From NCBI RefSeq assembly GCF_020687245.1, contig NZ_JAJEQG010000004.1:62001-126000 (forward strand): DNA of 64,000 nt. The letters run 5' to 3'. The stretch is from Faecalibacterium longum CLA-AA-H243. GTDB taxonomy: Bacteria; Bacillota; Clostridia; Oscillospirales; Ruminococcaceae. Below, piece by piece: positions 1 through 64,000 of the stretch (the stretch's first letter is position 1; each line of letters begins with the position of its first letter). The notes under the pieces are model-generated. The model was not told the origin of the DNA and did not search any database. It worked only from the letters and a program-made list of their open reading frames with translations. The translations under genes and the position numbers were made by a program.

Positions 1-444
1 CTTTCCAGCCCCCAGGCCCTCAGCGAAGCGGCCGCTCTGCTGGAAGACCCCAGCAGTCTGGACGAAGAGAACAGCGTCCTCATCTACTACCTGAAAGACC
101 GTCTCGATTTTCTCTACTCCATCTTCCCCGGCATGAACCTGGCCGAAATTTTGCAGCAGTATTATTATCAGACGGATTTTGTGAACTATGTGGCCCAGTT
201 CGGCTTCCCGGTGGATTACGTCGGGCCGGAGTACCACGCCTTTTTCCGGGACAAAGACCTTATCCCCAATGCCCACGCCCGCGGCTTCAAGGTCGCGCCC
301 TGGCCGGTGGGCGTGGAGAGCCGGGACGACCTGCGCCAGCTGTTCCGGCTGGACCCGGAGCTTGTGGTCACGAATAAGCCCGAGGTGGCTGTTTCCATCC
401 TCACCGGGCTGGGCCAGTGGGACGAATCATCCAAAGAGGGTTGA
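1..444 (+). CDS. Glycerophosphodiester phosphodiesterase-like protein, C-terminal part
   Basis: The reading frame is open from the first base and stops at a TGA at 442-444, so the start lies outside the window. The visible 147 residues end in a block with NAHARGFKVAPWPVG followed by ELVVTNKPEVAVSIL. This matches the end of GDPD TIM barrels, where a 'V..WTVN' strand is followed by 'GVDGIITDRPD'. The family hydrolyses glycerophosphodiesters to glycerol-3-phosphate and an alcohol. The catalytic His and Glu residues would be upstream and cannot be checked. Another sugar- or lipid-phosphodiesterase of the same fold is possible. The stop codon lies inside a terminator hairpin. Confidence 0.6.
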   Translation, partial: LSSPQALSEAAALLEDPSSLDEENSVLIYYLKDRLDFLYSIFPGMNLAEILQQYYYQTDFVNYVAQFGFPVDYVGPEYHAFFRDKDLIPNAHARGFKVAPWPVGVESRDDLRQLFRLDPELVVTNKPEVAVSILTGLGQWDESSKEG

Positions 445-460
445 CAGCCCTCTTTTTTTG
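435..460 (+). terminator. Intrinsic terminator of the GDPD-like gene
   Basis: The arms AGAGGG (435-440) and CCCTCT (448-453) enclose a 7-base loop, and a T run follows. The loop contains the TGA stop codon and also TTGACA, which serves as the -35 box of the next gene. Confidence 0.75.
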
Positions 461-469
461 GAGCATAAT
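441..469 (+). promoter_or_regulatory. Promoter of the marR-like gene
   Basis: TTGACA at 441-446 and CATAAT at 464-469 are 17 bases apart. The -35 box sits in the loop of the preceding terminator. Bases 481-515 after the likely start of transcription hold repeated AACAGTT elements and the palindrome GTTCGAAC, which could bind the MarR protein. Confidence 0.55.
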
Positions 470-550
470 AGTCCTGTATCGAACAGTTTTATGTGAAACA
501 GTTCGGCGTTCGAACATTCACATCAAAAGTCAAACCAGAAGGATGATACT

Positions 551-1030
551 ATGAACCAAGCCTTTGAACCCGCCTGCACCCCCATCGCGCCGCCGTGGGA
601 GGCGCCGCAGGTCATCCCGGCCCAGCTGCGCCGGGTGAACAACCTTATTTTCCGCAAGATAGGCCAGATTGCCCGCACCAATGGCGTGGAGGCCGTGACC
701 CCCATGCACGGCTGGATCATGGAGTATCTTTACCGGCACTCCGAGACCCCGGTGTTCCAGCGGGACATCGAGCGGGAGTTCTCCATCACTCGTTCCACTG
801 TCACCAACATCCTGCAGCTCATGGAGCGCAAAGGCTACATCACCCGTCAGAGCGTGGAGCAGGACGCCCGCCTCAAGCAGCTGGTCCTCACCGAAAAAGG
901 CCGCCAGTTCCACGAGGACACCATGCGGGCCTTCCACCAGACCGATGAATATGTGGCCGGCCTGCTCACCGAAGAAGAAAACACCGAGCTGCTGCGGCTG
1001 CTGAATAAACTGTATCTGGGACTAAAGTGA
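551..1030 (+). CDS. MarR-family transcriptional regulator
   Basis: This 159-residue protein has the MarR size and layout: a helical N-terminus, a winged helix-turn-helix around residues 60-110 (QRDIEREFSITRSTVTNIL, then MERKGYITRQ), and a basic wing with DARLKQLVLTEKG. A C-terminal dimerisation helix follows. AAGGAT at 538-543 is the ribosome site. The gene precedes two ABC exporter genes on the same strand, and a separate promoter with an inverted repeat lies between. It is probably a ligand-responsive repressor of the exporter and perhaps of itself. The inducing compound cannot be read from the sequence. Confidence 0.9.
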   Translation: MNQAFEPACTPIAPPWEAPQVIPAQLRRVNNLIFRKIGQIARTNGVEAVTPMHGWIMEYLYRHSETPVFQRDIEREFSITRSTVTNILQLMERKGYITRQSVEQDARLKQLVLTEKGRQFHEDTMRAFHQTDEYVAGLLTEEENTELLRLLNKLYLGLK

Positions 1031-1068
1031 AACAAATATGAACTTTTTCCGAAACTTTGGAAAAAGCA

Positions 1069-1116
1069 TTGACTTTAATATTGTTTTGTATAAAATTGTT
1101 CCGTACCAAACAATTT
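1069..1116 (+). promoter_or_regulatory. Exporter promoter with overlapping inverted repeat (candidate MarR operator)
   Basis: TTGACT at 1069-1074 and TAAAAT at 1091-1096 are 16 bases apart. The perfect inverted repeat AAATTGTT (1093-1100), 8 bases, AACAATTT (1109-1116) covers the -10 box and the likely start of transcription. Protein bound there would block transcription, which is the usual MarR arrangement. Confidence 0.65.
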
Positions 1117-1135
1117 ATCAAAGGAGGCTCAAAGT

Positions 1136-2887
1136 ATGATAAAGAAGCTTGCTTCCCATCTGGGCGAATACAAACGCGCCGCTATCCTGACGCCGATGTT
1201 TTCCGCACTGGAAGCAGTCATGGACATCCTGCTGCCCACCATCATGGCGTTCATCATCGACCTTGGCATTGAAAAGGGCGATATGAACGCCATCGTCAAA
1301 TACGGCCTGCTCACCTTCGCAGTGGCGGCCATCGCCCTGCTGCTGGGCGTTCTGGCCGGCAAGTACGCCGCCGAGGCGTCCACCGGCTTTGCCGGCAACC
1401 TGCGCGATGCGATGTATGAGAATATCCAGCATTACTCCTTCTCCAACATCGACAAATTCTCCACCGCCGGCCTCGTCACCCGTATGACCACCGACGTGAC
1501 CAACCTGCAGAACGCTTTCCAGATGATGGAGCGTATGTGTGTGCGCGCCCCGGTCCATCTGGTGTTCGCACTCATCATGGCGTTCAGCATCGGCGGCCCT
1601 CTGACCCTCATCTTCGTGGTGGCCATCGCCTTTCTGCTGGCCGTGCTGGCAAGCATCATGGTCCCCACCTTCAAAATTTTTGACCGTGTTTTCAAGAATT
1701 ACGACAACCTGAACTCCTCCGTGCAGGAGAACGTGTCCGCTATCCGCGTGGTCAAGAGCTTCGTCCGCGAGGGCTTCGAGAACGAGAAGTACACCAAAGC
1801 CTGCGAGGGTCTGTATCAGCAGTTCGTCAACGCAGAGAGCCGTCTGAGCTTCAACAACCCCGCCATGCTGACGGCTATTTACGGCTGCAACATTGCCCTG
1901 AGCTGGTTCGGCGCAAAGTACATCCTGCACGGCGCGATGACCACCGGCCAGCTGAACGCTCTGTTCGGCTACATCATGAACATCCTGATGGCTCTGATGA
2001 TGCTGAGCATGGCTTTCGTCATGATCTCCATGTCCGCCGCTTCCGCAAAGCGTATCGTGGAAGTTCTGGACGAGACGACCGACCTTCCCCCCGCCAAGGC
2101 TCCCGTGCAGGAAGTCAAGGACGGCAGCATCCGCTTCGACCATGTCACCTTCAAGTACAAGCACGGCTCCGGCCAGCCTGTCCTGAACGACATCACCTTT
2201 GACATCAAGCCCGGCGAGACACTGGGCATCATCGGCGGCACCGGCAGCGCAAAGTCCAGTCTGGTGCAGCTCATCCCCCGCCTGTACGACGCCGAGACCG
2301 GCACTGTCAGCGTGGGCGGCGTGGATGTCCGGGATTACAATCTCGACGTCCTCCGCCACGAGGTCTCCATGGTGCTCCAGAAGAACGTCCTGTTCTCCGG
2401 CACCATCCTCGACAACCTCCGCTGGGGCAATGAGAACGCCAGCGAGGAAGAGTGCATCCGTGTGGCAAAGCTGGCCTGCGCCGATGAGTTCATCGAGCGC
2501 TTCCCGGACAAGTACAACACCTGGATTGAGCAGGGTGGCTCCAATGTGTCCGGCGGCCAGAAACAGCGTCTGACCATCGCCCGCGCCCTGCTGCGCAAGC
2601 CGAAGGTCCTCATCCTCGACGACTCCACCAGTGCCGTGGATACCGCCACCGACGCAAAGATCCGGAAGGCGTTCCGTGAGGAGATCCCCGGCACCACCAA
2701 GATCATCATTGCACAGCGCATTTCCTCGGTGCAGGATGCCGACCGCATCCTCGTGCTGGACAACGGCCAGATCAACGGCCTCGGCACCCACGAGGAACTG
2801 CTGAAGAACAACGCGATCTATCAGGAAGTCTACAACAGCCAGACTCAGGGCGGCGGCGACTTCGACAAGCAGGGAGGTGAGCAGTAA
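1136..2887 (+). CDS. ABC exporter half-transporter, subunit A (degenerate ATP site)
   Basis: This 583-residue protein has a six-helix type IV exporter membrane domain (about residues 1-310) followed by a nucleotide-binding domain. Visible motifs are Walker A GGTGSAKSS with Lys373, signature VSGGQ, and Walker B VLILDDS. Walker B has Asp496 where the catalytic Glu normally stands. A degenerate site in one subunit is typical of heterodimeric exporters such as BmrCD and TM287/288. AAAGGAGG at 1120-1127 fixes the start. The stop overlaps the start of subunit B by one base (TAATG), so the two are translationally coupled. It probably exports drugs, lipids or peptides. Confidence 0.92.
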   Translation: MIKKLASHLGEYKRAAILTPMFSALEAVMDILLPTIMAFIIDLGIEKGDMNAIVKYGLLTFAVAAIALLLGVLAGKYAAEASTGFAGNLRDAMYENIQHYSFSNIDKFSTAGLVTRMTTDVTNLQNAFQMMERMCVRAPVHLVFALIMAFSIGGPLTLIFVVAIAFLLAVLASIMVPTFKIFDRVFKNYDNLNSSVQENVSAIRVVKSFVREGFENEKYTKACEGLYQQFVNAESRLSFNNPAMLTAIYGCNIALSWFGAKYILHGAMTTGQLNALFGYIMNILMALMMLSMAFVMISMSAASAKRIVEVLDETTDLPPAKAPVQEVKDGSIRFDHVTFKYKHGSGQPVLNDITFDIKPGETLGIIGGTGSAKSSLVQLIPRLYDAETGTVSVGGVDVRDYNLDVLRHEVSMVLQKNVLFSGTILDNLRWGNENASEEECIRVAKLACADEFIERFPDKYNTWIEQGGSNVSGGQKQRLTIARALLRKPKVLILDDSTSAVDTATDAKIRKAFREEIPGTTKIIIAQRISSVQDADRILVLDNGQINGLGTHEELLKNNAIYQEVYNSQTQGGGDFDKQGGEQ

Positions 2888-4815
2888 TGGCAGAACAGAA
2901 AGCAAAAGTCGTCCATGGCCCCGGCCCCCGCGGCATGGGAGGCCCGCGTCCGAAGGTCGAGAACCCGGGCAAGCTGCTCAAGCGCATCATGGCAGAGGTG
3001 TTCCAGCATTATCTGCCTCACTGCATCCTCGTGCTCATCTGCATCGTGGTCAGCGCGCTGGCCAATGTGCAGGCAAGCCTGTTCCTGCAGACCCTTATCG
3101 ACGACTATATCATCCCCATGACCCAGCAGCAGGACCCCAGCTTTGCACCGCTGGCCGGTGCGCTGGTGCGCGTCGGCTGCATCTATGTGGTGGGCATCCT
3201 CGCTGCATGGCTCAACGCCCGCATCATGGTCAACGTCACCCAGGGTACCCTGCGCAACCTGCGCATCCAGCTCTTCACCCACATGGAGAGCCTGCCCATC
3301 AGCTACTTTGACACCCATCCGCACGGCGACATCATGTCCGTCTACACCAACGACGTGGATACCCTCCGCCAGATGCTCAGCCAGAGCATCCCCCAGCTGG
3401 TATCCAGCGCCATCACCATCGTTTCCGTCTTTGCCAGCATGTGCATGCTGAGCTGGCAGCTCACCATCGTCACCATGCTGATGGTAGCCCTGATGCTCTT
3501 CTGCTCCAAGAAGATCACCCAGCAGAGCGGCAAGTACTTCATCGCACAGCAGCGCGACCTCGGCAAAGTGAACGGCTACATCGAAGAGATGATGGAAGGC
3601 CAGAAGGTCGTTAAAGTCTTCACCCATGAGCAGAAGGCCCTCGAGGGCTTCCGCGAGCTGAACGACAAGCTCAAGGACAGCGCCAAGCAGGCCAACAGCT
3701 TCGCCAACATCATGATGCCCGTCAACGCTCAGCTGGGCAATATCAGCTACGCCATCTGCGCTCTGGTGGGTGCAGCCATGGCCGTCACCGGCATGGGCGG
3801 CGTCACGCTGGGTACTGTCATGGCGTTTCTGTCCCTGAACAAGAGCTTCAATATGCCCATCAGCCAGGTGTCCATGCAGGCCAACAGCATCATCATGGCA
3901 CTGGCCGGTGCAGAGCGCATCTTCAAGATGATGGATGAGCCCAGCGAGACCGATGAGGGCTATGTCACCCTCATCAACGCCAAGTACGACAAGGACGACA
4001 ACCTCGTGGAGGCCAACGAGCGCACCGGCATCTGGGCCTGGAAGCACCCCCACCACGACGGCACCACCACCTACCACAAGCTGGAAGGCGACATCACCTT
4101 TACGGACGTCGATTTCGGCTATGTGCCGGGCAAGACCGTCCTGCACGACATCAACCTCTATGGCCGTCCGGGCCAGAAGATCGCCTTCGTCGGCTCCACC
4201 GGCGCCGGCAAGACCACCATCACCAACCTTATCAACCGCTTCTACGACATCCAGGACGGCAAGATCCGGTACGACGGCATCAACATCCATAAAATCAGGA
4301 AAGCCGACCTCCGCCGCTCTCTGGGCATTGTGCTGCAGGATACCCACCTGTTCACCGGCACGGTCATGGAGAACATCCGCTATGGCCGTCTGGAGGCCAC
4401 CGACGAGGAGTGCATCGCCGCAGCCCGTCTGGCCAACGCCGACGGCTTCATCAAGCGCCTGCCCGAGGGCTACAACACCATGCTGACCGGCGACGGTGCG
4501 AACCTGTCGCAGGGCCAGCGTCAGCTGCTGGCCATCGCCCGCGCAGCCGTTGCTGACCCGCCGGTGCTCATCCTCGATGAGGCTACTTCCTCCATCGACA
4601 CCCGCACCGAGGCTCTGGTGCAGCGCGGCATGGACGGCCTGATGTATGGCCGCACCAGCTTCGTCATCGCCCACCGCCTCTCCACTGTCCGCAACGCAGA
4701 CTGCATCGTGGTCCTGGAGCAGGGCCGCATCATCGAGCGCGGCAGCCATGACGAGCTCATCGCCAAGAAGGGCAAGTATTACCAGCTCTATACCGGTAAT
4801 CTGGCTGAGAACTAA
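2887..4815 (+). CDS. ABC exporter half-transporter, subunit B (active ATP site)
   Basis: This 642-residue partner of the preceding gene has a hydrophilic N-terminal extension of about 40 residues (PGPRGMGGPRP), a six-helix membrane domain, an insertion around residues 355-400, and a nucleotide-binding domain. Walker A is GSTGAGKTT and Walker B is VLILDEA with catalytic Glu565. Its signature is LSQGQ instead of LSGGQ. This altered signature pairs with the degenerate Walker B of subunit A, so one ATP site is weak and one is full strength. The pair is a typical heterodimeric multidrug-type exporter. The substrate is unknown. A strong terminator follows. Confidence 0.92.
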   Translation: MAEQKAKVVHGPGPRGMGGPRPKVENPGKLLKRIMAEVFQHYLPHCILVLICIVVSALANVQASLFLQTLIDDYIIPMTQQQDPSFAPLAGALVRVGCIYVVGILAAWLNARIMVNVTQGTLRNLRIQLFTHMESLPISYFDTHPHGDIMSVYTNDVDTLRQMLSQSIPQLVSSAITIVSVFASMCMLSWQLTIVTMLMVALMLFCSKKITQQSGKYFIAQQRDLGKVNGYIEEMMEGQKVVKVFTHEQKALEGFRELNDKLKDSAKQANSFANIMMPVNAQLGNISYAICALVGAAMAVTGMGGVTLGTVMAFLSLNKSFNMPISQVSMQANSIIMALAGAERIFKMMDEPSETDEGYVTLINAKYDKDDNLVEANERTGIWAWKHPHHDGTTTYHKLEGDITFTDVDFGYVPGKTVLHDINLYGRPGQKIAFVGSTGAGKTTITNLINRFYDIQDGKIRYDGINIHKIRKADLRRSLGIVLQDTHLFTGTVMENIRYGRLEATDEECIAAARLANADGFIKRLPEGYNTMLTGDGANLSQGQRQLLAIARAAVADPPVLILDEATSSIDTRTEALVQRGMDGLMYGRTSFVIAHRLSTVRNADCIVVLEQGRIIERGSHDELIAKKGKYYQLYTGNLAEN

Positions 4816-4828
4816 ACTTTATATATAG

Positions 4829-4869
4829 AAAAGCCGCTGTGCAGTTTTGTAGCTGTACAGCGGCTTTTT
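4829..4869 (+). terminator. Terminator after the ABC exporter operon
   Basis: GCCGCTGT (4833-4840) pairs with ACAGCGGC (4857-4864), extended by a flanking A run and T run. It could work in both directions. Confidence 0.85.
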
Positions 4870-4951
4870 CTTGTGTTTTGTCGAATTTTATGATACTCTT
4901 TAGGTGTCGGCCTTCCGACTCCATTCAAATTGGGGAAGGGGGTGAGAACCT

Positions 4952-5053
4952 ATGGAAATGTTATCTTCTTTCATTCTGTCCGTCGCAGCCAATGTTGTGG
5001 CTCATTGCATTGGCAAGTGGTTTGACGAGCAGTTCAAGGCCGGTAAGCACTAA
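4952..5053 (+). CDS. 33-residue hydrophobic peptide
   Basis: The frame starts at ATG 4952 and stops at TAA 5051-5053. It encodes an acidic-then-hydrophobic N-terminus (MEMLSSFILSVAANVVAHCI) and a charged tail (GKWFDEQFKAGKH). The peptide is one short membrane segment with a positively charged, aromatic-rich end. A purine-rich ribosome site (GGGGAAGGGGG, about 4933-4943) lies at suitable distance, and a strong terminator follows 10 bases after the stop. Short peptides of this shape occur as type I toxins and as small membrane regulators. I cannot assign it to either. A decayed copy of its start region lies at 5115-5150. Confidence 0.6.
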   Translation: MEMLSSFILSVAANVVAHCIGKWFDEQFKAGKH

Positions 5054-5063
5054 CCCCTAGTAA

Positions 5064-5106
5064 GCAAAACGCCCCGCGGTATTCGCAGTACCGTGGGGCG
5101 TTTTGC
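5064..5106 (+). terminator. Terminator of the small peptide gene
   Basis: The long hairpin has arms CAAAACGCCCCGCGGTA and TACCGTGGGGCGTTTTG, with one G-T pair, around a 7-base loop, and ends in TTTT. It is symmetrical enough to act on both strands, but no minus-strand gene ends here. Confidence 0.85.
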
Positions 5107-5114
5107 TGCTCATT

Positions 5115-5150
5115 GGTGAAAACCTATGAAGCAATATCTTCTTTCATTGC
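5115..5150 (+). repeat. Decayed second copy of the peptide gene's start region
   Basis: GGTGAAAACCTATG followed by ATCTTCTTTCATT repeats the sequence around the start of the 33-residue peptide gene (GGTGAGAACCTATG and ATCTTCTTTCATT at 4941-4974). The copy has one base fewer between the two blocks, so the frame no longer matches. It runs into the 3' end of the minus-strand VTT gene and has no terminator of its own. Confidence 0.6.
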
Positions 5151-5196
5151 TTTTATTATATGCACTCTCAGCAAAAAAGTCAAGCGCTTCGCAATT

Positions 5197-5802
5197 TTAT
5201 CGATCCAAATCGTGCTTCTTACAGAACTTCCTGCTCACCCAGTACATCCCGGCCCAGATGGCGATGGCGAGGATGAGATACACCGGATTTTTCAGCGAGC
5301 TGACCAGCGACTGGCCGAAGAGAGCCATCATGGCCACCATAACGGCCTTGCCCGCCAGAAGGGTGAGCAGATAGCGCTTCTCGTCAAAATCCGAGATACC
5401 AAAGGCCAGATGCAGGAACGACGTGGGCGTAAAGGGCAGGACGGCCAGCATGAAGAGGCTGGCCGTGTCCACATGGCTGACCCACTGCTGGGCCTTTTTC
5501 AGCTGTTCGGAGCGAGAGGCCAGCTTCCAGAAAAAGCGTTTGACCACCCGCCGCCAGAATAAAAACACCACCGTGCCGCCTGCGGCCACACCGAGCCAGC
5601 TGTAGACGAAGCCAAGAAATCCGCCGTGGGCCGCGATATTGAGGGCCACGATGGCGATGAGGGGCAGCGGCGGAAAAATGGATTCCAGCATCGCCAGCAG
5701 AATAGGGACCAACGGCCCCAGCCCTTCAAAGCCCTCTAACAATGCCTCCCAGAATTCCAGCGTACCCAGCTGGTGGAGCCAGTCGATGAGCGTCGTTTCC
5801 AT
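5197..5802 (-). CDS. VTT-domain (TVP38/DedA-like) membrane protein
   Basis: This 201-residue integral membrane protein has an amphipathic N-terminus with ESIFPPLPLIAIVALNIAA, a glycine-rich re-entrant segment (GFLGFVYSWLGVAAGG), and FTPTSFLHLAFGISDF near residue 125. These are features of the VTT/SNARE-associated family that includes DedA, YqaA and TVP38. Members act as lipid scramblases or undecaprenyl-phosphate carriers and help keep membrane potential. The specific role here is not known. The gene stands alone on the minus strand. Confidence 0.75.
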   Translation of the reverse strand: METTLIDWLHQLGTLEFWEALLEGFEGLGPLVPILLAMLESIFPPLPLIAIVALNIAAHGGFLGFVYSWLGVAAGGTVVFLFWRRVVKRFFWKLASRSEQLKKAQQWVSHVDTASLFMLAVLPFTPTSFLHLAFGISDFDEKRYLLTLLAGKAVMVAMMALFGQSLVSSLKNPVYLILAIAIWAGMYWVSRKFCKKHDLDR

Positions 5803-5971
5803 CGTGCTCGTACCATCCCTTTCGTTTCTGCCTGATGTTTCTTCTTAGTATATCCAGCATCTATGACCGGGATATGAACAAAATCTGAGCATTTTTGCCT
5901 TTTTCTTCCTGTCTCTCCTTACAATACGAAACAGCGTCGTTCTTTCCTGCACGATATTTTATTCTTCTGCC

Positions 5972-6985
5972 TCAGAAGATGTGCCGGGCGGCCTCTGCTT
6001 CGGCGGCCTGCCGTTCGGCCTTGAGGCGCTGACGCTCCAGATACTGGGCCTTCTGCTTTTTCCAGCGGACCAGGCTTGCATCGTCCGGCATCTGGACGCA
6101 GCGGGCGAAGGCCCAGTGCAGGCCGTCCCGGCGCGACATCCGGTATTTCTGGAACACGCCCCGGCCGGCCTCACCGCCCCGGCCCTTACAGACGGGACAC
6201 TGGGACAGCGTGTACCAGCCGCTGCTCCCTTTTTTCAGCCAGACGTCATCCGGCTGCAGGGCCGTGCCACAGACCGGGCAGGCCATCGTGCCGATGACGG
6301 GGTCCAGCTTCCACATAGACTGGTCCAGATAGCCTTGGAAGACCCTGAAATCCCGGTAGTCGCCCGGCGTGGGGCAAAGGCTCTGGCGCAGGGTGTCCTC
6401 CTCGCTGGGGTAAGCGGCCAGTCCGGCCCGCAGGTCGAGCATACGGCAGAGGTCGGCAGTATAGAGGGTGTCGGACAAAGCGTCGTGGAAGGGGCGTTCC
6501 AGCGGGATGCCCATCCGGGTGACGACATTTTCCAGCTTCATCCCCTCGCCTTCCTTGCGGGGGTACTCCCGCAGAAAGAGCTGCTGCAGGTCGTACCAGA
6601 CCGTCGGGCGGCTCTCGTCGAGATTGCAGAGGAAAAGGTTCTGCTTGAGCACCGGCACGTCATCCATGCCCCACTCGGCGAACTCGGCGTCCGGGCCGCA
6701 CCACTTCATAAAGCGGCGGAGGCCCTGGATGATGGGTTCACCCTTGTCGAGGTCCTCCTGCGTCAGACCGGTGACTTTGGCGATGTGGTGCTGCAGGCAG
6801 CGGAAGATGCGGGGACGCAGGTGGATGGAGAAGGTATCCAGCACGTTGGCGTCCTCGTCGATCTTGACAGCACCGATCTCAATGATCTCCCCCCGGAACG
6901 TCTGCTGGACGCCGTGATAATTAAAGATAAACGGCTGATAGCCGATGTTCCACTCCAAATCGAATAAAACTAAGTTGCGCGGCAT
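5972..6985 (-). CDS. DEDDh-type 3'-5' exonuclease with C-terminal zinc ribbon
   Basis: The N-terminal half is an RNase T / DnaQ-like exonuclease. LVLFDLEWN gives the first acidic pair, EIIEIGAVKI follows, and PFHDALSDTLYTADL carries the His and last Asp. The C-terminal half has two CxxC knuckles (CPVCGTAL and CPVCKG), so a zinc ribbon is fused to the nuclease. Similar proteins are annotated as KapD-like or as an inhibitor of the KinA pathway. I chose the ATG at 6985, read as MPRNLVLFD, because the upstream TTG at 7006 has no ribosome site. The gene lies 17 bases after the HAD gene, so the two are probably co-transcribed. Confidence 0.8.
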   Translation of the reverse strand: MPRNLVLFDLEWNIGYQPFIFNYHGVQQTFRGEIIEIGAVKIDEDANVLDTFSIHLRPRIFRCLQHHIAKVTGLTQEDLDKGEPIIQGLRRFMKWCGPDAEFAEWGMDDVPVLKQNLFLCNLDESRPTVWYDLQQLFLREYPRKEGEGMKLENVVTRMGIPLERPFHDALSDTLYTADLCRMLDLRAGLAAYPSEEDTLRQSLCPTPGDYRDFRVFQGYLDQSMWKLDPVIGTMACPVCGTALQPDDVWLKKGSSGWYTLSQCPVCKGRGGEAGRGVFQKYRMSRRDGLHWAFARCVQMPDDASLVRWKKQKAQYLERQRLKAERQAAEAEAARHIF

Positions 6986-7002
6986 TTGTGTCTGGTATCC
7001 TT

Positions 7003-7821
7003 TCAAAAAATAAACTTCTCAATGGCCTCAGCCACGCCGTCATGGTTGTTGTCGGCGACGGTCACATAGTCCGCTGCCTCCTTGACGGGGGGCTCTGCAT
7101 TCTGCATGGCCACACCCACGCCGGCAAAGCGTATCATAGAGCGGTCATTGAGGCCGTCGCCGCAGGCCATGAGGTTGTTGCGGGTCAGCCCCCTGCTTTC
7201 CAGCAGACTGCCGAGGCTCACGTCCTTGGCGACCCCCAGCGGCACAGCCTCGATGAAGAAGGGGCTGGACGGGTAGAGGTCGATCTCGCCCGCAAACTGT
7301 TTCCGGCCTGCCTCCAACACCTCGTCGCGGCGGGCGGGGTCGAGGGTAATGAGCATCTTGCAGATGGGATAATCCACATAGGCGGCGAGGTCCTCCACCT
7401 TCTGCATGGGCAGCTTGCAGGTAAAGCACTCCTTCAGCGCCCACTCGTCCTCGGGACTTTCGGTGACGACGCCCTGCTTATTATAGGTAATGATGACCAC
7501 GCCCTGCTCCCTGGCGAAGGCACAGAGCTGCGGCACATACTTTGCATCCAGCTGCTTGCGGTAGAGCGTCTCGCCGGTGGCACAGTCGATGATGGCACCG
7601 CCGTTATACGAGAGGATGCAGCCGCCCTTTTTATCCAGTCCCAGCTCCTTTGCCAGCGGCATGATACCTGCCGTGGGACGACCCGAGGCCAGCACGATGG
7701 TCACGCCTTTGGCGGCAGCTGCGTCCAGCGCTGCGCGGGTGGCGGGGGTGACGACCTTCTGGTCATTGGTCAGGGTGCCGTCGAGGTCGAGCGCCAGCAC
7801 ACGAATATCTTTCTTTTCCAT
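7003..7821 (-). CDS. Cof-type HAD-IIB sugar/nucleotide phosphatase
   Basis: This 272-residue HAD phosphatase has motif I VLALDLDGTLTND, motif II LASGR, a C2B cap, and motifs III and IV near the C-terminus (NLMACGDGLNDRSMI, then GVGVAMQNA). It belongs to the Cof/YbjI subfamily, which dephosphorylates sugar phosphates, flavin or pyridoxal phosphates. I chose ATG 7821 because GAGG lies 6 bases upstream; a GTG at 7833 is less likely. Its neighbour is the exonuclease downstream. The substrate cannot be determined from sequence. Confidence 0.88.
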   Translation of the reverse strand: MEKKDIRVLALDLDGTLTNDQKVVTPATRAALDAAAAKGVTIVLASGRPTAGIMPLAKELGLDKKGGCILSYNGGAIIDCATGETLYRKQLDAKYVPQLCAFAREQGVVIITYNKQGVVTESPEDEWALKECFTCKLPMQKVEDLAAYVDYPICKMLITLDPARRDEVLEAGRKQFAGEIDLYPSSPFFIEAVPLGVAKDVSLGSLLESRGLTRNNLMACGDGLNDRSMIRFAGVGVAMQNAEPPVKEAADYVTVADNNHDGVAEAIEKFIF

Positions 7822-8153
7822 ATCCAGCCTCACTTATTTTTACAGGCCGGAACGTCCCGGCCCTGTCGATTTTATCGCACACTTTTTTATTGTACAATGA
7901 ATGCACCTCTCAGCGCAAGACTCTTTGTTATATTTCTTCGGCACTTTGGAGTTTGTTTGAAAATACAAACTGTAGTTTGTACCAAAAAACACGTAAAAAT
8001 AGACATTTCTAACTACTTATCGTAAAATGTTAGCAGATGTAAACATCATCAAAATCCCTTGAAATTTCCAAAAACCGCGTTATAATAACGGCAGAAACAC
8101 TTATCCCATGCCCTTTGGGGTACATGAGGGAATAAAAAGGAAGGTATACTACT
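7822..8153. other. Divergent intergenic region with AGTTTGT repeats
   Basis: This gap lies between the HAD gene (leftward) and the DUF6110 gene (rightward). AGTTTGT (7950-7956), ACAAACT (7965-7971) and AGTTTGT (7974-7980) alternate in orientation, and the last two form the near-perfect palindrome ACAAACTGTAGTTTGT. A good promoter for the DUF6110 gene lies at 8059-8086. I see no open frame of interest and no riboswitch I can recognise. Confidence 0.5.
8059..8086 (+). promoter_or_regulatory. Promoter of the DUF6110 / P-type ATPase cassette
   Basis: TTGAAA at 8059-8064 and TATAAT at 8081-8086 are 16 bases apart, leaving a leader of about 60 bases before the start codon at 8154. Confidence 0.65.
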
Positions 8154-8438
8154 ATGGTCGATATTAAGAAGATTGCTCTGTTCGCTGCCGGCACCCTGTT
8201 CGGTTCCGCTGGTTTCAAGCTGCTGTCCAGCAGCGATGCCAAGAAGGTCTACACCCAGACCACCGCTGCTGTCCTGCGCATGAAGGACTCCACCATGGAG
8301 ACCGTCAGCAAGGTCCAGGAGCAGGCCGGTGACATCCTCGAGGATGCAAAGGCCATCAACGAGGCCCGCGCTGCCAAGGCTGAGGCTGAGGTCATCGAGG
8401 ACGCTGCTGAGGCAGAGACCACCGAGACCAACGAGTAA
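8154..8438 (+). CDS. DUF6110-type small protein, partner of the P-type ATPase
   Basis: This 94-residue protein begins MVDIKKIALFAAGTLFGSAG, which looks like a single glycine-rich membrane helix. A YTQTTAAVLRMKDSTMETV segment and a long Ala/Glu-rich acidic tail follow. From memory it resembles DUF6110 proteins, which are found beside heavy-metal P-type ATPases in Firmicutes. The acidic tail could bind metal or dock on the ATPase; this is inference. AAGGAAGG precedes the start. A hairpin with a T run separates it from the ATPase gene, so the small protein may be made in excess. Confidence 0.65.
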   Translation: MVDIKKIALFAAGTLFGSAGFKLLSSSDAKKVYTQTTAAVLRMKDSTMETVSKVQEQAGDILEDAKAINEARAAKAEAEVIEDAAEAETTETNE

Positions 8439-8451
8439 TTTTGCAGTCTCT

Positions 8452-8476
8452 GAGCCGCCTGTGGGCGGCTCTTTTT
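8452..8476 (+). terminator. Hairpin between DUF6110 gene and ATPase gene
   Basis: GAGCCGCC and GGCGGCTC (8464-8471) enclose a 4-base loop, and TTTTT follows. It probably lets only part of transcription reach the ATPase gene 38 bases later. Confidence 0.7.
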
Positions 8477-8513
8477 ATGGTTATTTTTTGCAATACGCAG
8501 AGGATATTCTGAT

Positions 8514-10625
8514 ATGAAATGTACTATTCTTCATGAGAGCCGCGGCCGCCTGCGGGTACACGTCTGCAATGTGCGGATGACCCTTCACCGGGCCGATGTG
8601 CTGGAAGCCTATCTGAACCACCACGACGCTGTGAGCAAGGCCAAGGTCTACGAGCGGACGGGCGATGTGGTGGTGTATTACACCGGTGCCCGCAAGGATG
8701 CCGTCGCCGCCCTGAGCACCTACCGTTTCGATGACCCCGATCTGGACGCACTGGTCACCAGCGCCGACAGCCGCCGCATCAATCAGGAATATCAGGAAAA
8801 GATGTATAACCTCTTGGCAGGCCGGGTGCTGCGCGAGCTGTTCCTGCCCGCCCCGCTCAACGCCGCCTACACCGTGTTCCGCTCCATCAAGTTCCTCTGG
8901 AAGGGTGTGTGCTGCCTGTGGCGCCGCAAACTGGAAGTCGAGGTGCTGGATGCTTTGAGCATCGGCGTTTCCATCTTGCGGGGCGATTTCGCCACCGCAG
9001 GCTCCGTCATGTTCCTGCTCAACGTCGGCTCCCTGCTGGAGGAGTGGACCCGCAAGAAGAGCCTCGACGATCTGGCCCGCAGCATGGCCCTGAATGTCGA
9101 TAAGGTCTGGGTCCGCGCACAGGGCACCGAAGTGCTCATGCCGCTCACCAAGGTCCACCCCGGCGATGAGATCGTCGTCCGCTCCGGCAACATGATCCCG
9201 CTGGACGGCACCGTCATCGAGGGCGAAGCCATGGTCAACCAGGCCGCTCTGACCGGCGAGTCCATGCCGGTGCGCAAGACCATCGGTGCCACCGTCTACG
9301 CCGGCACTGTGGTGGAAGAGGGCGAGTGCGTCCTGACCACCAGAGCCGAGGGCGGCGCGAACCGCTACGACAAGATCGTGGCCATGATCGAGGAGTCCGA
9401 GAAGCTGAAGTCCAGCACCGAGAACCGTGCGCTGGCTCTGGCCGATCGTCTGGTCCCCTGGTGCCTCGGTGCTACCGTCGTCACCTACGCCCTGACCCGG
9501 AACGCCACCCGCGCCATCTCCTGCCTGATGGTCGATTTCTCTTGCGCCCTCAAGCTCTCCATGCCGCTGGCCGTTCTTTCTGCCATGCGCGAGTGCGGCG
9601 CAAGCCATATCACCGTCAAGGGCGGCAAGTACCTCGAGACCCTGTCCAAGGCCGACACCATCGTCTTCGACAAGACCGGCACCCTGACCCGCGCTACCCC
9701 CAAGGTGGTCAAGGTCGTCCCCTTCTCCGGCTGCAGCGAGAGCGAGGTTTTGCAGCTGGCCGCCTGCCTCGAGGAGCATTTCCCCCACTCGATGGCCAAC
9801 GCCGTCGTCCGGGAGGCCAAAGAGCGTGGCATCTCCCACGAGGAGATGCACTCCGAGGTGGAGTATATCGTGGCCCACGGCATCGCCAGCCGCGTCAGCG
9901 GTGAGCGGGTCGTCATCGGCAGCCACCACTTCGTCTTTGAGGACGAGCACTGCACCATCCCCGAGGACGAGCGCGAGAAGTTCGATAACCTCGAGCCGGA
10001 GTATTCTCACCTCTATCTGGCCGCTTCGGGCCGTCTGGCCGGCGTCATCTGCATCGCCGACCCGCTACGTCCGGAAGCTTCCCGCGTGCTGCGCGCTCTG
10101 CGCGGCCTCGGCATCACCAACACTGTCATGATGACCGGTGACAGCGAGCGCACCGCCGCCGCCATCGCAAAGCAGGTGGGTGTGGACCAGTTCTTCGCCG
10201 AAGTCCTGCCCGAGGACAAGGCTGCTTTCGTCCAGAAGGCCAAGAGCGAGGGCCACACCGTCGTGATGATCGGCGACGGCATCAACGACTCCCCCGCCCT
10301 CTCTGCCGCTGACGTCGGCATCGCCATCAACTCCGGTGCTGCCATCGCCCGCGAGATCGCAGACGTGACCATCAAGGCCGACAGCCTCGAGGAGCTGGTC
10401 ATCCTCAAGACCATCGCCAACTCCCTGCAGCGCCGTGTCAGCGCCAACTACCACTTTGTGCTGACCTTCAACTCTGCCCTCATCGCGCTGGGGGCAATGG
10501 GCATCCTGCAGCCTGCGTCCTCTGCTATGCTGCACAACCTCTCCACCATCGGCATCAGCCTCAAGAGCATGACCAATCTCATCCCCGAGGAAAAGGCTCA
10601 GAAGGCTCTGGCCGAAAAGAACTAA
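8514..10625 (+). CDS. P1B-type metal-transporting ATPase with an unusual membrane motif
   Basis: This 703-residue ATPase carries TGES (from Thr247), the phosphorylation motif DKTGTLT at Asp386, HFPHS near 425, and GDGINDSPAL from Gly587. The first 75 residues resemble an HMA-like domain but lack the CxxC metal site. In the sixth membrane segment, where P1B pumps carry CPC, this protein has SCALKLSMP with only Cys343. Metal binding must therefore differ from copper or zinc pumps. Transport of manganese or another divalent ion is plausible but not shown. It forms a cassette with the DUF6110 gene just upstream. Confidence 0.85.
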   Translation: MKCTILHESRGRLRVHVCNVRMTLHRADVLEAYLNHHDAVSKAKVYERTGDVVVYYTGARKDAVAALSTYRFDDPDLDALVTSADSRRINQEYQEKMYNLLAGRVLRELFLPAPLNAAYTVFRSIKFLWKGVCCLWRRKLEVEVLDALSIGVSILRGDFATAGSVMFLLNVGSLLEEWTRKKSLDDLARSMALNVDKVWVRAQGTEVLMPLTKVHPGDEIVVRSGNMIPLDGTVIEGEAMVNQAALTGESMPVRKTIGATVYAGTVVEEGECVLTTRAEGGANRYDKIVAMIEESEKLKSSTENRALALADRLVPWCLGATVVTYALTRNATRAISCLMVDFSCALKLSMPLAVLSAMRECGASHITVKGGKYLETLSKADTIVFDKTGTLTRATPKVVKVVPFSGCSESEVLQLAACLEEHFPHSMANAVVREAKERGISHEEMHSEVEYIVAHGIASRVSGERVVIGSHHFVFEDEHCTIPEDEREKFDNLEPEYSHLYLAASGRLAGVICIADPLRPEASRVLRALRGLGITNTVMMTGDSERTAAAIAKQVGVDQFFAEVLPEDKAAFVQKAKSEGHTVVMIGDGINDSPALSAADVGIAINSGAAIAREIADVTIKADSLEELVILKTIANSLQRRVSANYHFVLTFNSALIALGAMGILQPASSAMLHNLSTIGISLKSMTNLIPEEKAQKALAEKN

Positions 10626-10639
10626 ATCCCATCAGATAC

Positions 10640-10679
10640 AAAAATACCGGCTGTGCATCCAACACAGCCGGTATTTTTA
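10640..10679. terminator. Bidirectional terminator between the ATPase gene and murE
   Basis: AAAAATACCGGCTGTG pairs with CACAGCCGGTATTTTT around a 7-base loop. It serves the rightward ATPase gene and the leftward division/cell-wall cluster. Confidence 0.9.
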
Positions 10680-10689
10680 TGTTCAGATA

Positions 10690-12168
10690 TTACTCAAGGC
10701 CGATCTGCTGGGCGTACTCTTCCAGCAGCTCCCGCTCGAGGAAGGGGGTCTTGACGCCCTCGCGGTCACGGTAAGTCTCATGGCCCTTGCCGATGACGGC
10801 GATAAGGTCGCCCTCCTGTGCATGGTCAACAGCATAATGCAGGGCGTCGAGGCGGTCAGGAATCTCCACGAACTTTGCGTCCGGGTTGCCCTTGTTCATG
10901 CCCACGCGGATGTCGGCGATGATGTCTTCCACCTTCTCAAAGCGGTTGTTGTCCTCCGTGAGGATGGAGAAATCGGCCATCTTGGCACAAATTTCGCCCA
11001 TGCCGTAGCGGCGCAGCTTGGAGCGGTTGCCGCCGCAGCCGAACACCACCACGAGGCGGTGGGGGGCGTAGGCCCGCAGAGTCGTGAGCAGGCTCTCGGT
11101 GGAGACTTCGTTGTGGGCGTAGTCCAGCAGGATGGTGAACTTCCTGCTGATGGGGACCAGCTCCACGCGGCCCTTGACCACACAGCGGCCCAGACCTTCG
11201 TGGATGGCCTCATCGGGCAGGCCCAGCACCTTGCCCACAGTGAGAGCGGCCAGCGCATTGTAGACGCTGAACTCGCCGGGCATATTCACCTTGACGTCCA
11301 TATCGTCCTTGCCGGAGACATGGAACTGGACGCCGAGGAAGTCGTGGGTGCGGAGCAGCTGGTAAGTACCGGCGCGGTAGTCGGCCTTCTCGCTGCAGCC
11401 GTAGGTCACAAGCTTGCAGGTGTGGCCTTCCAGCAGGGCCTCGGTGTTCTCGTCGTCGATGTTCACGACGCCGGTGGTGCAGCGCTTGAAAAGCTGACCC
11501 TTCCAGCTGCGGTATTCTTCAAAGGTCTTGTGCTCGCCGGGGCCGATGTGGTCGGGAGAGAGGTTCGTGAAGACGCCGATGTCGTAATGGATGCCCGCCA
11601 CGCGGTCCATCATGAGGCCCTGACTGGACACTTCCATCAGCGCCGTATCGCAGCCGGCGTCCAGAAACTCCCGGAAAGTCTTCTGCAGCTCATAGCTCTC
11701 AGGGGTGGTGTTGGCCGTCTCCTGATGGTGGCCGAGGAAGTAGATGCCGTTAGTGCCGATCATGCCCACTTTGCGGCCTGCGGCTTCCAGCACGCTCTTT
11801 ATCATGTGAGTGGTAGTAGTCTTGCCCTTGGTACCGGTGACACCGATCATGGTCATCCGGCGGGAGGGGTTGCCGAACAGGTTGCCGCTCATGAGTGCCA
11901 TCGCATAGCGGCTGCTCTCCACCTTCAGCACGGCAGCACCGGGGACGGTGGAAAGGTCGATGTCGTGCTGGACCACCAGCGCCGTCACGCCGTCGGCCAC
12001 GCACTGGGCGGCGTAGTCGTGGCTGTCCCGCTGGGTACCCACGATGCAGACGAAAAGTCGGCCCGGGGCCGCCTTGCGGCTGTCGTAGATGATGTCCTCG
12101 ATGTCAAGTTCAAGGCTGCCCTGCACCAGCGTATAGGACACGCCCTCCAACAGTTGTTCCAGTTTCAT
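10690..12168 (-). CDS. murE: UDP-N-acetylmuramyl-tripeptide synthetase MurE
   Basis: This 492-residue Mur ligase adds the third stem-peptide residue to UDP-MurNAc-L-Ala-D-Glu in the cytoplasm. It has GVTGTKGKTTTTHM (ATP loop), the N-terminal VCIVGTQRDSHDY region, and the substrate motif DNNRFE. DAP-adding MurE enzymes have DNPR and lysine-adding ones DDPN, so DNNR with its Arg kept suggests meso-diaminopimelate. It is the last gene of the minus-strand cluster, after ftsQ, instead of between ftsI and murF. AAGGAG lies 10 bases before the ATG. Confidence 0.93.
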   Translation of the reverse strand: MKLEQLLEGVSYTLVQGSLELDIEDIIYDSRKAAPGRLFVCIVGTQRDSHDYAAQCVADGVTALVVQHDIDLSTVPGAAVLKVESSRYAMALMSGNLFGNPSRRMTMIGVTGTKGKTTTTHMIKSVLEAAGRKVGMIGTNGIYFLGHHQETANTTPESYELQKTFREFLDAGCDTALMEVSSQGLMMDRVAGIHYDIGVFTNLSPDHIGPGEHKTFEEYRSWKGQLFKRCTTGVVNIDDENTEALLEGHTCKLVTYGCSEKADYRAGTYQLLRTHDFLGVQFHVSGKDDMDVKVNMPGEFSVYNALAALTVGKVLGLPDEAIHEGLGRCVVKGRVELVPISRKFTILLDYAHNEVSTESLLTTLRAYAPHRLVVVFGCGGNRSKLRRYGMGEICAKMADFSILTEDNNRFEKVEDIIADIRVGMNKGNPDAKFVEIPDRLDALHYAVDHAQEGDLIAVIGKGHETYRDREGVKTPFLERELLEEYAQQIGLE

Positions 12169-12182
12169 CGTTCAAATGCTCC

Positions 12183-13697
12183 TTATTGCTGTTCTGCCGC
12201 TGCGGCAGTAGGGTCTTCGGCGGGCGCGGCTTCCGCGCCCTCAGTATCGGGTTCGGTGCCGGAGACTTCCTCCGGCTGGCTCTCGGCTTCTGCCTCCGCC
12301 GGGGCGGCAGGCTCTTCCGGGGCCGTCCAGCCCGAGGGCAGGGTCGGCTCACCCTGTGCAAAGCGGAATTTGCGGCTGGAAGAGGCGCTCAGGTGGCTCA
12401 GATCCAGCATACCGGTGTCGGTGGGCGAGCAGCCCTTGCCGTCCTCGTTGAGCAGGACATACTTTGCCAGCCGGAGTTTGTAGTCCAGCTCATTCAGGGT
12501 ACCCAGAAGCACGCTGATGCGGCCCTGATACAAAAACGCCATCTGCTCCGGGTCCTCGAACTCGATGCGGGTGACATCCGCCCCCAGCTCACTGCTGTCC
12601 AGTGCGGTCAGCAGAGTGTTCAGGGACTCGAGCCGCTTATCCGTGGGCGGTCCGGCCTCGCTGGATGCGGCGCTGTCAGACGCCGCGCTGCCCGAAGACG
12701 CGCCGGACGGTCCTGTCTCAAATTCCAGCTGTGTACCCGGCGTCGTGGATACCGGCTCGCCGCCGCAGAGGATGATAAGGTCCGGCTGGGCCGAATCCTT
12801 ATCCAGTATCTTCAGCCCCGCAGAAAGGCTCAGCCAGCCGCTGGACGTCTGCATGGCGTAGACGGCAGTGGCCGCGTTGGTCCGCACCACTACGGTGTTA
12901 GGGTAATCCCGCTCCACCCGGATATTTTCCAGCAGCGGGAACTGCTTTTCCAGCGCAGCGGCCTTTTCGGCGGGGTCGAAGCTGAAGATGTTCTCTTCCG
13001 CGTGGACGCCCAGCGCCTGCAGGATCTCAGCGCTGGAATAGCCGCCCACCTCCTGCACCACCTCTCCATCGACCGCCACTTCTAAGGTGTTTATCTTGAA
13101 GAGCATGGTCACGGTGAGGTAGACGCCCACCCCGATGACGCAGAGCAGCAGCGCCAGCGCCGTCAGACGGCGGATGGCCCTGCGGCGGCGGACAGCGGCA
13201 CGAGTCAGACGGCGCTTTTTTCTGCCCTCCCGCCGGGCCGGGCTGCGGAGGTTCGCCTCCGTGGGGCGGTAGCGCCCGCCGCTCTGAGGCCTCCGGGCGC
13301 TCTGGACATTCTGGGGCCGCTGGCCATTCTGGGGCCGCTGGCCATTGCGGGGGCGGCTCCCATTTGTGGGGTAGGCGGTCGTGTTCTGACGGGGCCGCTG
13401 GCTTCTCTGCTGGCCCTGACGGCGGCTCTGGTTCTGGTTATTGGGCCGTCGCGCCGTCTGCTGGGGAAACTGGATGCTGTTGTCCGCATATCCCGAGCTG
13501 TGGTTTTCGAACGTCACATTGCCGCCCGAGAAGTCCAGCGTCTGCTCCTGATAGCCCTGCGTCCGGCGACGGTTCTGATTCGAGGGACGCCGGTCCTGCG
13601 TCCAGTCGTAGGCTTTGCGGGACTTTCCCTGCCGCCGGGCGCTGTTCTGCTGGATTGAACTGCTGGGGCGTCGGCTCTTGTTCCGATCCTGCTGCAT
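12183..13697 (-). CDS. ftsQ: FtsQ/DivIB-type division protein with long disordered ends
   Basis: This 504-residue protein has about 170 basic, Gln/Asn/Arg-rich residues at the N-terminus, including tandem 'RPQNGQ' units. One membrane helix follows (LTALALLLCVIGVGVYLTV), then a POTRA domain (INTLEVAVDGEVVQEVGG, LLENIRVERDYPNTVVVR) and a beta domain. The end is an acidic Ala/Glu/Pro tail of about 60 residues. FtsQ/DivIB links FtsL and DivIC in the divisome. Typical family members are 220-300 residues, so both ends are unusually extended. It sits between murG and murE in the cluster. A Ser/Ala-rich insertion lies around residues 320-340. Confidence 0.88.
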   Translation of the reverse strand: MQQDRNKSRRPSSSIQQNSARRQGKSRKAYDWTQDRRPSNQNRRRTQGYQEQTLDFSGGNVTFENHSSGYADNSIQFPQQTARRPNNQNQSRRQGQQRSQRPRQNTTAYPTNGSRPRNGQRPQNGQRPQNVQSARRPQSGGRYRPTEANLRSPARREGRKKRRLTRAAVRRRRAIRRLTALALLLCVIGVGVYLTVTMLFKINTLEVAVDGEVVQEVGGYSSAEILQALGVHAEENIFSFDPAEKAAALEKQFPLLENIRVERDYPNTVVVRTNAATAVYAMQTSSGWLSLSAGLKILDKDSAQPDLIILCGGEPVSTTPGTQLEFETGPSGASSGSAASDSAASSEAGPPTDKRLESLNTLLTALDSSELGADVTRIEFEDPEQMAFLYQGRISVLLGTLNELDYKLRLAKYVLLNEDGKGCSPTDTGMLDLSHLSASSSRKFRFAQGEPTLPSGWTAPEEPAAPAEAEAESQPEEVSGTEPDTEGAEAAPAEDPTAAAAEQQ

Positions 13698-13756
13698 GGT
13701 GCGGCGTCGCCTCCTTTCCGTCTGATTATTTTATCACAAGAGTGCTGCCGAATCAA

Positions 13757-14884
13757 TCACGGCGTCTTGACCAGTTTCATCAGGGCGTCGGCGATGCGGT
13801 CGAGGCTGTCGTCCACCGAAAGGGTGCGGGCGTTCCTGCCCATGGCAGCCAGCTTGCCCGGCTCGGCCAGCAGGCCGGAGACGGTCGAGACCAGCTTCTC
13901 GCCGGTCAGATCCTTTTCCTCGATGACCACAGCGGCACCGGCCTTCTGCAGCTCCATGGCGTTGTAATACTGGTGGTTCTCCGCCACATTGGGGCTGGGG
14001 ATGAGGATGGCGGCGCGGCCCTCGGCTTCCAGTTCGGCCAGCGTCAGCGCACCGGCACGGCTGATGACGAGGTTGGCAGCGGCCAGCAGCTCGGGCATAT
14101 TGTTGATATATTCCTTCACCACGAGGCTCTCGCCGGGAGCAAAGCCTTTTTCCTTTTCGAGATTTTGAAACAGCTCCACGCCATACTGTCCGGTGGCGTG
14201 GATGTGGAGCACAGGCTTGTGCTCTTTCTGCTCCCATGCGCAGAGGTCGGCCACCACCTCATTGACGCGGCGAGCGCCGAGGCTTCCCCCGAAGGAGAGG
14301 ATGACGGTGCGGTCACCGGCACCCAGCTGGGCGCGGATGGCGTCCCGCTCCCCTGCCTTCTCGAACACTTCAGGCCGCACCGGGTTGCCCACGACCTGCG
14401 TCTTTTCGGGCGCACCCAGCTTTTCCACAGCGGCAGGCACGGCGGCGAACACGATGTCCACGTCCGGGGCCAGCAGCTTGTTGGTCACGCCGGGGAAAGC
14501 GTTCTGCTCATGGATGGCGGTCTTGATGCCCTTCTTGGCGGCGCAGCGCACCACCGGGCCGGAGACGTAGCCGCCGCAGCCGATGACGAGGTCGGGCTGC
14601 ACTTCCTTCATCATGGCCCGGGCTTTCGGGCCGGAGAGGGCCAGGTTCCAGAGGGTGATGATGTTCCGCTTGATGTTGTTCAGGGAGAGCTTACGCTGGA
14701 AACCGGTGATCTCGATGTGGTGGAAGGGGTAGCCCGCCTGGGTCACAAGGCGGTATTCCATGCCCTCCTTCCGGCCTGCAAAGTGTATCTCGGCGGACGG
14801 GTCGGCCTTTTTGATGGCTCCCGCGATGGCCAGAGCCGGGTTGATATGTCCGGCAGTTCCGCCGGCTGCGATAAGTACACGCAT
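13757..14884 (-). CDS. murG: UDP-GlcNAc : lipid I transferase MurG
   Basis: This 375-residue GT28 glycosyltransferase converts lipid I to lipid II on the inner face of the membrane. It begins MRVLIAAGGTAGHINPAL with the glycine-rich acceptor loop. GCGGYVSGPVV, HEQNAFPGVTNKLL, SFGGSLGARRVNEVV and SRAGALTLAELEAEGRAAILIPSP (the UDP-GlcNAc site) follow. All hallmark motifs are intact. AAGGAGG lies upstream of the ATG. It is between ftsW and ftsQ as in most division clusters. Confidence 0.96.
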   Translation of the reverse strand: MRVLIAAGGTAGHINPALAIAGAIKKADPSAEIHFAGRKEGMEYRLVTQAGYPFHHIEITGFQRKLSLNNIKRNIITLWNLALSGPKARAMMKEVQPDLVIGCGGYVSGPVVRCAAKKGIKTAIHEQNAFPGVTNKLLAPDVDIVFAAVPAAVEKLGAPEKTQVVGNPVRPEVFEKAGERDAIRAQLGAGDRTVILSFGGSLGARRVNEVVADLCAWEQKEHKPVLHIHATGQYGVELFQNLEKEKGFAPGESLVVKEYINNMPELLAAANLVISRAGALTLAELEAEGRAAILIPSPNVAENHQYYNAMELQKAGAAVVIEEKDLTGEKLVSTVSGLLAEPGKLAAMGRNARTLSVDDSLDRIADALMKLVKTP

Positions 14885-14911
14885 GGTGATTTCCTCCTTA
14901 TCTGGATGTGC

Positions 14912-16195
14912 TCAATATCCCATGTTGGGGTCGAGCCGGATGGTGTTATTGGACTTTTCTTTTTCCCGCTGTTCCCGCAGGGCGCGGAGATTCTCCCGCT
15001 CGAGGCGGGCGCGCTCGCCGCCCCGGCCGATGTTTATCATCACGCCCATCTCGGCCAGCAGCAGGATGAGACTGGTGCCGCCGGAGGAGAAGAAGGGCAG
15101 CGAGATGCCGGTGTTGGGCAGGGTGTTGGTGACGACCGCGATGTTGCAGAACACCTGCCACGCAATTTGGGCCATGATGCCGATGCCCACCAGTGTGCAG
15201 TAGCGGTTCTCGGCGTGGAAGGCCAGCCACAGCCCCTGCACGAGGAAGAGCACGAAGAGCAGGATGACGATGACGGCACCCACGAAGCCCAGCTCCTCGC
15301 ACACGACGCTGAAGATGAAGTCGTTGGTGCTCTCGGGGAGCCAGAGCTGTTTTTCGATGCTGTTGCCGAGGCCGAGGCCGGTGACACCGCCGGAGCCGAT
15401 GGCGTAAAGGCTCTGCAGGGTCTGGTCGGTCATCTTGCTCAGGTCGTGGGTCCAGCCGTCCAGACGGCTCTGTAAGTACGGGATGGAGTCGATGTGCTCC
15501 AGCACGGTGCGGAGCAGCAGCACAGCGGACGCGCCGCCCGCCCAGGTGATGATGCCGCCGCTGCCGCCCAGCAGCAGGATGGTGCCGCAGATGGCCGTCG
15601 TCAGGACGATGCCGGACATATGCGGCTCAAGCATGAGCAGGATGACCACCGGGATGAGGGGCAGCAGCGGGACGATGAGTTCCCGCACGATGCGCTGATA
15701 GAGCCACTGGCCTGCCGGGACGCGCCGCCCGGAGGCGGGGTCCAGCTTTTCCAGATGGGGCGCTTTCGCGGCCAGATGGGCCGTGAGCAGTATCATCTCA
15801 AACTTTGCGATCTCCGATACCTGAATGGTAAAGCCGATGCGCAGCCAGCGGCGGCAGCCGTTGAGGGGCGCACTGAACAGCACCGCGATGAGCATCACGA
15901 TGCAGACGACATAGCCCGGCCCGACCATCCTGCGCAGAAAGCGATGGTCGATGCGAGAGAAGAGCAGCATGACCGCGAAACCCAGACCCAGGCAGAACAC
16001 CTGCGACTTGATGTAGTAGAAGCTGTCGCCCATCCGCAGGTAGCCCGTGGTGTAGCTGGCACTGAACAGCATGATGAGTCCGAACACGATGATGACTGCC
16101 AGCGTCGCCAGCCAGTTGATGAGCACCTGCGGCCAGGGGCCGGGGCTCGACAAGATGGCAAAGGACTCAGACTTTTTTCTCCGGATGGTCGCCAT
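14912..16195 (-). CDS. ftsW: SEDS glycosyltransferase FtsW
   Basis: This multi-spanning protein (about 427 residues) polymerises lipid II at the septum with its class B PBP. FGLIMLFSASYTTGY near the N-terminus, PHMSGIVLTTAICG, YAIGSGGVTGLGLGNSIEK, STNDFIFSVVCEELGF and LPFFSSGGTSLILLLAEMG are typical of FtsW/RodA. The Asp of the STNDFIF loop is kept. Two start codons are possible; ATG 16195 has AAGGAGG at 8 bases, while ATG 16201 is too close to it. Its place in a cell-division cluster favours FtsW over RodA. Confidence 0.93.
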   Translation of the reverse strand: MATIRRKKSESFAILSSPGPWPQVLINWLATLAVIIVFGLIMLFSASYTTGYLRMGDSFYYIKSQVFCLGLGFAVMLLFSRIDHRFLRRMVGPGYVVCIVMLIAVLFSAPLNGCRRWLRIGFTIQVSEIAKFEMILLTAHLAAKAPHLEKLDPASGRRVPAGQWLYQRIVRELIVPLLPLIPVVILLMLEPHMSGIVLTTAICGTILLLGGSGGIITWAGGASAVLLLRTVLEHIDSIPYLQSRLDGWTHDLSKMTDQTLQSLYAIGSGGVTGLGLGNSIEKQLWLPESTNDFIFSVVCEELGFVGAVIVILLFVLFLVQGLWLAFHAENRYCTLVGIGIMAQIAWQVFCNIAVVTNTLPNTGISLPFFSSGGTSLILLLAEMGVMINIGRGGERARLERENLRALREQREKEKSNNTIRLDPNMGY

Positions 16196-16223
16196 CCGCA
16201 TTCCCTCCTTATCGGGTCCCGGC

Positions 16224-17204
16224 TCAGCTGGCCCGCGCCACCTGCAAGGTCAGCGCAAGGCCCAGCATTGCCAGGACTCCAAAAATATAAAAGATATTCA
16301 CCGGGTCAAAGCCCCGCTTTTCCAGCCAGCGGTGGAGCGGCGCGGTGCCGAACAGCTGCCGCCGCCCGCCGGAGGCTTTCCAGACAATGATCTGCAGAGC
16401 CACCATGCCGCCTTCCAGCCAGTAGGGCAGAGCCAGCGGGAGCGTCAGCCCGGGCCAGCCGACGCTCAGCGGCACACAGCCCAGCGCACCGGCTAAAAAC
16501 TGGCATCCCACTGCACCGGGGCGGAGCTTTGCGGGGTAGAAATTCCAGAGCAGGAAGGCCATCAATGCCCCGGCCAGCGCCGCCGGGAGGACGCCCAGCG
16601 GGAACCAGCCCAAGAGGGTCATGGCCGTCATGAGACCCAGCATGGCGATGAAGGCGCAGCCGCAGACCGTGCCGTCCATGCCGTCGGCGGTGCGGGCGCT
16701 CTCGGCCAGCGCCACTAAAATCGCCAGCCAGACCACCGGGGCCAGCGGCCCGAGGGTGCAGTAGCCGACGCCCGGCAGGGCCAGCCCATCGGGCAGGCAG
16801 TGGTTCAGCCCCAGCAGGGCCAGCACCAGCGTGCCGGAGGCCGCTTCCAGCGCCAGCCGCACCGGGCGGCGCAGCCCCAGCGGTGACCGATGCCGCAGCC
16901 GGACCACATCGTCCGCGAGGCCCACGGCCCCGAAGCAGAGCGCCCCGAACAGGGCGATGAGCAGCCGAGTGGTCAGCAGGCTCTCAGTCCCCAGCAGCTC
17001 CGGCTGGGCGACACAGGCCGCTGTCCAGCCGACGCCTACCGCCGCCAGCGTCCCCACCATCAGGCAGAGCCCGCCCATCGTGGGCGGCTCATTTTCCTCC
17101 TGCTGGACGCGGAACGCCCGCAGCAGCGGCGTCATCAAATTCCCGAGCGCCGCCGTGAGGACGAACCCCAGCGTTGAGGCGACGATCAAGGCAAAACGAA
17201 TCAT
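16224..17204 (-). CDS. MraY-like protein lacking catalytic residues
   Basis: This 326-residue multi-spanning protein occupies the mraY position, between murF and ftsW. It aligns without gaps to MraY across NFYPAKLRPGAVGCQFLAG, which in E. coli reads NTYPAQVFMGDVGSLALGG. The catalytic Asp267 of E. coli is Ala231 here. The HHH motif of 'APIHHH' is APLHRW (His291 only). The Asn residues before TDGLDG are gone (ESARTADGMDG). The Lys of KAGTPTMGG is replaced by an acidic stretch (EENEPPTMGG). The first Asp pair (98-99) is kept. Real MraY needs the lost Asp, so this is probably inactive as a lipid I synthase or does something else. Confidence 0.85.
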   Translation of the reverse strand: MIRFALIVASTLGFVLTAALGNLMTPLLRAFRVQQEENEPPTMGGLCLMVGTLAAVGVGWTAACVAQPELLGTESLLTTRLLIALFGALCFGAVGLADDVVRLRHRSPLGLRRPVRLALEAASGTLVLALLGLNHCLPDGLALPGVGYCTLGPLAPVVWLAILVALAESARTADGMDGTVCGCAFIAMLGLMTAMTLLGWFPLGVLPAALAGALMAFLLWNFYPAKLRPGAVGCQFLAGALGCVPLSVGWPGLTLPLALPYWLEGGMVALQIIVWKASGGRRQLFGTAPLHRWLEKRGFDPVNIFYIFGVLAMLGLALTLQVARAS

Positions 17205-17225
17205 AATAACGATACTCCAAGTATT

Positions 17226-18599
17226 TTACTTTGCGCAGACGGGATAAAACAGGGCCAGCGCCTTTTCCAGTGCCATGCCCCGGCTGGCCTTCACCAGCAG
17301 AGCGTCGCCCGGGGCCATCCGGGCCAGCAGAGCGTCTGCAGCCTGCTGGTAATCCTCGGCGTGGACGACGTCGGCGAGGCCCGCGTCCTTTGCAGCCTTT
17401 GCCGTCCGTGCGGCCTCGGGGCCGTAGGTGACAAGAGCGGTCAGCCCGGCCTCTGCGGCCTGACGGCCCAGCTCTTCATGAGCGGGCGCGCTCATCTCGC
17501 CCAGTTCCAGCATATCGCCCAGCAGAGCGAAACGGCGCTTGCAGGGGTACTCTTTGAACATCGCCAGCGCAGCCTTCATGCTGTCGGGGTTGGCGTTGTA
17601 GCAGTCCTCGATGACGTCCATGCTGCCTGCGTGGACGACCTTCTGGCGCATACCGGTCTGCTCGAAATCGGCCAGACCCGCGATGACGCCCTCGGGCGCG
17701 AGGCCCAGACGGGTGGCAGCGGCGTAAGCAGCCAGCGCGTTCGCCACATTGTGACGTCCCATCGCAGGAATCGTCACCTCATAGCTGCCTGCATTTTTAT
17801 CGCAGAGGGTGAAGGCCATGCCGTCGCCCTCCTGCCGGACATCGAGGGCGCAAACGTCGGCATTCTCGTCGCCGAGGCTGAACCACACGGGCCGGACATG
17901 GGTGGGCAGAGCGGCTTTGCGCAGGAAGGGGTCGTCGCCGTTGAGCACGAGGGGCGAACCCTCGGCAAGGCCGGCGCAGATTTCCAGCTTCGCCTTGCAG
18001 ATGTTCTCCTGACTGCCCAGATTGCCGATGTGGGACACGCCGATGCAGGTGATGATGCCCACATCGGGGCGGGCGCACTTTGCCAGACGCTCGATCTCAC
18101 CGGCGTGGCTCATGCCCATCTCGACGACAGCGTACTCCGTATCCCTGCCGATGCGGAACATGGTGCGGGGCAGGCCCAGCTCATTGTTCTGGTTGCCCTC
18201 GGTCTTGATGGTATTGCCAAAGCCCGCGATGGCGGCGTAGGTCATCTGCTTGGTGGTGGTCTTTCCCACACTGCCGGTGACGCCCACCACCTTCGGGTGG
18301 AACTGGCTGCGGTAGTTCGCGCCCATGACCATCATGGCGTGGTAGCTGTCGGGGCTGATAACAGCCTTTTCAGCCGGGACGCCCTCCACCGGGTGGTTGA
18401 GGACGACATAGGCCGCGCCCTCTTCCAGCGCCTTGGCCGCGAAATCGTGGCCGTCGAAGCGCTCACCGGGGAAAGCCACAAAGATGCAGCCGGGGCAGAC
18501 CTCGCGGCTGTCGGTGGTCACGAGGCCGATGGGCTGGCTGTCGGCGAAGCCCTCGGGGGCAAGGCCTTTCAAAAGCAGGTCTGCTGCGATTTTTTCCAT
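17226..18599 (-). CDS. murF: UDP-MurNAc-tripeptide : D-Ala-D-Ala ligase MurF
   Basis: This 457-residue Mur ligase completes the pentapeptide precursor. It has SREVCPGCIFVAFPGERFDGHDF at the N-terminus, ATP loop GVTGSVGKTTTKQM near residue 110, EMGMSHAGEI, and CYNANPDSMKAAL toward the C-terminus, which is characteristic of MurF. The open frame continues upstream to 18956, but the family start is the ATG at 18599, with AAGGAG 7 bases before it. The stop of the upstream PBP gene is 11 bases away, so the genes are tightly linked. Confidence 0.95.
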   Translation of the reverse strand: MEKIAADLLLKGLAPEGFADSQPIGLVTTDSREVCPGCIFVAFPGERFDGHDFAAKALEEGAAYVVLNHPVEGVPAEKAVISPDSYHAMMVMGANYRSQFHPKVVGVTGSVGKTTTKQMTYAAIAGFGNTIKTEGNQNNELGLPRTMFRIGRDTEYAVVEMGMSHAGEIERLAKCARPDVGIITCIGVSHIGNLGSQENICKAKLEICAGLAEGSPLVLNGDDPFLRKAALPTHVRPVWFSLGDENADVCALDVRQEGDGMAFTLCDKNAGSYEVTIPAMGRHNVANALAAYAAATRLGLAPEGVIAGLADFEQTGMRQKVVHAGSMDVIEDCYNANPDSMKAALAMFKEYPCKRRFALLGDMLELGEMSAPAHEELGRQAAEAGLTALVTYGPEAARTAKAAKDAGLADVVHAEDYQQAADALLARMAPGDALLVKASRGMALEKALALFYPVCAK

Positions 18600-18610
18600 A
18601 ATAAATCTCC

Positions 18611-21124
18611 TTATCCGCAAGTGATGGTGACGACGGTGCCTTTCTGGACGCTGGAGCCGGCGGCCTCGCTCTGGCTCTGCACGGTACCGGCGCTGTCGCC
18701 CGCCACCTGACAGTTCAGGCCGGCGGCGGTCAGCATCTGGCGGGCAAAGTCGGCACTCTTGCCGCTGACGTCCGGCACTTCCGTGTGGCTGCCGGAGTAG
18801 GTATCGGTGTAAAGATAGATGGTGGTGCCGCTGGCCACCGTTGCGCCTGCGTGGGGGTACTGGTAGGTGACGACGGCAGCGGTCTGGTCGCTCTCGCTCT
18901 CCACGAGCTGATGCTTGAGGCCCTTGGTATTCAGGGAGACCTGCGCATTGCTCCACTCCTTGCCCACGAGGTTCGGCACCTTGACGGTGTTCTGGCTGCG
19001 GTCGATGCCGTCGGTGGCAATGCCCAGATAGGGGGCTATCTCACTGATGATGTTGCCGACCACAGGCGCAGCCAGAATGGACGAATAGTCGGTGTGGGCG
19101 TTATTGGGGTCGTCCAGCATGACGTAGACCAGAATTTCGGGGTCGTTGGCAGGCAGGACGGCGGCAAAGGAGGCGACCTTCTTGTAGTCGCCGTCGGCGC
19201 GGCGCTCCATGTTCAGCTGCTCGGACGTACCGGACTTGCCGCCGATGCGGTAGCCCGCGACGTAGGCGTTGGAACCGCCGCCGGTGGTAGTGCCGTCGCC
19301 CACCTCATACTCCATGATCTGCCGGATGGTCTCGCTGGCGCTCTTGCTGATGACCTGACGGCGGACGTTCGCGCCGATCTCCTCGACGACGTTGCCGTTC
19401 TGGTCGGTTATCTTATCCACCACATGAGGGGTGACGAGGTAGCCGCCGTTGACGGCTGCCGAGACGGCGGTGCAGACCTGCAGCGGGGTCACAGCCATTG
19501 CCTGACCGAAGGAGGAAGACGAAAGCTCGACCTCGCCCAGCTGGCTCTTGGTGTAATACTTCATCATGCCCGTCTCGTTGGGCAGGTCCACGCCGGTGCG
19601 CTCGGTGAAGCCGAAAGCGTCGAAGTAGTCGTAGAAGGCGCTGGAACCCAGCCGCTGACCCAGCTGGATGAAGTAGATGTTGCAGCTGTTCCGGAGGGCC
19701 TCGGCGAGGTTCTGGACGCCGTGGGCCTTCTTACCGGCGCAGTGGTACGTCTCTTTTGCCACGCCGTAGGCACCGGAGCAGTTGAAGGTGGTGTAATAGG
19801 TGGCCTTGCCCGAGTCCACACCCATCGCGGCCGTGATGACCTTGAAGACGCTTCCGGGGTAGTACAGCTCGGTGATGGTCTTGTTCTTCCACTGGATGTC
19901 GCGGTAGGTTCCGGTGTAGTCAGGGTCTTCTTCCGGTATCTTCTTGCCTTGCTCGTCCCGGAGATAGTTGCCGTTGGCGTCTTTCTTGTAGATGGTGTAA
20001 ATCTCCGGTTCTGCGTTCACCTGCTCATTCAGATAGGCCAGGTTCTCGCTAAAATCCAGCGGAGCGTTGGGGTCGAAGTCAGGCTTCGAGGCCATAGCAA
20101 GGATGGCACCGGTCTTGACGTTCATGACGATGGCTGCGCCACGGTTCTCGACCGTGTTGGCGTAGATGGCCTCGTTGAGGTAGCGCTCCACGACCTCCTG
20201 CACATTGACGTCCAGCGACAGTACCAGATTGGAGCCGTCCTTGGCGGCGTAAGTGGTGGCGTTGGCGTCGGCGATGGCGTTGCCGTAGGCATTGCGGAGG
20301 GTGATGGTGCGGCCATTGACGCCCGCGAGGGTGTCATTGTAGGATTTTTCGAGGCCGTAGAAGCCCTCGCCGTCGCCGTTGCAGAAGCCCAGCACCGATG
20401 CGGCGAACGCGCCGTAGGGGTAATCGCGCTGGAAACTCTTGGACGAAGAGACGGAGATACGGCCCTTCTTGATGACGGTGCCGTCTTCCAGAGTCTTGGC
20501 TTTGGCGTGATCTTTATTATATTCGCTGATGTATTTCTCGATGGAGAGCTTGACGGCATTGTTCACCTTGGTGGCCAGCACCTGATAGGACGACCCGTTC
20601 TTGGACAGCGCGTCGTGGACGGTCTGGTACTGGGTCTGATATTCTGCCGAAGAGGTATCTACGCTGTCGAGACTCTCGCCGTCGCCGGAGAGCAGCCGCA
20701 GGGTGAGCTGGCGGCTCACATCGGCCAGCGTCGTCTCGTCCACGGTCTTGACAGCCTCACCCGTCTCCTCGACGGTCTGGCTGGTGAAGAGGGCCGTGCT
20801 GTAGCTGGGGTCGGCCCAGATGGTCCATACTACGCTGGTGGACGCCAGCGTGATGCCGGAGGCATCGTAGATCTCGCCGCGGGTGGCCTGGATGGTGCTG
20901 TCCAGCAGCTGCTGCTGGGCCGCATACTGGCGGAAGGTCGCGCCCTGTTTTATCTGGATGTTATACAGGCTGTGGGTGACGATGCCCGCAGCCGCCACTA
21001 CAAAAAATACCGCCGCGCCGAAGCTGAAATGCCGCAGCCGCGCACTGAGGCGCTCGTGCGGGTCGCTGCGGCGGAGGCGGTAGTAGATGTTCTTATGCTG
21101 GTCGTTGGAGGGCTTGTTTTGCAT
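18611..21124 (-). CDS. ftsI: Class B penicillin-binding protein with two PASTA domains
   Basis: This protein of about 837 residues is a septal transpeptidase. It has a basic cytoplasmic tail, one membrane helix (AAVFFVVAAAGIVTHSLY), a PBP dimerisation domain, and a transpeptidase domain with Ser425 (SVFK), Ser480-Cys-Asn and Lys630-Ser-Gly. Two PASTA repeats end the protein (KVPNLVGKEWSNAQV and TEVPDVSGKSADFARQ). The layout matches PBP2x, PBP2b-like and SpoVD. As the only PBP gene of the cluster it is the likely FtsI. ATG 21124 has AGGAG at 6 bases; the upstream in-frame start is less likely. Confidence 0.93.
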   Translation of the reverse strand: MQNKPSNDQHKNIYYRLRRSDPHERLSARLRHFSFGAAVFFVVAAAGIVTHSLYNIQIKQGATFRQYAAQQQLLDSTIQATRGEIYDASGITLASTSVVWTIWADPSYSTALFTSQTVEETGEAVKTVDETTLADVSRQLTLRLLSGDGESLDSVDTSSAEYQTQYQTVHDALSKNGSSYQVLATKVNNAVKLSIEKYISEYNKDHAKAKTLEDGTVIKKGRISVSSSKSFQRDYPYGAFAASVLGFCNGDGEGFYGLEKSYNDTLAGVNGRTITLRNAYGNAIADANATTYAAKDGSNLVLSLDVNVQEVVERYLNEAIYANTVENRGAAIVMNVKTGAILAMASKPDFDPNAPLDFSENLAYLNEQVNAEPEIYTIYKKDANGNYLRDEQGKKIPEEDPDYTGTYRDIQWKNKTITELYYPGSVFKVITAAMGVDSGKATYYTTFNCSGAYGVAKETYHCAGKKAHGVQNLAEALRNSCNIYFIQLGQRLGSSAFYDYFDAFGFTERTGVDLPNETGMMKYYTKSQLGEVELSSSSFGQAMAVTPLQVCTAVSAAVNGGYLVTPHVVDKITDQNGNVVEEIGANVRRQVISKSASETIRQIMEYEVGDGTTTGGGSNAYVAGYRIGGKSGTSEQLNMERRADGDYKKVASFAAVLPANDPEILVYVMLDDPNNAHTDYSSILAAPVVGNIISEIAPYLGIATDGIDRSQNTVKVPNLVGKEWSNAQVSLNTKGLKHQLVESESDQTAAVVTYQYPHAGATVASGTTIYLYTDTYSGSHTEVPDVSGKSADFARQMLTAAGLNCQVAGDSAGTVQSQSEAAGSSVQKGTVVTITCG

Positions 21125-21184
21125 GGTATTCTCCTGCAGAAACCAGAAAAGCGTGCGCTGCCGCACGCTTTTCTGTCTGTTTGC

Positions 21185-21676
21185 TTATTTTACGCTGCGG
21201 ACGGAAGCCAGAATGGTCATGGCACCGTCGTGCAGGAAATCCGTCCACTGGTGGACAGCCGACTCCCTGCGCACCAGTACGCTGTCGCTGTCGAGGCGGA
21301 TGTAGGTGAGCTGGCTCTGGTCCATCTTCATGAGGCCCAGCCGCCCGGCCACTTCTTCCACGCTGGTGATGTTGGTCTTGCTGTTGAGGACACTGTTATA
21401 GTAGGTGTACTGGCTCTGCTCGCTCACGAGTTCCGCTTTGGCCTTCTGGATCTGGTCGTTGACCTCCACCAGCTGGGCCTCGCTCCACAGCAGGCTTACC
21501 GCAAAGCCTGCCAGCAGCGCCATCGAGATCAGTTGAAGTGCGTGCTGCATGGCCGCCTGGAACGGGCTGAGACGGCGTTTGCCGCCTTTTTCCACCCGCA
21601 GTGCGACCTTGCGCTGAGTCTGAGGCGCTTTTCTGCGACGCACCTCAGACGACATATCATAAGCTGGCTGACCCAT
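21185..21676 (-). CDS. ftsL: FtsL-like division protein
   Basis: This 163-residue bitopic protein has a basic cytoplasmic N-terminus, a membrane helix around residues 48-65 (ALQLISMALLAGFAVSLLW), and an extracellular coiled coil (EAQLVEVNDQIQKAKAELVSEQ). A segment like septum formation initiators follows (VEEVAGRLGLMKMDQSQLTYIRL). FtsL recruits the septal synthase together with DivIC and FtsQ. Sequence conservation in this family is poor, so the call depends on topology and on its position between rsmH and the PBP gene. GAGGAGG precedes the ATG. Confidence 0.82.
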   Translation of the reverse strand: MGQPAYDMSSEVRRRKAPQTQRKVALRVEKGGKRRLSPFQAAMQHALQLISMALLAGFAVSLLWSEAQLVEVNDQIQKAKAELVSEQSQYTYYNSVLNSKTNITSVEEVAGRLGLMKMDQSQLTYIRLDSDSVLVRRESAVHQWTDFLHDGAMTILASVRSVK

Positions 21677-21718
21677 AGTTGATCTCCTCCTCTTACACTG
21701 AGCGGCGTCTTATCCGGC

Positions 21719-22687
21719 TCAGAGTTTCTCCAAAACGCGCAGATGAGCAGAACGGCTGCGCCGGTTCTCCTCCAGTTCCTGCTTGTCGGCCTCGATGGGC
21801 TTCCGGGTAATGAGCTTTGCCTTCGCCTTGCCGCCGCAGACGCAGACCGGGAACTCCGGCGGGCAGGTGCAGGCGGTGGACCAGCGGCGGAACTTGTTTT
21901 TCACCAGCCGGTCTTCCAGCGAATGGAAGGTGATCACACACAGCCTTCCGCCCGGGGCAAGGTGGTCGAAGATGGTATCCAGACCTTCCTCCAGAGCGTC
22001 CAGCTCGTGGTTGACCGCGATACGCAGCGCCTGAAACGTGCGCCGCGAAGGATTCTTGTTCTTGCGCCGCTCCGCAGGCGGCATGGCGCTGGCCACGATG
22101 TCGGCCAGCTGCAAAGTCGTCTCGATGGGGGCCGTCTCGCGGGCCTCCACGATGTGGCCGGCGATCTGCCACGCATAGGGCTCTTCGCCGTAGTCCCGCA
22201 GGATGCGGGAGATCTCTTCCCGGCTGGCGGTGTTCACGAGGTCTGCCGCCGTCTCGCCCTGCTGGCTCATCCGCATATCCAGCGGGGCGTCTGCCCGGTA
22301 CGAAAAGCCCCGGGCCGCGTCGTCCAGCTGATGGCTGGAAACGCCGAGGTCCAGCAGCGCACCGTTTATCTTCTCGATGCCGAGGCTCTCGAGGGCTTGT
22401 CCGGCGTAGCGGAAGTTTATCTGCACCACCGTGGCCGGGAGCCCGGCCAGCCGTGCCCTGGCGGTCTGCACCGCATCGGGGTCCTGGTCGAGGGAGACGA
22501 GCCGCCCGCCTTTTGCGCCGTCCAGCCGGAGGGCGATCTGGCGGGAGTGTCCCGCGCCGCCTGCCGTGCCGTCGAGATAAGTGCCTGCCGGGTCGATGTT
22601 CAGTCCATCGAGGCACTCGTTCAGAAGCACGGGGATATGCTCAAACGAGGCCGGGTCGAACTGTGCCAAATCTTCTGTCTGAGTCAT
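21719..22687 (-). CDS. rsmH: 16S rRNA (cytosine1402-N4)-methyltransferase RsmH
   Basis: This 322-residue SAM-dependent enzyme methylates C1402 in the ribosomal decoding centre. It begins with HIPVLLNECLDGL, then GTYLDGTAGGAGHSRQIA (SAM loop), GALLDLGVSSHQLDDAARGFSY, and a C-terminal CVITFHSLEDRLVKNKFR block, all diagnostic. It is the first gene of the division cluster. The mraZ gene that usually precedes it is absent. AAAGGAGG lies 10 bases before the ATG, and a good promoter lies about 110 bases upstream. Confidence 0.96.
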   Translation of the reverse strand: MTQTEDLAQFDPASFEHIPVLLNECLDGLNIDPAGTYLDGTAGGAGHSRQIALRLDGAKGGRLVSLDQDPDAVQTARARLAGLPATVVQINFRYAGQALESLGIEKINGALLDLGVSSHQLDDAARGFSYRADAPLDMRMSQQGETAADLVNTASREEISRILRDYGEEPYAWQIAGHIVEARETAPIETTLQLADIVASAMPPAERRKNKNPSRRTFQALRIAVNHELDALEEGLDTIFDHLAPGGRLCVITFHSLEDRLVKNKFRRWSTACTCPPEFPVCVCGGKAKAKLITRKPIEADKQELEENRRSRSAHLRVLEKL

Positions 22688-22797
22688 CGCGCCCAGCCTC
22701 CTTTCGTTTCGTGTTCCGAGCCGTCCGATACGCCGGACATCTCCCGGGGAGTTTGTCCCGTTTTTTGCTCTGTCATGATACCTGACGACTCTATTTT

Positions 22798-22826
22798 ATT
22801 TTAGCAAATCGAAACGCTGAATGCAA
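22798..22826 (-). promoter_or_regulatory. Promoter of the rsmH-murE division cluster
   Basis: On the minus strand, TTGCAT (22826-22821) and TAAAAT (22803-22798) are 17 bases apart. The leader to rsmH is about 105 bases and holds a small hairpin (GTCCG and CGGAC arms). Confidence 0.6.
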
Positions 22827-22861
22827 GTTTTTTCCTGCGCTTTTTTCCTACAAAATGTTAC

Positions 22862-22902
22862 AAAAAAAGCCCCTGCGAATCGTCATTTTTACTCGCAGGG
22901 GA
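22862..22902 (-). terminator. Terminator after the rsmD operon
   Basis: On the minus strand CCCCTGCGA and TCGCAGGGG enclose a 14-base loop, followed by CTTTTTTT. It ends transcription of the two genes at 22928-23961 before the division cluster begins. Confidence 0.85.
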
Positions 22903-22927
22903 CTGTATTCAGGTCAGGAGCGGCTCA

Positions 22928-23389
22928 TCACACGCCGCGGCGGGGGGTCTGGCGCAGGTTCGCGCGGACGTTTTTCACCTGGGCGGCGTTCTCAGACATC
23001 GTCTCCTCGGTGGTTTTCAGCATATTATCGCAGTAATCCGTGACCGTCTGGCGGACGGTGCGGGCCTCGGTCTGGGCAGCGGAGACGATCTCGGACGCAC
23101 GCTGCTGGGCGGCGCGGACGATCTCGGCCTCGCTCACGAGGATGCGGGCGCGCTCTTCTGCCTTCTTGACGATGGCCTGTGCCTGCGCGTTGGCCGACTC
23201 GATGAGCTGGGCGCGGTCGCCGACGATGGACTGGGCCTGACGCAGCTCCACGGGGAGGTTTGCGCGGATGTCATCGAGATAGTCCCGAATTTGTTCCACA
23301 TCCACGATGCGCTTGCCGCCCGAAAGGGGCATTCCGGTGCTCTCTTCCAGCAGGTCTTCGATGGTATCCAAAAGCTCGTTGACGTTCAT
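22928..23389 (-). CDS. DivIVA-like / V-ATPase-subunit-like coiled-coil protein
   Basis: This 153-residue protein begins with a DivIVA-like segment (MNVNELLDTIEDLLEES). It continues as a long heptad-rich helix full of Ala, Glu, Gln and Arg (ANAQAQAIVKKAEERARILV, ASEIVSAAQTEARTV), with no membrane segment. Similar proteins next to rsmD in Clostridia are called ATPase or V-type ATP synthase subunit H-like; the function is not known. The start overlaps the rsmD stop by one base (TGATG), so translation is coupled. I chose ATG 23389 over GTG 23392 because GGAG sits 7 bases upstream of it. Confidence 0.7.
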   Translation of the reverse strand: MNVNELLDTIEDLLEESTGMPLSGGKRIVDVEQIRDYLDDIRANLPVELRQAQSIVGDRAQLIESANAQAQAIVKKAEERARILVSEAEIVRAAQQRASEIVSAAQTEARTVRQTVTDYCDNMLKTTEETMSENAAQVKNVRANLRQTPRRGV

Positions 23390-23961
23390 CACGCTTCTCC
23401 TTCTTCCTCTGCGGCGTCTGCCATGGGTCTCACATATTTCCAGAGCAGGACTTTGCCGTACTTATACTGCTTCTTCAGCTGTAAACCGCCCACTTCGGCG
23501 GGGAGGACGAGTTTCGTCTCGCTCTCGCAGATGACGATGCCGCCGGGGGCGACGCACTTATCCACGATGGGGAGGATATTTTCCAGCGTGCCGTTGTGGA
23601 AGGGCGGGTCCAGCAGCACCAGATCGAACTGCTCCCGGCAGGCCGAGAGGAAGCGGGCCGCTTCGCCGATGTTGACGCGGCTGCGGTCGAAGACGCCGCA
23701 GTTCTTGCAGTTCTTCATGACGATGTTCACGGCCTCGCGGTTCTCGTCCAGGAACACGCACCGGGCAGCGCCCCGGCTCAGAGCCTCAATGCCCAGCTGG
23801 CCGCTGCCTGCGTACAGGTCCAGCACACGGGCTCCGGGCAGGTCGAACTGGACGATGCTGAACATCGCCTCCTTCACCTGATCGAGGGTGGGGCGGGTAA
23901 TATCCGTGCCGGGCAGCGCTTCCAGCCGTCTGCCGCGGGCTTCTCCTGCAATGACTCGCAT
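23389..23961 (-). CDS. rsmD: 16S rRNA (guanine966-N2)-methyltransferase RsmD
   Basis: This 190-residue SAM methyltransferase modifies G966 of 16S rRNA. It starts MRVIAGEARGRRLEALPG, followed by TRPTLDQVKEAMFSIV, the SAM strand VLDLYAGSGQLGIEALSRGA, and the catalytic LLDPPFHNG motif. All are typical of RsmD. It is first in a two-gene operon with the coiled-coil gene. The minus-strand promoter TTGACA (24033-24028), 17 bases, GATAAT (24010-24005) lies just upstream. Confidence 0.94.
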   Translation of the reverse strand: MRVIAGEARGRRLEALPGTDITRPTLDQVKEAMFSIVQFDLPGARVLDLYAGSGQLGIEALSRGAARCVFLDENREAVNIVMKNCKNCGVFDRSRVNIGEAARFLSACREQFDLVLLDPPFHNGTLENILPIVDKCVAPGGIVICESETKLVLPAEVGGLQLKKQYKYGKVLLWKYVRPMADAAEEEGEA

Positions 23962-24004
23962 GGTTTTGGCCTCCTTCGGGTCTTTCCTGTTATCGTAACT
24001 TCAT

Positions 24005-24033
24005 ATTATCGTCATACCGCCGGTCTTTGTCAA
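24005..24033 (-). promoter_or_regulatory. Promoter of rsmD
   Basis: On the minus strand a perfect TTGACA -35 box, a 17-base spacer and GATAAT. The flavin-reductase promoter lies 20 bases away on the other strand. Confidence 0.7.
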
Positions 24034-24051
24034 GGGCAGTGTCATGATTCG

Positions 24052-24080
24052 TTGCGTTACGGTCATGAATGTGCTAAAAT
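24052..24080 (+). promoter_or_regulatory. Promoter of the NAD(P)H-dependent oxidoreductase gene
   Basis: TTGCGT (24052-24057), a 17-base spacer and TAAAAT (24075-24080), followed by AAAGGAGAG and the ATG at 24129. Confidence 0.6.
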
Positions 24081-24128
24081 CATACCAGAACGCCGCTTTT
24101 TCGGGCGTACAAAAGGAGAGTATTTATC

Positions 24129-24749
24129 ATGAAAGTCCTGCTCATCAACGGCAGCCCCCACGAGAAGGGCTGCACCTATACCGCACTGAGCCTCATCGCC
24201 GGGGAGCTGAACGCCGCCGGCATCGAGACGGAGATCCTGAACGTCGGCACAAAGCCCGTGGGCGGCTGCATCGGCTGCGGCGGCTGTGCTGCCGGCAAGG
24301 GCTGCGTCTTCGGCGGCGTGGTCAACGAGGCCATCGAGAAAGCCAAGACTGCCGACGCCTTCGTCTTCGGCACGCCGGTGCATTACGCTTCCGCCTCCGG
24401 CAACATGACCAGCTTCATGGACCGTCTCGCCTACGCGGGCGGCAGGTATCTGGCCTACAAGCCCGCCGCCATCTGCTGCTCGGCCCGCCGCGCCGGCACC
24501 ACATCCACCCTCGATCAGCTGGTGAAATACCCCGAGTTCTTCCATATGCCGCTGGTGAGCGGCTCCTACTGGCCCATGGTCCACGGCTCGAACCCCGAGC
24601 AGGTGCTGCAGGACGCCGAAGGCTGCGCCGTCATGCAGGAGCTGGGCCGCAACATGGCCTGGCTGCTCCGGTGCATCGAGGCCGGCAAGGCCGCAGGCAT
24701 CCAGCACCCGGAGAACCCCCGTCGGCCGATGACAAATTTTATTCGTTAA
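24129..24749 (+). CDS. NADPH-dependent FMN reductase / flavodoxin-fold oxidoreductase
   Basis: This 206-residue flavodoxin-fold protein starts MKVLLINGSPHEKGCTYTAL, the FMN phosphate loop. The cysteine-rich motif GGCIGCGGCAAGKGCVF follows near residue 40-58, then FGTPVHYASASGNMTSFMDR, the flavin ring loop. The CxxCxxC motif is typical of iron-sulfur flavoproteins and related 'NAD(P)H-dependent oxidoreductase' proteins of anaerobes, which reduce quinones, nitro compounds or oxygen by-products. The physiological partner is unknown. It is a single gene with its own promoter and two terminator hairpins. Confidence 0.85.
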   Translation: MKVLLINGSPHEKGCTYTALSLIAGELNAAGIETEILNVGTKPVGGCIGCGGCAAGKGCVFGGVVNEAIEKAKTADAFVFGTPVHYASASGNMTSFMDRLAYAGGRYLAYKPAAICCSARRAGTTSTLDQLVKYPEFFHMPLVSGSYWPMVHGSNPEQVLQDAEGCAVMQELGRNMAWLLRCIEAGKAAGIQHPENPRRPMTNFIR

Positions 24750-24750
24750 A

Positions 24751-24780
24751 CCTCTCAGTCAAAGCCTGACGGAGAGGTTT
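24751..24780 (+). terminator. First terminator hairpin after the flavin reductase gene
   Basis: CCTCTC and GAGAGG with an inner GTCA/TGAC stem, then TTTT. The first bases after the stop (AAACCTCTCAGTC) resemble the start of the repeat-like element at 35264. Confidence 0.7.
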
Positions 24781-24787
24781 TCTCCAA

Positions 24788-24825
24788 GGGGCCGCGTTCC
24801 CGCCGGGAACGCGGCCCTTTCTTTC
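24788..24825 (+). terminator. Second terminator hairpin
   Basis: GGGCCGCGTTCCC and GGGAACGCGGCCC are perfect 13-base arms around a 3-base loop, followed by TTTCTTTC. Confidence 0.8.
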
Positions 24826-24931
24826 TGAAATTTTATTCAGAAACCGATAAAATCCGGCGCGGATTCTTTTTTCGTTCATAACTTTGTGGTAGCATAGGAA
24901 CTAAAGTATTTTGCCACGGAGAACATTTGCC

Positions 24932-27319
24932 ATGGAACACTACGATTGGAACGACGGCTGGCTCTTCACCCCGGTCTTTGACCCCGCCATCGTGCGGCCG
25001 GAATGCCCGGAGCTGACCCTTGAGCCGGTGCGCCTGCCCCACACGGTCAAGGCCCTGCCCTACAATTACTGCAACGAGAACGACTACCAGAAGCTTTCGG
25101 GCTACCGGCGGGAGTTTTTTGCGCCCAAAGAATGGGAGGGCCGCACCGTTCTGCTCACCTTCGGAGCCGTGGCCCATGACGCCACGGTGTTCTGCAACGG
25201 GCGGCGGGTGTTCCACCACAGCTGCGGCTACACCGCTTTTACCGTCGATTTGACCAGTGCTCTCCATCTGGGTCAGAAGAACGTGGTGGCTGTCCGCTGC
25301 GACAGCCGCGAAGATTTGAACATCCCGCCCTTCGGCGGGCAGATGGACTTTCTGACCTACGGCGGCGTCTGCCGCGCCGTCTGCCTCGACGTGAAAGAGC
25401 CCGCCTACCTGCGGGACATCTTCATCGAGACGAAGGCCGAGGGCGATTTCCGCATCTACACGGCCACCGTGGGCGAGACCGTCGGCTGCACGTTACAGGC
25501 CGAGATACGCAGCCCCTCGGGCAGCCGGGCGTTCTACACCGGCGAGCTGTCGCTGCCCATCACCGGCGCACTGAACAGCGTCCATCCGTGGAGCATCGAG
25601 CACCCCACCCTCTACACCCTGACCGTCCGGCTCATCCGTCCCGGCACCGGCGGCCTGCCCGACCGGGTCCTGGACGAGAAAAGCTGCCGGTTCGGCTTCC
25701 GTACTCTGCAGTTCGTGGCGGGCGGGCTCTACCTCAACGGCCAGCGGGTGGAGCTGCGGGGCCTCAACCGCCGCCAGAGCTACGCCTATCAGGGCTATGC
25801 CATGCCCGACAGCATCCAGCGTCTGGACGCTCAGCTCTTGAAAAAGCAGCTGGGCTGCAACGCTGTGCGCCTCACCACGCCCCCCAGCCCCGCCTTCCTC
25901 GATGCCTGCGACGAGCTGGGCCTTTTGGTCTTTGTGGAGATGCCCGGCTGGCAGCACGTCGGCGACGACATCTGGAAAGCGCAGGCTCTGCAGAACTGCC
26001 GCGAGATGGTCTGCCAGTGCCGCAGCCACCCCAGCATCTTTTTGTGGGGCGTGCGGGTCAGCGGCAGCGCCGACGACGAGAGCTTTTATAAGCGCACCAA
26101 CGAGACGGTGCGCCGCCTCGACCCCACCCGCCCCACGGCTGGTACCCGCAGCACCCGCCGCAGCCAGCTTCTGGAAGATGTTTACGCCTATGCCGACTAC
26201 TCCTACCACGGGCGCGGCGTCGGGTGCGAGGCCCGCACCGCCGTCACCCCCGACACCCGGAAAGGCTATCTCATCAGCGAATTCGAGGGTGCCCAGTTCC
26301 CGGCCAAGCCCTTCGACGACGAGCCCCACCGCCTGGCGCAGGCCCTGCGCTACGCCGCCGTCCTCAACGACACCATCGCTCAGCAGGGCGTGGCGGGCAG
26401 CTTCGGCTGGTGCATGACCGACTACAACACCCACCGCGAATTCGGCAGCGGCGACCGCATCAGCTATCAGGGTGTGATGGACATGTTCCGCAACCCGAAG
26501 CTTTCTGCCGCCGTCTACGCCAGCCAGAAGACGCCCCGCTCCCCTTCTGACATCGTGCTCGAAATTTCATCCAGCATGGCGCTGGGCGACCATCCGGGCG
26601 GCTTTGCGGGGGCGTGCTGGGCGTTCACCAACGCCGAGAGCCTGCGGCTCTACCGGGACAACGACTTCGTAGCCGAGTTCACCCCCGACCGCCGGGGCCG
26701 TTTTGCGGCTCTGCCCCACCCGCCCATTGAGATACACGATTTCGTGGGCCTGCTGCTTGAAAAATACGAGGGCATCGACCGCACTGCCGCGCCGCAGGTA
26801 GCCGCCATCCTCAACGAGATGCGCCGGGACTCTATGGAGCTTTCGCCCCTGTCCCGGGCGCGGATGTACTCACTGCGCCTGAGCTGGAACGAGCTTGTGC
26901 AGCTTTACTACAAATATATCGGTGTGCTGGGCAGCCCCGCTGCCGTTTACCGCTTCGAGGCCGTGTGGCATGGCCGGGCCGTCCGCACCGTCGTGAAGGA
27001 GCCGGTGCAGAGCGTCCGGCTGGAATGCACCGTCCACAATCCCATCCTGACCGACGGCCCCACCTGGGACTGTGCCGCCGTGAGCCTGCGGGCCATCGAC
27101 CAGAACGGCAACCTCCTGCCCTACTGTGGTGAGGCCGTTCAGCTGAGCGTAGAAGGGCCGCTGCGCATCCTTGGCCCCAGCGTCGTCCCTCTGCGGGGCG
27201 GCATGGCAGGCACCTATCTCGCCACCACCGGCGAGGCCGGCCCGGCCAAGCTCCACTGCCGGATGGAGGGTGCCTTGGACACCGAAGTTTCCCTCACCAT
27301 CCGCTGCCGGGAGGAGTGA
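24932..27319 (+). CDS. Glycoside hydrolase family 2-like protein without the usual acid/base residue
   Basis: This 795-residue protein has the GH2 layout. An N-terminal jelly-roll (WNDGWLF, RLPHTVKALPYNY, GYRREF) is followed by an Ig-like domain, a TIM barrel (LRGLNRRQSYAYQGYAMP, NAVRLTTPPSP) and further beta domains. It lacks a signal peptide and resembles beta-galactosidases acting on imported glycans. Where relatives have a 'WGVRINES' acid/base motif, this one reads WGVRVSGS, with Gly378 in place of Glu. The nucleophile region SEFEG (Glu450) is present. The start ATG 24932 follows GGAG by 10 bases; the upstream TTG is less likely. Confidence 0.8.
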   Translation: MEHYDWNDGWLFTPVFDPAIVRPECPELTLEPVRLPHTVKALPYNYCNENDYQKLSGYRREFFAPKEWEGRTVLLTFGAVAHDATVFCNGRRVFHHSCGYTAFTVDLTSALHLGQKNVVAVRCDSREDLNIPPFGGQMDFLTYGGVCRAVCLDVKEPAYLRDIFIETKAEGDFRIYTATVGETVGCTLQAEIRSPSGSRAFYTGELSLPITGALNSVHPWSIEHPTLYTLTVRLIRPGTGGLPDRVLDEKSCRFGFRTLQFVAGGLYLNGQRVELRGLNRRQSYAYQGYAMPDSIQRLDAQLLKKQLGCNAVRLTTPPSPAFLDACDELGLLVFVEMPGWQHVGDDIWKAQALQNCREMVCQCRSHPSIFLWGVRVSGSADDESFYKRTNETVRRLDPTRPTAGTRSTRRSQLLEDVYAYADYSYHGRGVGCEARTAVTPDTRKGYLISEFEGAQFPAKPFDDEPHRLAQALRYAAVLNDTIAQQGVAGSFGWCMTDYNTHREFGSGDRISYQGVMDMFRNPKLSAAVYASQKTPRSPSDIVLEISSSMALGDHPGGFAGACWAFTNAESLRLYRDNDFVAEFTPDRRGRFAALPHPPIEIHDFVGLLLEKYEGIDRTAAPQVAAILNEMRRDSMELSPLSRARMYSLRLSWNELVQLYYKYIGVLGSPAAVYRFEAVWHGRAVRTVVKEPVQSVRLECTVHNPILTDGPTWDCAAVSLRAIDQNGNLLPYCGEAVQLSVEGPLRILGPSVVPLRGGMAGTYLATTGEAGPAKLHCRMEGALDTEVSLTIRCREE

Positions 27320-27414
27320 GCGGCACTTAAATGCCGTCTCTTTACGATAGGTTTGCACTCTGTTCAAAATTTTCTCATGGTTGCATGGTATCCTGAGAGC
27401 AGAAAAATACAGAA

Positions 27415-27440
27415 GGGGCGGCGCACCCGCCCCTCTTTTA
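27415..27440 (+). other. Hairpin in the leader of the zinc-ribbon gene
   Basis: GGGGCGG and CCGCCCC around a short loop, then TCTTTTA. It looks like a terminator but lies only 16 bases before the next start, so it may end GH2 transcription or attenuate the next gene. Confidence 0.5.
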
Positions 27441-27455
27441 TGAGGAAGGACGTTT

Positions 27456-27851
27456 ATGAAAGAAAAGATACGCCAGTTCATGATAGGCCGCTACGGCACC
27501 GATGGTCTGAACCAGTTTTTGAACATCGCCTCTCTCGTGCTGATCCTGGTCTATATCCTCACCCGTCTGCCGCTGCTGCTGTACGTTGGCGTGGTGCTGC
27601 TGGGCTTCTGCTACTACCGGATGTTCAGCCGCAACATCTCCAAGCGCACCGAAGAAAATTATAAATACTACGCCGTGAAGGACCGCATCCGCAATAAGTT
27701 CAGCGGCCTGAAGGACCAGTGGGACAACCGCAGACTCTACCACTATTACCGCTGCCCCCAGTGCCGCCAGAAGCTGCGCGTTCCCCGGGGCCGGGGCCGC
27801 ATCCAGATCTCCTGCCCCCGCTGCGGCACCCAGTTCATCAAGAAGAGCTAA
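27456..27851 (+). CDS. Small membrane protein with C-terminal zinc ribbon
   Basis: This 131-residue protein has two adjacent hydrophobic segments (about residues 18-52, SLVLILVYILTRLPLLLYVG and VVLLGFCYYRMF), a basic linker (RNISKRTEENYKYYAVKDRI), and a C-terminal zinc ribbon (CPQCRQKLRVPRG, then CPRCGTQF). It appears to be a membrane-anchored zinc-ribbon domain facing the cytoplasm. I do not recognise a named family. The stop is 3 bases before the DUF5685 gene, and the J-domain gene follows, so the three probably work together. Confidence 0.65.
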   Translation: MKEKIRQFMIGRYGTDGLNQFLNIASLVLILVYILTRLPLLLYVGVVLLGFCYYRMFSRNISKRTEENYKYYAVKDRIRNKFSGLKDQWDNRRLYHYYRCPQCRQKLRVPRGRGRIQISCPRCGTQFIKKS

Positions 27852-27854
27852 CGT

Positions 27855-28691
27855 ATGTTTGGATATGTCATCCCGAATCAGGCCGCGCTGGACGACGAGG
27901 CCAAGGCCCGTTACCGCACGGCCTACTGCGGCCTCTGCCGCCGCATCGGTGCGCTCCACGGCCTGCGGGGCCGTCTGACGCTGAGTTACGATTTGACGTT
28001 CTTGGATCTGCTGCTTTCCAGCCTCTACGAGGGTGAGAGCGAGTGCGTCACCGGCAGCGGCCACTGCCCCATCCACCCCATCCGGAAGATAAATTGGCGG
28101 CACAGCGGCCCCACCGACTACTGCGCCGATATGAGCGTGGCGCTCCACTACTACAACGCCGCCGATAAATGGAACGACGACCACAGCCTGCTGGGCCTCG
28201 GCTTCGAAAAGCTGCTGGACTCCCCCGCTCAGACCGTCGCACAGCGCTGGCCCCGACAGTGCAATGCCATCCGCACCTGCCTCGACCAGCTGACTCAGCT
28301 GGAAGCCGACGGCAGCGAGGACCTTGACGCTGTGTCGGGCTGCTTCGGCGAGCTGATGGCCGAGCTGTTCGACTACAAGCAGGACCACTGGTCGCCGGAG
28401 CTGCGGAGCATCGGCTTCCATCTGGGCAAATTCATCTACCTGCTGGACGCCTACGATGACCTGGCACGGGACGAGAAAAAGGGCGCATACAATCCGCTGC
28501 GCTCCCTCAGCCGTCAGCCCGGCTACGAGGAAGAGATGCGGGACATCTTCGAGCTGCTGTTAGCCCGGTGCGCCAGAAGCTTCGAGCGTCTGCCCTGCGT
28601 GGAGGACTCGGACCTTCTGCGGAACATCCTGTATTCCGGCGTGTGGCTCAAATACAACTGCAAACAGGCCAAAGAGGCCCAGAAAAAGTAA
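27855..28691 (+). CDS. DUF5685 family protein
   Basis: This 278-residue protein is a member of DUF5685 by my reading. Cys25 and Cys28 (CGLC), with Cys71 and Cys90, could bind a metal. Two acidic motifs are well placed for an all-helical isoprenoid-synthase-like fold: DKWND at 104-108 (DxxxD), and DDLARDEKKG from Asp201-202 to Gly210. The second matches the 'RDxxEDxxRG' motif of squalene/phytoene synthases. No catalytic function is known. It follows the zinc-ribbon gene by 3 bases and is followed by its own terminator. Confidence 0.7.
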   Translation: MFGYVIPNQAALDDEAKARYRTAYCGLCRRIGALHGLRGRLTLSYDLTFLDLLLSSLYEGESECVTGSGHCPIHPIRKINWRHSGPTDYCADMSVALHYYNAADKWNDDHSLLGLGFEKLLDSPAQTVAQRWPRQCNAIRTCLDQLTQLEADGSEDLDAVSGCFGELMAELFDYKQDHWSPELRSIGFHLGKFIYLLDAYDDLARDEKKGAYNPLRSLSRQPGYEEEMRDIFELLLARCARSFERLPCVEDSDLLRNILYSGVWLKYNCKQAKEAQKK

Positions 28692-28696
28692 CCAAT

Positions 28697-28717
28697 TCCG
28701 CCCAAAAGGCGGATTTT
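28697..28717 (+). terminator. Terminator after the DUF5685 gene
   Basis: TCCGCC and GGCGGA around a 5-base loop, followed by TTTT. The promoter of the J-domain gene begins 10 bases later. Confidence 0.75.
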
Positions 28718-28726
28718 GTCTTGATT

Positions 28727-28756
28727 TTGCAGGCACTGTCCTGTAGACTGTAATAT
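28727..28756 (+). promoter_or_regulatory. Promoter of the J-domain gene
   Basis: TTGCAG (28727-28732), an 18-base spacer and TAATAT (28751-28756). Confidence 0.5.
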
Positions 28757-28809
28757 TGTATGGAACGAAAAGGCCGCGCATGGCCTGAGAGACGTGAGGA
28801 AGTAGACCC

Positions 28810-29565
28810 ATGAGAGATCCCTATGAGGTGCTGGGCATCCAGCGCGGCGCAACCGACGACGAGATAAAGAAAGCCTACCGTGCCAAGTGCAAGCGCTGGC
28901 ACCCCGACCTGAACCCCAACGACCCCACCGCCGAAGAGCACTTCAAAGAGGTGCAGGCAGCTTACGACGCCATCACCAAGGGCGACACCGGCCCCCAGAT
29001 GGGCGGACAGCCCGGCGGCGGTTACGGCTACGGCCAGCAGGGTTATTATCAGGGCGGCTACCAGCAGGGATACGATCAGGGCTACAGCCAGAACGGCTGG
29101 CAGCAGGGCGATTTCGGCTTCGGGTTCGACCCGTTTGGTTTCGGATTTGGTTTTGGCGGCTACCAGCAGCAGAGCGGGGCCAGCTACTCCGGCTCTGACA
29201 GCCCCGAGATGCAGGCGGCCCGCAACTTTGTGGCCAATGGCCGCTACGCTGAGGCCCGCCGGGTGCTGGACAGCATGAACAGCCGCTCAGCGCGGTGGTA
29301 CTACCTCTCCTCGCTGGCCAATCAGGGCCTCGGCAACAGCATCGACGCGCTGCAGGACGCCCGCCGCGCCGTTCAGCTGGACCCCAATAACACCGAGTAC
29401 CAGATGCACCTGCGCCGGATGCAGAATCCCGGCCAGACCTACCGCACCCAGACCACCTACGCCCAGCCCGGCGGGCTGATGCGCTGGTGCTGGAGCATGA
29501 TTTTGCTCAATCTGCTCTGCAACTGCTGCTGTGGCGGCGGCTGGGGCTGGCGGTTCCGGATGTAA
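28810..29565 (+). CDS. J-domain co-chaperone with Gly/Gln/Tyr-rich region
   Basis: This 251-residue protein starts with a J domain ([20 protein letters not shown]) containing His31-Pro32-Asp33, the motif that stimulates DnaK's ATPase. A low-complexity region of about 65 residues, rich in Gly, Gln, Tyr and Phe, follows (around 65-130). A TPR-like helical pair comes next ([20 protein letters not shown]), then a C-terminal hydrophobic segment with Cys ([12 protein letters not shown]). It has no Zn-finger or substrate domain, so it is not a canonical DnaJ. It probably directs DnaK to a membrane location or client. Confidence 0.85.
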
Positions 29566-29567
29566 CT

Positions 29568-29611
29568 AAAAAACGAAGGAGCATTGCTAATGCAGTGCTC
29601 CTTCGTTTTTT
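29568..29611. terminator. Bidirectional terminator between convergent genes
   Basis: AAAAAACGAAGGAGCA and TGCTCCTTCGTTTTTT are perfect 16-base arms. They serve the J-domain gene and the minus-strand gene whose stop lies at its edge. Confidence 0.9.
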
Positions 29612-30851
29612 AGCGTTCGGCCAGTCTCGCAATTCCGAGGCCATCCTTCACTTCGACCTCAACAGCAGAATCCCGAGATTCATCTTCATAGCTAAGCAGC
29701 ATCCACCTGTTCCAATAAAGTTGGTATCTCCTCTCTATCGGCCTTGCTCCGTTCATGAGGTCCTCTTCAAAAAACAAAAATCCATTTTCATCTGTGGCCA
29801 TTTTATAGAAATTTTCCTTTTCTTCCTCCAATTCATTTGGGTGCTCTATGTAGGCTTTCAGCTTTGTATTCGGCAGAGGATAATCGTCTCCCGCCCATAC
29901 GAGCACCCGGAATTCCTCGTCCTCCGACTCTTCTTTTGTCTCCCGCATGGAAACATAAGCTCCTTCCCATCCGTCCTTTTTTCCTCCGGCTACAACTTGA
30001 AGGGAGTAGGGTGAAACATAGGGACTGTAACCGTCCGCTTCTACCGCATAGTAGTATATCCCGGGCTGCAATTTTTCAAACACCATCGGTTTCGATAACT
30101 GCCCTCGTTTCATCTGTACAATTTTCCGCGTTTCGGCATCCAGAAGCGATATGATTACCTGATGCTTGCTAAGGTCATAGTAGTTATACAGCACCATATC
30201 GCTGCTGTCACCCAAGTATTTTGCCTTGGAGCAAAACAAAAAGGGGGATGCGGTTATCTTGAATTTGTCCTCAGCACACGGTTGGATCTTCTCTCTATCA
30301 AATTCGAAGTCCAGCTTTTCAGCTTTCGGTATGGGTTTCCGACCCTTGTCCCACGTTACATAGAGAATGATGTCCACCTTTTCCCCCATCCGATGATAAA
30401 TAAGGCTTCCCGGCACATAGTTGATGCCGTACACCTTGAATTCCCCATCACTCTCCTCTACGTCCTCATTTTCTCTTTGGTTCGCCGCCTCGTCATATAC
30501 GATGTCCGCTATACTGCCGGGCGCGGAGATCTCATTTTCCACCTTTTCATAACTATCGTAGAAATTGATGTTTGGCACCTCGTAATAGTGAAGCTTGCAG
30601 TATTCTCCGTAACAAAAAAAGATAATTGCAACTACCAAAAACAGTTCTCCTGCACACCGCTTCAGAGGCTTCTCTTCCTCCTTATCATTCTCCGAATCCT
30701 TATTCTCCTGAAAGAGCTGAGCGATTGCCACGACTGCAGCAATCCCCATGATCACCGATGTTGTAGAGTTATAGATCGTAAGCATTCCTTTTGCAAACAC
30801 CGGATCTATAGAATCACGAAGGAAATCCATCATCATCCCCAGCATCTTCAT
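29610..30851 (-). CDS. Low-GC hypothetical membrane-anchored protein
   Basis: I do not recognise this 413-residue protein. It has a hydrophobic segment around residues 28-48, an acidic linker (ENKDSENDKEEEKPLKRC), a second membrane helix (LFLVVAIIFFCYG), and a large extracytoplasmic region. That region has beta-rich segments, including FEKLQPGIYYYAVEADGYSP, which looks like a carboxypeptidase-regulatory or Ig-like fold. Base composition is clearly poorer in GC than neighbours, which suggests acquisition by transfer. AAGGGGG precedes the ATG, and the promoter at 30884-30912 is good, so the gene looks functional. Confidence 0.6.
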   Translation of the reverse strand: MKMLGMMMDFLRDSIDPVFAKGMLTIYNSTTSVIMGIAAVVAIAQLFQENKDSENDKEEEKPLKRCAGELFLVVAIIFFCYGEYCKLHYYEVPNINFYDSYEKVENEISAPGSIADIVYDEAANQRENEDVEESDGEFKVYGINYVPGSLIYHRMGEKVDIILYVTWDKGRKPIPKAEKLDFEFDREKIQPCAEDKFKITASPFLFCSKAKYLGDSSDMVLYNYYDLSKHQVIISLLDAETRKIVQMKRGQLSKPMVFEKLQPGIYYYAVEADGYSPYVSPYSLQVVAGGKKDGWEGAYVSMRETKEESEDEEFRVLVWAGDDYPLPNTKLKAYIEHPNELEEEKENFYKMATDENGFLFFEEDLMNGARPIERRYQLYWNRWMLLSYEDESRDSAVEVEVKDGLGIARLAER

Positions 30852-30883
30852 TCCCCCTTTTTATTTTTTTCGTCCGTGACTCT

Positions 30884-30912
30884 ATAATAAACATTTTCCC
30901 GACACATTTCAA
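30884..30912 (-). promoter_or_regulatory. Promoter of the low-GC gene
   Basis: On the minus strand TTGAAA (30912-30907), a 17-base spacer and TATTAT (30889-30884). The rest of 30913-31058 is AT-rich and I see nothing else in it. Confidence 0.6.
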
Positions 30913-31058
30913 GAGTTTTTTGTAGTTTTTGCCATAATCTTTTCGTGGATATTTTTCTTATATATACATCATGCACAATTTTATTTGAAATAAACTAGTA
31001 TACATAACAGATTGCGTATGTTTTTTTCAAAATTTGTTTTCGTGTGTACACGCAAAAA

Positions 31059-31096
31059 AGAGTGCCACCGCACGATTCCTCGTGCAGCGGCACTCT
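31059..31096 (-). terminator. Terminator of the secreted-protein gene
   Basis: On the minus strand AGAGTGCCGCTGCACGA and TCGTGCGGTGGCACTCT form a long hairpin followed by TTTTTT. Confidence 0.85.
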
Positions 31097-31129
31097 CATT
31101 TCATTTTACTTTTTTCAGAACAGCACCCT

Positions 31130-32068
31130 TTAGCTGATGACGATGGTCCGTGTGATCTTCTCGCAGGAATAGTTACCGGAAACTGTTGCCGTCTGGGTGT
31201 AGATACCCGGCTGCGTCGGGAACTCCGTGGACTTGCTGCTGAACAGGCCCTTCTTTTTATAAGTACAGGTGACCTTGGCATTATCGACCACCACGCCGTC
31301 CGACTCCAGCAGAGCGCCGACATTGTGTGCCTCAGCCTCGGCCAGCGTCATCCCGGCGGGCAGGTCTTCGGCCCAGTAGAGGCGGACGCCCTCGGTCTTG
31401 GGCTTTATCTTGAACATGGCCACACCGGCGGTGTTCAAATCGCCGGATTCCAGCGCCACGGCACCCGCAACATAGCTGCCCGAATCCACGGGCTGTTCAT
31501 CCAGATAGATGCGGCTGAACGCGCCCTCGGGAAGGTGGCGGCGGATGAGCTCGAGAGAGAGCTTCAGGCCCATGGACATATCTTTCAGGGTGGGGATATA
31601 GAATTTCAGGGTATCCATCACCTTGACGACCTCATCGGCCACGCCCAGCAGCACGCTGACATCGTTGCCGTCGATGAGCTGTTTGACATAGGCGTAGACA
31701 TTGAACTCTTCTACCTGATCAGGGGTCTTGGACATCTTGCGGGGCAGGGGTATCATCTTGAGCAGGGTGCGGAGCTTATCGGAGAGCACGAGGGTGACGT
31801 AGCCCTTGGCTTCGCCCTTGATGCCCAGCACCACGCCGATATACTGCGCGTCCGCCGGGCGGGTGACCACCGACAGCTCGAACGGGGAGCCATAGACCAG
31901 CTTTCCGGCAGCCTGCAGACGAATGGAGACGACTTCATTCGTCTCTTCCAGCCGGGTCTGAGAGGCGCGGGGCAATTCGGTCTCTGCCGAGGCGGCCAGC
32001 ACCGGGGTCACCATGCTCAGCATGAGGGCTGCTGTGAGAAGCAGCGAAAGCAATCTTTTGGCCTTCAT
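31130..32068 (-). CDS. Secreted protein of unknown function
   Basis: This 312-residue protein starts at ATG 32068, where AGGAGG lies 9 bases upstream; the open frame continues upstream without a ribosome site. The N-terminus is a signal peptide (MKAKRLLSLLLTAALMLSMV) with cleavage likely after ASA or LAA. The mature part is mostly beta strand with one helical block (LLKMIPLPRKMSKTPDQVEE). It ends with an Ig-like strand pattern (GIYTQTATVSGNYSCEKITR). I cannot assign a family. It is a single gene with a promoter at 32139-32167. Confidence 0.65.
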   Translation of the reverse strand: MKAKRLLSLLLTAALMLSMVTPVLAASAETELPRASQTRLEETNEVVSIRLQAAGKLVYGSPFELSVVTRPADAQYIGVVLGIKGEAKGYVTLVLSDKLRTLLKMIPLPRKMSKTPDQVEEFNVYAYVKQLIDGNDVSVLLGVADEVVKVMDTLKFYIPTLKDMSMGLKLSLELIRRHLPEGAFSRIYLDEQPVDSGSYVAGAVALESGDLNTAGVAMFKIKPKTEGVRLYWAEDLPAGMTLAEAEAHNVGALLESDGVVVDNAKVTCTYKKKGLFSSKSTEFPTQPGIYTQTATVSGNYSCEKITRTIVIS

Positions 32069-32138
32069 ATGGACAAACCTCCTGTATTCATCATCTTCAG
32101 CCGGGCGGGCCGCGCAGGCTGACACTCCGGCTGATATG

Positions 32139-32167
32139 ATTTTACCGCAAATCCCTGCTGTGGTCAA
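32139..32167 (-). promoter_or_regulatory. Promoter of the secreted-protein gene
   Basis: On the minus strand TTGACC (32167-32162), a 17-base spacer and TAAAAT (32144-32139). Confidence 0.6.
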
Positions 32168-32194
32168 TGACGGGATTCAAGCGCATCCGCTCAC

Positions 32195-32224
32195 GAAAAG
32201 ACCGCTGCCCCAGCAGGGCAGCGG
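32195..32224 (-). terminator. Terminator after serC-serA
   Basis: CCGCTGCCC and GGGCAGCGG around a 5-base loop, followed on the minus strand by TCTTTTC. It overlaps the start of the neighbouring promoter region. Confidence 0.75.
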
Positions 32225-32247
32225 CCTCAGAAAATTTTATCGCAGCA

Positions 32248-33408
32248 TCACAGGATGCGCACCCGGACGACGGCGGGGATGGCCGAGAGCTTCGCGGCCA
32301 GTGTATCATTCACAGCACCGGTGGCGTCCAGCATGGTGTAGGCCATGTTCTTCTTGCTCTTGTTCACCATGTTCTCGATGTTCAGGCCCGCCTCCGTGGT
32401 CAGGGCGGTGATCTGGCTGATCATGCCCGGCTCGTTCTTGTGGATGATGCAGATGCGCTTGCCGCCGGCGCGGGGTTGATGCACCTCGGGCATGTTCACC
32501 GAATGGGTGATGTTGCCGTTCTTGAGGTAGTCGTTGAGCTCCTGGGCGGCCATGACCGCGCAGTTGTCCTCGGCCTCCGGGGTAGAAGCGCCCAGATGAG
32601 GCGTGCAGATGACGCCCGGACGGCCCAGCAGAGCTTCCGTGGGGAAGTCGGTCATGTAGCCGGACACTTTGCCGGTATCAAGGGCTTCCAGCAGGGCGTC
32701 GGTGTTCACCAGCTCACCGCGAGCGTAGTTCAGCAGCTTGACACCGTCCTTGCAGAGGGCCAGCGTCTGGGCATTGATGGTGTCCTTGGTGGTGGGCAGA
32801 TACGGCACATGGATGGTGATGTAGTCGCAGAGGGGCAGCATATCATTCAGGTTGACGCAGTGACGGACCTGACTGCTCAGGTTCCACGCAGCATCAATGG
32901 AGATATAGGGGTCATAGCCGTACACCTCCATCCCCAGCTCGATGGCGCAGTTGGCGACGCGGGAACCAATGGCACCCAGGCCGATGACGCCGAGGGTCTT
33001 GCCCTTGATCTCGTTGCCCACAAACTGCTTTTTGCCCTTCTCCACGCTCTTTGCCATGGCGGGGTCGCCGGCAAGACCCTGAGTCCACTGGGCGGCAGCA
33101 GCCACATTGCGGCTGCCCGCGATGAGCATACCGATGACCAGTTCCGCCACAGCGTTGGCGTTGGCACCGGGAGTGTTGAACACCACGATGCCCTGCTCAC
33201 TGCACCGGTCGAGAGGAATATTGTTGACACCGGCACCGGCACGGGCAATGGCCAGCAGGTTGTCATTGAAGGTGGTGTTCAGCAGGTCGGCGCTGCGGAC
33301 AAGGATGCCGTCGGGGGCGTCGGCGTCCACCGAGACATCGAACAGGTTTTTGTTCAGCTTTGCCAGACCTACCGGGCTGATGGCGTTCAGGGTTTTGATG
33401 GTGAACAT
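32248..33408 (-). CDS. serA: D-3-phosphoglycerate dehydrogenase SerA
   Basis: This 386-residue enzyme oxidises 3-phosphoglycerate to 3-phosphohydroxypyruvate, the first step of serine synthesis. It has the D-2-hydroxyacid dehydrogenase layout: NNIPLDRCSEQGIVVFNTPGANANAVAELVIG, the Rossmann motif GKTLGVIGLGAIGSRVANCA, and the catalytic His in ICTPHLGASTPEAEDN. A short C-terminal ACT domain (HKNEPGMISQITALTTEAGL) could sense serine. It lies 27 bases after serC and is transcribed with it. Confidence 0.95.
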   Translation of the reverse strand: MFTIKTLNAISPVGLAKLNKNLFDVSVDADAPDGILVRSADLLNTTFNDNLLAIARAGAGVNNIPLDRCSEQGIVVFNTPGANANAVAELVIGMLIAGSRNVAAAAQWTQGLAGDPAMAKSVEKGKKQFVGNEIKGKTLGVIGLGAIGSRVANCAIELGMEVYGYDPYISIDAAWNLSSQVRHCVNLNDMLPLCDYITIHVPYLPTTKDTINAQTLALCKDGVKLLNYARGELVNTDALLEALDTGKVSGYMTDFPTEALLGRPGVICTPHLGASTPEAEDNCAVMAAQELNDYLKNGNITHSVNMPEVHQPRAGGKRICIIHKNEPGMISQITALTTEAGLNIENMVNKSKKNMAYTMLDATGAVNDTLAAKLSAIPAVVRVRIL

Positions 33409-33435
33409 ACTTTCCTATCTCCTATACACAAAAAC

Positions 33436-34518
33436 TCATGCGTTCTCTTTGCGGAACTTCTCCATGAAGTCTACCAGCTTGTCGATGCCCTCGGCTGGCA
33501 TTGCGTTGTAGATGGAGGCGCGCATACCGCCCACGAGGCGGTGGCCCTTCAGGTTGACGAAACCGGCGTCTGCGGCCTCGGCGCAGAACTTCTTGTCGAG
33601 GTCGGGGTCAGGGCTGGTGAAGGTGACGTTCATGGTGCTGCGGTAGCGGTGCTCCACAGGATTATTGAAGAAGTCCTGACCATCGAGGTAGTCGTACAGG
33701 ACCTTGGCCTTGGCCTCGTTGATCTTCTGCATATTGGCAAGACCGCCGATGTCGTTTTCCAGATACTTGAGCACCAGACCGGTCATGTAGATGCACCAGC
33801 AGGGCGGCGTATTGTACATGCTGTCCTTGGCCAGCAGGGTGGTGTAGTTCATCATGGTGGGTACATTGTCGGCGGCGTGACCCAGCAGGTCGTCCCGGAC
33901 GATGGCGATGGCCATGCCGGCGGGGGCGACGTTCTTCTGGACGCCGAAATAGATGCAGCCGTACTTGGTGACGTCCACGGGCTTGGAGAGGATCATGGAG
34001 CTCATATCCGCCACCAGCGGCACACCCTCCACCTGAGGCACTTCGACATACTGGGTGCCGAAGATGGTGTTGTTCTGGCAGATGTGGATGTAGCTTGCAT
34101 CCTTGTCGTAGTCGATGGCGTTCACGTCCGGGATGTAGGTGAAGTTCTTATCCTTGCTGGACGCGACGATTTTGGCCTCGCCGAACTTTGCGGCTTCCTT
34201 TGCGGCCAGGTTGGAGAAGTTGCCGGTGACGATGTAGTCGGCCTTGCCGGTGGTCATGAAGTTCAGCGGCACCATGGCGAACTGCTGGGTCGCGCCGCCC
34301 TGGAAGAAGCCGACCTTATAATTATCGGGAATGTTCATCACCCGGCGCAGGGTGGCTTCGGTGTCGGTGATGATGGCGTCGAACCACTTGCTGCGGTGGC
34401 TCATCTCCATCACGCTCTGGCCGCTGCCGCCGTATTCGAGCAGCTCTGCCTGAGCCTGCTTGAGCACCTTTTCGGGTAACATGCTGGGACCTGCGCTGAA
34501 ATTATAAACTCGTGCCAT
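33436..34518 (-). CDS. serC: Phosphoserine aminotransferase SerC
   Basis: This 360-residue PLP enzyme converts phosphohydroxypyruvate and glutamate to phosphoserine. It begins VYNFSAGPSMLPEKVLKQAQAE with EMSHRSKWF, the family start. FFQGGATQQFAMVPLN and ADMSSMILSKPVDVTKYGCIYFGVQKN hold the PLP-binding Lys, and HRLVGGMRASIYNAMP ends the enzyme. Length is normal. AAAAGGAG precedes the ATG. It is the first gene of the serC-serA operon; serB is not in the window. Confidence 0.96.
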   Translation of the reverse strand: MARVYNFSAGPSMLPEKVLKQAQAELLEYGGSGQSVMEMSHRSKWFDAIITDTEATLRRVMNIPDNYKVGFFQGGATQQFAMVPLNFMTTGKADYIVTGNFSNLAAKEAAKFGEAKIVASSKDKNFTYIPDVNAIDYDKDASYIHICQNNTIFGTQYVEVPQVEGVPLVADMSSMILSKPVDVTKYGCIYFGVQKNVAPAGMAIAIVRDDLLGHAADNVPTMMNYTTLLAKDSMYNTPPCWCIYMTGLVLKYLENDIGGLANMQKINEAKAKVLYDYLDGQDFFNNPVEHRYRSTMNVTFTSPDPDLDKKFCAEAADAGFVNLKGHRLVGGMRASIYNAMPAEGIDKLVDFMEKFRKENA

Positions 34519-34583
34519 GACGGATTCTCTCCTTTTCCTCTATCTGACGGCCCGTTCGGGCGTTGTGCTCTGGATTTGTCCGT

Positions 34584-34613
34584 AGTATAATGGTTTTGAG
34601 GGGTGCAAAACAA
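34584..34613 (-). promoter_or_regulatory. Promoter of serC-serA
   Basis: On the minus strand TTGTTT (34613-34608), an 18-base spacer and TATACT (34589-34584). Confidence 0.55.
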
Positions 34614-34752
34614 GAGCATCTTTGCACAAAGTTGAGCCGTCAAAGCCCGGGCGGGCGCACGAAGCGTACAAATGTCCTCGTGCAGGGGACATTTTCAAAG
34701 ACATTTGTAAAACAGATAGTGGAGAGCCGCATGGCTGCTGGGTTTTCTGCTC

Positions 34753-34781
34753 TTGTTCTTTTTCCTGATTTTTGGTACAAT
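34753..34781 (+). promoter_or_regulatory. Promoter of the BlaI/MecI-type gene
   Basis: TTGTTC (34753-34758), a 17-base spacer and TACAAT (34776-34781). An operator-like sequence lies about 13 bases downstream of the -10 box. Confidence 0.6.
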
Positions 34782-34841
34782 GTCAGTATCTAAGACAAAT
34801 GTAAAACTAAGTTTTTTACTCAAAAAGGAGAGATGGCCCCC

Positions 34842-35264
34842 ATGTATGGCATTCCGGACAGGCTGAAAGCCCTTTCGGCGGCGGAGGAACAGGTGCTTCT
34901 GGCCCTGTGGGACTGCAAACCGCCCGTGTCGCGGCGGGACATCGGTGCGCGTCTGGCCGAAAAAGGCTGGGCCGCCGCCACCGTGCTGAACTTTTTATAC
35001 CGGCTGGAAGAGAAGGGCTGGGTCACCTGCACCAAAGAGCAGAACCACAACCTCTACGCCCCCACCGTCACCCGCCGGGCCTACGGCGTCTACACCATGC
35101 GCCAGCGGCTGGACACCGTCTTTGGCGGCGACCTCGCACAGGCCGTGCGGGCGCTGGTGAGCGAGAGCGGCTGCTCCCAGAGCGAGCTGGAACAGGCCAT
35201 CGCTGTACTGAACGAAAAGCACGCAGAATCGGAAGAATATGACCTGTATGACCCGTACGGTTAA
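34842..35264 (+). CDS. BlaI/MecI/CopY-family repressor
   Basis: This protein of about 140 residues has the family's winged helix (LSAAEEQVLLALWDCKPPVSRRDIGARL, then AATVLNFLYRLEEKGWVTC) and a C-terminal dimerisation region (GGDLAQAVRALVSESGCSQ). BlaI and MecI control beta-lactam resistance and are inactivated by a BlaR1/MecR1 sensor; CopY responds to copper. Neither a sensor peptidase nor a copper pump is adjacent. ATG 34842 is 11 bases after AAGGAG; ATG 34833 is only 2 bases after it and less likely. Three operator-like sites upstream suggest self-regulation. Confidence 0.85.
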   Translation: MYGIPDRLKALSAAEEQVLLALWDCKPPVSRRDIGARLAEKGWAAATVLNFLYRLEEKGWVTCTKEQNHNLYAPTVTRRAYGVYTMRQRLDTVFGGDLAQAVRALVSESGCSQSELEQAIAVLNEKHAESEEYDLYDPYG

Positions 35265-35363
35265 ATCTCTCAGTCTCGCTGTGCTCGCCGGCTTCCCTGT
35301 TAGGGGAGCCCTTGGCAGGCCGCTCAACTCGTACTGGATGAAAATGCACTGTCATCCGTAAGG
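35262..35363 (+). repeat. Repeat-like intergenic element with hairpins
   Basis: Starting at the stop codon of the BlaI-type gene, this stretch contains AAATCTCTCAGTCTCGC, TTCCC-TGTTA-GGGGA and a GGATG/CATCC arm pair. Its start resembles AAACCTCTCAGTC after the stop at 24749. In my recollection elements of this kind are common after genes in Faecalibacterium relatives. This is inference; only one full copy is in the window. Confidence 0.4.
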
Positions 35364-35401
35364 CAATGGACCCTGCGGTCTGGTTTCAGGAGGATATGAT
35401 A

Positions 35402-36556
35402 ATGGATTGCAAACTTCGCGCCAAAAACTGCGGCGGCTGCCCGATGCTGGCCACCGAATACGCCGCACAGCTCAAAAAGAAAGAGGCCGACGTCCGCGCC
35501 CTGCTGGGCAAATACGGCCCCATCTCCCCCATCCGGGGGATGGAAACGCCCTACCACTACCGCAATAAAGTGATTTCCACCTTTGCCCCCGCTGCCGGTG
35601 GAAAACTCACCTCCGGCATCTACGCGGCTCGCACCCACAAGGTGCTTCCGGTGGAGAGCTGTCTTTTGCAGGACGAGGTACTGGACAAGGTGATGCTGGC
35701 CGTCCGCGCGGCCGCCAACGCCTGCCGCTACCAGCCCTTCAACGAGGACAAAGGCACCGGCCTGCTCCGCCACTGCCTGCTCCGCCGGGGCGTCGCCACC
35801 GGTCAGGTGATGGTGGTGCTGGTCACGGCCCAGCCCGTGCTGCCCGGCGCGAAGAACTTCGTGAAAGCCCTGCTGTCCGAGGCCGAAAAGCGGGGCGTCC
35901 CCGTCACCACCGTCGTACAGAACTACAATCCCCGCCGCACCAGCGTCGTTCTGGGCGAGGACGAAAAAGTCCTCTACGGCAAGGGCTTCATCCTTGACAC
36001 CCTCTGCGGCAAGACCTACGCCCTCAGCCCCCGCAGCTTCTATCAGGTGAACCCCGTCCAGACCGCCGTGCTCTACGGGCTGGCCGTCGATGCCGCCCAC
36101 CTCACCGGCAAAGAAGTCGTCCTCGATGCCTACTGCGGCATCGGCACCATCGGCCTGACGGCCTCTGACAAGGCCCGGCAGGTGGTGGGCGTGGAAGTGA
36201 ACCGGGATGCCGTCCGGGACGCCATCGGCAACGCAAAGCACAACGGCGTAAAAAACGCCCGCTTCTTTGCCGCTGACGCCACCGCGTGGATACGGGAAGC
36301 CGCCGACGCGGGCCAGAAGGCCGACGTCGTCTTCATGGACCCGCCCCGGGAGGGTTCGACGCCCGCCTTCATCGAGAGCGTGGCCCGCATGGCCCCGAAG
36401 CGCATCGTCTACGTCAGCTGCAACCCCGAGACGATGGCCCGCGACCTCGCTCTCCTGACCCAGAAAGGCTACCGCGCCGAAGACTTCACGCCGGTGGATA
36501 TGTTCCCCCACAGCGCACATTGCGAAGTGGTCGGGTCGCTGGTTCGTATAAAATAA
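35402..36556 (+). CDS. 23S rRNA (uracil-5-)-methyltransferase of the RlmCD/TrmA family
   Basis: This protein of about 384 residues is a class I RNA m5U methyltransferase. A cysteine cluster at the N-terminus (MDCKLRAKNCGGCPM) probably binds a 4Fe-4S cluster. The SAM site is VLDAYCGIGTIGL, the catalytic region DPPREGSTPAF, and YVSCNPETMARDL carries the nucleophilic Cys. Family members modify U747 and U1939 in 23S rRNA. I chose ATG 35402, 8 bases after AGGAGG; the ATG at 35396 is too close and the one at 35366 has no site. It is followed by the GntR gene 14 bases later. Confidence 0.88.
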   Translation: MDCKLRAKNCGGCPMLATEYAAQLKKKEADVRALLGKYGPISPIRGMETPYHYRNKVISTFAPAAGGKLTSGIYAARTHKVLPVESCLLQDEVLDKVMLAVRAAANACRYQPFNEDKGTGLLRHCLLRRGVATGQVMVVLVTAQPVLPGAKNFVKALLSEAEKRGVPVTTVVQNYNPRRTSVVLGEDEKVLYGKGFILDTLCGKTYALSPRSFYQVNPVQTAVLYGLAVDAAHLTGKEVVLDAYCGIGTIGLTASDKARQVVGVEVNRDAVRDAIGNAKHNGVKNARFFAADATAWIREAADAGQKADVVFMDPPREGSTPAFIESVARMAPKRIVYVSCNPETMARDLALLTQKGYRAEDFTPVDMFPHSAHCEVVGSLVRIK

Positions 36557-36570
36557 AAGAGGAAAAAGAT

Positions 36571-37296
36571 ATGGCATCGTTTTCTGGCATCAAGAACACC
36601 CTGCTGGCTGAGCAGGTGGAAGAACAGCTGTACGAGTACATCACAAAGCTGCCCCTGAAGGCAGGCGACAAACTGCCCAACGAATTCAAGCTGGCGGAGA
36701 TGTTCGGGGTAGGCCGCAGCACAGTGCGGGAAGCCGTAAAGCTCCTGGTTTCCCGGAACGTCCTCGAGACGCGGCGCGGCTCCGGTACCTATGTAAAAGA
36801 CCTCGTCCCCACTGACCTCGACCCTCTGAATCTGCGCAACGTAGAAGATAAGGTCACACTGGCCATGAATCTGGTGGACCTGCGCCTCATCCTGGAGCCG
36901 GGCATCGCCGAGCTGGCAGCCTACAACGCCACCGACGAAGAGATCGAACATCTGAAAGACCTGTGCGACACTGTGGAATATAAGATAGACCATGACCTCT
37001 ATTACATCCAGGACGACATCGATTTCCACACCTACATCGCCCGGTGCAGCAAAAACAAGGTGGTGGAGCAGATCATCTCCATCATCGAGACTGCGGTGCT
37101 GATGTTCGTGAACCTGACCCACCGCCGCCTGCGGCAGGAGACCATCATCACCCACCGCGCCATCACAAAATCCATCGCCGAGCACGACCCCGTAGGGGCG
37201 CGCAGCGCCATGACGATGCACATTTCCTATAACCGGGCCGCCATCAAAGAGATCTACGATGCACGGAACCGGGAGCTGGAAAATCAGGAACAATGA
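36571..37296 (+). CDS. GntR-family (FadR/FCD) transcriptional regulator
   Basis: This 241-residue regulator has an N-terminal winged helix (GDKLPNEFKLAEMFGVGRST, EAVKLLVSRNVLETRRGSGT) and a C-terminal FCD domain with metal-binding His residues (FHTYIARCSKN, LRQETIITHRAI, MHISYNRA). FCD domains bind sugar acids, carboxylates or fatty acyl groups. The gene lies just before a sugar-acid catabolic operon and is separated from it by a terminator, which suggests it represses that operon. AGAGGA precedes the ATG. The upstream continuation of the open frame is out of frame with the preceding gene and not coding. Confidence 0.9.
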   Translation: MASFSGIKNTLLAEQVEEQLYEYITKLPLKAGDKLPNEFKLAEMFGVGRSTVREAVKLLVSRNVLETRRGSGTYVKDLVPTDLDPLNLRNVEDKVTLAMNLVDLRLILEPGIAELAAYNATDEEIEHLKDLCDTVEYKIDHDLYYIQDDIDFHTYIARCSKNKVVEQIISIIETAVLMFVNLTHRRLRQETIITHRAITKSIAEHDPVGARSAMTMHISYNRAAIKEIYDARNRELENQEQ

Positions 37297-37304
37297 CACT
37301 GCAG

Positions 37305-37330
37305 AGAGGTGCTACGGCACCTCTTTTTTT
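37305..37330 (+). terminator. Terminator after the GntR gene
   Basis: AGAGGTGC and GCACCTCT around a 4-base loop, followed by TTTTTT. Confidence 0.85.
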
Positions 37331-37498
37331 GATTTTCAGGCTGCTGTTTTGCGGCAAAAGTTGTCTGACTGATTTTGCAAAAAAGTTTACATTTTCGATT
37401 TAATTCGTTCACGCGACGAAATTTTCCTTCATTTTTGAGCAAAATGCACAATCAAAAAATCGCGTAATGTGGGAAAAGTAGAAGCTTTCGGAAACAAC

Positions 37499-37527
37499 TT
37501 GCTGTGAAAATCCAGAAGTGGTATCAT
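37499..37527 (+). promoter_or_regulatory. Promoter of the sugar-acid operon
   Basis: TTGCTG (37499-37504), a 17-base spacer and TATCAT (37522-37527), then the palindrome GTCGTGCGAC (37541-37550), which matches the GT-N-AC pattern of GntR operators. A related sequence, ACGCGACGAAATTTTCC, lies at 37411-37427. Confidence 0.6.
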
Positions 37528-37588
37528 GAAGCCAGAAAAAGTCGTGCGACAATTTTCCTGTTCAGAGCATCAAGAAAAGGAGAAAACA

Positions 37589-38668
37589 ATGAAGTTGAAA
37601 ACCGGTATCATCGGCTGCGGAAAGGTCGGCGATTTCCATGCAAAGGCATACGCCCAGCTGGAGAACAGCGAGTTCACTGCCGTGTGTGACGCCAATCTGG
37701 AGCGTGCAAAAGCCTTCGCAGAGCGATACAATGTCCACGCCTACTCGGACATTGCGGAGATGATCCAGAAAGAACATCTGGACGTCGTCAGCGTCTGCAC
37801 CCCGCACCCCATCCACTGCGACCCCGCTGTGACCGCAGCGGAGAACGGCTGCAACGTCCTCATCGAGAAGCCTCTGGCTTCCAGCCTCGCTGACTGCGAC
37901 CGCATTATCGAGGCAGGCGACAAGAACCACGTCACCATCGGCACGATGGTGCAGCGCCGCTTCTACCGCCCTTGTATGCGCATCCACGAAGCCATCGAGG
38001 CTGGCAAGATCGGCAAGCCGGTGCTGGGCATGGTCACCATGCTGGGCTGGCGTGATAAGGCCTACTACGACAGCGACGCATGGCGCGGCACCTGGAAGGG
38101 CGAAGGCGGCGGCGTTCTGGTCAACCAGGCACCCCATCAGCTCGACCTGCTGCTGTGGTACATGGGCGACGTCGATGAAGTATACGGCGTCTGGAAGAAT
38201 CTGAACCACCCCTACATCGAAGTGGAAGATACCGCCGTGGCCGTCGTCAAATTCAAGAGCGGCGCCGTGGGCAACATCGTGGTCAGCAACAGCCAGAACC
38301 CCGCCCTCTACGGCAAGGTACACGTCTTCGGCGAGAACGGTGCAGGCGTGGGCGTCCAGACCGACGGCGGCGCAATGTTCATCGCCGGTATGTCCACCAT
38401 CACCGAGCCGCCTTACAACGACCTGTGGACCGTTGAGGGCGAGGCCGACAAGCTGGAGGACTGGAAGAAGGGCGACTGCGACTTCTTCAACAGCGTGGAC
38501 TCCATGTACTACTACCATCAGGAGCAGATCAAGGACTTTCTCCACGCCGTGGAGACCCACACTAAGCCCCTGGTGGACGCCCGGGACGGCCGCAAGACCG
38601 TGGAGCTGTTCGAGGCCATCTACCGCAGCACCCAGACCAACTCCGTCATCAAATTCCCCATCCGCTGA
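37589..38668 (+). CDS. Gfo/Idh/MocA-family oxidoreductase
   Basis: This 359-residue NAD(P)-dependent dehydrogenase begins with a Rossmann fold (TGIIGCGKVGDFHAKAYAQL), followed by VVSVCTPHPIHCD and the EKPLA motif (NVLIEKPLASSL), which carries the substrate Lys. A C-terminal domain with GGVLVNQAPHQLDLLLWYMG completes the family pattern. Such enzymes oxidise sugars, sugar acids or inositols. AAAGGAG precedes the ATG at 37589; the upstream in-frame start is not supported. It is first in an operon with an isomerase, a GntP permease and a dehydratase. Confidence 0.9.
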   Translation: MKLKTGIIGCGKVGDFHAKAYAQLENSEFTAVCDANLERAKAFAERYNVHAYSDIAEMIQKEHLDVVSVCTPHPIHCDPAVTAAENGCNVLIEKPLASSLADCDRIIEAGDKNHVTIGTMVQRRFYRPCMRIHEAIEAGKIGKPVLGMVTMLGWRDKAYYDSDAWRGTWKGEGGGVLVNQAPHQLDLLLWYMGDVDEVYGVWKNLNHPYIEVEDTAVAVVKFKSGAVGNIVVSNSQNPALYGKVHVFGENGAGVGVQTDGGAMFIAGMSTITEPPYNDLWTVEGEADKLEDWKKGDCDFFNSVDSMYYYHQEQIKDFLHAVETHTKPLVDARDGRKTVELFEAIYRSTQTNSVIKFPIR

Positions 38669-38695
38669 GATGGGCAAAAAGGAGTGCTGCTGCTT

Positions 38696-39556
38696 ATGAA
38701 GACCTCTTATAATGAAGCCTGCGCCCGCGACTGCTCTACTCTGGAAAAGGATCTCGCCCTCTGCGAGAAAGCCGGCTTCGATTACATCGAAATACGACTC
38801 GATCTGCTCCGGGGCTGGCTCAAGGAGCACACGGTAGAGCAGCTCAAGGAATTTTTCGAAACGCATCGGCTCAAACCCCACGCCATCAACGCCGTCTACT
38901 TGCATCAGGGGATGCTGCCGGACGAAACGCCCGACTGGGATGACCCCGCCATGCAGGACTTCAAGCTGGCCTGTGAGGTGGGCAGCGCCATCGGCAGCGG
39001 CTACGTCATCATCGTGCCGCCCCTCGACCCCAGCGGGGTGTTCACCGGTGATGCAGCCGCCGCAGAGCAGGAGTGCATCCGCATCCTGAAAAAGCTCTCG
39101 GCGCTGGCCCGGCCCTACGGCATGAAGCTCTGCTTCGAGCTGGTTGGCCTGCGCAAGAGCTGTGTGCGCAGCATCGAGGCCGCCGACCACATCGTGCGGG
39201 CCGTGGACGAGGACAATGCAGGCTTCGTGTTCGATTCCTACAACATCCACCTCAACGGTCACTGCAACGATTTCAGCGCCATCAAAAACGTGCAGCCCGA
39301 AAAGATCTTTGCCGTCCACCTGATGAGCGCCGACGACGTCCCCGAAAGCGAGATGGGGCAGGACAAGCGCTGCTTTGCCGGCACCGGCGTCGTGGACACC
39401 GACAGCTTTTTGCAGACCCTGAAATGCTGCGGCTACGACGGCATGGTCTCGGTGGAGACCTTCCGCCCCGAATACTGGGCCAAGACCCCTGAGTGGGTCA
39501 TCGAGAACGCCTATCGTACGACCTATGCCGCACTGGAAAAGAACCAGTGCCTGTAA
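38696..39556 (+). CDS. Sugar phosphate isomerase/epimerase (TIM barrel)
   Basis: This 286-residue protein belongs to the xylose isomerase-like AP_endonuc_2 superfamily. It has FDYIEIRLDLL, KPHAINAVYLHQG, LCFELVGLRKSCVRSIEA, FVFDSYNIHLNGHCND, IFAVHLMSADDV and DGMVSVETFRPEYW in the expected order, with Glu, Asp, His and Glu metal ligands visible. Relatives interconvert ketoses or act on inosose and hexulonate intermediates. The gene follows the dehydrogenase and precedes GntP. I chose ATG 38696 over the GTG at 38684, which overlaps the AAAAGGAG site. Confidence 0.85.
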   Translation: MKTSYNEACARDCSTLEKDLALCEKAGFDYIEIRLDLLRGWLKEHTVEQLKEFFETHRLKPHAINAVYLHQGMLPDETPDWDDPAMQDFKLACEVGSAIGSGYVIIVPPLDPSGVFTGDAAAAEQECIRILKKLSALARPYGMKLCFELVGLRKSCVRSIEAADHIVRAVDEDNAGFVFDSYNIHLNGHCNDFSAIKNVQPEKIFAVHLMSADDVPESEMGQDKRCFAGTGVVDTDSFLQTLKCCGYDGMVSVETFRPEYWAKTPEWVIENAYRTTYAALEKNQCL

Positions 39557-39574
39557 GCTTAAAAGGAGTACATT

Positions 39575-41008
39575 ATGTCACCTCTACATTTTGTAATCAT
39601 GCTGATCGTCGCGATCATCATCCTGACCGTTCTGACCCTGAAATTCAAGATGCACCCGGTCATGGTGCTGTTCCTTACCGCCACCTTCTGCGGTCTGGCC
39701 TCCGGCAAGACCCTTGTAGACACCTTTGCTGCCATTACCAAATACTTCGGCTCGACCTTAGGCTCCATTGGTGTTATGATTATTTTTGGTGCAGTCATTG
39801 CATCGGGCATCAATGACACCGGCGCTGCCACCAGCATGGTCAACTTCTTCATCAAGAAGTTCAAGGGCAAGTGCCTTGAGCTGGCACCGTCCCTGACCGG
39901 CTTCATCATGAGCATCCCCGTCTTCGGCGACATCGCCATCATCCTGAACGCCCCCATCTCCGCCATCCTTGCCAAGCGCAAAAAGCTGGGTATGCAGCAG
40001 GTCGCTCCCTTCGTTAACCTCGGCCTGACTCTGACCCACGGTCTGGTGCCTCCCACCCCCGGCATCCTGGCTGTCTCCATCCTGCTGGGCGCTGACATCG
40101 GCACTGTCATTATCATCGGCCTCATCTGCTCCGTCATCTCCTTCGTTGTCTGCTACCTCGGCCTGCGTCCTGTCTACGCCAAGGGCGAGTACGTCGCTCC
40201 GCTGCCCCAGTACACCGAGGGCATCGAGGCTGTGGAAGACACCAACGATGTAAACGCCCTGCTCATCAAGGAGGACAACACCCCCAGCGCCGGCGCTTCC
40301 TTCCTGCCCCTGCTTCTGCCTGCCGTGATGATCGCCATCGGCTCCATCGGCAAGCTGTTCACTGAGGAAGGCTCCTCTGCCTATAACTTCTTCAACACCT
40401 TCGGCAACACCGTTCTGGCTCTGTTCATGGGCATCATCGCTGTCGGCTGCCTGATCTTCGGCCGCAAGGACAAGGTCGTCAAGAAAGCCAATGCTGACGG
40501 CACCGGCTGCAAGCTGACCGAGAAGAGCTCCTGGTTCGAGATCGTCATGAACAACTGGGTGGGCCGCGCCCTCCAGATCGCCATCGGCGCTCTGCTCATC
40601 ACCGCTATGGGCGGTGCCATGGGCGGCATCCTCCGCGAGAACGAAGCCATCGCCACCATCGGCGGCATGATCGCCGAGAGCAGCTTCCCCGCCGTTCTGG
40701 TGCCCTTTATCATGGCAGCCATCCTCATGACCGTCTGCGGTTCCATGACCACCGCCGCCATGACTGCTGCAGGTCTGATGGGCGGCCTGATGACCGTTCT
40801 GGGCCTCGACCCCGTCCTGACCACTCTGGCCATCGGCGCCGGCTCCATGGTCGGCTGGCACGTCAACAACAGCGGCTTCTGGATCTTCACCTCCCTGTAC
40901 GGCTTTGACACCAAGCAGGGCCTGAAGTACTTCACCACCACCAACGCCCTCGGCGGCATCGTGGCTTTCATCGTGCTGGTCATCCTCCACGCAGTCGGCC
41001 TCGTCTAA
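39575..41008 (+). CDS. GntP-family gluconate/sugar-acid permease
   Basis: This 477-residue transporter has 12-14 membrane segments. The N-terminus HFVIMLIVAIIILTVLTLKF, GAVIASGINDTGAA and the loop VFGDIAIILNAPIS are typical of the GntP/Ion-transporter superfamily. A hydrophilic loop around residues 200-240 is present. GntP carriers take up gluconate, fructuronate or similar acids by proton symport. Its place between the isomerase and the dehydratase indicates uptake of the sugar acid degraded by this operon. AAAAGGAG precedes the ATG. Confidence 0.9.
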   Translation: MSPLHFVIMLIVAIIILTVLTLKFKMHPVMVLFLTATFCGLASGKTLVDTFAAITKYFGSTLGSIGVMIIFGAVIASGINDTGAATSMVNFFIKKFKGKCLELAPSLTGFIMSIPVFGDIAIILNAPISAILAKRKKLGMQQVAPFVNLGLTLTHGLVPPTPGILAVSILLGADIGTVIIIGLICSVISFVVCYLGLRPVYAKGEYVAPLPQYTEGIEAVEDTNDVNALLIKEDNTPSAGASFLPLLLPAVMIAIGSIGKLFTEEGSSAYNFFNTFGNTVLALFMGIIAVGCLIFGRKDKVVKKANADGTGCKLTEKSSWFEIVMNNWVGRALQIAIGALLITAMGGAMGGILRENEAIATIGGMIAESSFPAVLVPFIMAAILMTVCGSMTTAAMTAAGLMGGLMTVLGLDPVLTTLAIGAGSMVGWHVNNSGFWIFTSLYGFDTKQGLKYFTTTNALGGIVAFIVLVILHAVGLV

Positions 41009-41056
41009 AATATCATTCGCACACACCAAATATCATGGAAGATACAGGGATTTGTT

Positions 41057-42805
41057 ATGGAACTCACTAGTCAAAAAATGCGCAAGCTGGCTCCCGAGCT
41101 GGACCCGCTCCGTCTGGGTACCGGCTGGACGCCGGATGAACTTTCCAAGCCTCAGATCATCGTAGAAAGCACCTTTGGCGACAGCCACCCCGGCAGCGGC
41201 CATCTGGACAAGCTGGTCAACGCCGCCTGCAAGGGCGCAGCCGAGGCCGGCGGCCACGGCGCCCGGTACTTTGCCACCGACATCTGTGACGGCGAGAGTC
41301 AGGGTACCGACGGCATCAACTTCAGCCTCGCCAGCCGCGAGATGATCGCCAATATGATCGAGATCCACGCCAACGCGACCCCCTTTGACGGCGGCGTCTA
41401 TATTTCCAGTTGTGACAAGGGTATGCCCGCGAACCTCATGGGCCTGGCCCGGGTGAACATCCCCTCGGTGGTGGTCACCGGCGGCACCATGCACGCAGGC
41501 CCGGAGCTGCTGACGCTGGAGCAGCTGGGTATGTACAGCGCAAAGTATGAGCGCGGCGAGATCGACGAAGCAAAGCTCAACTGGGCCAAGCAGAACGCCT
41601 GCCCCAGCTGCGGTGCCTGCAGCTTCATCGGCACCGCCTCCACCATGCAGATCATGGCTGAGGCTCTGGGTCTGGCCCTGCCGGGCAGCGCCCTGCTGCC
41701 GGCCACCAGCCCCGACCTGGTGGAGTACGCCCGCCGGGCCGGCTATCAGGCCGTCGTCCTCGCAAAACAGGGCCTGCGCCCCAGCGACATCGTGACGATG
41801 GACAGTTTCGAGAACGCTATCATGGTCCACGCGGCCATCTCCGGCTCCACCAACGCCCTGCTCCATCTGCCTGCCATCGCCCATGAATTTGGCATCTCCA
41901 TCGACGGCGACACCTTTGACCGTCTCCACCGCGGCGCAAAGTACCTGCTGGACATCCGCCCGGCCGGCCGCTGGCCCGCAGAGTTCTTCTACTATGCCGG
42001 CGGCGTGCCTGCCATCATGGAGGAGATCCGGGATGTGCTCCATCTCGACGCCATGACCATCACCGGCAAGACGCTGGGCGAGAATCTGGACGAGCTGAAG
42101 GCGAACGGCTTCTACGAGCACTGCCAGCAGCTGTTGGACGAGGCGAATGCCCGCTGCGGCATCAAGCTGACCCGCGCCGACATCATCCGCCCGGCTTCCG
42201 ACCCCATCGGCACCGACGGCAGCATCGCCATCCTGAAGGGCAACCTTGCCCCGGAGGGCGCGGTCATCAAACACACCGCCTGCCCTAAGGAGATGTTCCA
42301 GGCTGTGCTCCGCGCTCGCCCCTTCGACAGCGAAGAGGAATGTCTGGACGCCGTGCTCCACCACAAGGTGGAAAAGGGCGACGCCGTCTTCATCCGCTAC
42401 GAAGGCCCTCAGGGCAGCGGCATGCCGGAGATGTTCTACACCAGCGAGGCCATCAGCTCGGACAAGGAGCTGGGCCGCAGCATCGCCCTCATCACGGATG
42501 GCCGCTTCTCCGGTGCATCCACCGGCCCCGTCATCGGCCACTGCAGCCCTGAGGCCCAGACCGGCGGTCCCATCGCTCTGGTGGAAGAGGGCGACCTCAT
42601 CGAGATCGACATCCCCGCTCGCAAGCTGAACATTATCGGCATCAAGGGGGAGCGCAAGTCCCCCGAAGAGATCGACGCCGTGCTGGCTCAGCGCCGCGCT
42701 GCCTGGAAGCCGAAGCCCCGCCGTTACAAGCGCGGCACCCTGCGGCTGTTCAGTGAGCACGCCGCCAGCCCCATGAAGGGTGCCTACCTCGAGTATAACG
42801 ACTAA
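41057..42805 (+). CDS. IlvD/Edd-family dehydratase of sugar acids
   Basis: This 582-residue protein belongs to the dihydroxy-acid / phosphogluconate dehydratase family. Cys119 (SSCDKGMP) and Cys182, Cys185 and Cys188 (CPSCGAC) are iron-sulfur ligand candidates. The usual first ligand, in 'NPCN', is missing; this protein reads FGDSHPGSGHLDKL. The conserved C-terminal block GRFSGASTGPVIGH is intact. The operon context points to dehydration of an aldonic or hexuronic acid, not to branched-chain amino acid synthesis. The substrate is not known. A terminator follows. Confidence 0.85.
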   Translation: MELTSQKMRKLAPELDPLRLGTGWTPDELSKPQIIVESTFGDSHPGSGHLDKLVNAACKGAAEAGGHGARYFATDICDGESQGTDGINFSLASREMIANMIEIHANATPFDGGVYISSCDKGMPANLMGLARVNIPSVVVTGGTMHAGPELLTLEQLGMYSAKYERGEIDEAKLNWAKQNACPSCGACSFIGTASTMQIMAEALGLALPGSALLPATSPDLVEYARRAGYQAVVLAKQGLRPSDIVTMDSFENAIMVHAAISGSTNALLHLPAIAHEFGISIDGDTFDRLHRGAKYLLDIRPAGRWPAEFFYYAGGVPAIMEEIRDVLHLDAMTITGKTLGENLDELKANGFYEHCQQLLDEANARCGIKLTRADIIRPASDPIGTDGSIAILKGNLAPEGAVIKHTACPKEMFQAVLRARPFDSEEECLDAVLHHKVEKGDAVFIRYEGPQGSGMPEMFYTSEAISSDKELGRSIALITDGRFSGASTGPVIGHCSPEAQTGGPIALVEEGDLIEIDIPARKLNIIGIKGERKSPEEIDAVLAQRRAAWKPKPRRYKRGTLRLFSEHAASPMKGAYLEYND

Positions 42806-42847
42806 GCTATTTTCTCATTCTCAAAACCTCCATCCTCTGCTTTGCAG

Positions 42848-42884
42848 AAAACCGCCCGGACGATGACCGTCCGGGCGGTTTTCA
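42848..42884. terminator. Bidirectional terminator between convergent operons
   Basis: AAAACCGCCCGGACG and CGTCCGGGCGGTTTT around a 5-base loop serve the sugar-acid operon and the MMPL operon. Confidence 0.9.
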
Positions 42885-42902
42885 TTTTATATTCTTTTAT
42901 TC

Positions 42903-44786
42903 TTACAGCCCGAACAGGGCCAGCAGGCGGTGCCACAGGCGGAGGAAGAAATTGCCCTCCGAGGCGTTGTCTGCCGCCGTCTCCACCGGAGCCGTTTCGG
43001 CGGGCGTCTCGGCGGTCTTGTAGAGGAACTTCACCCGGCTGGACGCACCCTCGGGTACACCGGCAAAGCTGGTGTAGTCGGCGAGACGGCTGGTCATCTC
43101 TTCCACCACGGTCTGCAGGGCGTGGAGCTGGTCGGCGTCCAGTGCACCGGTGAGCTGAGAAATGCCCTCCTCATTGAACTGCACGAGGCCGCCGCTGAGC
43201 TGGTCGGTGCCGTTCTGGAGCTGGAGCACACCGTCATACAGGGCGGATGCGCCGCTGGCCAGCTGAGCGCTTCCGGCCTTGGCGGTGTGTGCGCCGTCAG
43301 CGGCTGCGGCCACGCCGTCGGCGTACTGGCCGACGCTGGACACGAAGAACTGTATCTGGCCCAGATTTTCTTTCAGGGCGCGGACGCTGGCCATATCCTC
43401 GCTGTTGGCGGTCTGGTAGACCATCTCGTCGTGGATCTTCTGCTGGGCGTCGCTGTCGGTGAGCTTTTTCAGCCAGCCCATGATGAAATCGGGCGAAAAG
43501 CTCTGCATCAGGCGCAGAGCGGCCTCAAGGTCGTGGTCGGTCCTGGTGGCCGCGAGGTAGAGCGCGATGTCCAGCTGGCTGGCCTTGAACTGCGGAGCCT
43601 GCTCCCAGATGGTGCGCACCATCTTTTTGCGGCCTGCCGCCAGCGTCTTGTCGCCCAGCGAGAGGATGTCGTCAATGACGGCTTCATACGTATCCCACGT
43701 CATGGGGGTGTCGATGAGGCCGTTCTCCATGAGGGTCTGGTTGGCGGAGTCCAGCACGCCGTCGGCCACCTGCTGTGCGCCGGAAGTCAGGGCGGCGTTG
43801 TTGGACGTCAGGGTGTCCAGCCCTTCCGTCAGCTGTCCGAGACCGCTGTCCAGCTGGTTGACCCCATCCAGCAGAGCCAGCGAACCGGCGGCAAGCTGTG
43901 CCGCACCCGCTTTCAGCTGCGATGCACCGTCCAGCAGCTGGTTCATGGCATCATTCAGCGCCGCGATGCCGTCGGTCAAATCGTTGAGGCTGTCAAGGTC
44001 GAAGACCTCATCCCCCTGCCCCAGTGCCTCGGCACTCGCCGCACAGGCCAGCAGGATCTGAGGTGCCGTCAGCGACTCCACGTCGGCCTCCACGGTCACG
44101 CTGTCCTGTAAGTACTCAGCCACGCCGTTCACCTGCTCGGGAAGCAGGCCCTCGAGGGAATCCTTCACGCCCGGCAGGGTGACGAAGGCCGCCACGCTGC
44201 TCTTGGCCGCACTTTCCAGCAGGCCGTTTACAGCGTTGACATTGCTGGCGTCATCGCCCAGCACGACGCCCACCGCCGTGACCAGCGGGGTGACGATGGT
44301 GCGCTCTTTGCCGTTCACTGTCACCTTGCCGGTCTCATTGTTGGTCAGGTCGATGGTGAGCACGAGGTGGCCGCTCTGGCCCAGAAGCTCGCTGAGCGGG
44401 GCGGTCCTGCCGTCCAGCGTGTAGGTCACTTTGGCAGAGATGGGCAGCTGACGGTCCGTGTCGCCCTTGTAGTAAACATCGGTGTCGTCGGTGTTCCAGA
44501 CCAGCGTATCGCCATTCTGGGTGTACTCGGCGAAGCTCTCGGTGTTCACGATGTTTTTCAGGGTGGACCTGTCCTCCACACCGGCGAGGCCGTCGGCATT
44601 GTAAAGATGCTCGCTGACGGTGGTCTTGGTGACAGAGCCGTCCGCTGCCATGACGGCATACACCGTCTCATCCTTCGAGAAGGGCGCCCTGGTCGCCGCA
44701 AAAGCGGGCTGACAGAGGCTGACCGTCAGGGTCAGGGCAAGCGCCGCAGAGCCAGCGCGGCGCAGAAAATTCTGAGTTTTTCTCAT
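42903..44786 (-). CDS. Secreted coiled-coil partner of the MMPL exporter
   Basis: This protein of about 627 residues has a signal peptide (AGSAALALTLTVSLCQPAFA), an N-terminal beta-rich domain, and a central region of repeated short helical units rich in Gly, Ala and Leu (ALLDGVNQLDSGLGQLTEGL, GAQQVADGVLDSA). A C-terminal membrane segment (NFFLRLWHRLLALFGL) ends it. The repeats resemble the YhgE/Pip-type helical regions found beside MMPL exporters in Gram-positive bacteria. I chose ATG 44786 with AAAGGAG at 8 bases; the GTG at 44795 overlaps that site. It probably extends outside the membrane and helps the exporter. Confidence 0.7.
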   Translation of the reverse strand: MRKTQNFLRRAGSAALALTLTVSLCQPAFAATRAPFSKDETVYAVMAADGSVTKTTVSEHLYNADGLAGVEDRSTLKNIVNTESFAEYTQNGDTLVWNTDDTDVYYKGDTDRQLPISAKVTYTLDGRTAPLSELLGQSGHLVLTIDLTNNETGKVTVNGKERTIVTPLVTAVGVVLGDDASNVNAVNGLLESAAKSSVAAFVTLPGVKDSLEGLLPEQVNGVAEYLQDSVTVEADVESLTAPQILLACAASAEALGQGDEVFDLDSLNDLTDGIAALNDAMNQLLDGASQLKAGAAQLAAGSLALLDGVNQLDSGLGQLTEGLDTLTSNNAALTSGAQQVADGVLDSANQTLMENGLIDTPMTWDTYEAVIDDILSLGDKTLAAGRKKMVRTIWEQAPQFKASQLDIALYLAATRTDHDLEAALRLMQSFSPDFIMGWLKKLTDSDAQQKIHDEMVYQTANSEDMASVRALKENLGQIQFFVSSVGQYADGVAAAADGAHTAKAGSAQLASGASALYDGVLQLQNGTDQLSGGLVQFNEEGISQLTGALDADQLHALQTVVEEMTSRLADYTSFAGVPEGASSRVKFLYKTAETPAETAPVETAADNASEGNFFLRLWHRLLALFGL

Positions 44787-44791
44787 AGCAT

Positions 44792-46876
44792 TCACTCCTT
44801 TGCAGCGTTGGGGGCGTTGAGCCAGTGGTAGGTGGTGCGGCAGATGAGGCCGTCCAGCAGCATCAGGCCAGCGGGCAGCACCAGCAGGATGACCACCATA
44901 CTGATGAGCGCACCCCGGGAGATGAGCATACAGATACTTTTCAGCAGCTCCACCTTGCTGATGGCCGCGACGCCGAAGGTGGCCGCGAAGAAGGTCAGGC
45001 CGCTTGTCAGGATGCTCTGGCTGCAGTGCTCGAGGGCCTGCTGTGCCGCCGCCTTGGGCGAGCGGAGGGCCAGCCGCTCCTCGCGGTAGCGGGTGGTCAT
45101 GAGGATGGAGTAGTCCACCGTCGCGCCCAGCTGGATGGTGCCGATGACGATGCTGGCGATGAAGGGCAGCGAGTCGTCGATAAAGTACGGGATGCCCATG
45201 TTGATGGCAATGGCCGCTTCGATGCTGGCCACCAGCAGAATCGGCACCGACAGGCTGCGGAAGGACAGCGCGATGATGACCAGCACCGCCGCGATGGACC
45301 AGATGTTGACATTTTTGAAGTCCTCGTCTGCGATCTCCACGAGGTCTTTCATCATGGCACCCTCGCCGGTGACGAGGCCCTCGGGGTCTGCCTCCTTGAC
45401 GAGGCGGACCAGCTCGTCCACCTGCGCGTTCAGCGCGTCGCTGCCCGACTTATAACGGCCATTGGCGAGGATGAGCTTGTAACCGCCGTTCTGGACGATG
45501 TTTATCAGCTCGTCGGGCAGAAGTTCCGTCTCAAAGCCCGGGCCGGTGATGGAGTCGAGGCTCACCACCTGGGTGATGCCGTCCACCTCCTTTATCTCAT
45601 CGCAGAGGGTGGACACCTGGGAAGCGGTCAGCTCTTCCCGTACGAGAATGAAGTGGTTGGTCATCATGCCGAAGTCTTCGCCCAGCTTGTTCGTACCCAC
45701 GATGCCGGGCATATCCTGCGGAAGAGCGGCAAAAATGTTGTAGTAAATATCGGTCTTGCTCTGGGCCAGCCCGAAGGGGATCATCAGCAGGATGAACACC
45801 ACCACGACGGGCATCGGGTGCTTCGAAACAAAATGGCTCAGGTGGGTGAGCTTGGGCATAAAGGTGCGGTGGCGGTATTTTTCCACCCACTTATCGAAGA
45901 AGAGAATGAGCGAGGGCAGGATGACGATGGTGCAGATGACGCCCAGCACCACGCCCTTTGCCATGACGATGCCGAGGTCTGCGCCCAGCGTCAGCTGCAT
46001 GGCGCAGAGGGCCAGAAAGCCCGCAATGGTCGTCAGGCTGGACGCCGTGATGGAGCTCATGGTCTTACAGATGGCGTTCTCCATGGCCTCTTCGTTGGAG
46101 GCACAGAGCTTCTTTTCCTCGTCGTAGCGGTGGAGCAGGAAGATGGAGAAGTCCATCGTCACGCCCAGCTGCAGAACAGCCGCCAGCGACGCGGTGATAA
46201 AGCAGACCTGACCGAGAAAAATATTCGTGCCAAAGTTATAGACCAGCGGGAAGAGCAGCCCCAGCATGAACAAAAACGGCGTGAGCCAGCTTTCCAGCGA
46301 GAGGAACAGCACCAGCAGACAGCCGCCCACGGCGCAAAGCACATACCAGGGCATCTCGCCCATGACCAGCTCTTTGGTGTCGCTCAGGATGACGCTGATG
46401 CCGCCGAAGAAGCAGTCCTTCCGGAGTATCTTCTTGATTTGGGCCACGGCCTGCATCGTCTCTTCGCTGACGCTGGAGCCGCCCAGCTGGACGATGAGGA
46501 TGGTGGAGTCGTTCTTGCCGAACATAAACTGCTGGACATCCGCCGGCAGCATCTCCGTCGGCACTGCCGGGTCCAGCACGTCGCTGAGCCAGAAGGTGTT
46601 CAGCACGTCCGGCACCTCGTCGATCTCGGCCTTCATGGCCAGCAGCTCGTTGGTGGGCATCCCCTCCACGGTTATCATGTTGGTGGACGCCAGATGGTAA
46701 TCCGTTTCCAGCAGCAGCTGACCCACGCGGGAGTCCAGCTCCTGAGGCAGGTAAGAAAGGATGTCATAGTTGATGGGCGTGGCAATGGCTCCCACTGCCG
46801 CCGGGATGAGCAGCAGGACCGCCACGATGAGGATGAGCCTGCGCATCTTCACGATGGCCCTCGCTAATTTTTTCAT
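44792..46876 (-). CDS. MMPL/RND-superfamily exporter
   Basis: This 694-residue protein has twelve predicted membrane segments in two halves, each with a large extracellular loop (DSRVGQLLLETDYHLASTNM and YYNIFAALPQDMPGIVGTNK). GVTMDFSIFLLHRYDEE and GATVDYSILMTTRYREE are the two inner conserved motifs, each with an Asp in the fourth or tenth helix that can carry protons. MMPL proteins export lipids or lipid-linked compounds. The downstream secreted partner follows within 6 bases of its stop. GGAGG lies 6 bases before the ATG at 46876, and a consensus promoter precedes it. Confidence 0.9.
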   Translation of the reverse strand: MKKLARAIVKMRRLILIVAVLLLIPAAVGAIATPINYDILSYLPQELDSRVGQLLLETDYHLASTNMITVEGMPTNELLAMKAEIDEVPDVLNTFWLSDVLDPAVPTEMLPADVQQFMFGKNDSTILIVQLGGSSVSEETMQAVAQIKKILRKDCFFGGISVILSDTKELVMGEMPWYVLCAVGGCLLVLFLSLESWLTPFLFMLGLLFPLVYNFGTNIFLGQVCFITASLAAVLQLGVTMDFSIFLLHRYDEEKKLCASNEEAMENAICKTMSSITASSLTTIAGFLALCAMQLTLGADLGIVMAKGVVLGVICTIVILPSLILFFDKWVEKYRHRTFMPKLTHLSHFVSKHPMPVVVVFILLMIPFGLAQSKTDIYYNIFAALPQDMPGIVGTNKLGEDFGMMTNHFILVREELTASQVSTLCDEIKEVDGITQVVSLDSITGPGFETELLPDELINIVQNGGYKLILANGRYKSGSDALNAQVDELVRLVKEADPEGLVTGEGAMMKDLVEIADEDFKNVNIWSIAAVLVIIALSFRSLSVPILLVASIEAAIAINMGIPYFIDDSLPFIASIVIGTIQLGATVDYSILMTTRYREERLALRSPKAAAQQALEHCSQSILTSGLTFFAATFGVAAISKVELLKSICMLISRGALISMVVILLVLPAGLMLLDGLICRTTYHWLNAPNAAKE

Positions 46877-46939
46877 TCATTTCCTCCCATTTTATCGTTC
46901 CGAAGAAAAACAACTTTTCTCGTTTTTCCGACACACATT

Positions 46940-46967
46940 ATTATAGTACACTCACCCGGGGTGTCAA
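46940..46967 (-). promoter_or_regulatory. Promoter of the MMPL operon
   Basis: On the minus strand TTGACA (46967-46962), a 16-base spacer and TATAAT (46945-46940), a full consensus pair, with a leader of about 55 bases. Confidence 0.75.
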
Positions 46968-47002
46968 GAGACAGCTCTGCCGACGTTCTGCCTCTCCCTT
47001 TG

Positions 47003-47049
47003 CAAAACAAAAAGCGGGGCGCACAGGTGGTCAAGTCTGTGTGTCCCGC
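47003..47049 (-). terminator. Terminator of the candidate small RNA
   Basis: On the minus strand, arms 47049-47037 and 47026-47014 pair over 13 bases (two G-T pairs) around a 10-base loop, followed by TTTTTGTTTTG. Confidence 0.8.
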
Positions 47050-47225
47050 ATTTTGTTCTTTTTTGCACAGGCCGCCGTACCAGAGCGCCCCGCGCTGCGC
47101 GCAGGGAAAGCGGAGCAAACCATAAGCCGCTTTCTCTTTTCAATAGATAGGAGAATGGAATGGAGGAACCGAATCGCCTCAAAGAGAGTTGCAGGCATCC
47201 CTTTGCAGTGAATCGGAGGAGCTTT

Positions 47226-47243
47226 GGTTAGGTTTAACTAACC
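47226..47243. promoter_or_regulatory. Inverted repeat GGTTAG-N6-CTAACC, candidate operator
   Basis: GGTTAGGTTTAACTAACC has perfect 6-base arms. It shares the core GTTAG-N6-CTAAC with 47559-47576 and, with one mismatch, 55968-55983. TTAG-N6-CTAA is also a half-unit of DtxR/IdeR boxes, so a metal-sensing regulator is possible. Confidence 0.5.
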
Positions 47244-47256
47244 TCGCCGTGACAAC

Positions 47257-47285
47257 AGGATACCATAGTTTGTCATGACTGTCAA
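47257..47285 (-). promoter_or_regulatory. Promoter of the candidate small RNA
   Basis: Perfect TTGACA -35 box, 17-base spacer and TATCCT on the minus strand. The inverted repeat at 47226-47243 lies just after the predicted start. Confidence 0.6.
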
Positions 47286-47387
47286 GCCTGTTTTTCAAAT
47301 TTTCAAAAAATTTTTCTCCGGCGGCCTCCATGAGCATTTTTCATAACAAAAACCGCCATCTCTTGTAGAAAATCCACAGGTTCCCTC

Positions 47388-47416
47388 TTGCTTTTTCTGA
47401 GAATCACTGTTATTAT
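47388..47416 (+). promoter_or_regulatory. Promoter of pflB-pflA
   Basis: TTGCTT (47388-47393), a 17-base spacer and TATTAT (47411-47416), giving a leader of about 210 bases that contains the palindrome at 47559-47576. Confidence 0.5.
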
Positions 47417-47558
47417 ATTGTCAGGCCGTTGCAGTCGGACTCGATTGCCTGTCTGCAGCGGCTCATAAACAGCGCAGGGGTTGCCATCCAAATACCTCTG
47501 CGCCCTGTACCACCCTGTCTTTCAGAAACCGCAATCGGCGGCTTTTTTAAGGCGGAAC

Positions 47559-47576
47559 AGTTAGACTGCTCTAACT
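47559..47576. promoter_or_regulatory. Inverted repeat AGTTAG-N6-CTAACT upstream of pflB
   Basis: AGTTAGACTGCTCTAACT has perfect 6-base arms with the same 6-base spacing as 47226-47243. It lies 54 bases before the pflB start, inside the leader. Confidence 0.5.
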
Positions 47577-47630
47577 AATTATTGCAAAACAGATTGGTCG
47601 GAGCGTCAGGAACGGAGCAAGGAGGTTCCA

Positions 47631-49883
47631 ATGATCGATTTTGAACAGTGGGAAGGCTTTGAAGGCCGCATCTGGAAAGAGGAAGTCAACGTCCGCGACT
47701 TTATCCAGAAGAACTACACCCCTTATGACGGCGACGAGTCTTTCCTGGCTGGCCCCACCGAGGCCACCGATAAGCTCTGGGGCGCACTGCAGAAGCTGCA
47801 GAAGGCCGAGCGTGCCAAGGGCGGCGTGCTGGATATGGAGACCGAGGTCGTCAGCGGTCTGACCGCGTACGGCCCCGGCTACATCGACGAGAGCCTGAAA
47901 GAGTTTGAGCAGATCGTCGGCCTGCAGACCGACAAGCCCCTGAAGCGTGCATTCATGCCCTACGGCGGCATCAAGATGGCGGAGCAGGCCTGCACTACCT
48001 ACGGCTACCAGCCCTCTGAAGAGCTGCACAAGATCTTCACCGACTACACCCGCACCCACAATCAGGCTGTGTTCGATGCCTATACCCCCGAGATGAAGAC
48101 CGCCCGCCACACCCACATCATCACCGGCCTGCCCGACACTTATGGCCGTGGCCGTATCGTCGGCGACTACCGCCGTGTGGCACTGTACGGCATCGACGCC
48201 CTCATCAAGTTCAAGCAGGAAGACTTCGCCAACTGCGGCGACGGCACCATGACCGATGACGTCATCCGCCTGCGCGAAGAGATCGCACGCCAGATCAACG
48301 CCCTGAAGGGCATGAAGAAGATGGCCGAGGCTTACGGCTGCGACATCTCTCAGCCCGCTAAGACCGCCAAGGAAGCCTGCCAGTGGCTGTACTTCGGCTA
48401 TCTGGCCGCCATCAAGACCCAGAACGGCGCCGCTATGAGCGTGGGCCGCATCTCCACCTTCCTCGATATTTATATCCAGCGCGATCTGGACAAGGGCATC
48501 CTGACCGAGAGCGAGGCTCAGGAGCTCATCGACCACATGGTCATGAAGTTCCGCATGGTCAAGTTCGCCCGCATCCCCAGCTACAACCAGCTGTTCTCCG
48601 GCGACCCCGTCTGGGCAACGCTGGAAGTGGGCGGCATCGGCATGGACGGCCGCAGCATGGTCACCAAGAACTGCTACCGCTTCCTGCATACCCTCGAGAA
48701 CATGGGCCCTGCACCGGAGCCGAACCTGACCGTTCTGTACTCCTCTGCTCTGCCTGAGAACTTCAAGAAGTACGCCGCCAAGGTGTCCATCAACACCAGT
48801 TCCGTCCAGTACGAGAACGACGACGTCATGAAGCCCGTCTGGGGCGACGATTACTCCATCTGCTGCTGCGTGTCTGCTACCCAGACCGGCAAGGAGATGC
48901 AGTTCTTTGGCGCACGTGCCAACCTGGCAAAGTGCCTGCTCTACGCCATCAACGGCGGTGTGGATGAGAAGAGCCACGAGCAGTGCGGCCCCAACTACGC
49001 CCCCATCACCGGCGAGTACCTGAACTACGACGAGGTGCTGCCCAAGTACGTCCAGATGCTGGACTGGCTGGCCGGCCTGTACGTCAACGTGCTGAACCTC
49101 ATCCAGTATATGCACGACAAGTACTACTATGAAGAGGCTGAGATGGCCCTCATCGACACCGATGTCCGCCGCACCTTCGCCACCGGCATCGCCGGCTTCT
49201 CCCACGTCATCGACTCCCTGAGCGCCATCAAGTACGCCAAGGTCAAGGTCGTGCGCGACGAGATGGGTCTTGCCACCGGCTTCGAGGTCGAGGGCGACTT
49301 CCCGAAGTACGGCAACGACGATGACCGCGCCGACGAGATCGGCGTCTGGCTGCTGCGCACCTTCCTTGAGATGATCAAGAAGCGCCACACCTACCGCAAC
49401 TCCGAGGCTACCACCTCCATCCTGACCATCACATCCAACGTGGTCTACGGCAAGTACACCGGCGCTCTGCCCGATGGCCGTGCCGCATTCACCCCGTTCG
49501 CACCCGGTGCCAACCCCAGCTACGGCGCAGAGCAGAACGGCCTGCTGGCCTCTCTGAACTCCGTGGCCAAGCTGCCCTACCACTGGGCTCTGGACGGCAT
49601 CTCCAACACTCAGACCATCAACCCCGACGCTCTGGGCCACAGCGAGGGCGAGCGCATTGAGAATCTGGTGCAGGTCATGGACGGCTACTTCGACCAGGGC
49701 GCACACCACCTGAACGTCAATGTCTTCGGCAAGGAGAAGCTCATCGACGCTATGGAGCACCCCGAGAAGGAGGAGTATGCAAACTTCACCATCCGTGTCT
49801 CCGGCTACGCCGTCAAGTTCATCGACCTGACCCGCGAGCAGCAGATGGACGTCATCTCCCGTACCTGCCATGCAGCTCTGTAA
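47631..49883 (+). CDS. pflB: Formate C-acetyltransferase (pyruvate formate-lyase)
   Basis: This 750-residue glycyl-radical enzyme splits pyruvate with CoA into acetyl-CoA and formate. The catalytic cysteine region [13 protein letters not shown] has Cys411-413, and the C-terminal radical loop RVSGYAVKF has Gly725. The family landmarks [18 protein letters not shown] and [16 protein letters not shown] are intact. Length matches PflB. AAGGAGG precedes the ATG. The activating enzyme gene overlaps its last codons, so the two form an operon. The product feeds the cell's fermentative energy metabolism. Confidence 0.97.
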
Positions 49884-50622
49884 CCCCATCGGATACGTCC
49901 ACTCGCTGGAGACTTTCGGTTCTGTGGACGGCCCCGGCGTCCGCTTCGTCGTCTTTTTGCAGGGGTGCGCCCTGCGGTGCAAATACTGCCACAACCCGGA
50001 GACATGGGCTGAGGGCGGCGAGGAATGGACGGTGGACAAGCTCTTCCAGCGGGTGTGGCGCTACCGCAACTACTGGGGCAAAAAGGGCGGCATCACGGTC
50101 AGCGGCGGCGAGCCGCTGCGCCAGATGGAGTTCCTGACGGCGTTCTTCGAGCTGGCGCGCTCCAAGGGCGTGCATACGGCTCTGGACACCGCCGGTCAGC
50201 CCTTCCGCCCCGACGATGCGGCCTATCTGGCCGATTTTGACCGGCTGATGAAGTCCACCAGCCTCGTCATCCTTGATTTGAAGGAGATCGACCCGGAGAA
50301 GCACCGCAGGCTCACCGGAAGGGACAACGCGAACATCCTTGCGATGGCGCGCCACATCTCCGACCTCGGCGTGCCGCTCTGGATACGCCATGTTCTCGTC
50401 CCCGGCCTGACGGACGACGAAGACGGCCTGCGGAAGACCGCAGAGTTCATCTCGTCCCTCAAGACGGTGCAGCGGGTAGAGGTACTGCCCTACCACACGC
50501 TGGGCCTCTTCAAGTGGCAGAAGCTCGGCATCCCTTATCCCCTGCCCGATGCTGTCCCGCCCACGGCGGAACAGGTCAAGCGGGCCGAGGAGCTGCTGGA
50601 AGTCAGCAAATATACAAGCTGA
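49870..50622 (+). CDS. pflA: Pyruvate formate-lyase-activating enzyme
   Basis: This 250-residue radical-SAM enzyme makes the glycyl radical on PflB. Its cluster motif CxxxCxxC is Cys33-ALR-Cys37-KY-Cys40 ([11 protein letters not shown]). [16 protein letters not shown] precedes it, and [14 protein letters not shown] and [16 protein letters not shown] follow, as in PflA. The ATG at 49870 overlaps the pflB stop by 14 bases, so its ribosome site lies inside pflB and translation is coupled. Confidence 0.96.
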
Positions 50623-50643
50623 AAAAATCAGCTGATATAAAAC

Positions 50644-50676
50644 AAAGAGGCGTGACCGCAAGGTCACGCCTCTTTT
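50644..50676. terminator. Bidirectional terminator between pflA and livF
   Basis: AAAGAGGCGTGACC and GGTCACGCCTCTTTT around a GCAA tetraloop. Confidence 0.92.
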
Positions 50677-50688
50677 ACTTTTTGTAAT

Positions 50689-51402
50689 TTAGCCGCCCAG
50701 ATATGCGCTGCGGACACGCTCGTTGGTCAGCAGCTCAGCACCGGTGCCATCCATGACCACGCGGCCCGTCTCGAGGACGTAGGCGCGGTCTGCCACGGAA
50801 AGGGCCATCTGTGCATTCTGCTCGACCAGCAGGATGGTCATGCCCTCTTTGTGGATGTTCTGGATGATGTCGAAGATCTCCTGCACCAGCAGGGGCGACA
50901 GACCCATGGAGGGCTCGTCCAGCATCAGCATGGAGGCGTTGCTCATCAGAGCACGGCCCATGGCCAGCATCTGCTGCTCGCCGCCGGACATGGTGCCGGC
51001 CAGCTGCTTGCGGCGCTCCTTCAGGCGGGGGAAGAGCTCAAAGACCTTCTCCTTGTTGGGAGCGATGGTGGAAGCGGGCTGGGTATAAGCGCCCATGTCC
51101 AGATTCTCTTCCACGGTCATATGCAGGAAGACATGACGGCCTTCCGGCACCTGTGCCAGACCGGCCTCGACGATTTTATGAGCGCGGACGCCCTTGATGC
51201 TCTTGCCCTTGTAGAGGACGTCGCCGGTCTTCGGGTGGAGCAGGCCGGAGATGGTCTTCAGGGTGGTGGATTTACCGGCACCGTTGGCACCGATGAGGGT
51301 GACGATCTCGCCCTCGTTCACCTCGAAGGAGACATCCTTGACTGCGTGGATGTTGCCATAAAAGACGTTGATATTATCAACTTTCAGCAAAGTCTGTGCC
51401 AT
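50689..51402 (-). CDS. livF: Branched-chain amino acid ABC transporter ATPase LivF
   Basis: This 237-residue ATPase has Walker A GANGAGKST, signature MSGGEQQMLAMGRALM, Walker B LMLDEPSMGL and H-loop VEQNAQMAL. The small size and VPEGRHVFLHMTVEENL are typical of LivF. It drives uptake of leucine, isoleucine and valine with LivG, LivH, LivM and the binding protein upstream. It is the last gene of the operon, 3 bases after livG. Confidence 0.94.
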   Translation of the reverse strand: MAQTLLKVDNINVFYGNIHAVKDVSFEVNEGEIVTLIGANGAGKSTTLKTISGLLHPKTGDVLYKGKSIKGVRAHKIVEAGLAQVPEGRHVFLHMTVEENLDMGAYTQPASTIAPNKEKVFELFPRLKERRKQLAGTMSGGEQQMLAMGRALMSNASMLMLDEPSMGLSPLLVQEIFDIIQNIHKEGMTILLVEQNAQMALSVADRAYVLETGRVVMDGTGAELLTNERVRSAYLGG

Positions 51403-51405
51403 CGT

Positions 51406-52245
51406 TCAGCCCTCCTTCTTGCCCAGGTAGGCTTCGATGACCTGGGGATTGTTGCGGATCTCGTCCGGCGTACCCTTGGCGATGATGCGGCCAAAGTTCA
51501 GCACGGCGATGCCCTCGCAGATGCCCATGACGAGGCTCATATCATGCTCGATGAGCAGGACGGCGATGTTGAACTCGTCGCGGATGCGGCGGATGGTCTC
51601 CGTCAGCTCTGCGGTCTCGGAGGGGTTCATGCCAGCGGCCGGCTCGTCCAGAAGCAGCAGCTTCGGGCTGGTAGCCAGCGCGCGCATGATCTCCAGACGG
51701 CGCTGTGCGCCGTAGGGCAGGCTGCCGGCCTGTGCATCGGCGAGGTCGGCCATGTGGAAGATGTCCAGCAGCTCGAAAGCACGTTCGGTGCAGCGCTTCT
51801 CTTCCTTCCAGTATTTGGGCAGGCGGATGAGAGAGGAGCCCAGATTGTACTTCATGGACTCGTGGAGGCCCACCTTGATGTTGTCGATGACGGACAGGTC
51901 CTTGAACAGGCGGATATTCTGGAAAGTACGAGCCACACCCATCCGGTTGACCTGATAGGTCTTTTTGCCGGCGGTGGGCATCCCATCGATGAGGATGGAG
52001 CCGCGGGTGGGCTGGTAGACGTTGGTCAGCAGGTTGAAGACGGTGGTCTTACCGGCGCCGTTGGGGCCGATGAGGCCGGTGATCTCGTTGCGGCCGATCA
52101 TCAGGTTGAAGCCGTCCACGGCGGTCAGGCCGCCGAAGTCGATGCCCAGTTCACGGACGTCGAGGATGGGCTTCTTATCCTTGTCGCGGTCGGTCAGGAA
52201 GCCGCCGGAAGGGACGCTGTGTAACTTAGTCTGGAACTCACTCAT
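51406..52245 (-). CDS. livG: Branched-chain amino acid ABC transporter ATPase LivG
   Basis: This 279-residue partner of LivF has Walker A GPNGAGKTT, VARTFQNIRLFKDLSV, signature LPYGAQRRLEI, and Walker B LLLDEPAAGMNPSE, which identify LivG. The ATG at 52245 has AAGGAGG 9 bases upstream; the longer frame to 52269 has a weaker start. It overlaps the end of livM by 8 bases. The two ATPases form a heterodimer under the LivH-LivM pore. Confidence 0.94.
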   Translation of the reverse strand: MSEFQTKLHSVPSGGFLTDRDKDKKPILDVRELGIDFGGLTAVDGFNLMIGRNEITGLIGPNGAGKTTVFNLLTNVYQPTRGSILIDGMPTAGKKTYQVNRMGVARTFQNIRLFKDLSVIDNIKVGLHESMKYNLGSSLIRLPKYWKEEKRCTERAFELLDIFHMADLADAQAGSLPYGAQRRLEIMRALATSPKLLLLDEPAAGMNPSETAELTETIRRIRDEFNIAVLLIEHDMSLVMGICEGIAVLNFGRIIAKGTPDEIRNNPQVIEAYLGKKEG

Positions 52246-53269
52246 GGTCTGCGCCCTCCTTGTCAGCATTCTTCTTGTGGAACAGCTCGCCGTTCATGAC
52301 CTTTTCCACGATGCGGCTCATGGAGAAATCGTAGCTGCCCAGCAGTCCGCCCGGACGGAAGATCATCATCAGGACGAGCACCAGCGAGTAGATGACCATG
52401 CGGTAGCTGTCGAAGCTGCGGGTAGCCTCGGGCAGGATGGTCAGGACGGTAGCGGAGAGGATGGAACCCAGCATGGAGCCCATGCCGCCCAGAACCACCA
52501 TGACCAGGATCTCGATGGACTTCATGAAGCCGAAGGTGGAGGGGTTCAGAACGCCGATGTAGCAGGCGTACAGACCACCGGCCAGACCGGCAAAGGCAGC
52601 AGAGAAAGCGAAGGCCATGACCTTATAATAAGTAGTCTGGATGCCGCAGCTCTCGGCAGCGATCTCGTTGTCACGGATGGCGAGGACGGCACGGCCATGG
52701 CGGCTCTTCATCATGGCATGGATGAGGAAGCAGGTGATGACCACACAGAGGAAGACATTGGCGAAGTTGGAGTACTTGGGGATGTTCTTGAGGCCCTTGG
52801 AGCCGTAGAACAGGCTGTAGCCCAGCACATCGTCGATGTTGTTCAGGGTGATGCGGATGATCTCGCCGAAGCCCAGGGTCAGGATGGCCAGATAGTCACC
52901 GGTCAGACGAAGAGCCGGGACGCCGATGAGGACGCCAAACAGGCCGGCCATCACAGCGCCCAGTGCAAGGCCGATGGCAAAGGAAACGCCATCGGGCAGA
53001 GGGCTGTACTTGGTGAAGAGGGCGCAGGTGTAAGCACCCACGGCCATGAAACCGGCGTGGCCCAGCGGCAGCTGGCCCAGATAGCCGGTGGCCACGTTCA
53101 GGGACACGGCCAGGATGATGTTGATGCCCACGGTCATGAGCACCTTGTTCTGGTAAGTGGAGAGCATGTTGCCGGTCATGTAGGAAAGGGCCAGGAACAG
53201 CAGCACCACCAGCACGGCGTTCATGAGGTAGCGCACGGGCATTTTGAGCGTTTTGCGATTCTTGTTCAT
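52238..53269 (-). CDS. livM: Branched-chain amino acid ABC transporter permease LivM
   Basis: This permease of about 343 residues has eight or more membrane segments. It has LNVATGYLGQLPLGHAGFMA, RLTGDYLAILTLGFGEIIR, the ATPase-contact helix GRAVLAIRDNEIAAESCGI, and GGMGSMLGSILSATVLTILP, all typical of LivM. I chose ATG 53269 with AAGGAGG 8 bases upstream over ATG 53275, which is too close, and the longer open frame. It pairs with LivH. Confidence 0.93.
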   Translation of the reverse strand: MNKNRKTLKMPVRYLMNAVLVVLLFLALSYMTGNMLSTYQNKVLMTVGINIILAVSLNVATGYLGQLPLGHAGFMAVGAYTCALFTKYSPLPDGVSFAIGLALGAVMAGLFGVLIGVPALRLTGDYLAILTLGFGEIIRITLNNIDDVLGYSLFYGSKGLKNIPKYSNFANVFLCVVITCFLIHAMMKSRHGRAVLAIRDNEIAAESCGIQTTYYKVMAFAFSAAFAGLAGGLYACYIGVLNPSTFGFMKSIEILVMVVLGGMGSMLGSILSATVLTILPEATRSFDSYRMVIYSLVLVLMMIFRPGGLLGSYDFSMSRIVEKVMNGELFHKKNADKEGADHE

Positions 53270-53282
53270 CTTCATGCCCTCC

Positions 53283-54161
53283 TTACACCTTTTCCTGCAC
53301 CTTGCGGCCAAGGAAGCCCGTGGGCTTGAACAGCAGCACGATGATGAGGATGGCGAACGTGACGGCGTCCTTCCAGGCAGACAGGCCGATGGCGGAGACG
53401 AAGCACTCGCACAGGCCGATGACGATGCCGCCGACCATTGCGCCCGGGATGGAGCCGATGCCGCCCAGAACGGCGGCGACGAAGGCTTTCAGGCCCAGCA
53501 TGGAGCCCATGGTGGGAGTGGCCTGCGGGTAGGAGCAGCAGTACAGCACCGAGCCGATGCCGGCCAGTGCAGAGCCGACCGCGAAGGTAAAGGAGATGGT
53601 GCTGTTGACGTTGATGCCCATCAGGCGGGCAGCGTCCATATCCTCAGAGACGGCGCGCATGGCCTTGCCAAGCTTGGTCTTCTGGACGAGGAAGGTCAGC
53701 ACCAGCATGGACAGCACGGTGACCACCAGCGTGATGATGGAGGTCAGGCCCAGAGGCACTTTGCCCAGATAGAAGGTCTTGTTGTCGTAGTAAGACGGGA
53801 TGACCTTTGCGCCCGAGCCCATGACCAGCTCAGCCGTGTACTCGAGGAAGAACGACACGCCGATGGCCGTGATGAGCAGAGAGATACGGGGTGCGCTGCG
53901 CAGCGGGGTGTAGGCGATCTTTTCGATGACTACGCCCAGCAGCGTACAGGTGAGGATGGTGGCACAGACCGCCGTGACCGGGCCGAGGCCCAGCTGGTTC
54001 ATGACGAACCAGGACATGTACGCGCCCACCATGATAACGTCGCCGTGGGCAAAGTTCAGCAGCAGGATGATGCCGTACACCATGCTGTAGCCCAGTGCGA
54101 TCAGTGCATAGATGCTGCCCAGCGACAAGCCGTTGATGAGCTGGCTGAAAAACACTGTCAT
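53283..54161 (-). CDS. livH: Branched-chain amino acid ABC transporter permease LivH
   Basis: This 292-residue permease begins TVFFSQLINGLSLGSIYALI, contains GYSMVYGIILLLNFAHGDVI, AMRAVSEDMDAARLMGINVN and GSIPGAMVGGIVIGLCECF, and ends with LLFKPTGFLGRKVQEKV. These match LivH. ATG 54161 follows AAAGGAAG; the longer frame begins at a weaker start. A terminator-like hairpin lies between it and livJ, so livHMGF is made at a lower level than the binding protein. Confidence 0.93.
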   Translation of the reverse strand: MTVFFSQLINGLSLGSIYALIALGYSMVYGIILLLNFAHGDVIMVGAYMSWFVMNQLGLGPVTAVCATILTCTLLGVVIEKIAYTPLRSAPRISLLITAIGVSFFLEYTAELVMGSGAKVIPSYYDNKTFYLGKVPLGLTSIITLVVTVLSMLVLTFLVQKTKLGKAMRAVSEDMDAARLMGINVNSTISFTFAVGSALAGIGSVLYCCSYPQATPTMGSMLGLKAFVAAVLGGIGSIPGAMVGGIVIGLCECFVSAIGLSAWKDAVTFAILIIVLLFKPTGFLGRKVQEKV

Positions 54162-54225
54162 GGATGGATACTTCCTTTCTTTCCGGCGCTGTTGCACGCC
54201 TTATGTGGGGATACACTTTTTTACC

Positions 54226-54271
54226 AAAAAAGCGGAGATCACCGGGGCAATACTGTTCCGGCGTTCTCCGC
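54226..54271 (-). terminator. Terminator/attenuator between livJ and livHMGF
   Basis: On the minus strand GCGGAGAACGCCGG pairs with CCGGTGATCTCCGC (two mismatches) around a 12-base loop, followed by TTTTTT (54231-54226). It lowers transport-gene expression relative to the binding protein. Confidence 0.75.
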
Positions 54272-54342
54272 AGTCGGGTCAATTTACGATCATTCGGATC
54301 TCAGCGGCGCTTCCATCACCGGTCGATGGAAGAAAGCTGGGA

Positions 54343-55563
54343 TCAGAACATTTCCTTCAGCACCGGCTTGCCGTCCACATAGGTCAGGATAGCAGTCTGC
54401 TTGACGGGGTCGTGATGCTCGTCGAAGGTGAAGGTGCCGGTAATGCCGTCGATGGTGCCGGAGGCAATGGCATCGATGACAGCCTGCTTGTAATCGTCGG
54501 TGCCAGCCTCGAGACCGGCATCCTCAGCAGCCTGCAGGCCGTAGACGACGGTCTTTGCTGCATCGTAGCCCAGAGGAGAGAAGCCGTTGGGGTACTCCTC
54601 ACCGTACTCTGCCTTGTAGGCATCCTCAAACTCGGCGTTGGAGCCCTTTGCGTAGTTCGCGCAGAAGTAAGTGTCCTTCAGCTGATCGTTGGTGGCGTAG
54701 CCTTCCAGACCATCCCAGCCGTCGCCGCCCAGGAACGGAACGGTCAGGCCGACGCTCTCAGCCTGAGACAGGATCTGGCCCACTTCCTCGTAGTAGTTGG
54801 GGCAGAAGACGGTCTCGGGGTCCTTGCCGAGGATGGTGGTCAGCTGAGTCTTGAAGTCCACGTCGCCCTCAGAGTAGCTCTCCTGATCGACGATGGTGCC
54901 GCCCAGAGACTCGAACTCGTTGACGAAGTTCTCTGCCAGACCCTCGTTGTAGTCAGCACCCTTCTTGAAGATGACGGCTGCCTTGGTGTAGCCCAGCTTC
55001 TGGTATGCGTAGTCAGCCATCTTGATGCCCTGGAACGGGTCGGTGAAGGTGGCACGGAAGACGTTTGCGTTCACGGTATCGGTCTCGGCATCGTAGGTGA
55101 CAGCCTCAGCGGTAGCGGAAGCGGTGACCATGGGCATATTGTAGTCTGCGCTCTCAGCAACGACTGCCAGAGTCGGGGTGGTGGTAACGTCGCCGATCAG
55201 AGCGGTCATGCCCTCGTCCACCATCTTGGTGAAGCAGTTGACAGCCTGCGTAGCGTCGCCCTGCTCGTCCTCGGTGAGGATCTCGATCTGCTTGCCGTTG
55301 ATGCCGCCGTTGGCGTTGACCTGCTTCAGGTACAGGGTAGCACCGTTGACAACAGCCTGACCGTAAACGGAGACGTTGCCGCTCAGGGGACCCATAACGC
55401 CGACCTTGATGGTGTCGCCGGAAGCAGCTGCTGCGGTAGAACCGGAAGCGGCAGCAGTGGAAGCTGCGGTGCTGGAAGAGCCGCCGCAGGCAGTCAGAAC
55501 ACCGGCAGCAGCCACGACACCGGCAGCAGCCAGAAAGTTACGACGAGAGATCATGTTTTTCAT
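54343..55563 (-). CDS. livJ: Branched-chain amino acid binding lipoprotein, Tat-type signal
   Basis: This 406-residue periplasmic-type binding protein (Leu/Ile/Val family, Peripla_BP_6) starts MKNMISRRNFLAAAGVVAAA with twin Arg7-Arg8, then lipobox LTAC with Cys26. A Ser/Ala/Thr-rich linker follows. Core motifs are GPLSGNVSVYGQAVVNGATLYLKQ-like (GPLSGNV... at about 52-58), MVTASATAEAV and GSNAEFEDAYKAEYG. The twin-arginine and lipobox combination suggests export by Tat and lipid anchoring. AGGAGG lies 10 bases before the ATG. It is the first gene of the liv operon. Confidence 0.93.
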   Translation of the reverse strand: MKNMISRRNFLAAAGVVAAAGVLTACGGSSSTAASTAAASGSTAAAASGDTIKVGVMGPLSGNVSVYGQAVVNGATLYLKQVNANGGINGKQIEILTEDEQGDATQAVNCFTKMVDEGMTALIGDVTTTPTLAVVAESADYNMPMVTASATAEAVTYDAETDTVNANVFRATFTDPFQGIKMADYAYQKLGYTKAAVIFKKGADYNEGLAENFVNEFESLGGTIVDQESYSEGDVDFKTQLTTILGKDPETVFCPNYYEEVGQILSQAESVGLTVPFLGGDGWDGLEGYATNDQLKDTYFCANYAKGSNAEFEDAYKAEYGEEYPNGFSPLGYDAAKTVVYGLQAAEDAGLEAGTDDYKQAVIDAIASGTIDGITGTFTFDEHHDPVKQTAILTYVDGKPVLKEMF

Positions 55564-55651
55564 AAGTCTATATCCTCCTGATATTTGGAAGCGTTCGTGT
55601 TATTTGCAGCCATCGCGCGCGGCCCATGAGCCAGTGTCCCGAAAAGCTGTT

Positions 55652-55694
55652 AAGGAAGCAGTGCTCCCTTCCCTCAAAGCAGCTCTGCTTCCTT
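55652..55694 (-). promoter_or_regulatory. Leader hairpin of livJ
   Basis: AAGGAAGCAG (55652-55661) and CTGCTTCCTT (55685-55694) are perfect 10-base inverted arms 23 bases apart. They lie right at the predicted start of the livJ transcript and could bind a regulator or fold in RNA. Confidence 0.55.
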
Positions 55695-55701
55695 GAGTCT
55701 T

Positions 55702-55730
55702 ATTATAAGCACTTCGGTGCAAGTCCGCAA
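55702..55730 (-). promoter_or_regulatory. Promoter of livJ
   Basis: On the minus strand TTGCGG (55730-55725), a 17-base spacer and TATAAT (55707-55702). Confidence 0.65.
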
Positions 55731-55927
55731 TTCACAAATCGTCCATAGTTTTGGAGGGGTTTCGGGTAAAACTCGCTATTTTTCACAAAATCAAGCGTCG
55801 CTTTTTGGTTACTTTTTCAAATTGTTCACCTGAGAAAAACAGAACATGAAAGCAATTCATGAGTAACAAAAAGATGACACAACTTTCCTCTCCTGAAGTT
55901 TGCTACTGCTAACATCACTGCATCCTC

Positions 55928-55956
55928 TTGCATCCCGGGCCGAATCATGGTAGGAT
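55928..55956 (+). promoter_or_regulatory. Promoter of enolase
   Basis: TTGCAT (55928-55933), a 17-base spacer and TAGGAT (55951-55956). The inverted repeat at 55968-55983 follows immediately. Confidence 0.5.
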
Positions 55957-55967
55957 AATGTCGGTTA

Positions 55968-57330
<1,363 letters not shown>

Positions 57331-57347
57331 CTCAGACTCTGCGACAG

Positions 57348-57388
57348 GAGCGCCAGTCCCGGCTTTGCCGGAGCTGGCGCTCTTTTTT
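57348..57388 (+). terminator. Terminator of enolase
   Basis: GAGCGCCAG and CTGGCGCTC with an inner CCGG stem, followed by TTTTTT. Confidence 0.9.
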
Positions 57389-57453
57389 GTCATTTCCATG
57401 TCAATTTGTCTAAAGTATACAAGAAAAAACATTAAAACTCAGCAAATCGACTA

Positions 57454-57482
57454 TTGCCAATTCGCAACTGATATATTAGAAT
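57454..57482 (+). promoter_or_regulatory. Promoter of uxuA-uxuB
   Basis: TTGCCA (57454-57459), a 17-base spacer and TAGAAT (57477-57482). TTGTCTAAAGTATACAAG (57405-57422), just upstream, has GT...AC symmetry and might bind a GntR-type regulator. Confidence 0.5.
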
Positions 57483-57550
57483 ATAAGTGAGAGAGCGAGG
57501 CACTCCTGCCGCGCATAAACGCAAAGCAATATGAACGGAGGACATCCACT

Positions 57551-58651
57551 ATGCCTATGAAAATGGGTTGGCGCTGGTATGGCGAGGGCAACGACCCCGT
57601 CACCCTCAGCGACATCAAGCAGATCCCCGGCGTGACCAGCATCGTCTGGGCGCTGCACAACAAGATGCCCGGCGAGATCTGGGAGATCGACGAGATCCAG
57701 AAGGTCGCAGACCAGATCCACGCTTACGGCTTCGACATGGACGTTGTCGAGTCTGTCAACGTCCACGACGACATCAAGATCGGCCTGCCCACCCGCGATA
57801 AGTACATCGAGAACTACAAGCAGTGCATCCGCAACCTGTCCAAGTTCGGTGTCAAGGTCATCTGCTACAACTTCATGCCCATCTTCGACTGGACCCGCAC
57901 CGACCTGTTCCACCCCGTCGGCGACGGCTCCACCGCACTGTTCTACGAGAAGGACAAGATCAAGGGCGACTACAAGTCCATGGCCGAGTACATCATGTCC
58001 TTCACTGAGAAGTACAACATGACCTTCCCCGGCTGGGAGCCGGAGCGCATGGCAAAGCTGGACGAGCTGTTCAAGGCCTACGCCCCTGTCACCAAGGAAA
58101 AGCTCTGGGAGAACCTGAAGTACTTCCTCGAAGCCCTGATGCCCACCTGCCGTGAGTGCGACATCAAGATGGCCATCCACATGGACGACCCCCCTTGGGA
58201 CATCTTCGGCCTGCCCCGCCTGCTGGTGGATGCCGAGAGCATCGACCGCTTCCTGAGCATGGTGGACGACGAGTACAACTGCCTGACCCTCTGCTCCGGC
58301 AGCCTGAACGCCAACCCCAACAACAATGTGGCTGAGATCGTCCGCAAGCACTGCGACCGCATCGCATTCGCACACATCCGCAACATCCATCACTTCCCCA
58401 ACGGCGACTTCTCCGAGGCTGCCCACCGCGACTGCTGCGGCGAGACCGGCATCATCGAGATCCTGCGCGCCTACCATGACTGCGGCTTCGAGGGCTACAT
58501 CCGCCCCGACCATGGCCGTCAGCTGTGGGAGGAAGGCCCCGGCAGCTGCCGCCCTGGCTACGGCAAGTATGACCGTGCGCTGGGCATCCAGTATATGCTG
58601 GGCGTCTGGGACCTGCTGGACCGTCTGGACGAAGAGAAGAAGAAGGGCTGA
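57551..58651 (+). CDS. uxuA: Mannonate dehydratase UxuA
   Basis: This 366-residue Fe/Mn enzyme dehydrates D-mannonate to 2-keto-3-deoxygluconate in glucuronate breakdown. It has KMGWRWYGEGNDPVTLSDI, CYNFMPIFDWTRTDL, MAIHMDDPPWDIFGLPRLL, CSGSLNANPNNNVAEIV and FAHIRNIHHFPNGDFSEA, with the metal-binding His, Cys and Asp residues of the family. GGAGG precedes the ATG. The gene for fructuronate reductase follows 6 bases later. Confidence 0.96.
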   Translation: MPMKMGWRWYGEGNDPVTLSDIKQIPGVTSIVWALHNKMPGEIWEIDEIQKVADQIHAYGFDMDVVESVNVHDDIKIGLPTRDKYIENYKQCIRNLSKFGVKVICYNFMPIFDWTRTDLFHPVGDGSTALFYEKDKIKGDYKSMAEYIMSFTEKYNMTFPGWEPERMAKLDELFKAYAPVTKEKLWENLKYFLEALMPTCRECDIKMAIHMDDPPWDIFGLPRLLVDAESIDRFLSMVDDEYNCLTLCSGSLNANPNNNVAEIVRKHCDRIAFAHIRNIHHFPNGDFSEAAHRDCCGETGIIEILRAYHDCGFEGYIRPDHGRQLWEEGPGSCRPGYGKYDRALGIQYMLGVWDLLDRLDEEKKKG

Positions 58652-58657
58652 TATATC

Positions 58658-60244
58658 ATGAAGCTGACTGATATTAAGAACGGCAATCTGTCCGCCGAGT
58701 GGGCAGAAAAGGGCTACGAGCTGCCCAAGTTCGACGTTGAGGCCGTCAAGGCCAAGACCCACGCAGAACCCACCTGGGTCCACTTCGGTGCCGGCAACAT
58801 CTTCCGCGCATTCCCGGCTGCCATCCTGAACGACGCCCTGAACAGCGGCAAGTATGACCGCGGCGTCATCGTGGCCGAGAGCTTCGACTACGAGATCATC
58901 GACAAGGCTTATCAGCCTTACGACAACCTGAGCCTGCTGGTCTGCCTGAAGTCCACCGGCGACATCGAGAAGAAGGTCATCGCCTCCGTCACCGAGAGCC
59001 TGAAGGCTGACTACTCCTTCGGCGCTGACTGGGCTCGTCTGGTCGAGATCTTCCAGGCACCCAGCCTGCAGATGATCTCCTTCACCATCACCGAGAAGGG
59101 CTACGGCGTCGCTCCTGCTGACCTCGAGCGCGGCCTGACCCCCGTTCTGGCCATGGGCAAGGTCACTGCTCTGCTGTACGAGCGTTTCAAGGCCGGCAAG
59201 CTGCCCCTGACCGTCCAGAGCATGGACAACTGCTCTCACAACGGCGATAAGGTCAAGGCCGCAGTCTTTGCCTACGCTTCCAAGTGGGTCGAGCAGGGCC
59301 TGGTCCCCGCCGAGTTCCTGGCCTACGTCAAGGACGAGACCAAGATCACCTTCCCCTGGAGCATGATCGACAAGATCACTCCCCGCCCGGATGCCAAGGT
59401 CCAGAAGATGCTGGCTGACGACGGTTTTGAGGACAACTACACCATCGTCACCGAGAAGCACACCTTCACCGCTCCCTTCGTCAACGCCGAGGAGACCCAG
59501 TACCTCTGCATCGAGGACCACTACACCAATGGCCGTCCTCCGCTGGAGCTGGGCGGTGTCCTCTACTGCGACCGCGAGACCGTCGATAAGATCGAGAAGA
59601 TGAAGGTCTGCACCTGCCTCAACCCCCTGCACACCGCCATGTCCATCTACGGCTGCATGCTGGGCTACACCCTCATCTCCGCTGAGATGGCTGATGAGGA
59701 TCTGCGCAGCTTCATCCAGAAGATCGGCTACATCGAGGCGATGCCCGTCGTCGTTGACCCCGGCGTTCTGAACCCCTACGAGTTCATCGGCGCTGTCATC
59801 AACCGCCGTCTGCCCAACCCCTTCATGCCCGACGCTCCTCAGCGTATCGCCACCGATACCTCCCAGAAGCTGGCCATCCGCTTCGGCGAGACCATCAAGG
59901 CTTACGAGGCGCGCGGTCTGGACAAGTCCAACCTCGTGCTGATCCCGCTGGTGCTGGCAGGCTATGCCCGCTACCTGAAGGGTATCGACGACAACGGTCA
60001 GCCCTTCGAGATCTCCACTGACCCGCTGCTGGCTGAGCTGCAGGCCATCGTGGCTCCCCTGAAGGTGGAAGCCGGCGAGCAGGACTTCTCCTGCCTGAAG
60101 GCTCTGTACAGCCGCACCGACGTCTTCGGCGTGGACCTGTACGCCGTCGGTCTGGGCGAGAAGATCGAGTCCATGGCCAAGGAGCTGTTCGCAGGCCCCG
60201 GCGCTGTCCGCGCTACCCTGCACAAGTACGTCAAGGCCCGCTGA
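58658..60244 (+). CDS. uxuB: Fructuronate reductase UxuB (mannitol dehydrogenase family)
   Basis: This 528-residue NAD-dependent polyol dehydrogenase reduces D-fructuronate to D-mannonate. HFGAGNIFRAFPAA near residue 45 starts the Rossmann domain, PWSMIDKITPRP and DNCSHNGDKV are conserved in the family, and KMKVCTCLNPLHTAMSIYGC carries the catalytic region. Mannitol dehydrogenase or altronate oxidoreductase are alternatives, but the pairing with uxuA makes UxuB the best call. AAGAAGG lies upstream. A terminator follows. Confidence 0.93.
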   Translation: MKLTDIKNGNLSAEWAEKGYELPKFDVEAVKAKTHAEPTWVHFGAGNIFRAFPAAILNDALNSGKYDRGVIVAESFDYEIIDKAYQPYDNLSLLVCLKSTGDIEKKVIASVTESLKADYSFGADWARLVEIFQAPSLQMISFTITEKGYGVAPADLERGLTPVLAMGKVTALLYERFKAGKLPLTVQSMDNCSHNGDKVKAAVFAYASKWVEQGLVPAEFLAYVKDETKITFPWSMIDKITPRPDAKVQKMLADDGFEDNYTIVTEKHTFTAPFVNAEETQYLCIEDHYTNGRPPLELGGVLYCDRETVDKIEKMKVCTCLNPLHTAMSIYGCMLGYTLISAEMADEDLRSFIQKIGYIEAMPVVVDPGVLNPYEFIGAVINRRLPNPFMPDAPQRIATDTSQKLAIRFGETIKAYEARGLDKSNLVLIPLVLAGYARYLKGIDDNGQPFEISTDPLLAELQAIVAPLKVEAGEQDFSCLKALYSRTDVFGVDLYAVGLGEKIESMAKELFAGPGAVRATLHKYVKAR

Positions 60245-60280
60245 TCTAAGCGTCCCCTGACTTCATAAGCCATTTCCGCG

Positions 60281-60320
60281 CCCATGCTGCGTTTTGCTTT
60301 GCCGCAGCATGGGTTTTTAT
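60281..60320 (+). terminator. Terminator after uxuB
   Basis: CCCATGCTGC and GCAGCATGGG around a 13-base loop, followed by TTTTTATT. Confidence 0.9.
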
Positions 60321-60341
60321 TATATCTTTTTTCGGCACAGG

Positions 60342-60375
60342 AAAAGCCGCCGGGCCTTACGGCCCGACGGCTTTT
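60342..60375. terminator. Bidirectional terminator before the orphan ABC ATPase
   Basis: AAAAGCCG and CGGCTTTT with an inner CGGGCC/GGCCCG stem. For the minus strand it ends the ATPase gene. Confidence 0.8.
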
Positions 60376-60416
60376 CTTATGATAGGAGGATCAAAAATGA
60401 TCGTAGACTATCTTAT

Positions 60417-61532
60417 TCAGTTCAGGATGGTCTGCTCGGTCTCGACGTCGAACAGGTGGACCTTGTGGGGATCGAAGGCAACGCGGACGGTGTCTCCGTT
60501 GCGGGCCTTGGAGGTGGGAGCGACGCGGGCGGTCATCTTGTTGCCCTTGTACTCCAGATACAGGTAGATCTCAGCGCCCATCATCTCAGAGACATCGACC
60601 TTAGCATCCAGCTGGCAGTCGGTGTGCTTTGCCATGAACTCGGGCTCATCGTCGATGTCCTCGGGACGGATGCCCATCTTGACCTTCTTGCCGACGTAGG
60701 AATCCAGCTTGCTGTCAGCGGTCTTCTCCTTGGGCAGGGGGATGAGGTCGCCGCCCAGATCGACGCTGTACTGGTCGCCCTTCTTGACGATGGTGCCGTC
60801 CAGGAAGTTCATCTGGGGGCTGCCGATGAAGCCTGCGACGAACATGTTGCAGGGCATATCGTACAGGTTCTGCGGGGTATCGACCTGCTGGATGATGCCG
60901 TCCTTCATGACAACGATACGGTCGCCCATGGTCATAGCCTCGGTCTGGTCGTGGGTAACGTAGATGAAGGTGGTAGCCAGCTTCTTGTGCAGCTTGATGA
61001 TCTCGGTGCGCATGGAGGTACGCAGCTTAGCGTCCAGGTTGGACAGAGGCTCGTCCAGCAGGAAGACTGCCGGGTTACGGACCATTGCACGGCCCAAAGC
61101 GACACGCTGGCGCTGACCACCGGACAGAGCCTTGGGCTTGCGGTCCAGCAGGTGCTCGATCTCCAGGATCTTAGCAGCCTCGTGGACGCGGCGGTCGATC
61201 TCGTCCTTCGGGGTCTTGCGCAGTTCCAGACCGAAAGCGATGTTCTTGTAGACGGTCATGTGGGGGTACAGAGCGTAGCTCTGGAAGACCATGGCGATGT
61301 CGCGGTCCTTCGGGGGAACGTCGTTGATGAGGCGGCCGCCGATGTACATCTCGCCCTTGGAGATCTCCTCCAGACCGGCGATCATGCGCAGGGTGGTGGA
61401 CTTACCACAGCCAGAGGGGCCGACGAAGATGATGAATTCCTTGTCCTGGATCTCCAGGTTGAAATCGGTGACGGAAGGAGCCGTAGCACCGGGGTAGATC
61501 TTGTAGATATGCTGGCAGCTGATAGAAGCCAT
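60417..61532 (-). CDS. ugpC: Sugar ABC transporter ATPase of the UgpC/MsmX/MalK type
   Basis: This 371-residue ATPase has Walker [11 protein letters not shown]-loop [12 protein letters not shown], signature [16 protein letters not shown], Walker [16 protein letters not shown] and H-loop [11 protein letters not shown]-terminal OB/TOBE regulatory domain ([12 protein letters not shown]) completes it. No permease or binding-protein gene is adjacent, so it is probably a shared ATPase that energises several sugar transporters, as MsmX does. GGAGG precedes the ATG. It is divergent from the AraC gene. Confidence 0.92.
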
Positions 61533-61576
61533 AAAGCTTTTTCCTCCATTGATGTTGTTGCACTCAAAGGCTCAGC

Positions 61577-61612
61577 TTGACGATGAGCCGTTTCATTGCT
61601 ATTATAATAGCA
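61577..61612 (+). promoter_or_regulatory. AraC-gene promoter and 16-base palindrome in the divergent region
   Basis: TTGACG (61577-61582), a 17-base spacer and TATTAT (61600-61605) point toward the AraC gene. The perfect palindrome TGCTATTATAATAGCA (61597-61612) contains it and a minus-strand TATAAT, so one site could serve both divergent genes. A related TTATAAAATAGCA follows at 61625. Confidence 0.5.
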
Positions 61613-61662
61613 GATTATTTTGTGTTATAAAATAGCATTTTATTGATTTGAGGTGTCAGATA

Positions 61663-62508
61663 TTGATTTACTCTCCCAGCACGACTGCCGCCCTCGGCAT
61701 CGTGGAGGATGCCCAGCCGGAAGAGCCCCTCACCCTGCGGGGCGAAGGGCTCTGGGTCTGCCTCATTTCCAGCGGAAAATGTGTCGTCTCGCTGTCCGAT
61801 CTCGACCCGATGCCGGCAGGTTCTGCCCTGTTGCTGCCGCCCCAGAATGCCGCAGCGGGCCATCTCGTGCTGAGCCGGGGGCCGCTGACCCTCGCGCCGG
61901 AAAACGAGTGCCATCTGCTCTGCGTCCAGCTCACCGGGCAGGCAGCGGAACAGTTCCTCGCAGGGCTTTCCGAGATGCCCTTCCTCGCCCGGGGCGAGAC
62001 CTGCCCGGCGGCGGCAGAGCTGATGGGGCGCCTTGCCGAAGAGCGGGACGCCTCGGAGCGGGTGCGCAGTCAGCTGGCCTTCGCGCTGCTGTGCGAGCTC
62101 TCAGACGCCGACAGCGCCGCCCCTGCCCTGCCCCCGCTGGTGGCCGCCGCCATCGAGGACATCCGCAGGAACTACGCCGGGCTCTACGGCGTGGAAGAGC
62201 TGAGCGAGCGGCTGGGCGTCTCCAAGAGCCACCTCGTCCGGGCCTTTACGGCAGCGCTGGGCGTCTCGCCGGGGCGGTACCTCACCAACGTCCGCATAGA
62301 AGCCGCCATGCGTCTGCTGCTCCACCGGGAGTACACGCTGGATGTCATCGCCAGCCTCTGCGGTTTCTCGGGGGCCAACTACCTCTGCCGCGTCTTCAAA
62401 AAAACGACCGGCCAATCTCCCACGCAGTGGCGGGCGATGGCCGGTCGGAGCGCACTGCCCGAGCTTTCGCCCGAGCAGCAGCGGTTGGAACAGGAATTGT
62501 TCATTTAA
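61663..62508 (+). CDS. AraC-family transcriptional regulator
   Basis: This protein of about 281 residues has an N-terminal ligand-binding region and a C-terminal double helix-turn-helix (GVEELSERLGVSKSHLVRAF, PGRYLTNVRIEAAMRLL, DVIASLCGFSGANYLCRVFK, then GQSPTQWRA). The start is probably TTG 61663, with GAGGTG 8 bases upstream; the TTG at 61648 has no ribosome site. It is divergent from the sugar ABC ATPase, which it may regulate. Its stop overlaps the stop of the MATE gene by 4 bases. Confidence 0.88.
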   Translation: MIYSPSTTAALGIVEDAQPEEPLTLRGEGLWVCLISSGKCVVSLSDLDPMPAGSALLLPPQNAAAGHLVLSRGPLTLAPENECHLLCVQLTGQAAEQFLAGLSEMPFLARGETCPAAAELMGRLAEERDASERVRSQLAFALLCELSDADSAAPALPPLVAAAIEDIRRNYAGLYGVEELSERLGVSKSHLVRAFTAALGVSPGRYLTNVRIEAAMRLLLHREYTLDVIASLCGFSGANYLCRVFKKTTGQSPTQWRAMAGRSALPELSPEQQRLEQELFI

Positions 62509-63803
62509 GCGCTACGCTTTTTCCGCTTCAGCAGGAAGAGGGTCAGGCCGGCCGTGATGGCCTCAGAGGCCGGAAACGCGGCCCAGACGCCGTTCATCCC
62601 GAAGAGGGCGCTCAGCACCAGAGAGCAGGCCACAATGGCCACGATGCCGCGGGAAAGCGACGTCGCAGAAGCCTCTGCGGGGCGGTCCACCGCGCCCAGA
62701 TAGCCGGCGGCCACGATATTGAAGCCCGCGAAGAAATAGCCGAGGAAGTAGATGCGCATCCCGCTGAAGGCATACTGCGCCATGAGGGCCGAGTTCTCAC
62801 TGTTGAAGACCGCGACGATCGGCCCGGTGAACCCGAACAGAACTGCATACAGTGCCGCCGCCAGCGCAAGCGCTGTTCCGCTGCCCAGCAGCAGGAGCTT
62901 GCGGGCACCGGCGGCATCGTTTTTGCCGTAGCACTTGCTGACCAGCGGCTGTGCGCCCTGGGCCACGCCGTTGAAGATAGCCGTCGCCACCAGCGCGTAG
63001 TTCGCCACGACGCCGTAAGCCGCCACGGCCACATTGCCCGCCAGACGCAGGAGCAGCAGGTTGAAGACGGTGGTGGTCACGCCGGAGGACATCTCTCCCA
63101 CGAAGCCCGAGACGCCCAGCTGGCAGCTCTGGGCCAGCAGCTTCGGCGAGGGCAGCTGCCGCACAAGGCGGACGGTGCTGCTCTTTTTGAAGAAGTGGCG
63201 GCTGCAGATCGCAATGCTCAACACCGGCGAGACTGCCGTCGCCAGCGCCGCGCCGGGCAGGCCGAGGCCCATGGGGAACATGAAGATGTAATCGAACACC
63301 ACGTTGAAGAGGCTTCCGCAGAGGGTCGCCACCATGGCCAGTGAGGGATCGCCATCGTTCCGGACAAAGGCTGAGACGATGTAGTTGCACATGAAGAAGG
63401 GCGTGAACAGCAGGAAGATGCGGGCGTACCCCACGCCGAGTGCAACGATCTCCGCGTCGCCGCCCATGAACCGCAGCAGCACCTCGGGGCAGAAGATGCC
63501 CGCCAGCATGAAGGGCAGGGCGAACACCAGCGCCCAAAGCAGGGCGTTGGTGAAATAGCGCTCCGACCGCTCGTCGCCCTGCGCCCGGAGGATGGCGTAG
63601 CGGGTGGCCGCGCCGAGGCCCAGCATGGAGCCGATGGCGAAGATGAAGTTGTAGATGGGCAGACAGAGGTTCAGCAGAGCCACACCGCTGGTGCCTGCCG
63701 CCTGCGAGATGAAATAGGTATCGGCCAGGATGTAGCAGGACGTACCCAGCAGGCCGAAGATGTTCTGGCTGACGTATTTGAAATACTGTTTGGTAAGGCT
63801 CAT
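62505..63803 (-). CDS. MATE-family efflux transporter
   Basis: This protein of about 432 residues has 12 membrane segments. It begins SLTKQYFKYVSQNIFGLLGT. AAGTSGVALLNLCLPIYNFI, GLGAATRYAILRAQGDE and FFMCNYIVSAFVRNDGDPSL are typical of MATE drug/sodium antiporters, and GVVANYALVATAIFNGVAQG starts the second half. I chose ATG 63803 with GAGGAG 5 bases upstream over the longer frame from TTG 63839. It converges with the AraC gene. Confidence 0.9.
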   Translation of the reverse strand: MSLTKQYFKYVSQNIFGLLGTSCYILADTYFISQAAGTSGVALLNLCLPIYNFIFAIGSMLGLGAATRYAILRAQGDERSERYFTNALLWALVFALPFMLAGIFCPEVLLRFMGGDAEIVALGVGYARIFLLFTPFFMCNYIVSAFVRNDGDPSLAMVATLCGSLFNVVFDYIFMFPMGLGLPGAALATAVSPVLSIAICSRHFFKKSSTVRLVRQLPSPKLLAQSCQLGVSGFVGEMSSGVTTTVFNLLLLRLAGNVAVAAYGVVANYALVATAIFNGVAQGAQPLVSKCYGKNDAAGARKLLLLGSGTALALAAALYAVLFGFTGPIVAVFNSENSALMAQYAFSGMRIYFLGYFFAGFNIVAAGYLGAVDRPAEASATSLSRGIVAIVACSLVLSALFGMNGVWAAFPASEAITAGLTLFLLKRKKRSA

Positions 63804-63905
63804 GTTCTCCTCGTCAAATGTCACATTTTTATCATTCAAATTTCAGATATACTGCCATATTGCGTCAGTTTATCACAATCCGACCGAAGCTGTCAAGCTC
63901 TCCAT

Positions 63906-63934
63906 TTGCACAAACGCCCGGATGGGTGTATACT
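63906..63934 (+). promoter_or_regulatory. Promoter of the gene at the window end
   Basis: TTGCAC (63906-63911), a 17-base spacer and TATACT (63929-63934). ACTGTAGTTTGT (63932-63943) overlaps it and repeats the 12 bases at 7969-7980. Confidence 0.6.
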
Positions 63935-63974
63935 GTAGTTTGTTTTTGAAAACAGGCAGAAGGGAGGGTGCATC

Positions 63975-64000
63975 ATGCCGGGCAAGACTTTATACTGTCT
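63975..64000 (+). CDS. Start of a gene cut by the window end
   Basis: ATG 63975 follows GGGAGG (63962-63967) at 7 bases and is preceded by a good promoter. Only eight complete codons (MPGKTLYC) are visible, so no function can be given. Confidence 0.55.

Follow-up and report, generated by a model that had tools for sequence, protein, structure and literature searches.

Lipid I synthesis in Faecalibacterium has probably passed to a divergent MraY-superfamily enzyme, with a catalytically degenerate MraY homologue retained in the cell-wall operon

We analysed a 64,000-nucleotide stretch of the Faecalibacterium longum CLA-AA-H243 genome (hereafter the window; contig NZ_JAJEQG010000004.1, positions 62,001 to 126,000) that carries a cluster of cell-wall genes on its reverse strand. 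The cluster contains murF (17226..18599; TIGR01143, 397 bits against a cut-off of 288.6, with the start codon chosen inside a longer open frame), a gene for a 326-residue MraY-superfamily protein that we call gene A (16224..17204), ftsW (14912..16201; best NCBIfam match TIGR02614, 261 bits, below the cut-off of 337.5), murG (13757..14884; TIGR01133, 264 bits against 250.25), a gene for an FtsQ-type protein with a POTRA_1 domain (12183-13697) and murE (10690-12168). The next gene past murE, on the forward strand (8514-10625), encodes a P-type (E1-E2) ATPase of 703 residues. The FtsQ-type protein has a long Gln/Arg/Asn-rich N-terminal stretch and an Ala/Glu/Pro-rich tail. In the Faecalibacterium clusters that we read, murE lies downstream of ftsQ wherever the locus extends far enough, unlike in most other genera read, where it lies between spoVD and murF.

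Gene A occupies the position of mraY in the dcw cluster, in a tight operon, with 21 nt separating it from murF upstream and 22 nt from ftsW downstream. The coordinates and the family matches of its neighbours confirmed the statement of the initial annotation that the gene keeps its place between murF and ftsW. Its product scored 64.3 bits against PF00953 (cut-off 27), and the five relatives of solved structure that we found were all MraY. The match to the mraY equivalog model TIGR00445 reached 76.4 bits, below the cut-off of 192.05, and ran over model positions 30-310 of 321; at 326 residues the protein is full length, as had also been claimed. A crude hydropathy profile gave 9 peaks, versus 13 for E. 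coli MraY (ten transmembrane helices are expected); a full set of membrane segments is plausible because the alignment covers nearly the whole protein.

The gene had been singled out for the loss of MraY catalytic residues, and alignment bore out each of the losses described. The E. coli segment QVFMGDVGSLA aligns without gaps to KLRPGAVGCQF, which places Ala231 (16512..16514, reverse strand, as for all residues below) at the Mg-binding Asp267. The HHH motif of MraY (PXHHHXEXXG; PMC5039524) reads H291-R292-W293 (16326..16334), the conserved N189 and N192 are replaced by E168 and R171 (16692..16703), and the Lys of KAGTPTMGG (E. coli K68) is the acidic E37. E. coli K119 and K133 correspond to R102 and R116. 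The protein retains the loop A motif P41-T-M-G-G45 (17070..17084), the Asp pair D98-D99 (E. coli D115/D116; 16908..16913) and D174/D177 (E. coli D195/D198). The residues reported to be catalytically important in B. subtilis MraY are D98, D99, K116, N171, D174, D231, H289 and H290 (PMC5039524), the A. aeolicus equivalent of D231 being a Mg2+ site (PMC4790310, PMC5039524). Four of these eight are intact in the window protein (D98, D99, D174 and the first His); the others have become Arg (K116, N171 and the second His) or Ala (D231). Gene A thus combines homology to an enzyme with loss of catalytic residues, one mark of a pseudoenzyme.

We then read gene A across 31 Faecalibacterium genomes. It formed a full-length open frame in 27; the remaining four had a broken frame (G010), a contig end (G023), no match to A (G017) or fragments (G018). 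In G010, a 79% complete genome, A lies in two overlapping frames (L218), reflecting a break or a sequencing error. With the frame open in 27 of the 31 genomes, 8 of them single-contig, we ruled out a frameshift or misassembly as the source of the lost motifs. Asp267 was missing from 26 of the 27 full-length sequences. The exception, G008, keeps Asp267 (GDTGS) and N189 and has His at N192, HAE for HHH and Glu at D115; this genome also carries the second superfamily gene described below, and we read its A as an intermediate of degeneration.

The conservation pattern was scored in 26 sequences, leaving out one cut sequence (L144), the broken frame L218 and G008 (with which the set numbers 27). 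The Mg-binding Asp occurred in none of them, and its column held S 8, A 8, C 4, R 3, K 2 and M 1 times. The first His of the HHH motif was present in 11/26, the second and third in 0/26, and the K68 column contained P 19, E 4, D 2 and Q 1. An alignment with 54 canonical MraYs has 53 columns in which at least 95% of them agree. Of these columns, 14 were kept in at least 90% of the 26 sequences; the 39 others include D267, N189, N192 and the second and third His. Some positions were held firmly: P41, G44 and G45 in 26/26, D99 in 26/26, and D98 in 21/26, the rest having Glu. Arg stood at K133 (B. subtilis K116) in 26/26 and at B. subtilis N171 in 25/26. New residues were also fixed at former catalytic positions, namely E168 (26/26), R171 (25/26) and W293 (25/26).

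Such a pattern could mean that A is now another enzyme, whose new active site would consist of E168, R171, R116, D99 and W293, each present in 25-26 of the 26 sequences. These residues do not include an obvious metal-binding set, and the other lineages with a degenerate A carry different replacements, so there is no shared new site; we consider this reading highly improbable. The differing replacements indicate that catalysis was lost independently in these lineages. The same columns bear on the suggestion of the initial annotation that lipid I synthesis might use another residue set, in which case A would still be the synthase, with a different metal site. In favour of this, the window protein retains D98 and D99, and the two Lys are conservatively replaced by Arg. 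Against it, six different residues fill the Asp267 column, the second His is never found and D174 is present in only 10/26.

A search of the genome for a second mraY with GDxGS and HHH motifs, also suggested at the outset, returned one gene, which has GDAGS and, in place of HHH, HDH. This gene, B (G000:C9:52862-53806), is the only other PF00953 match in the genome (E <=0.001) and lies far from gene A. Each of the eight single-contig genomes of the genus likewise has two PF00953 genes. B carries DD, N..N, DGxDG, MGDAGS and the first His, and D97, D98, K109, N159, N162, D165, D168, G220, D221 and H281 are invariant in 41 B sequences. Mapped by alignment and residue count, B covers seven of the eight important B. 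subtilis residues, all invariant in the 41 sequences; the eighth, the middle His, is Asp282 in 41/41, and the third His is present in at least 90%. The counterpart of E. coli K133 is present and that of K119 is missing. Among NCBIfam models B matched mraY best (TIGR00445, 88.8 bits, below the equivalog cut-off of 192.05), followed by archaeal MraY (NF053644, 57.3 bits) and wecA (35.2 bits).

In a superfamily tree, 51 B sequences grouped in a single clade whose branch is 3.8 changes per column long (the program gave a long-branch warning), apart from canonical MraY and also from proteins that we take, from their motifs and general knowledge, to be WecA/TagO-like. This long separate branch indicates that B is not a recent copy of A. 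We found no fixed gene context for B in the loci compared, its neighbours varying by genus with the exception of one clade. In that clade (L251, 3515-8249) B lies beside genes for a lysylphosphatidylglycerol-synthase-type membrane protein, a CDP-alcohol phosphatidyltransferase, a phosphatidylserine decarboxylase and an amylase-type protein. In another genome (G263; L186, 3-1412) a murE-like gene, whose product is 34% identical to the window MurE, lies upstream of B.

We wondered how the states of A and B are distributed among relatives. PF00953 matches were found in 292 of 297 sampled genomes of the host family (completeness >=90%); in the five others murF was missing, fragmentary or at a contig end. 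B was present in 68 of the 297 genomes, from 16 of 95 genera. Among these 68, 46 had a degenerate A, 13 had none, 6 had a canonical A and 1 an A that is canonical apart from D267N; two had an unreadable murF-ftsW interval at contig ends (G216, G314). The D267N protein (G086; L183, L080) is a canonical-looking MraY with Asn at Asp267, Asp at N189 and an intact HHH, and possibly represents a first step of degeneration. Of the 229 genomes without B, 223 had a PF00953 match at E <=4.9e-30, the level given by canonical MraY, with motifs read in the aligned canonical rows, a subset of the 223. One genome departed from this pattern: G101 (L141) has a degenerate A (GESG) and no B detected in its 60 contigs at 99% completeness, which is either an assembly gap or a real exception. 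In wider samples, B at E <=1e-30 occurred in 3 of 147 genomes taken across the order, each of which belongs to the host family, and a model built from B found it in 11 of 291 genomes taken across the class; nine of these 11 belong to f52 and f67, two families other than the host's. At the mraY place in genera g120 (L138, 4369-5352; no Pfam match) and g107 (L174, 4797-5717; 17.5 bits) we observed open frames almost unrecognisable as MraY.

In some genomes with B there is no mraY at all. In genus g80 (7/7), in g70 (5/5 readable genomes, G314 being unreadable) and in G317, murF runs directly into ftsW, and no PF00953 match other than B exceeds the cut-off. Raising the E-value limit to 10 added only sub-threshold matches in very long or broken frames; frames of about 945 residues with weak matches in g70 and g120 (two genomes, L137 and L140) matched none of the query proteins. 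The same arrangement recurs outside the order: in genus g230 of family f67 (7/7), nothing lies between murF and ftsW, and a B-like protein is the sole match over the cut-off. We did not count one f52 genome (G592), whose murF sits at a contig end. The B-only genomes of g80, g70 (readable) and f67, which are 96-100% complete, contain murE, murF, murG, ftsW and spoVD, so that they presumably make peptidoglycan, and in gene content B is the only visible candidate for their lipid I step.

These genomes bear on both genes. If A made lipid I through other residues, it should not be absent from relatives that retain the other pathway genes and have only B for this step. Because the Asp column is free to vary, and because A has been deleted where murE, murF, murG, ftsW and B are kept, we regard another residue set within A as scarcely credible. 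The opposite arrangement, in which B transfers sugar phosphates for some other polymer while an unrecognised activity makes lipid I, would accord with the distance of B from MraY (3.8 changes per column), its HDH, its score below the mraY cut-off and its location outside the cluster. It would leave unexplained why B is the sole PF00953 match over the cut-off in genomes of g80, readable g70 and f67 that have murE, murF, murG, ftsW and spoVD, and why B prefers the mraY model (88.8 bits) over archaeal MraY and wecA (57.3 and 35.2); we hold it to be very unlikely. Where murF is followed directly by ftsW, B is the sole superfamily member over the cut-off; we therefore think it very probable that B makes lipid I, as its residues would also suggest.

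If B has taken over the reaction, A might be no more than a decaying relic of the displaced enzyme, its frame still open through recent loss or through translational coupling of murF and ftsW. A has been deleted in g70, g80 and G317, is barely recognisable in g107 (17.5 bits) and in g120 (no Pfam match), and evolves faster than its neighbours. Median dN/dS values over pairs within the genus were 0.456 for A, 0.345 for FtsW, 0.272 for MurF, 0.164 for MurG and 0.155 for B (59 pairs); Over the 270 of 351 genus pairs that a dS filter retained, where synonymous sites are near saturation, A thus shows the weakest constraint of the five genes. For the closest Faecalibacterium pairs the constraint on A was similar to that on FtsW, and outside the genus dN/dS of A was about 1.4 to 4 times that of FtsW. 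The dN/dS test, which the initial annotation had proposed, nevertheless revealed purifying selection on the protein in all 19 close pairs, hand-picked among close relatives from nine genera (Nei-Gojobori counts, uncorrected for codon usage; dN/dS 0.07-0.34, Fisher p <=4.2e-11 each). The lowest-dS pairs of g46 and g72 gave higher values for A, 0.61 and 0.45. Coupling alone would not preserve an amino-acid sequence, and neither the full-length frames in 27/31 genomes nor the new residues fixed at former catalytic sites are expected of a relic. We conclude that gene A is probably not plain debris and that the relic explanation is unlikely.

Replacement appears to have happened more than once. On a tree of five cluster proteins, parsimony counted 10 changes of state for B and 6 for the degenerate-or-lost state of A, counts that give no direction and come from 62 rows that over-sample B-bearing genera, two of them with less than half of the columns filled. 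In nine independent pairs differing in B, separated by well-supported branches, A differed in the same way in 5.4 on average, in the opposite way in 0, and was undecided in 3.6; the sign test (median p 0.0625) is not significant by itself. The B sequences of f52 were nested among those of the host family, and an AU test on a B tree thinned to 48 rows rejected holding the host-family sequences together without the f52 ones (p 0.0138), so that horizontal spread of B is likely, if modestly tested. Other AU tests gave no rejection (f52 pair 0.07, g1+g40 0.2, g76 pair 0.22, big clade without g46 0.18). A phage vehicle was considered and rejected: two GenBank records labelled Bacteriophage sp. (L298, L299) carry B-like genes of 49-53% identity, and ten neighbouring open frames that we scanned include DNA polymerase III delta-subunit-family, tetrapyrrole-type methylase and glycosidase genes and no phage family. 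With neighbours of bacterial type, these records look like mislabelled fragments of bacterial chromosomes. Plasmid records gave no match covering 80% of B.

Taken together, these results make it probable that B displaced MraY and that A persists as a pseudoenzyme in the murF-mraY-ftsW-murG operon. In an ancestor of Faecalibacterium, the divergent superfamily enzyme B would have taken over the lipid I step; with A freed from catalysis, its Mg-binding Asp, its HHH motif and the two Asn residues would have disappeared, while the protein stayed in the operon as a membrane protein under purifying selection. Two proposals of the initial annotation thus gain in strength: that A is non-catalytic (the annotation envisaged a divisome partner), strongly supported by the residue losses and joined here by selection on the protein, and that lipid I is made by another enzyme. 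For the latter, the genome carries a divergent MraY-like gene that in several relatives has no other superfamily member over the cut-off beside it. Among the points against displacement are G101, with its degenerate A and no B found, and the departure of B from MraY: the Asp at the middle His, the missing counterpart of K119 and the sub-cut-off score.

What might A be doing? We infer that it now has a non-catalytic role, probably structural or lipid-binding; most likely it would serve MurF, MurG, FtsW or B as a membrane partner that docks them or binds carrier lipid. This role cannot be universal, because A is dispensable in g70, g80 and G317. A cytoplasmic partner has been suggested to be needed at MraY loop A, and Mur enzymes are reported to recognise MraY, with a MurF-MraY-MurG complex suggested (PMC4929429). 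In A. aeolicus MraY, W253/F254, at the dimer and carrier-lipid interface, are reported to have been changed along with R340 so as to disrupt dimerisation and the binding of carrier lipid (PMC9046198). L219 and W220 of A align with W253/F254, in the segment L219-W-N-F-Y-P-A225 (16530..16550), where five of the seven positions (L219, W220, F222, P224, A225) are invariant in 26/26. R340 is Ile307 in A, and this position is uninformative because C. bolteae MraY itself has Val there. A docking or carrier-lipid role for A, possibly with B, fits these observations. More tentatively, MraY may possess a non-catalytic job that is separable from catalysis and was kept alone after several independent takeovers by B, the cleft being re-tooled, in Faecalibacterium with E168, R171 and W293; the job would be docking MurF, MurG and FtsW or holding the carrier lipid at the dimer interface, with A and B perhaps forming a mixed dimer.

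MraY is generally treated as a universal, essential target, and Faecalibacterium is a common gut genus. The gene that annotation would call mraY in Faecalibacterium is very probably dead, and an HDH-type enzyme very probably does the reaction. Annotation, essentiality studies and predictions of the effect of MraY inhibitors on gut commensals are all affected. Because catalysis was lost repeatedly while the protein was retained, whether MraY has a scaffolding role becomes a directly testable question. If the non-catalytic job is indeed separable, these lineages are natural separation-of-function mutants of an essential antibiotic target. In the titles and abstracts of the open-licence literature searched, neither a dead MraY kept in the cluster nor an HDH-type replacement is described.

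Compared with canonical MraY (E. coli, B. subtilis, A. aeolicus 4J72, C. bolteae 5JNQ), A shares the operon position, a similar length, near full-length alignment and, in the window protein, DD, DGxDG and the loop A PTMGG; neither the Mg-binding Asp nor the HHH motif is present in A, and the two Asn and the two Lys are also missing. B shares DD, N..N, DGxDG, GD.GS, the first His and the K133 counterpart, and differs in its deep divergence, its HDH, the missing K119 counterpart and its location outside the cluster. The archaeal MraY-like proteins of pseudomurein synthesis, as reported in PMC11915815, resemble B in forming an MraY-like branch outside bacterial MraY, and B matches NF053644 at 57.3 bits; B, however, matches bacterial mraY better (88.8 bits), and our model of B was searched within its class. 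For A, a parallel is offered by the trypanosome prozyme (PMC5201418), reported as a catalytically dead paralogue that the genome retains along with its active counterpart. In that pair the inactive subunit activates its partner, whereas A and B, putative partners at most, are distant relatives rather than recent duplicates. The nearest precedent that we found is MglA, reported as an alternative MurG in Kitasatospora and Streptomyces (PMC8092295). As proposed for B, a distant homologue encoded elsewhere in the genome can substitute for a normally essential, cluster-encoded enzyme of the lipid cycle. By that account, however, every strain still has murG in its cluster, with MglA as an addition, whereas here the cluster gene is dead or gone and B is apparently the sole enzyme.
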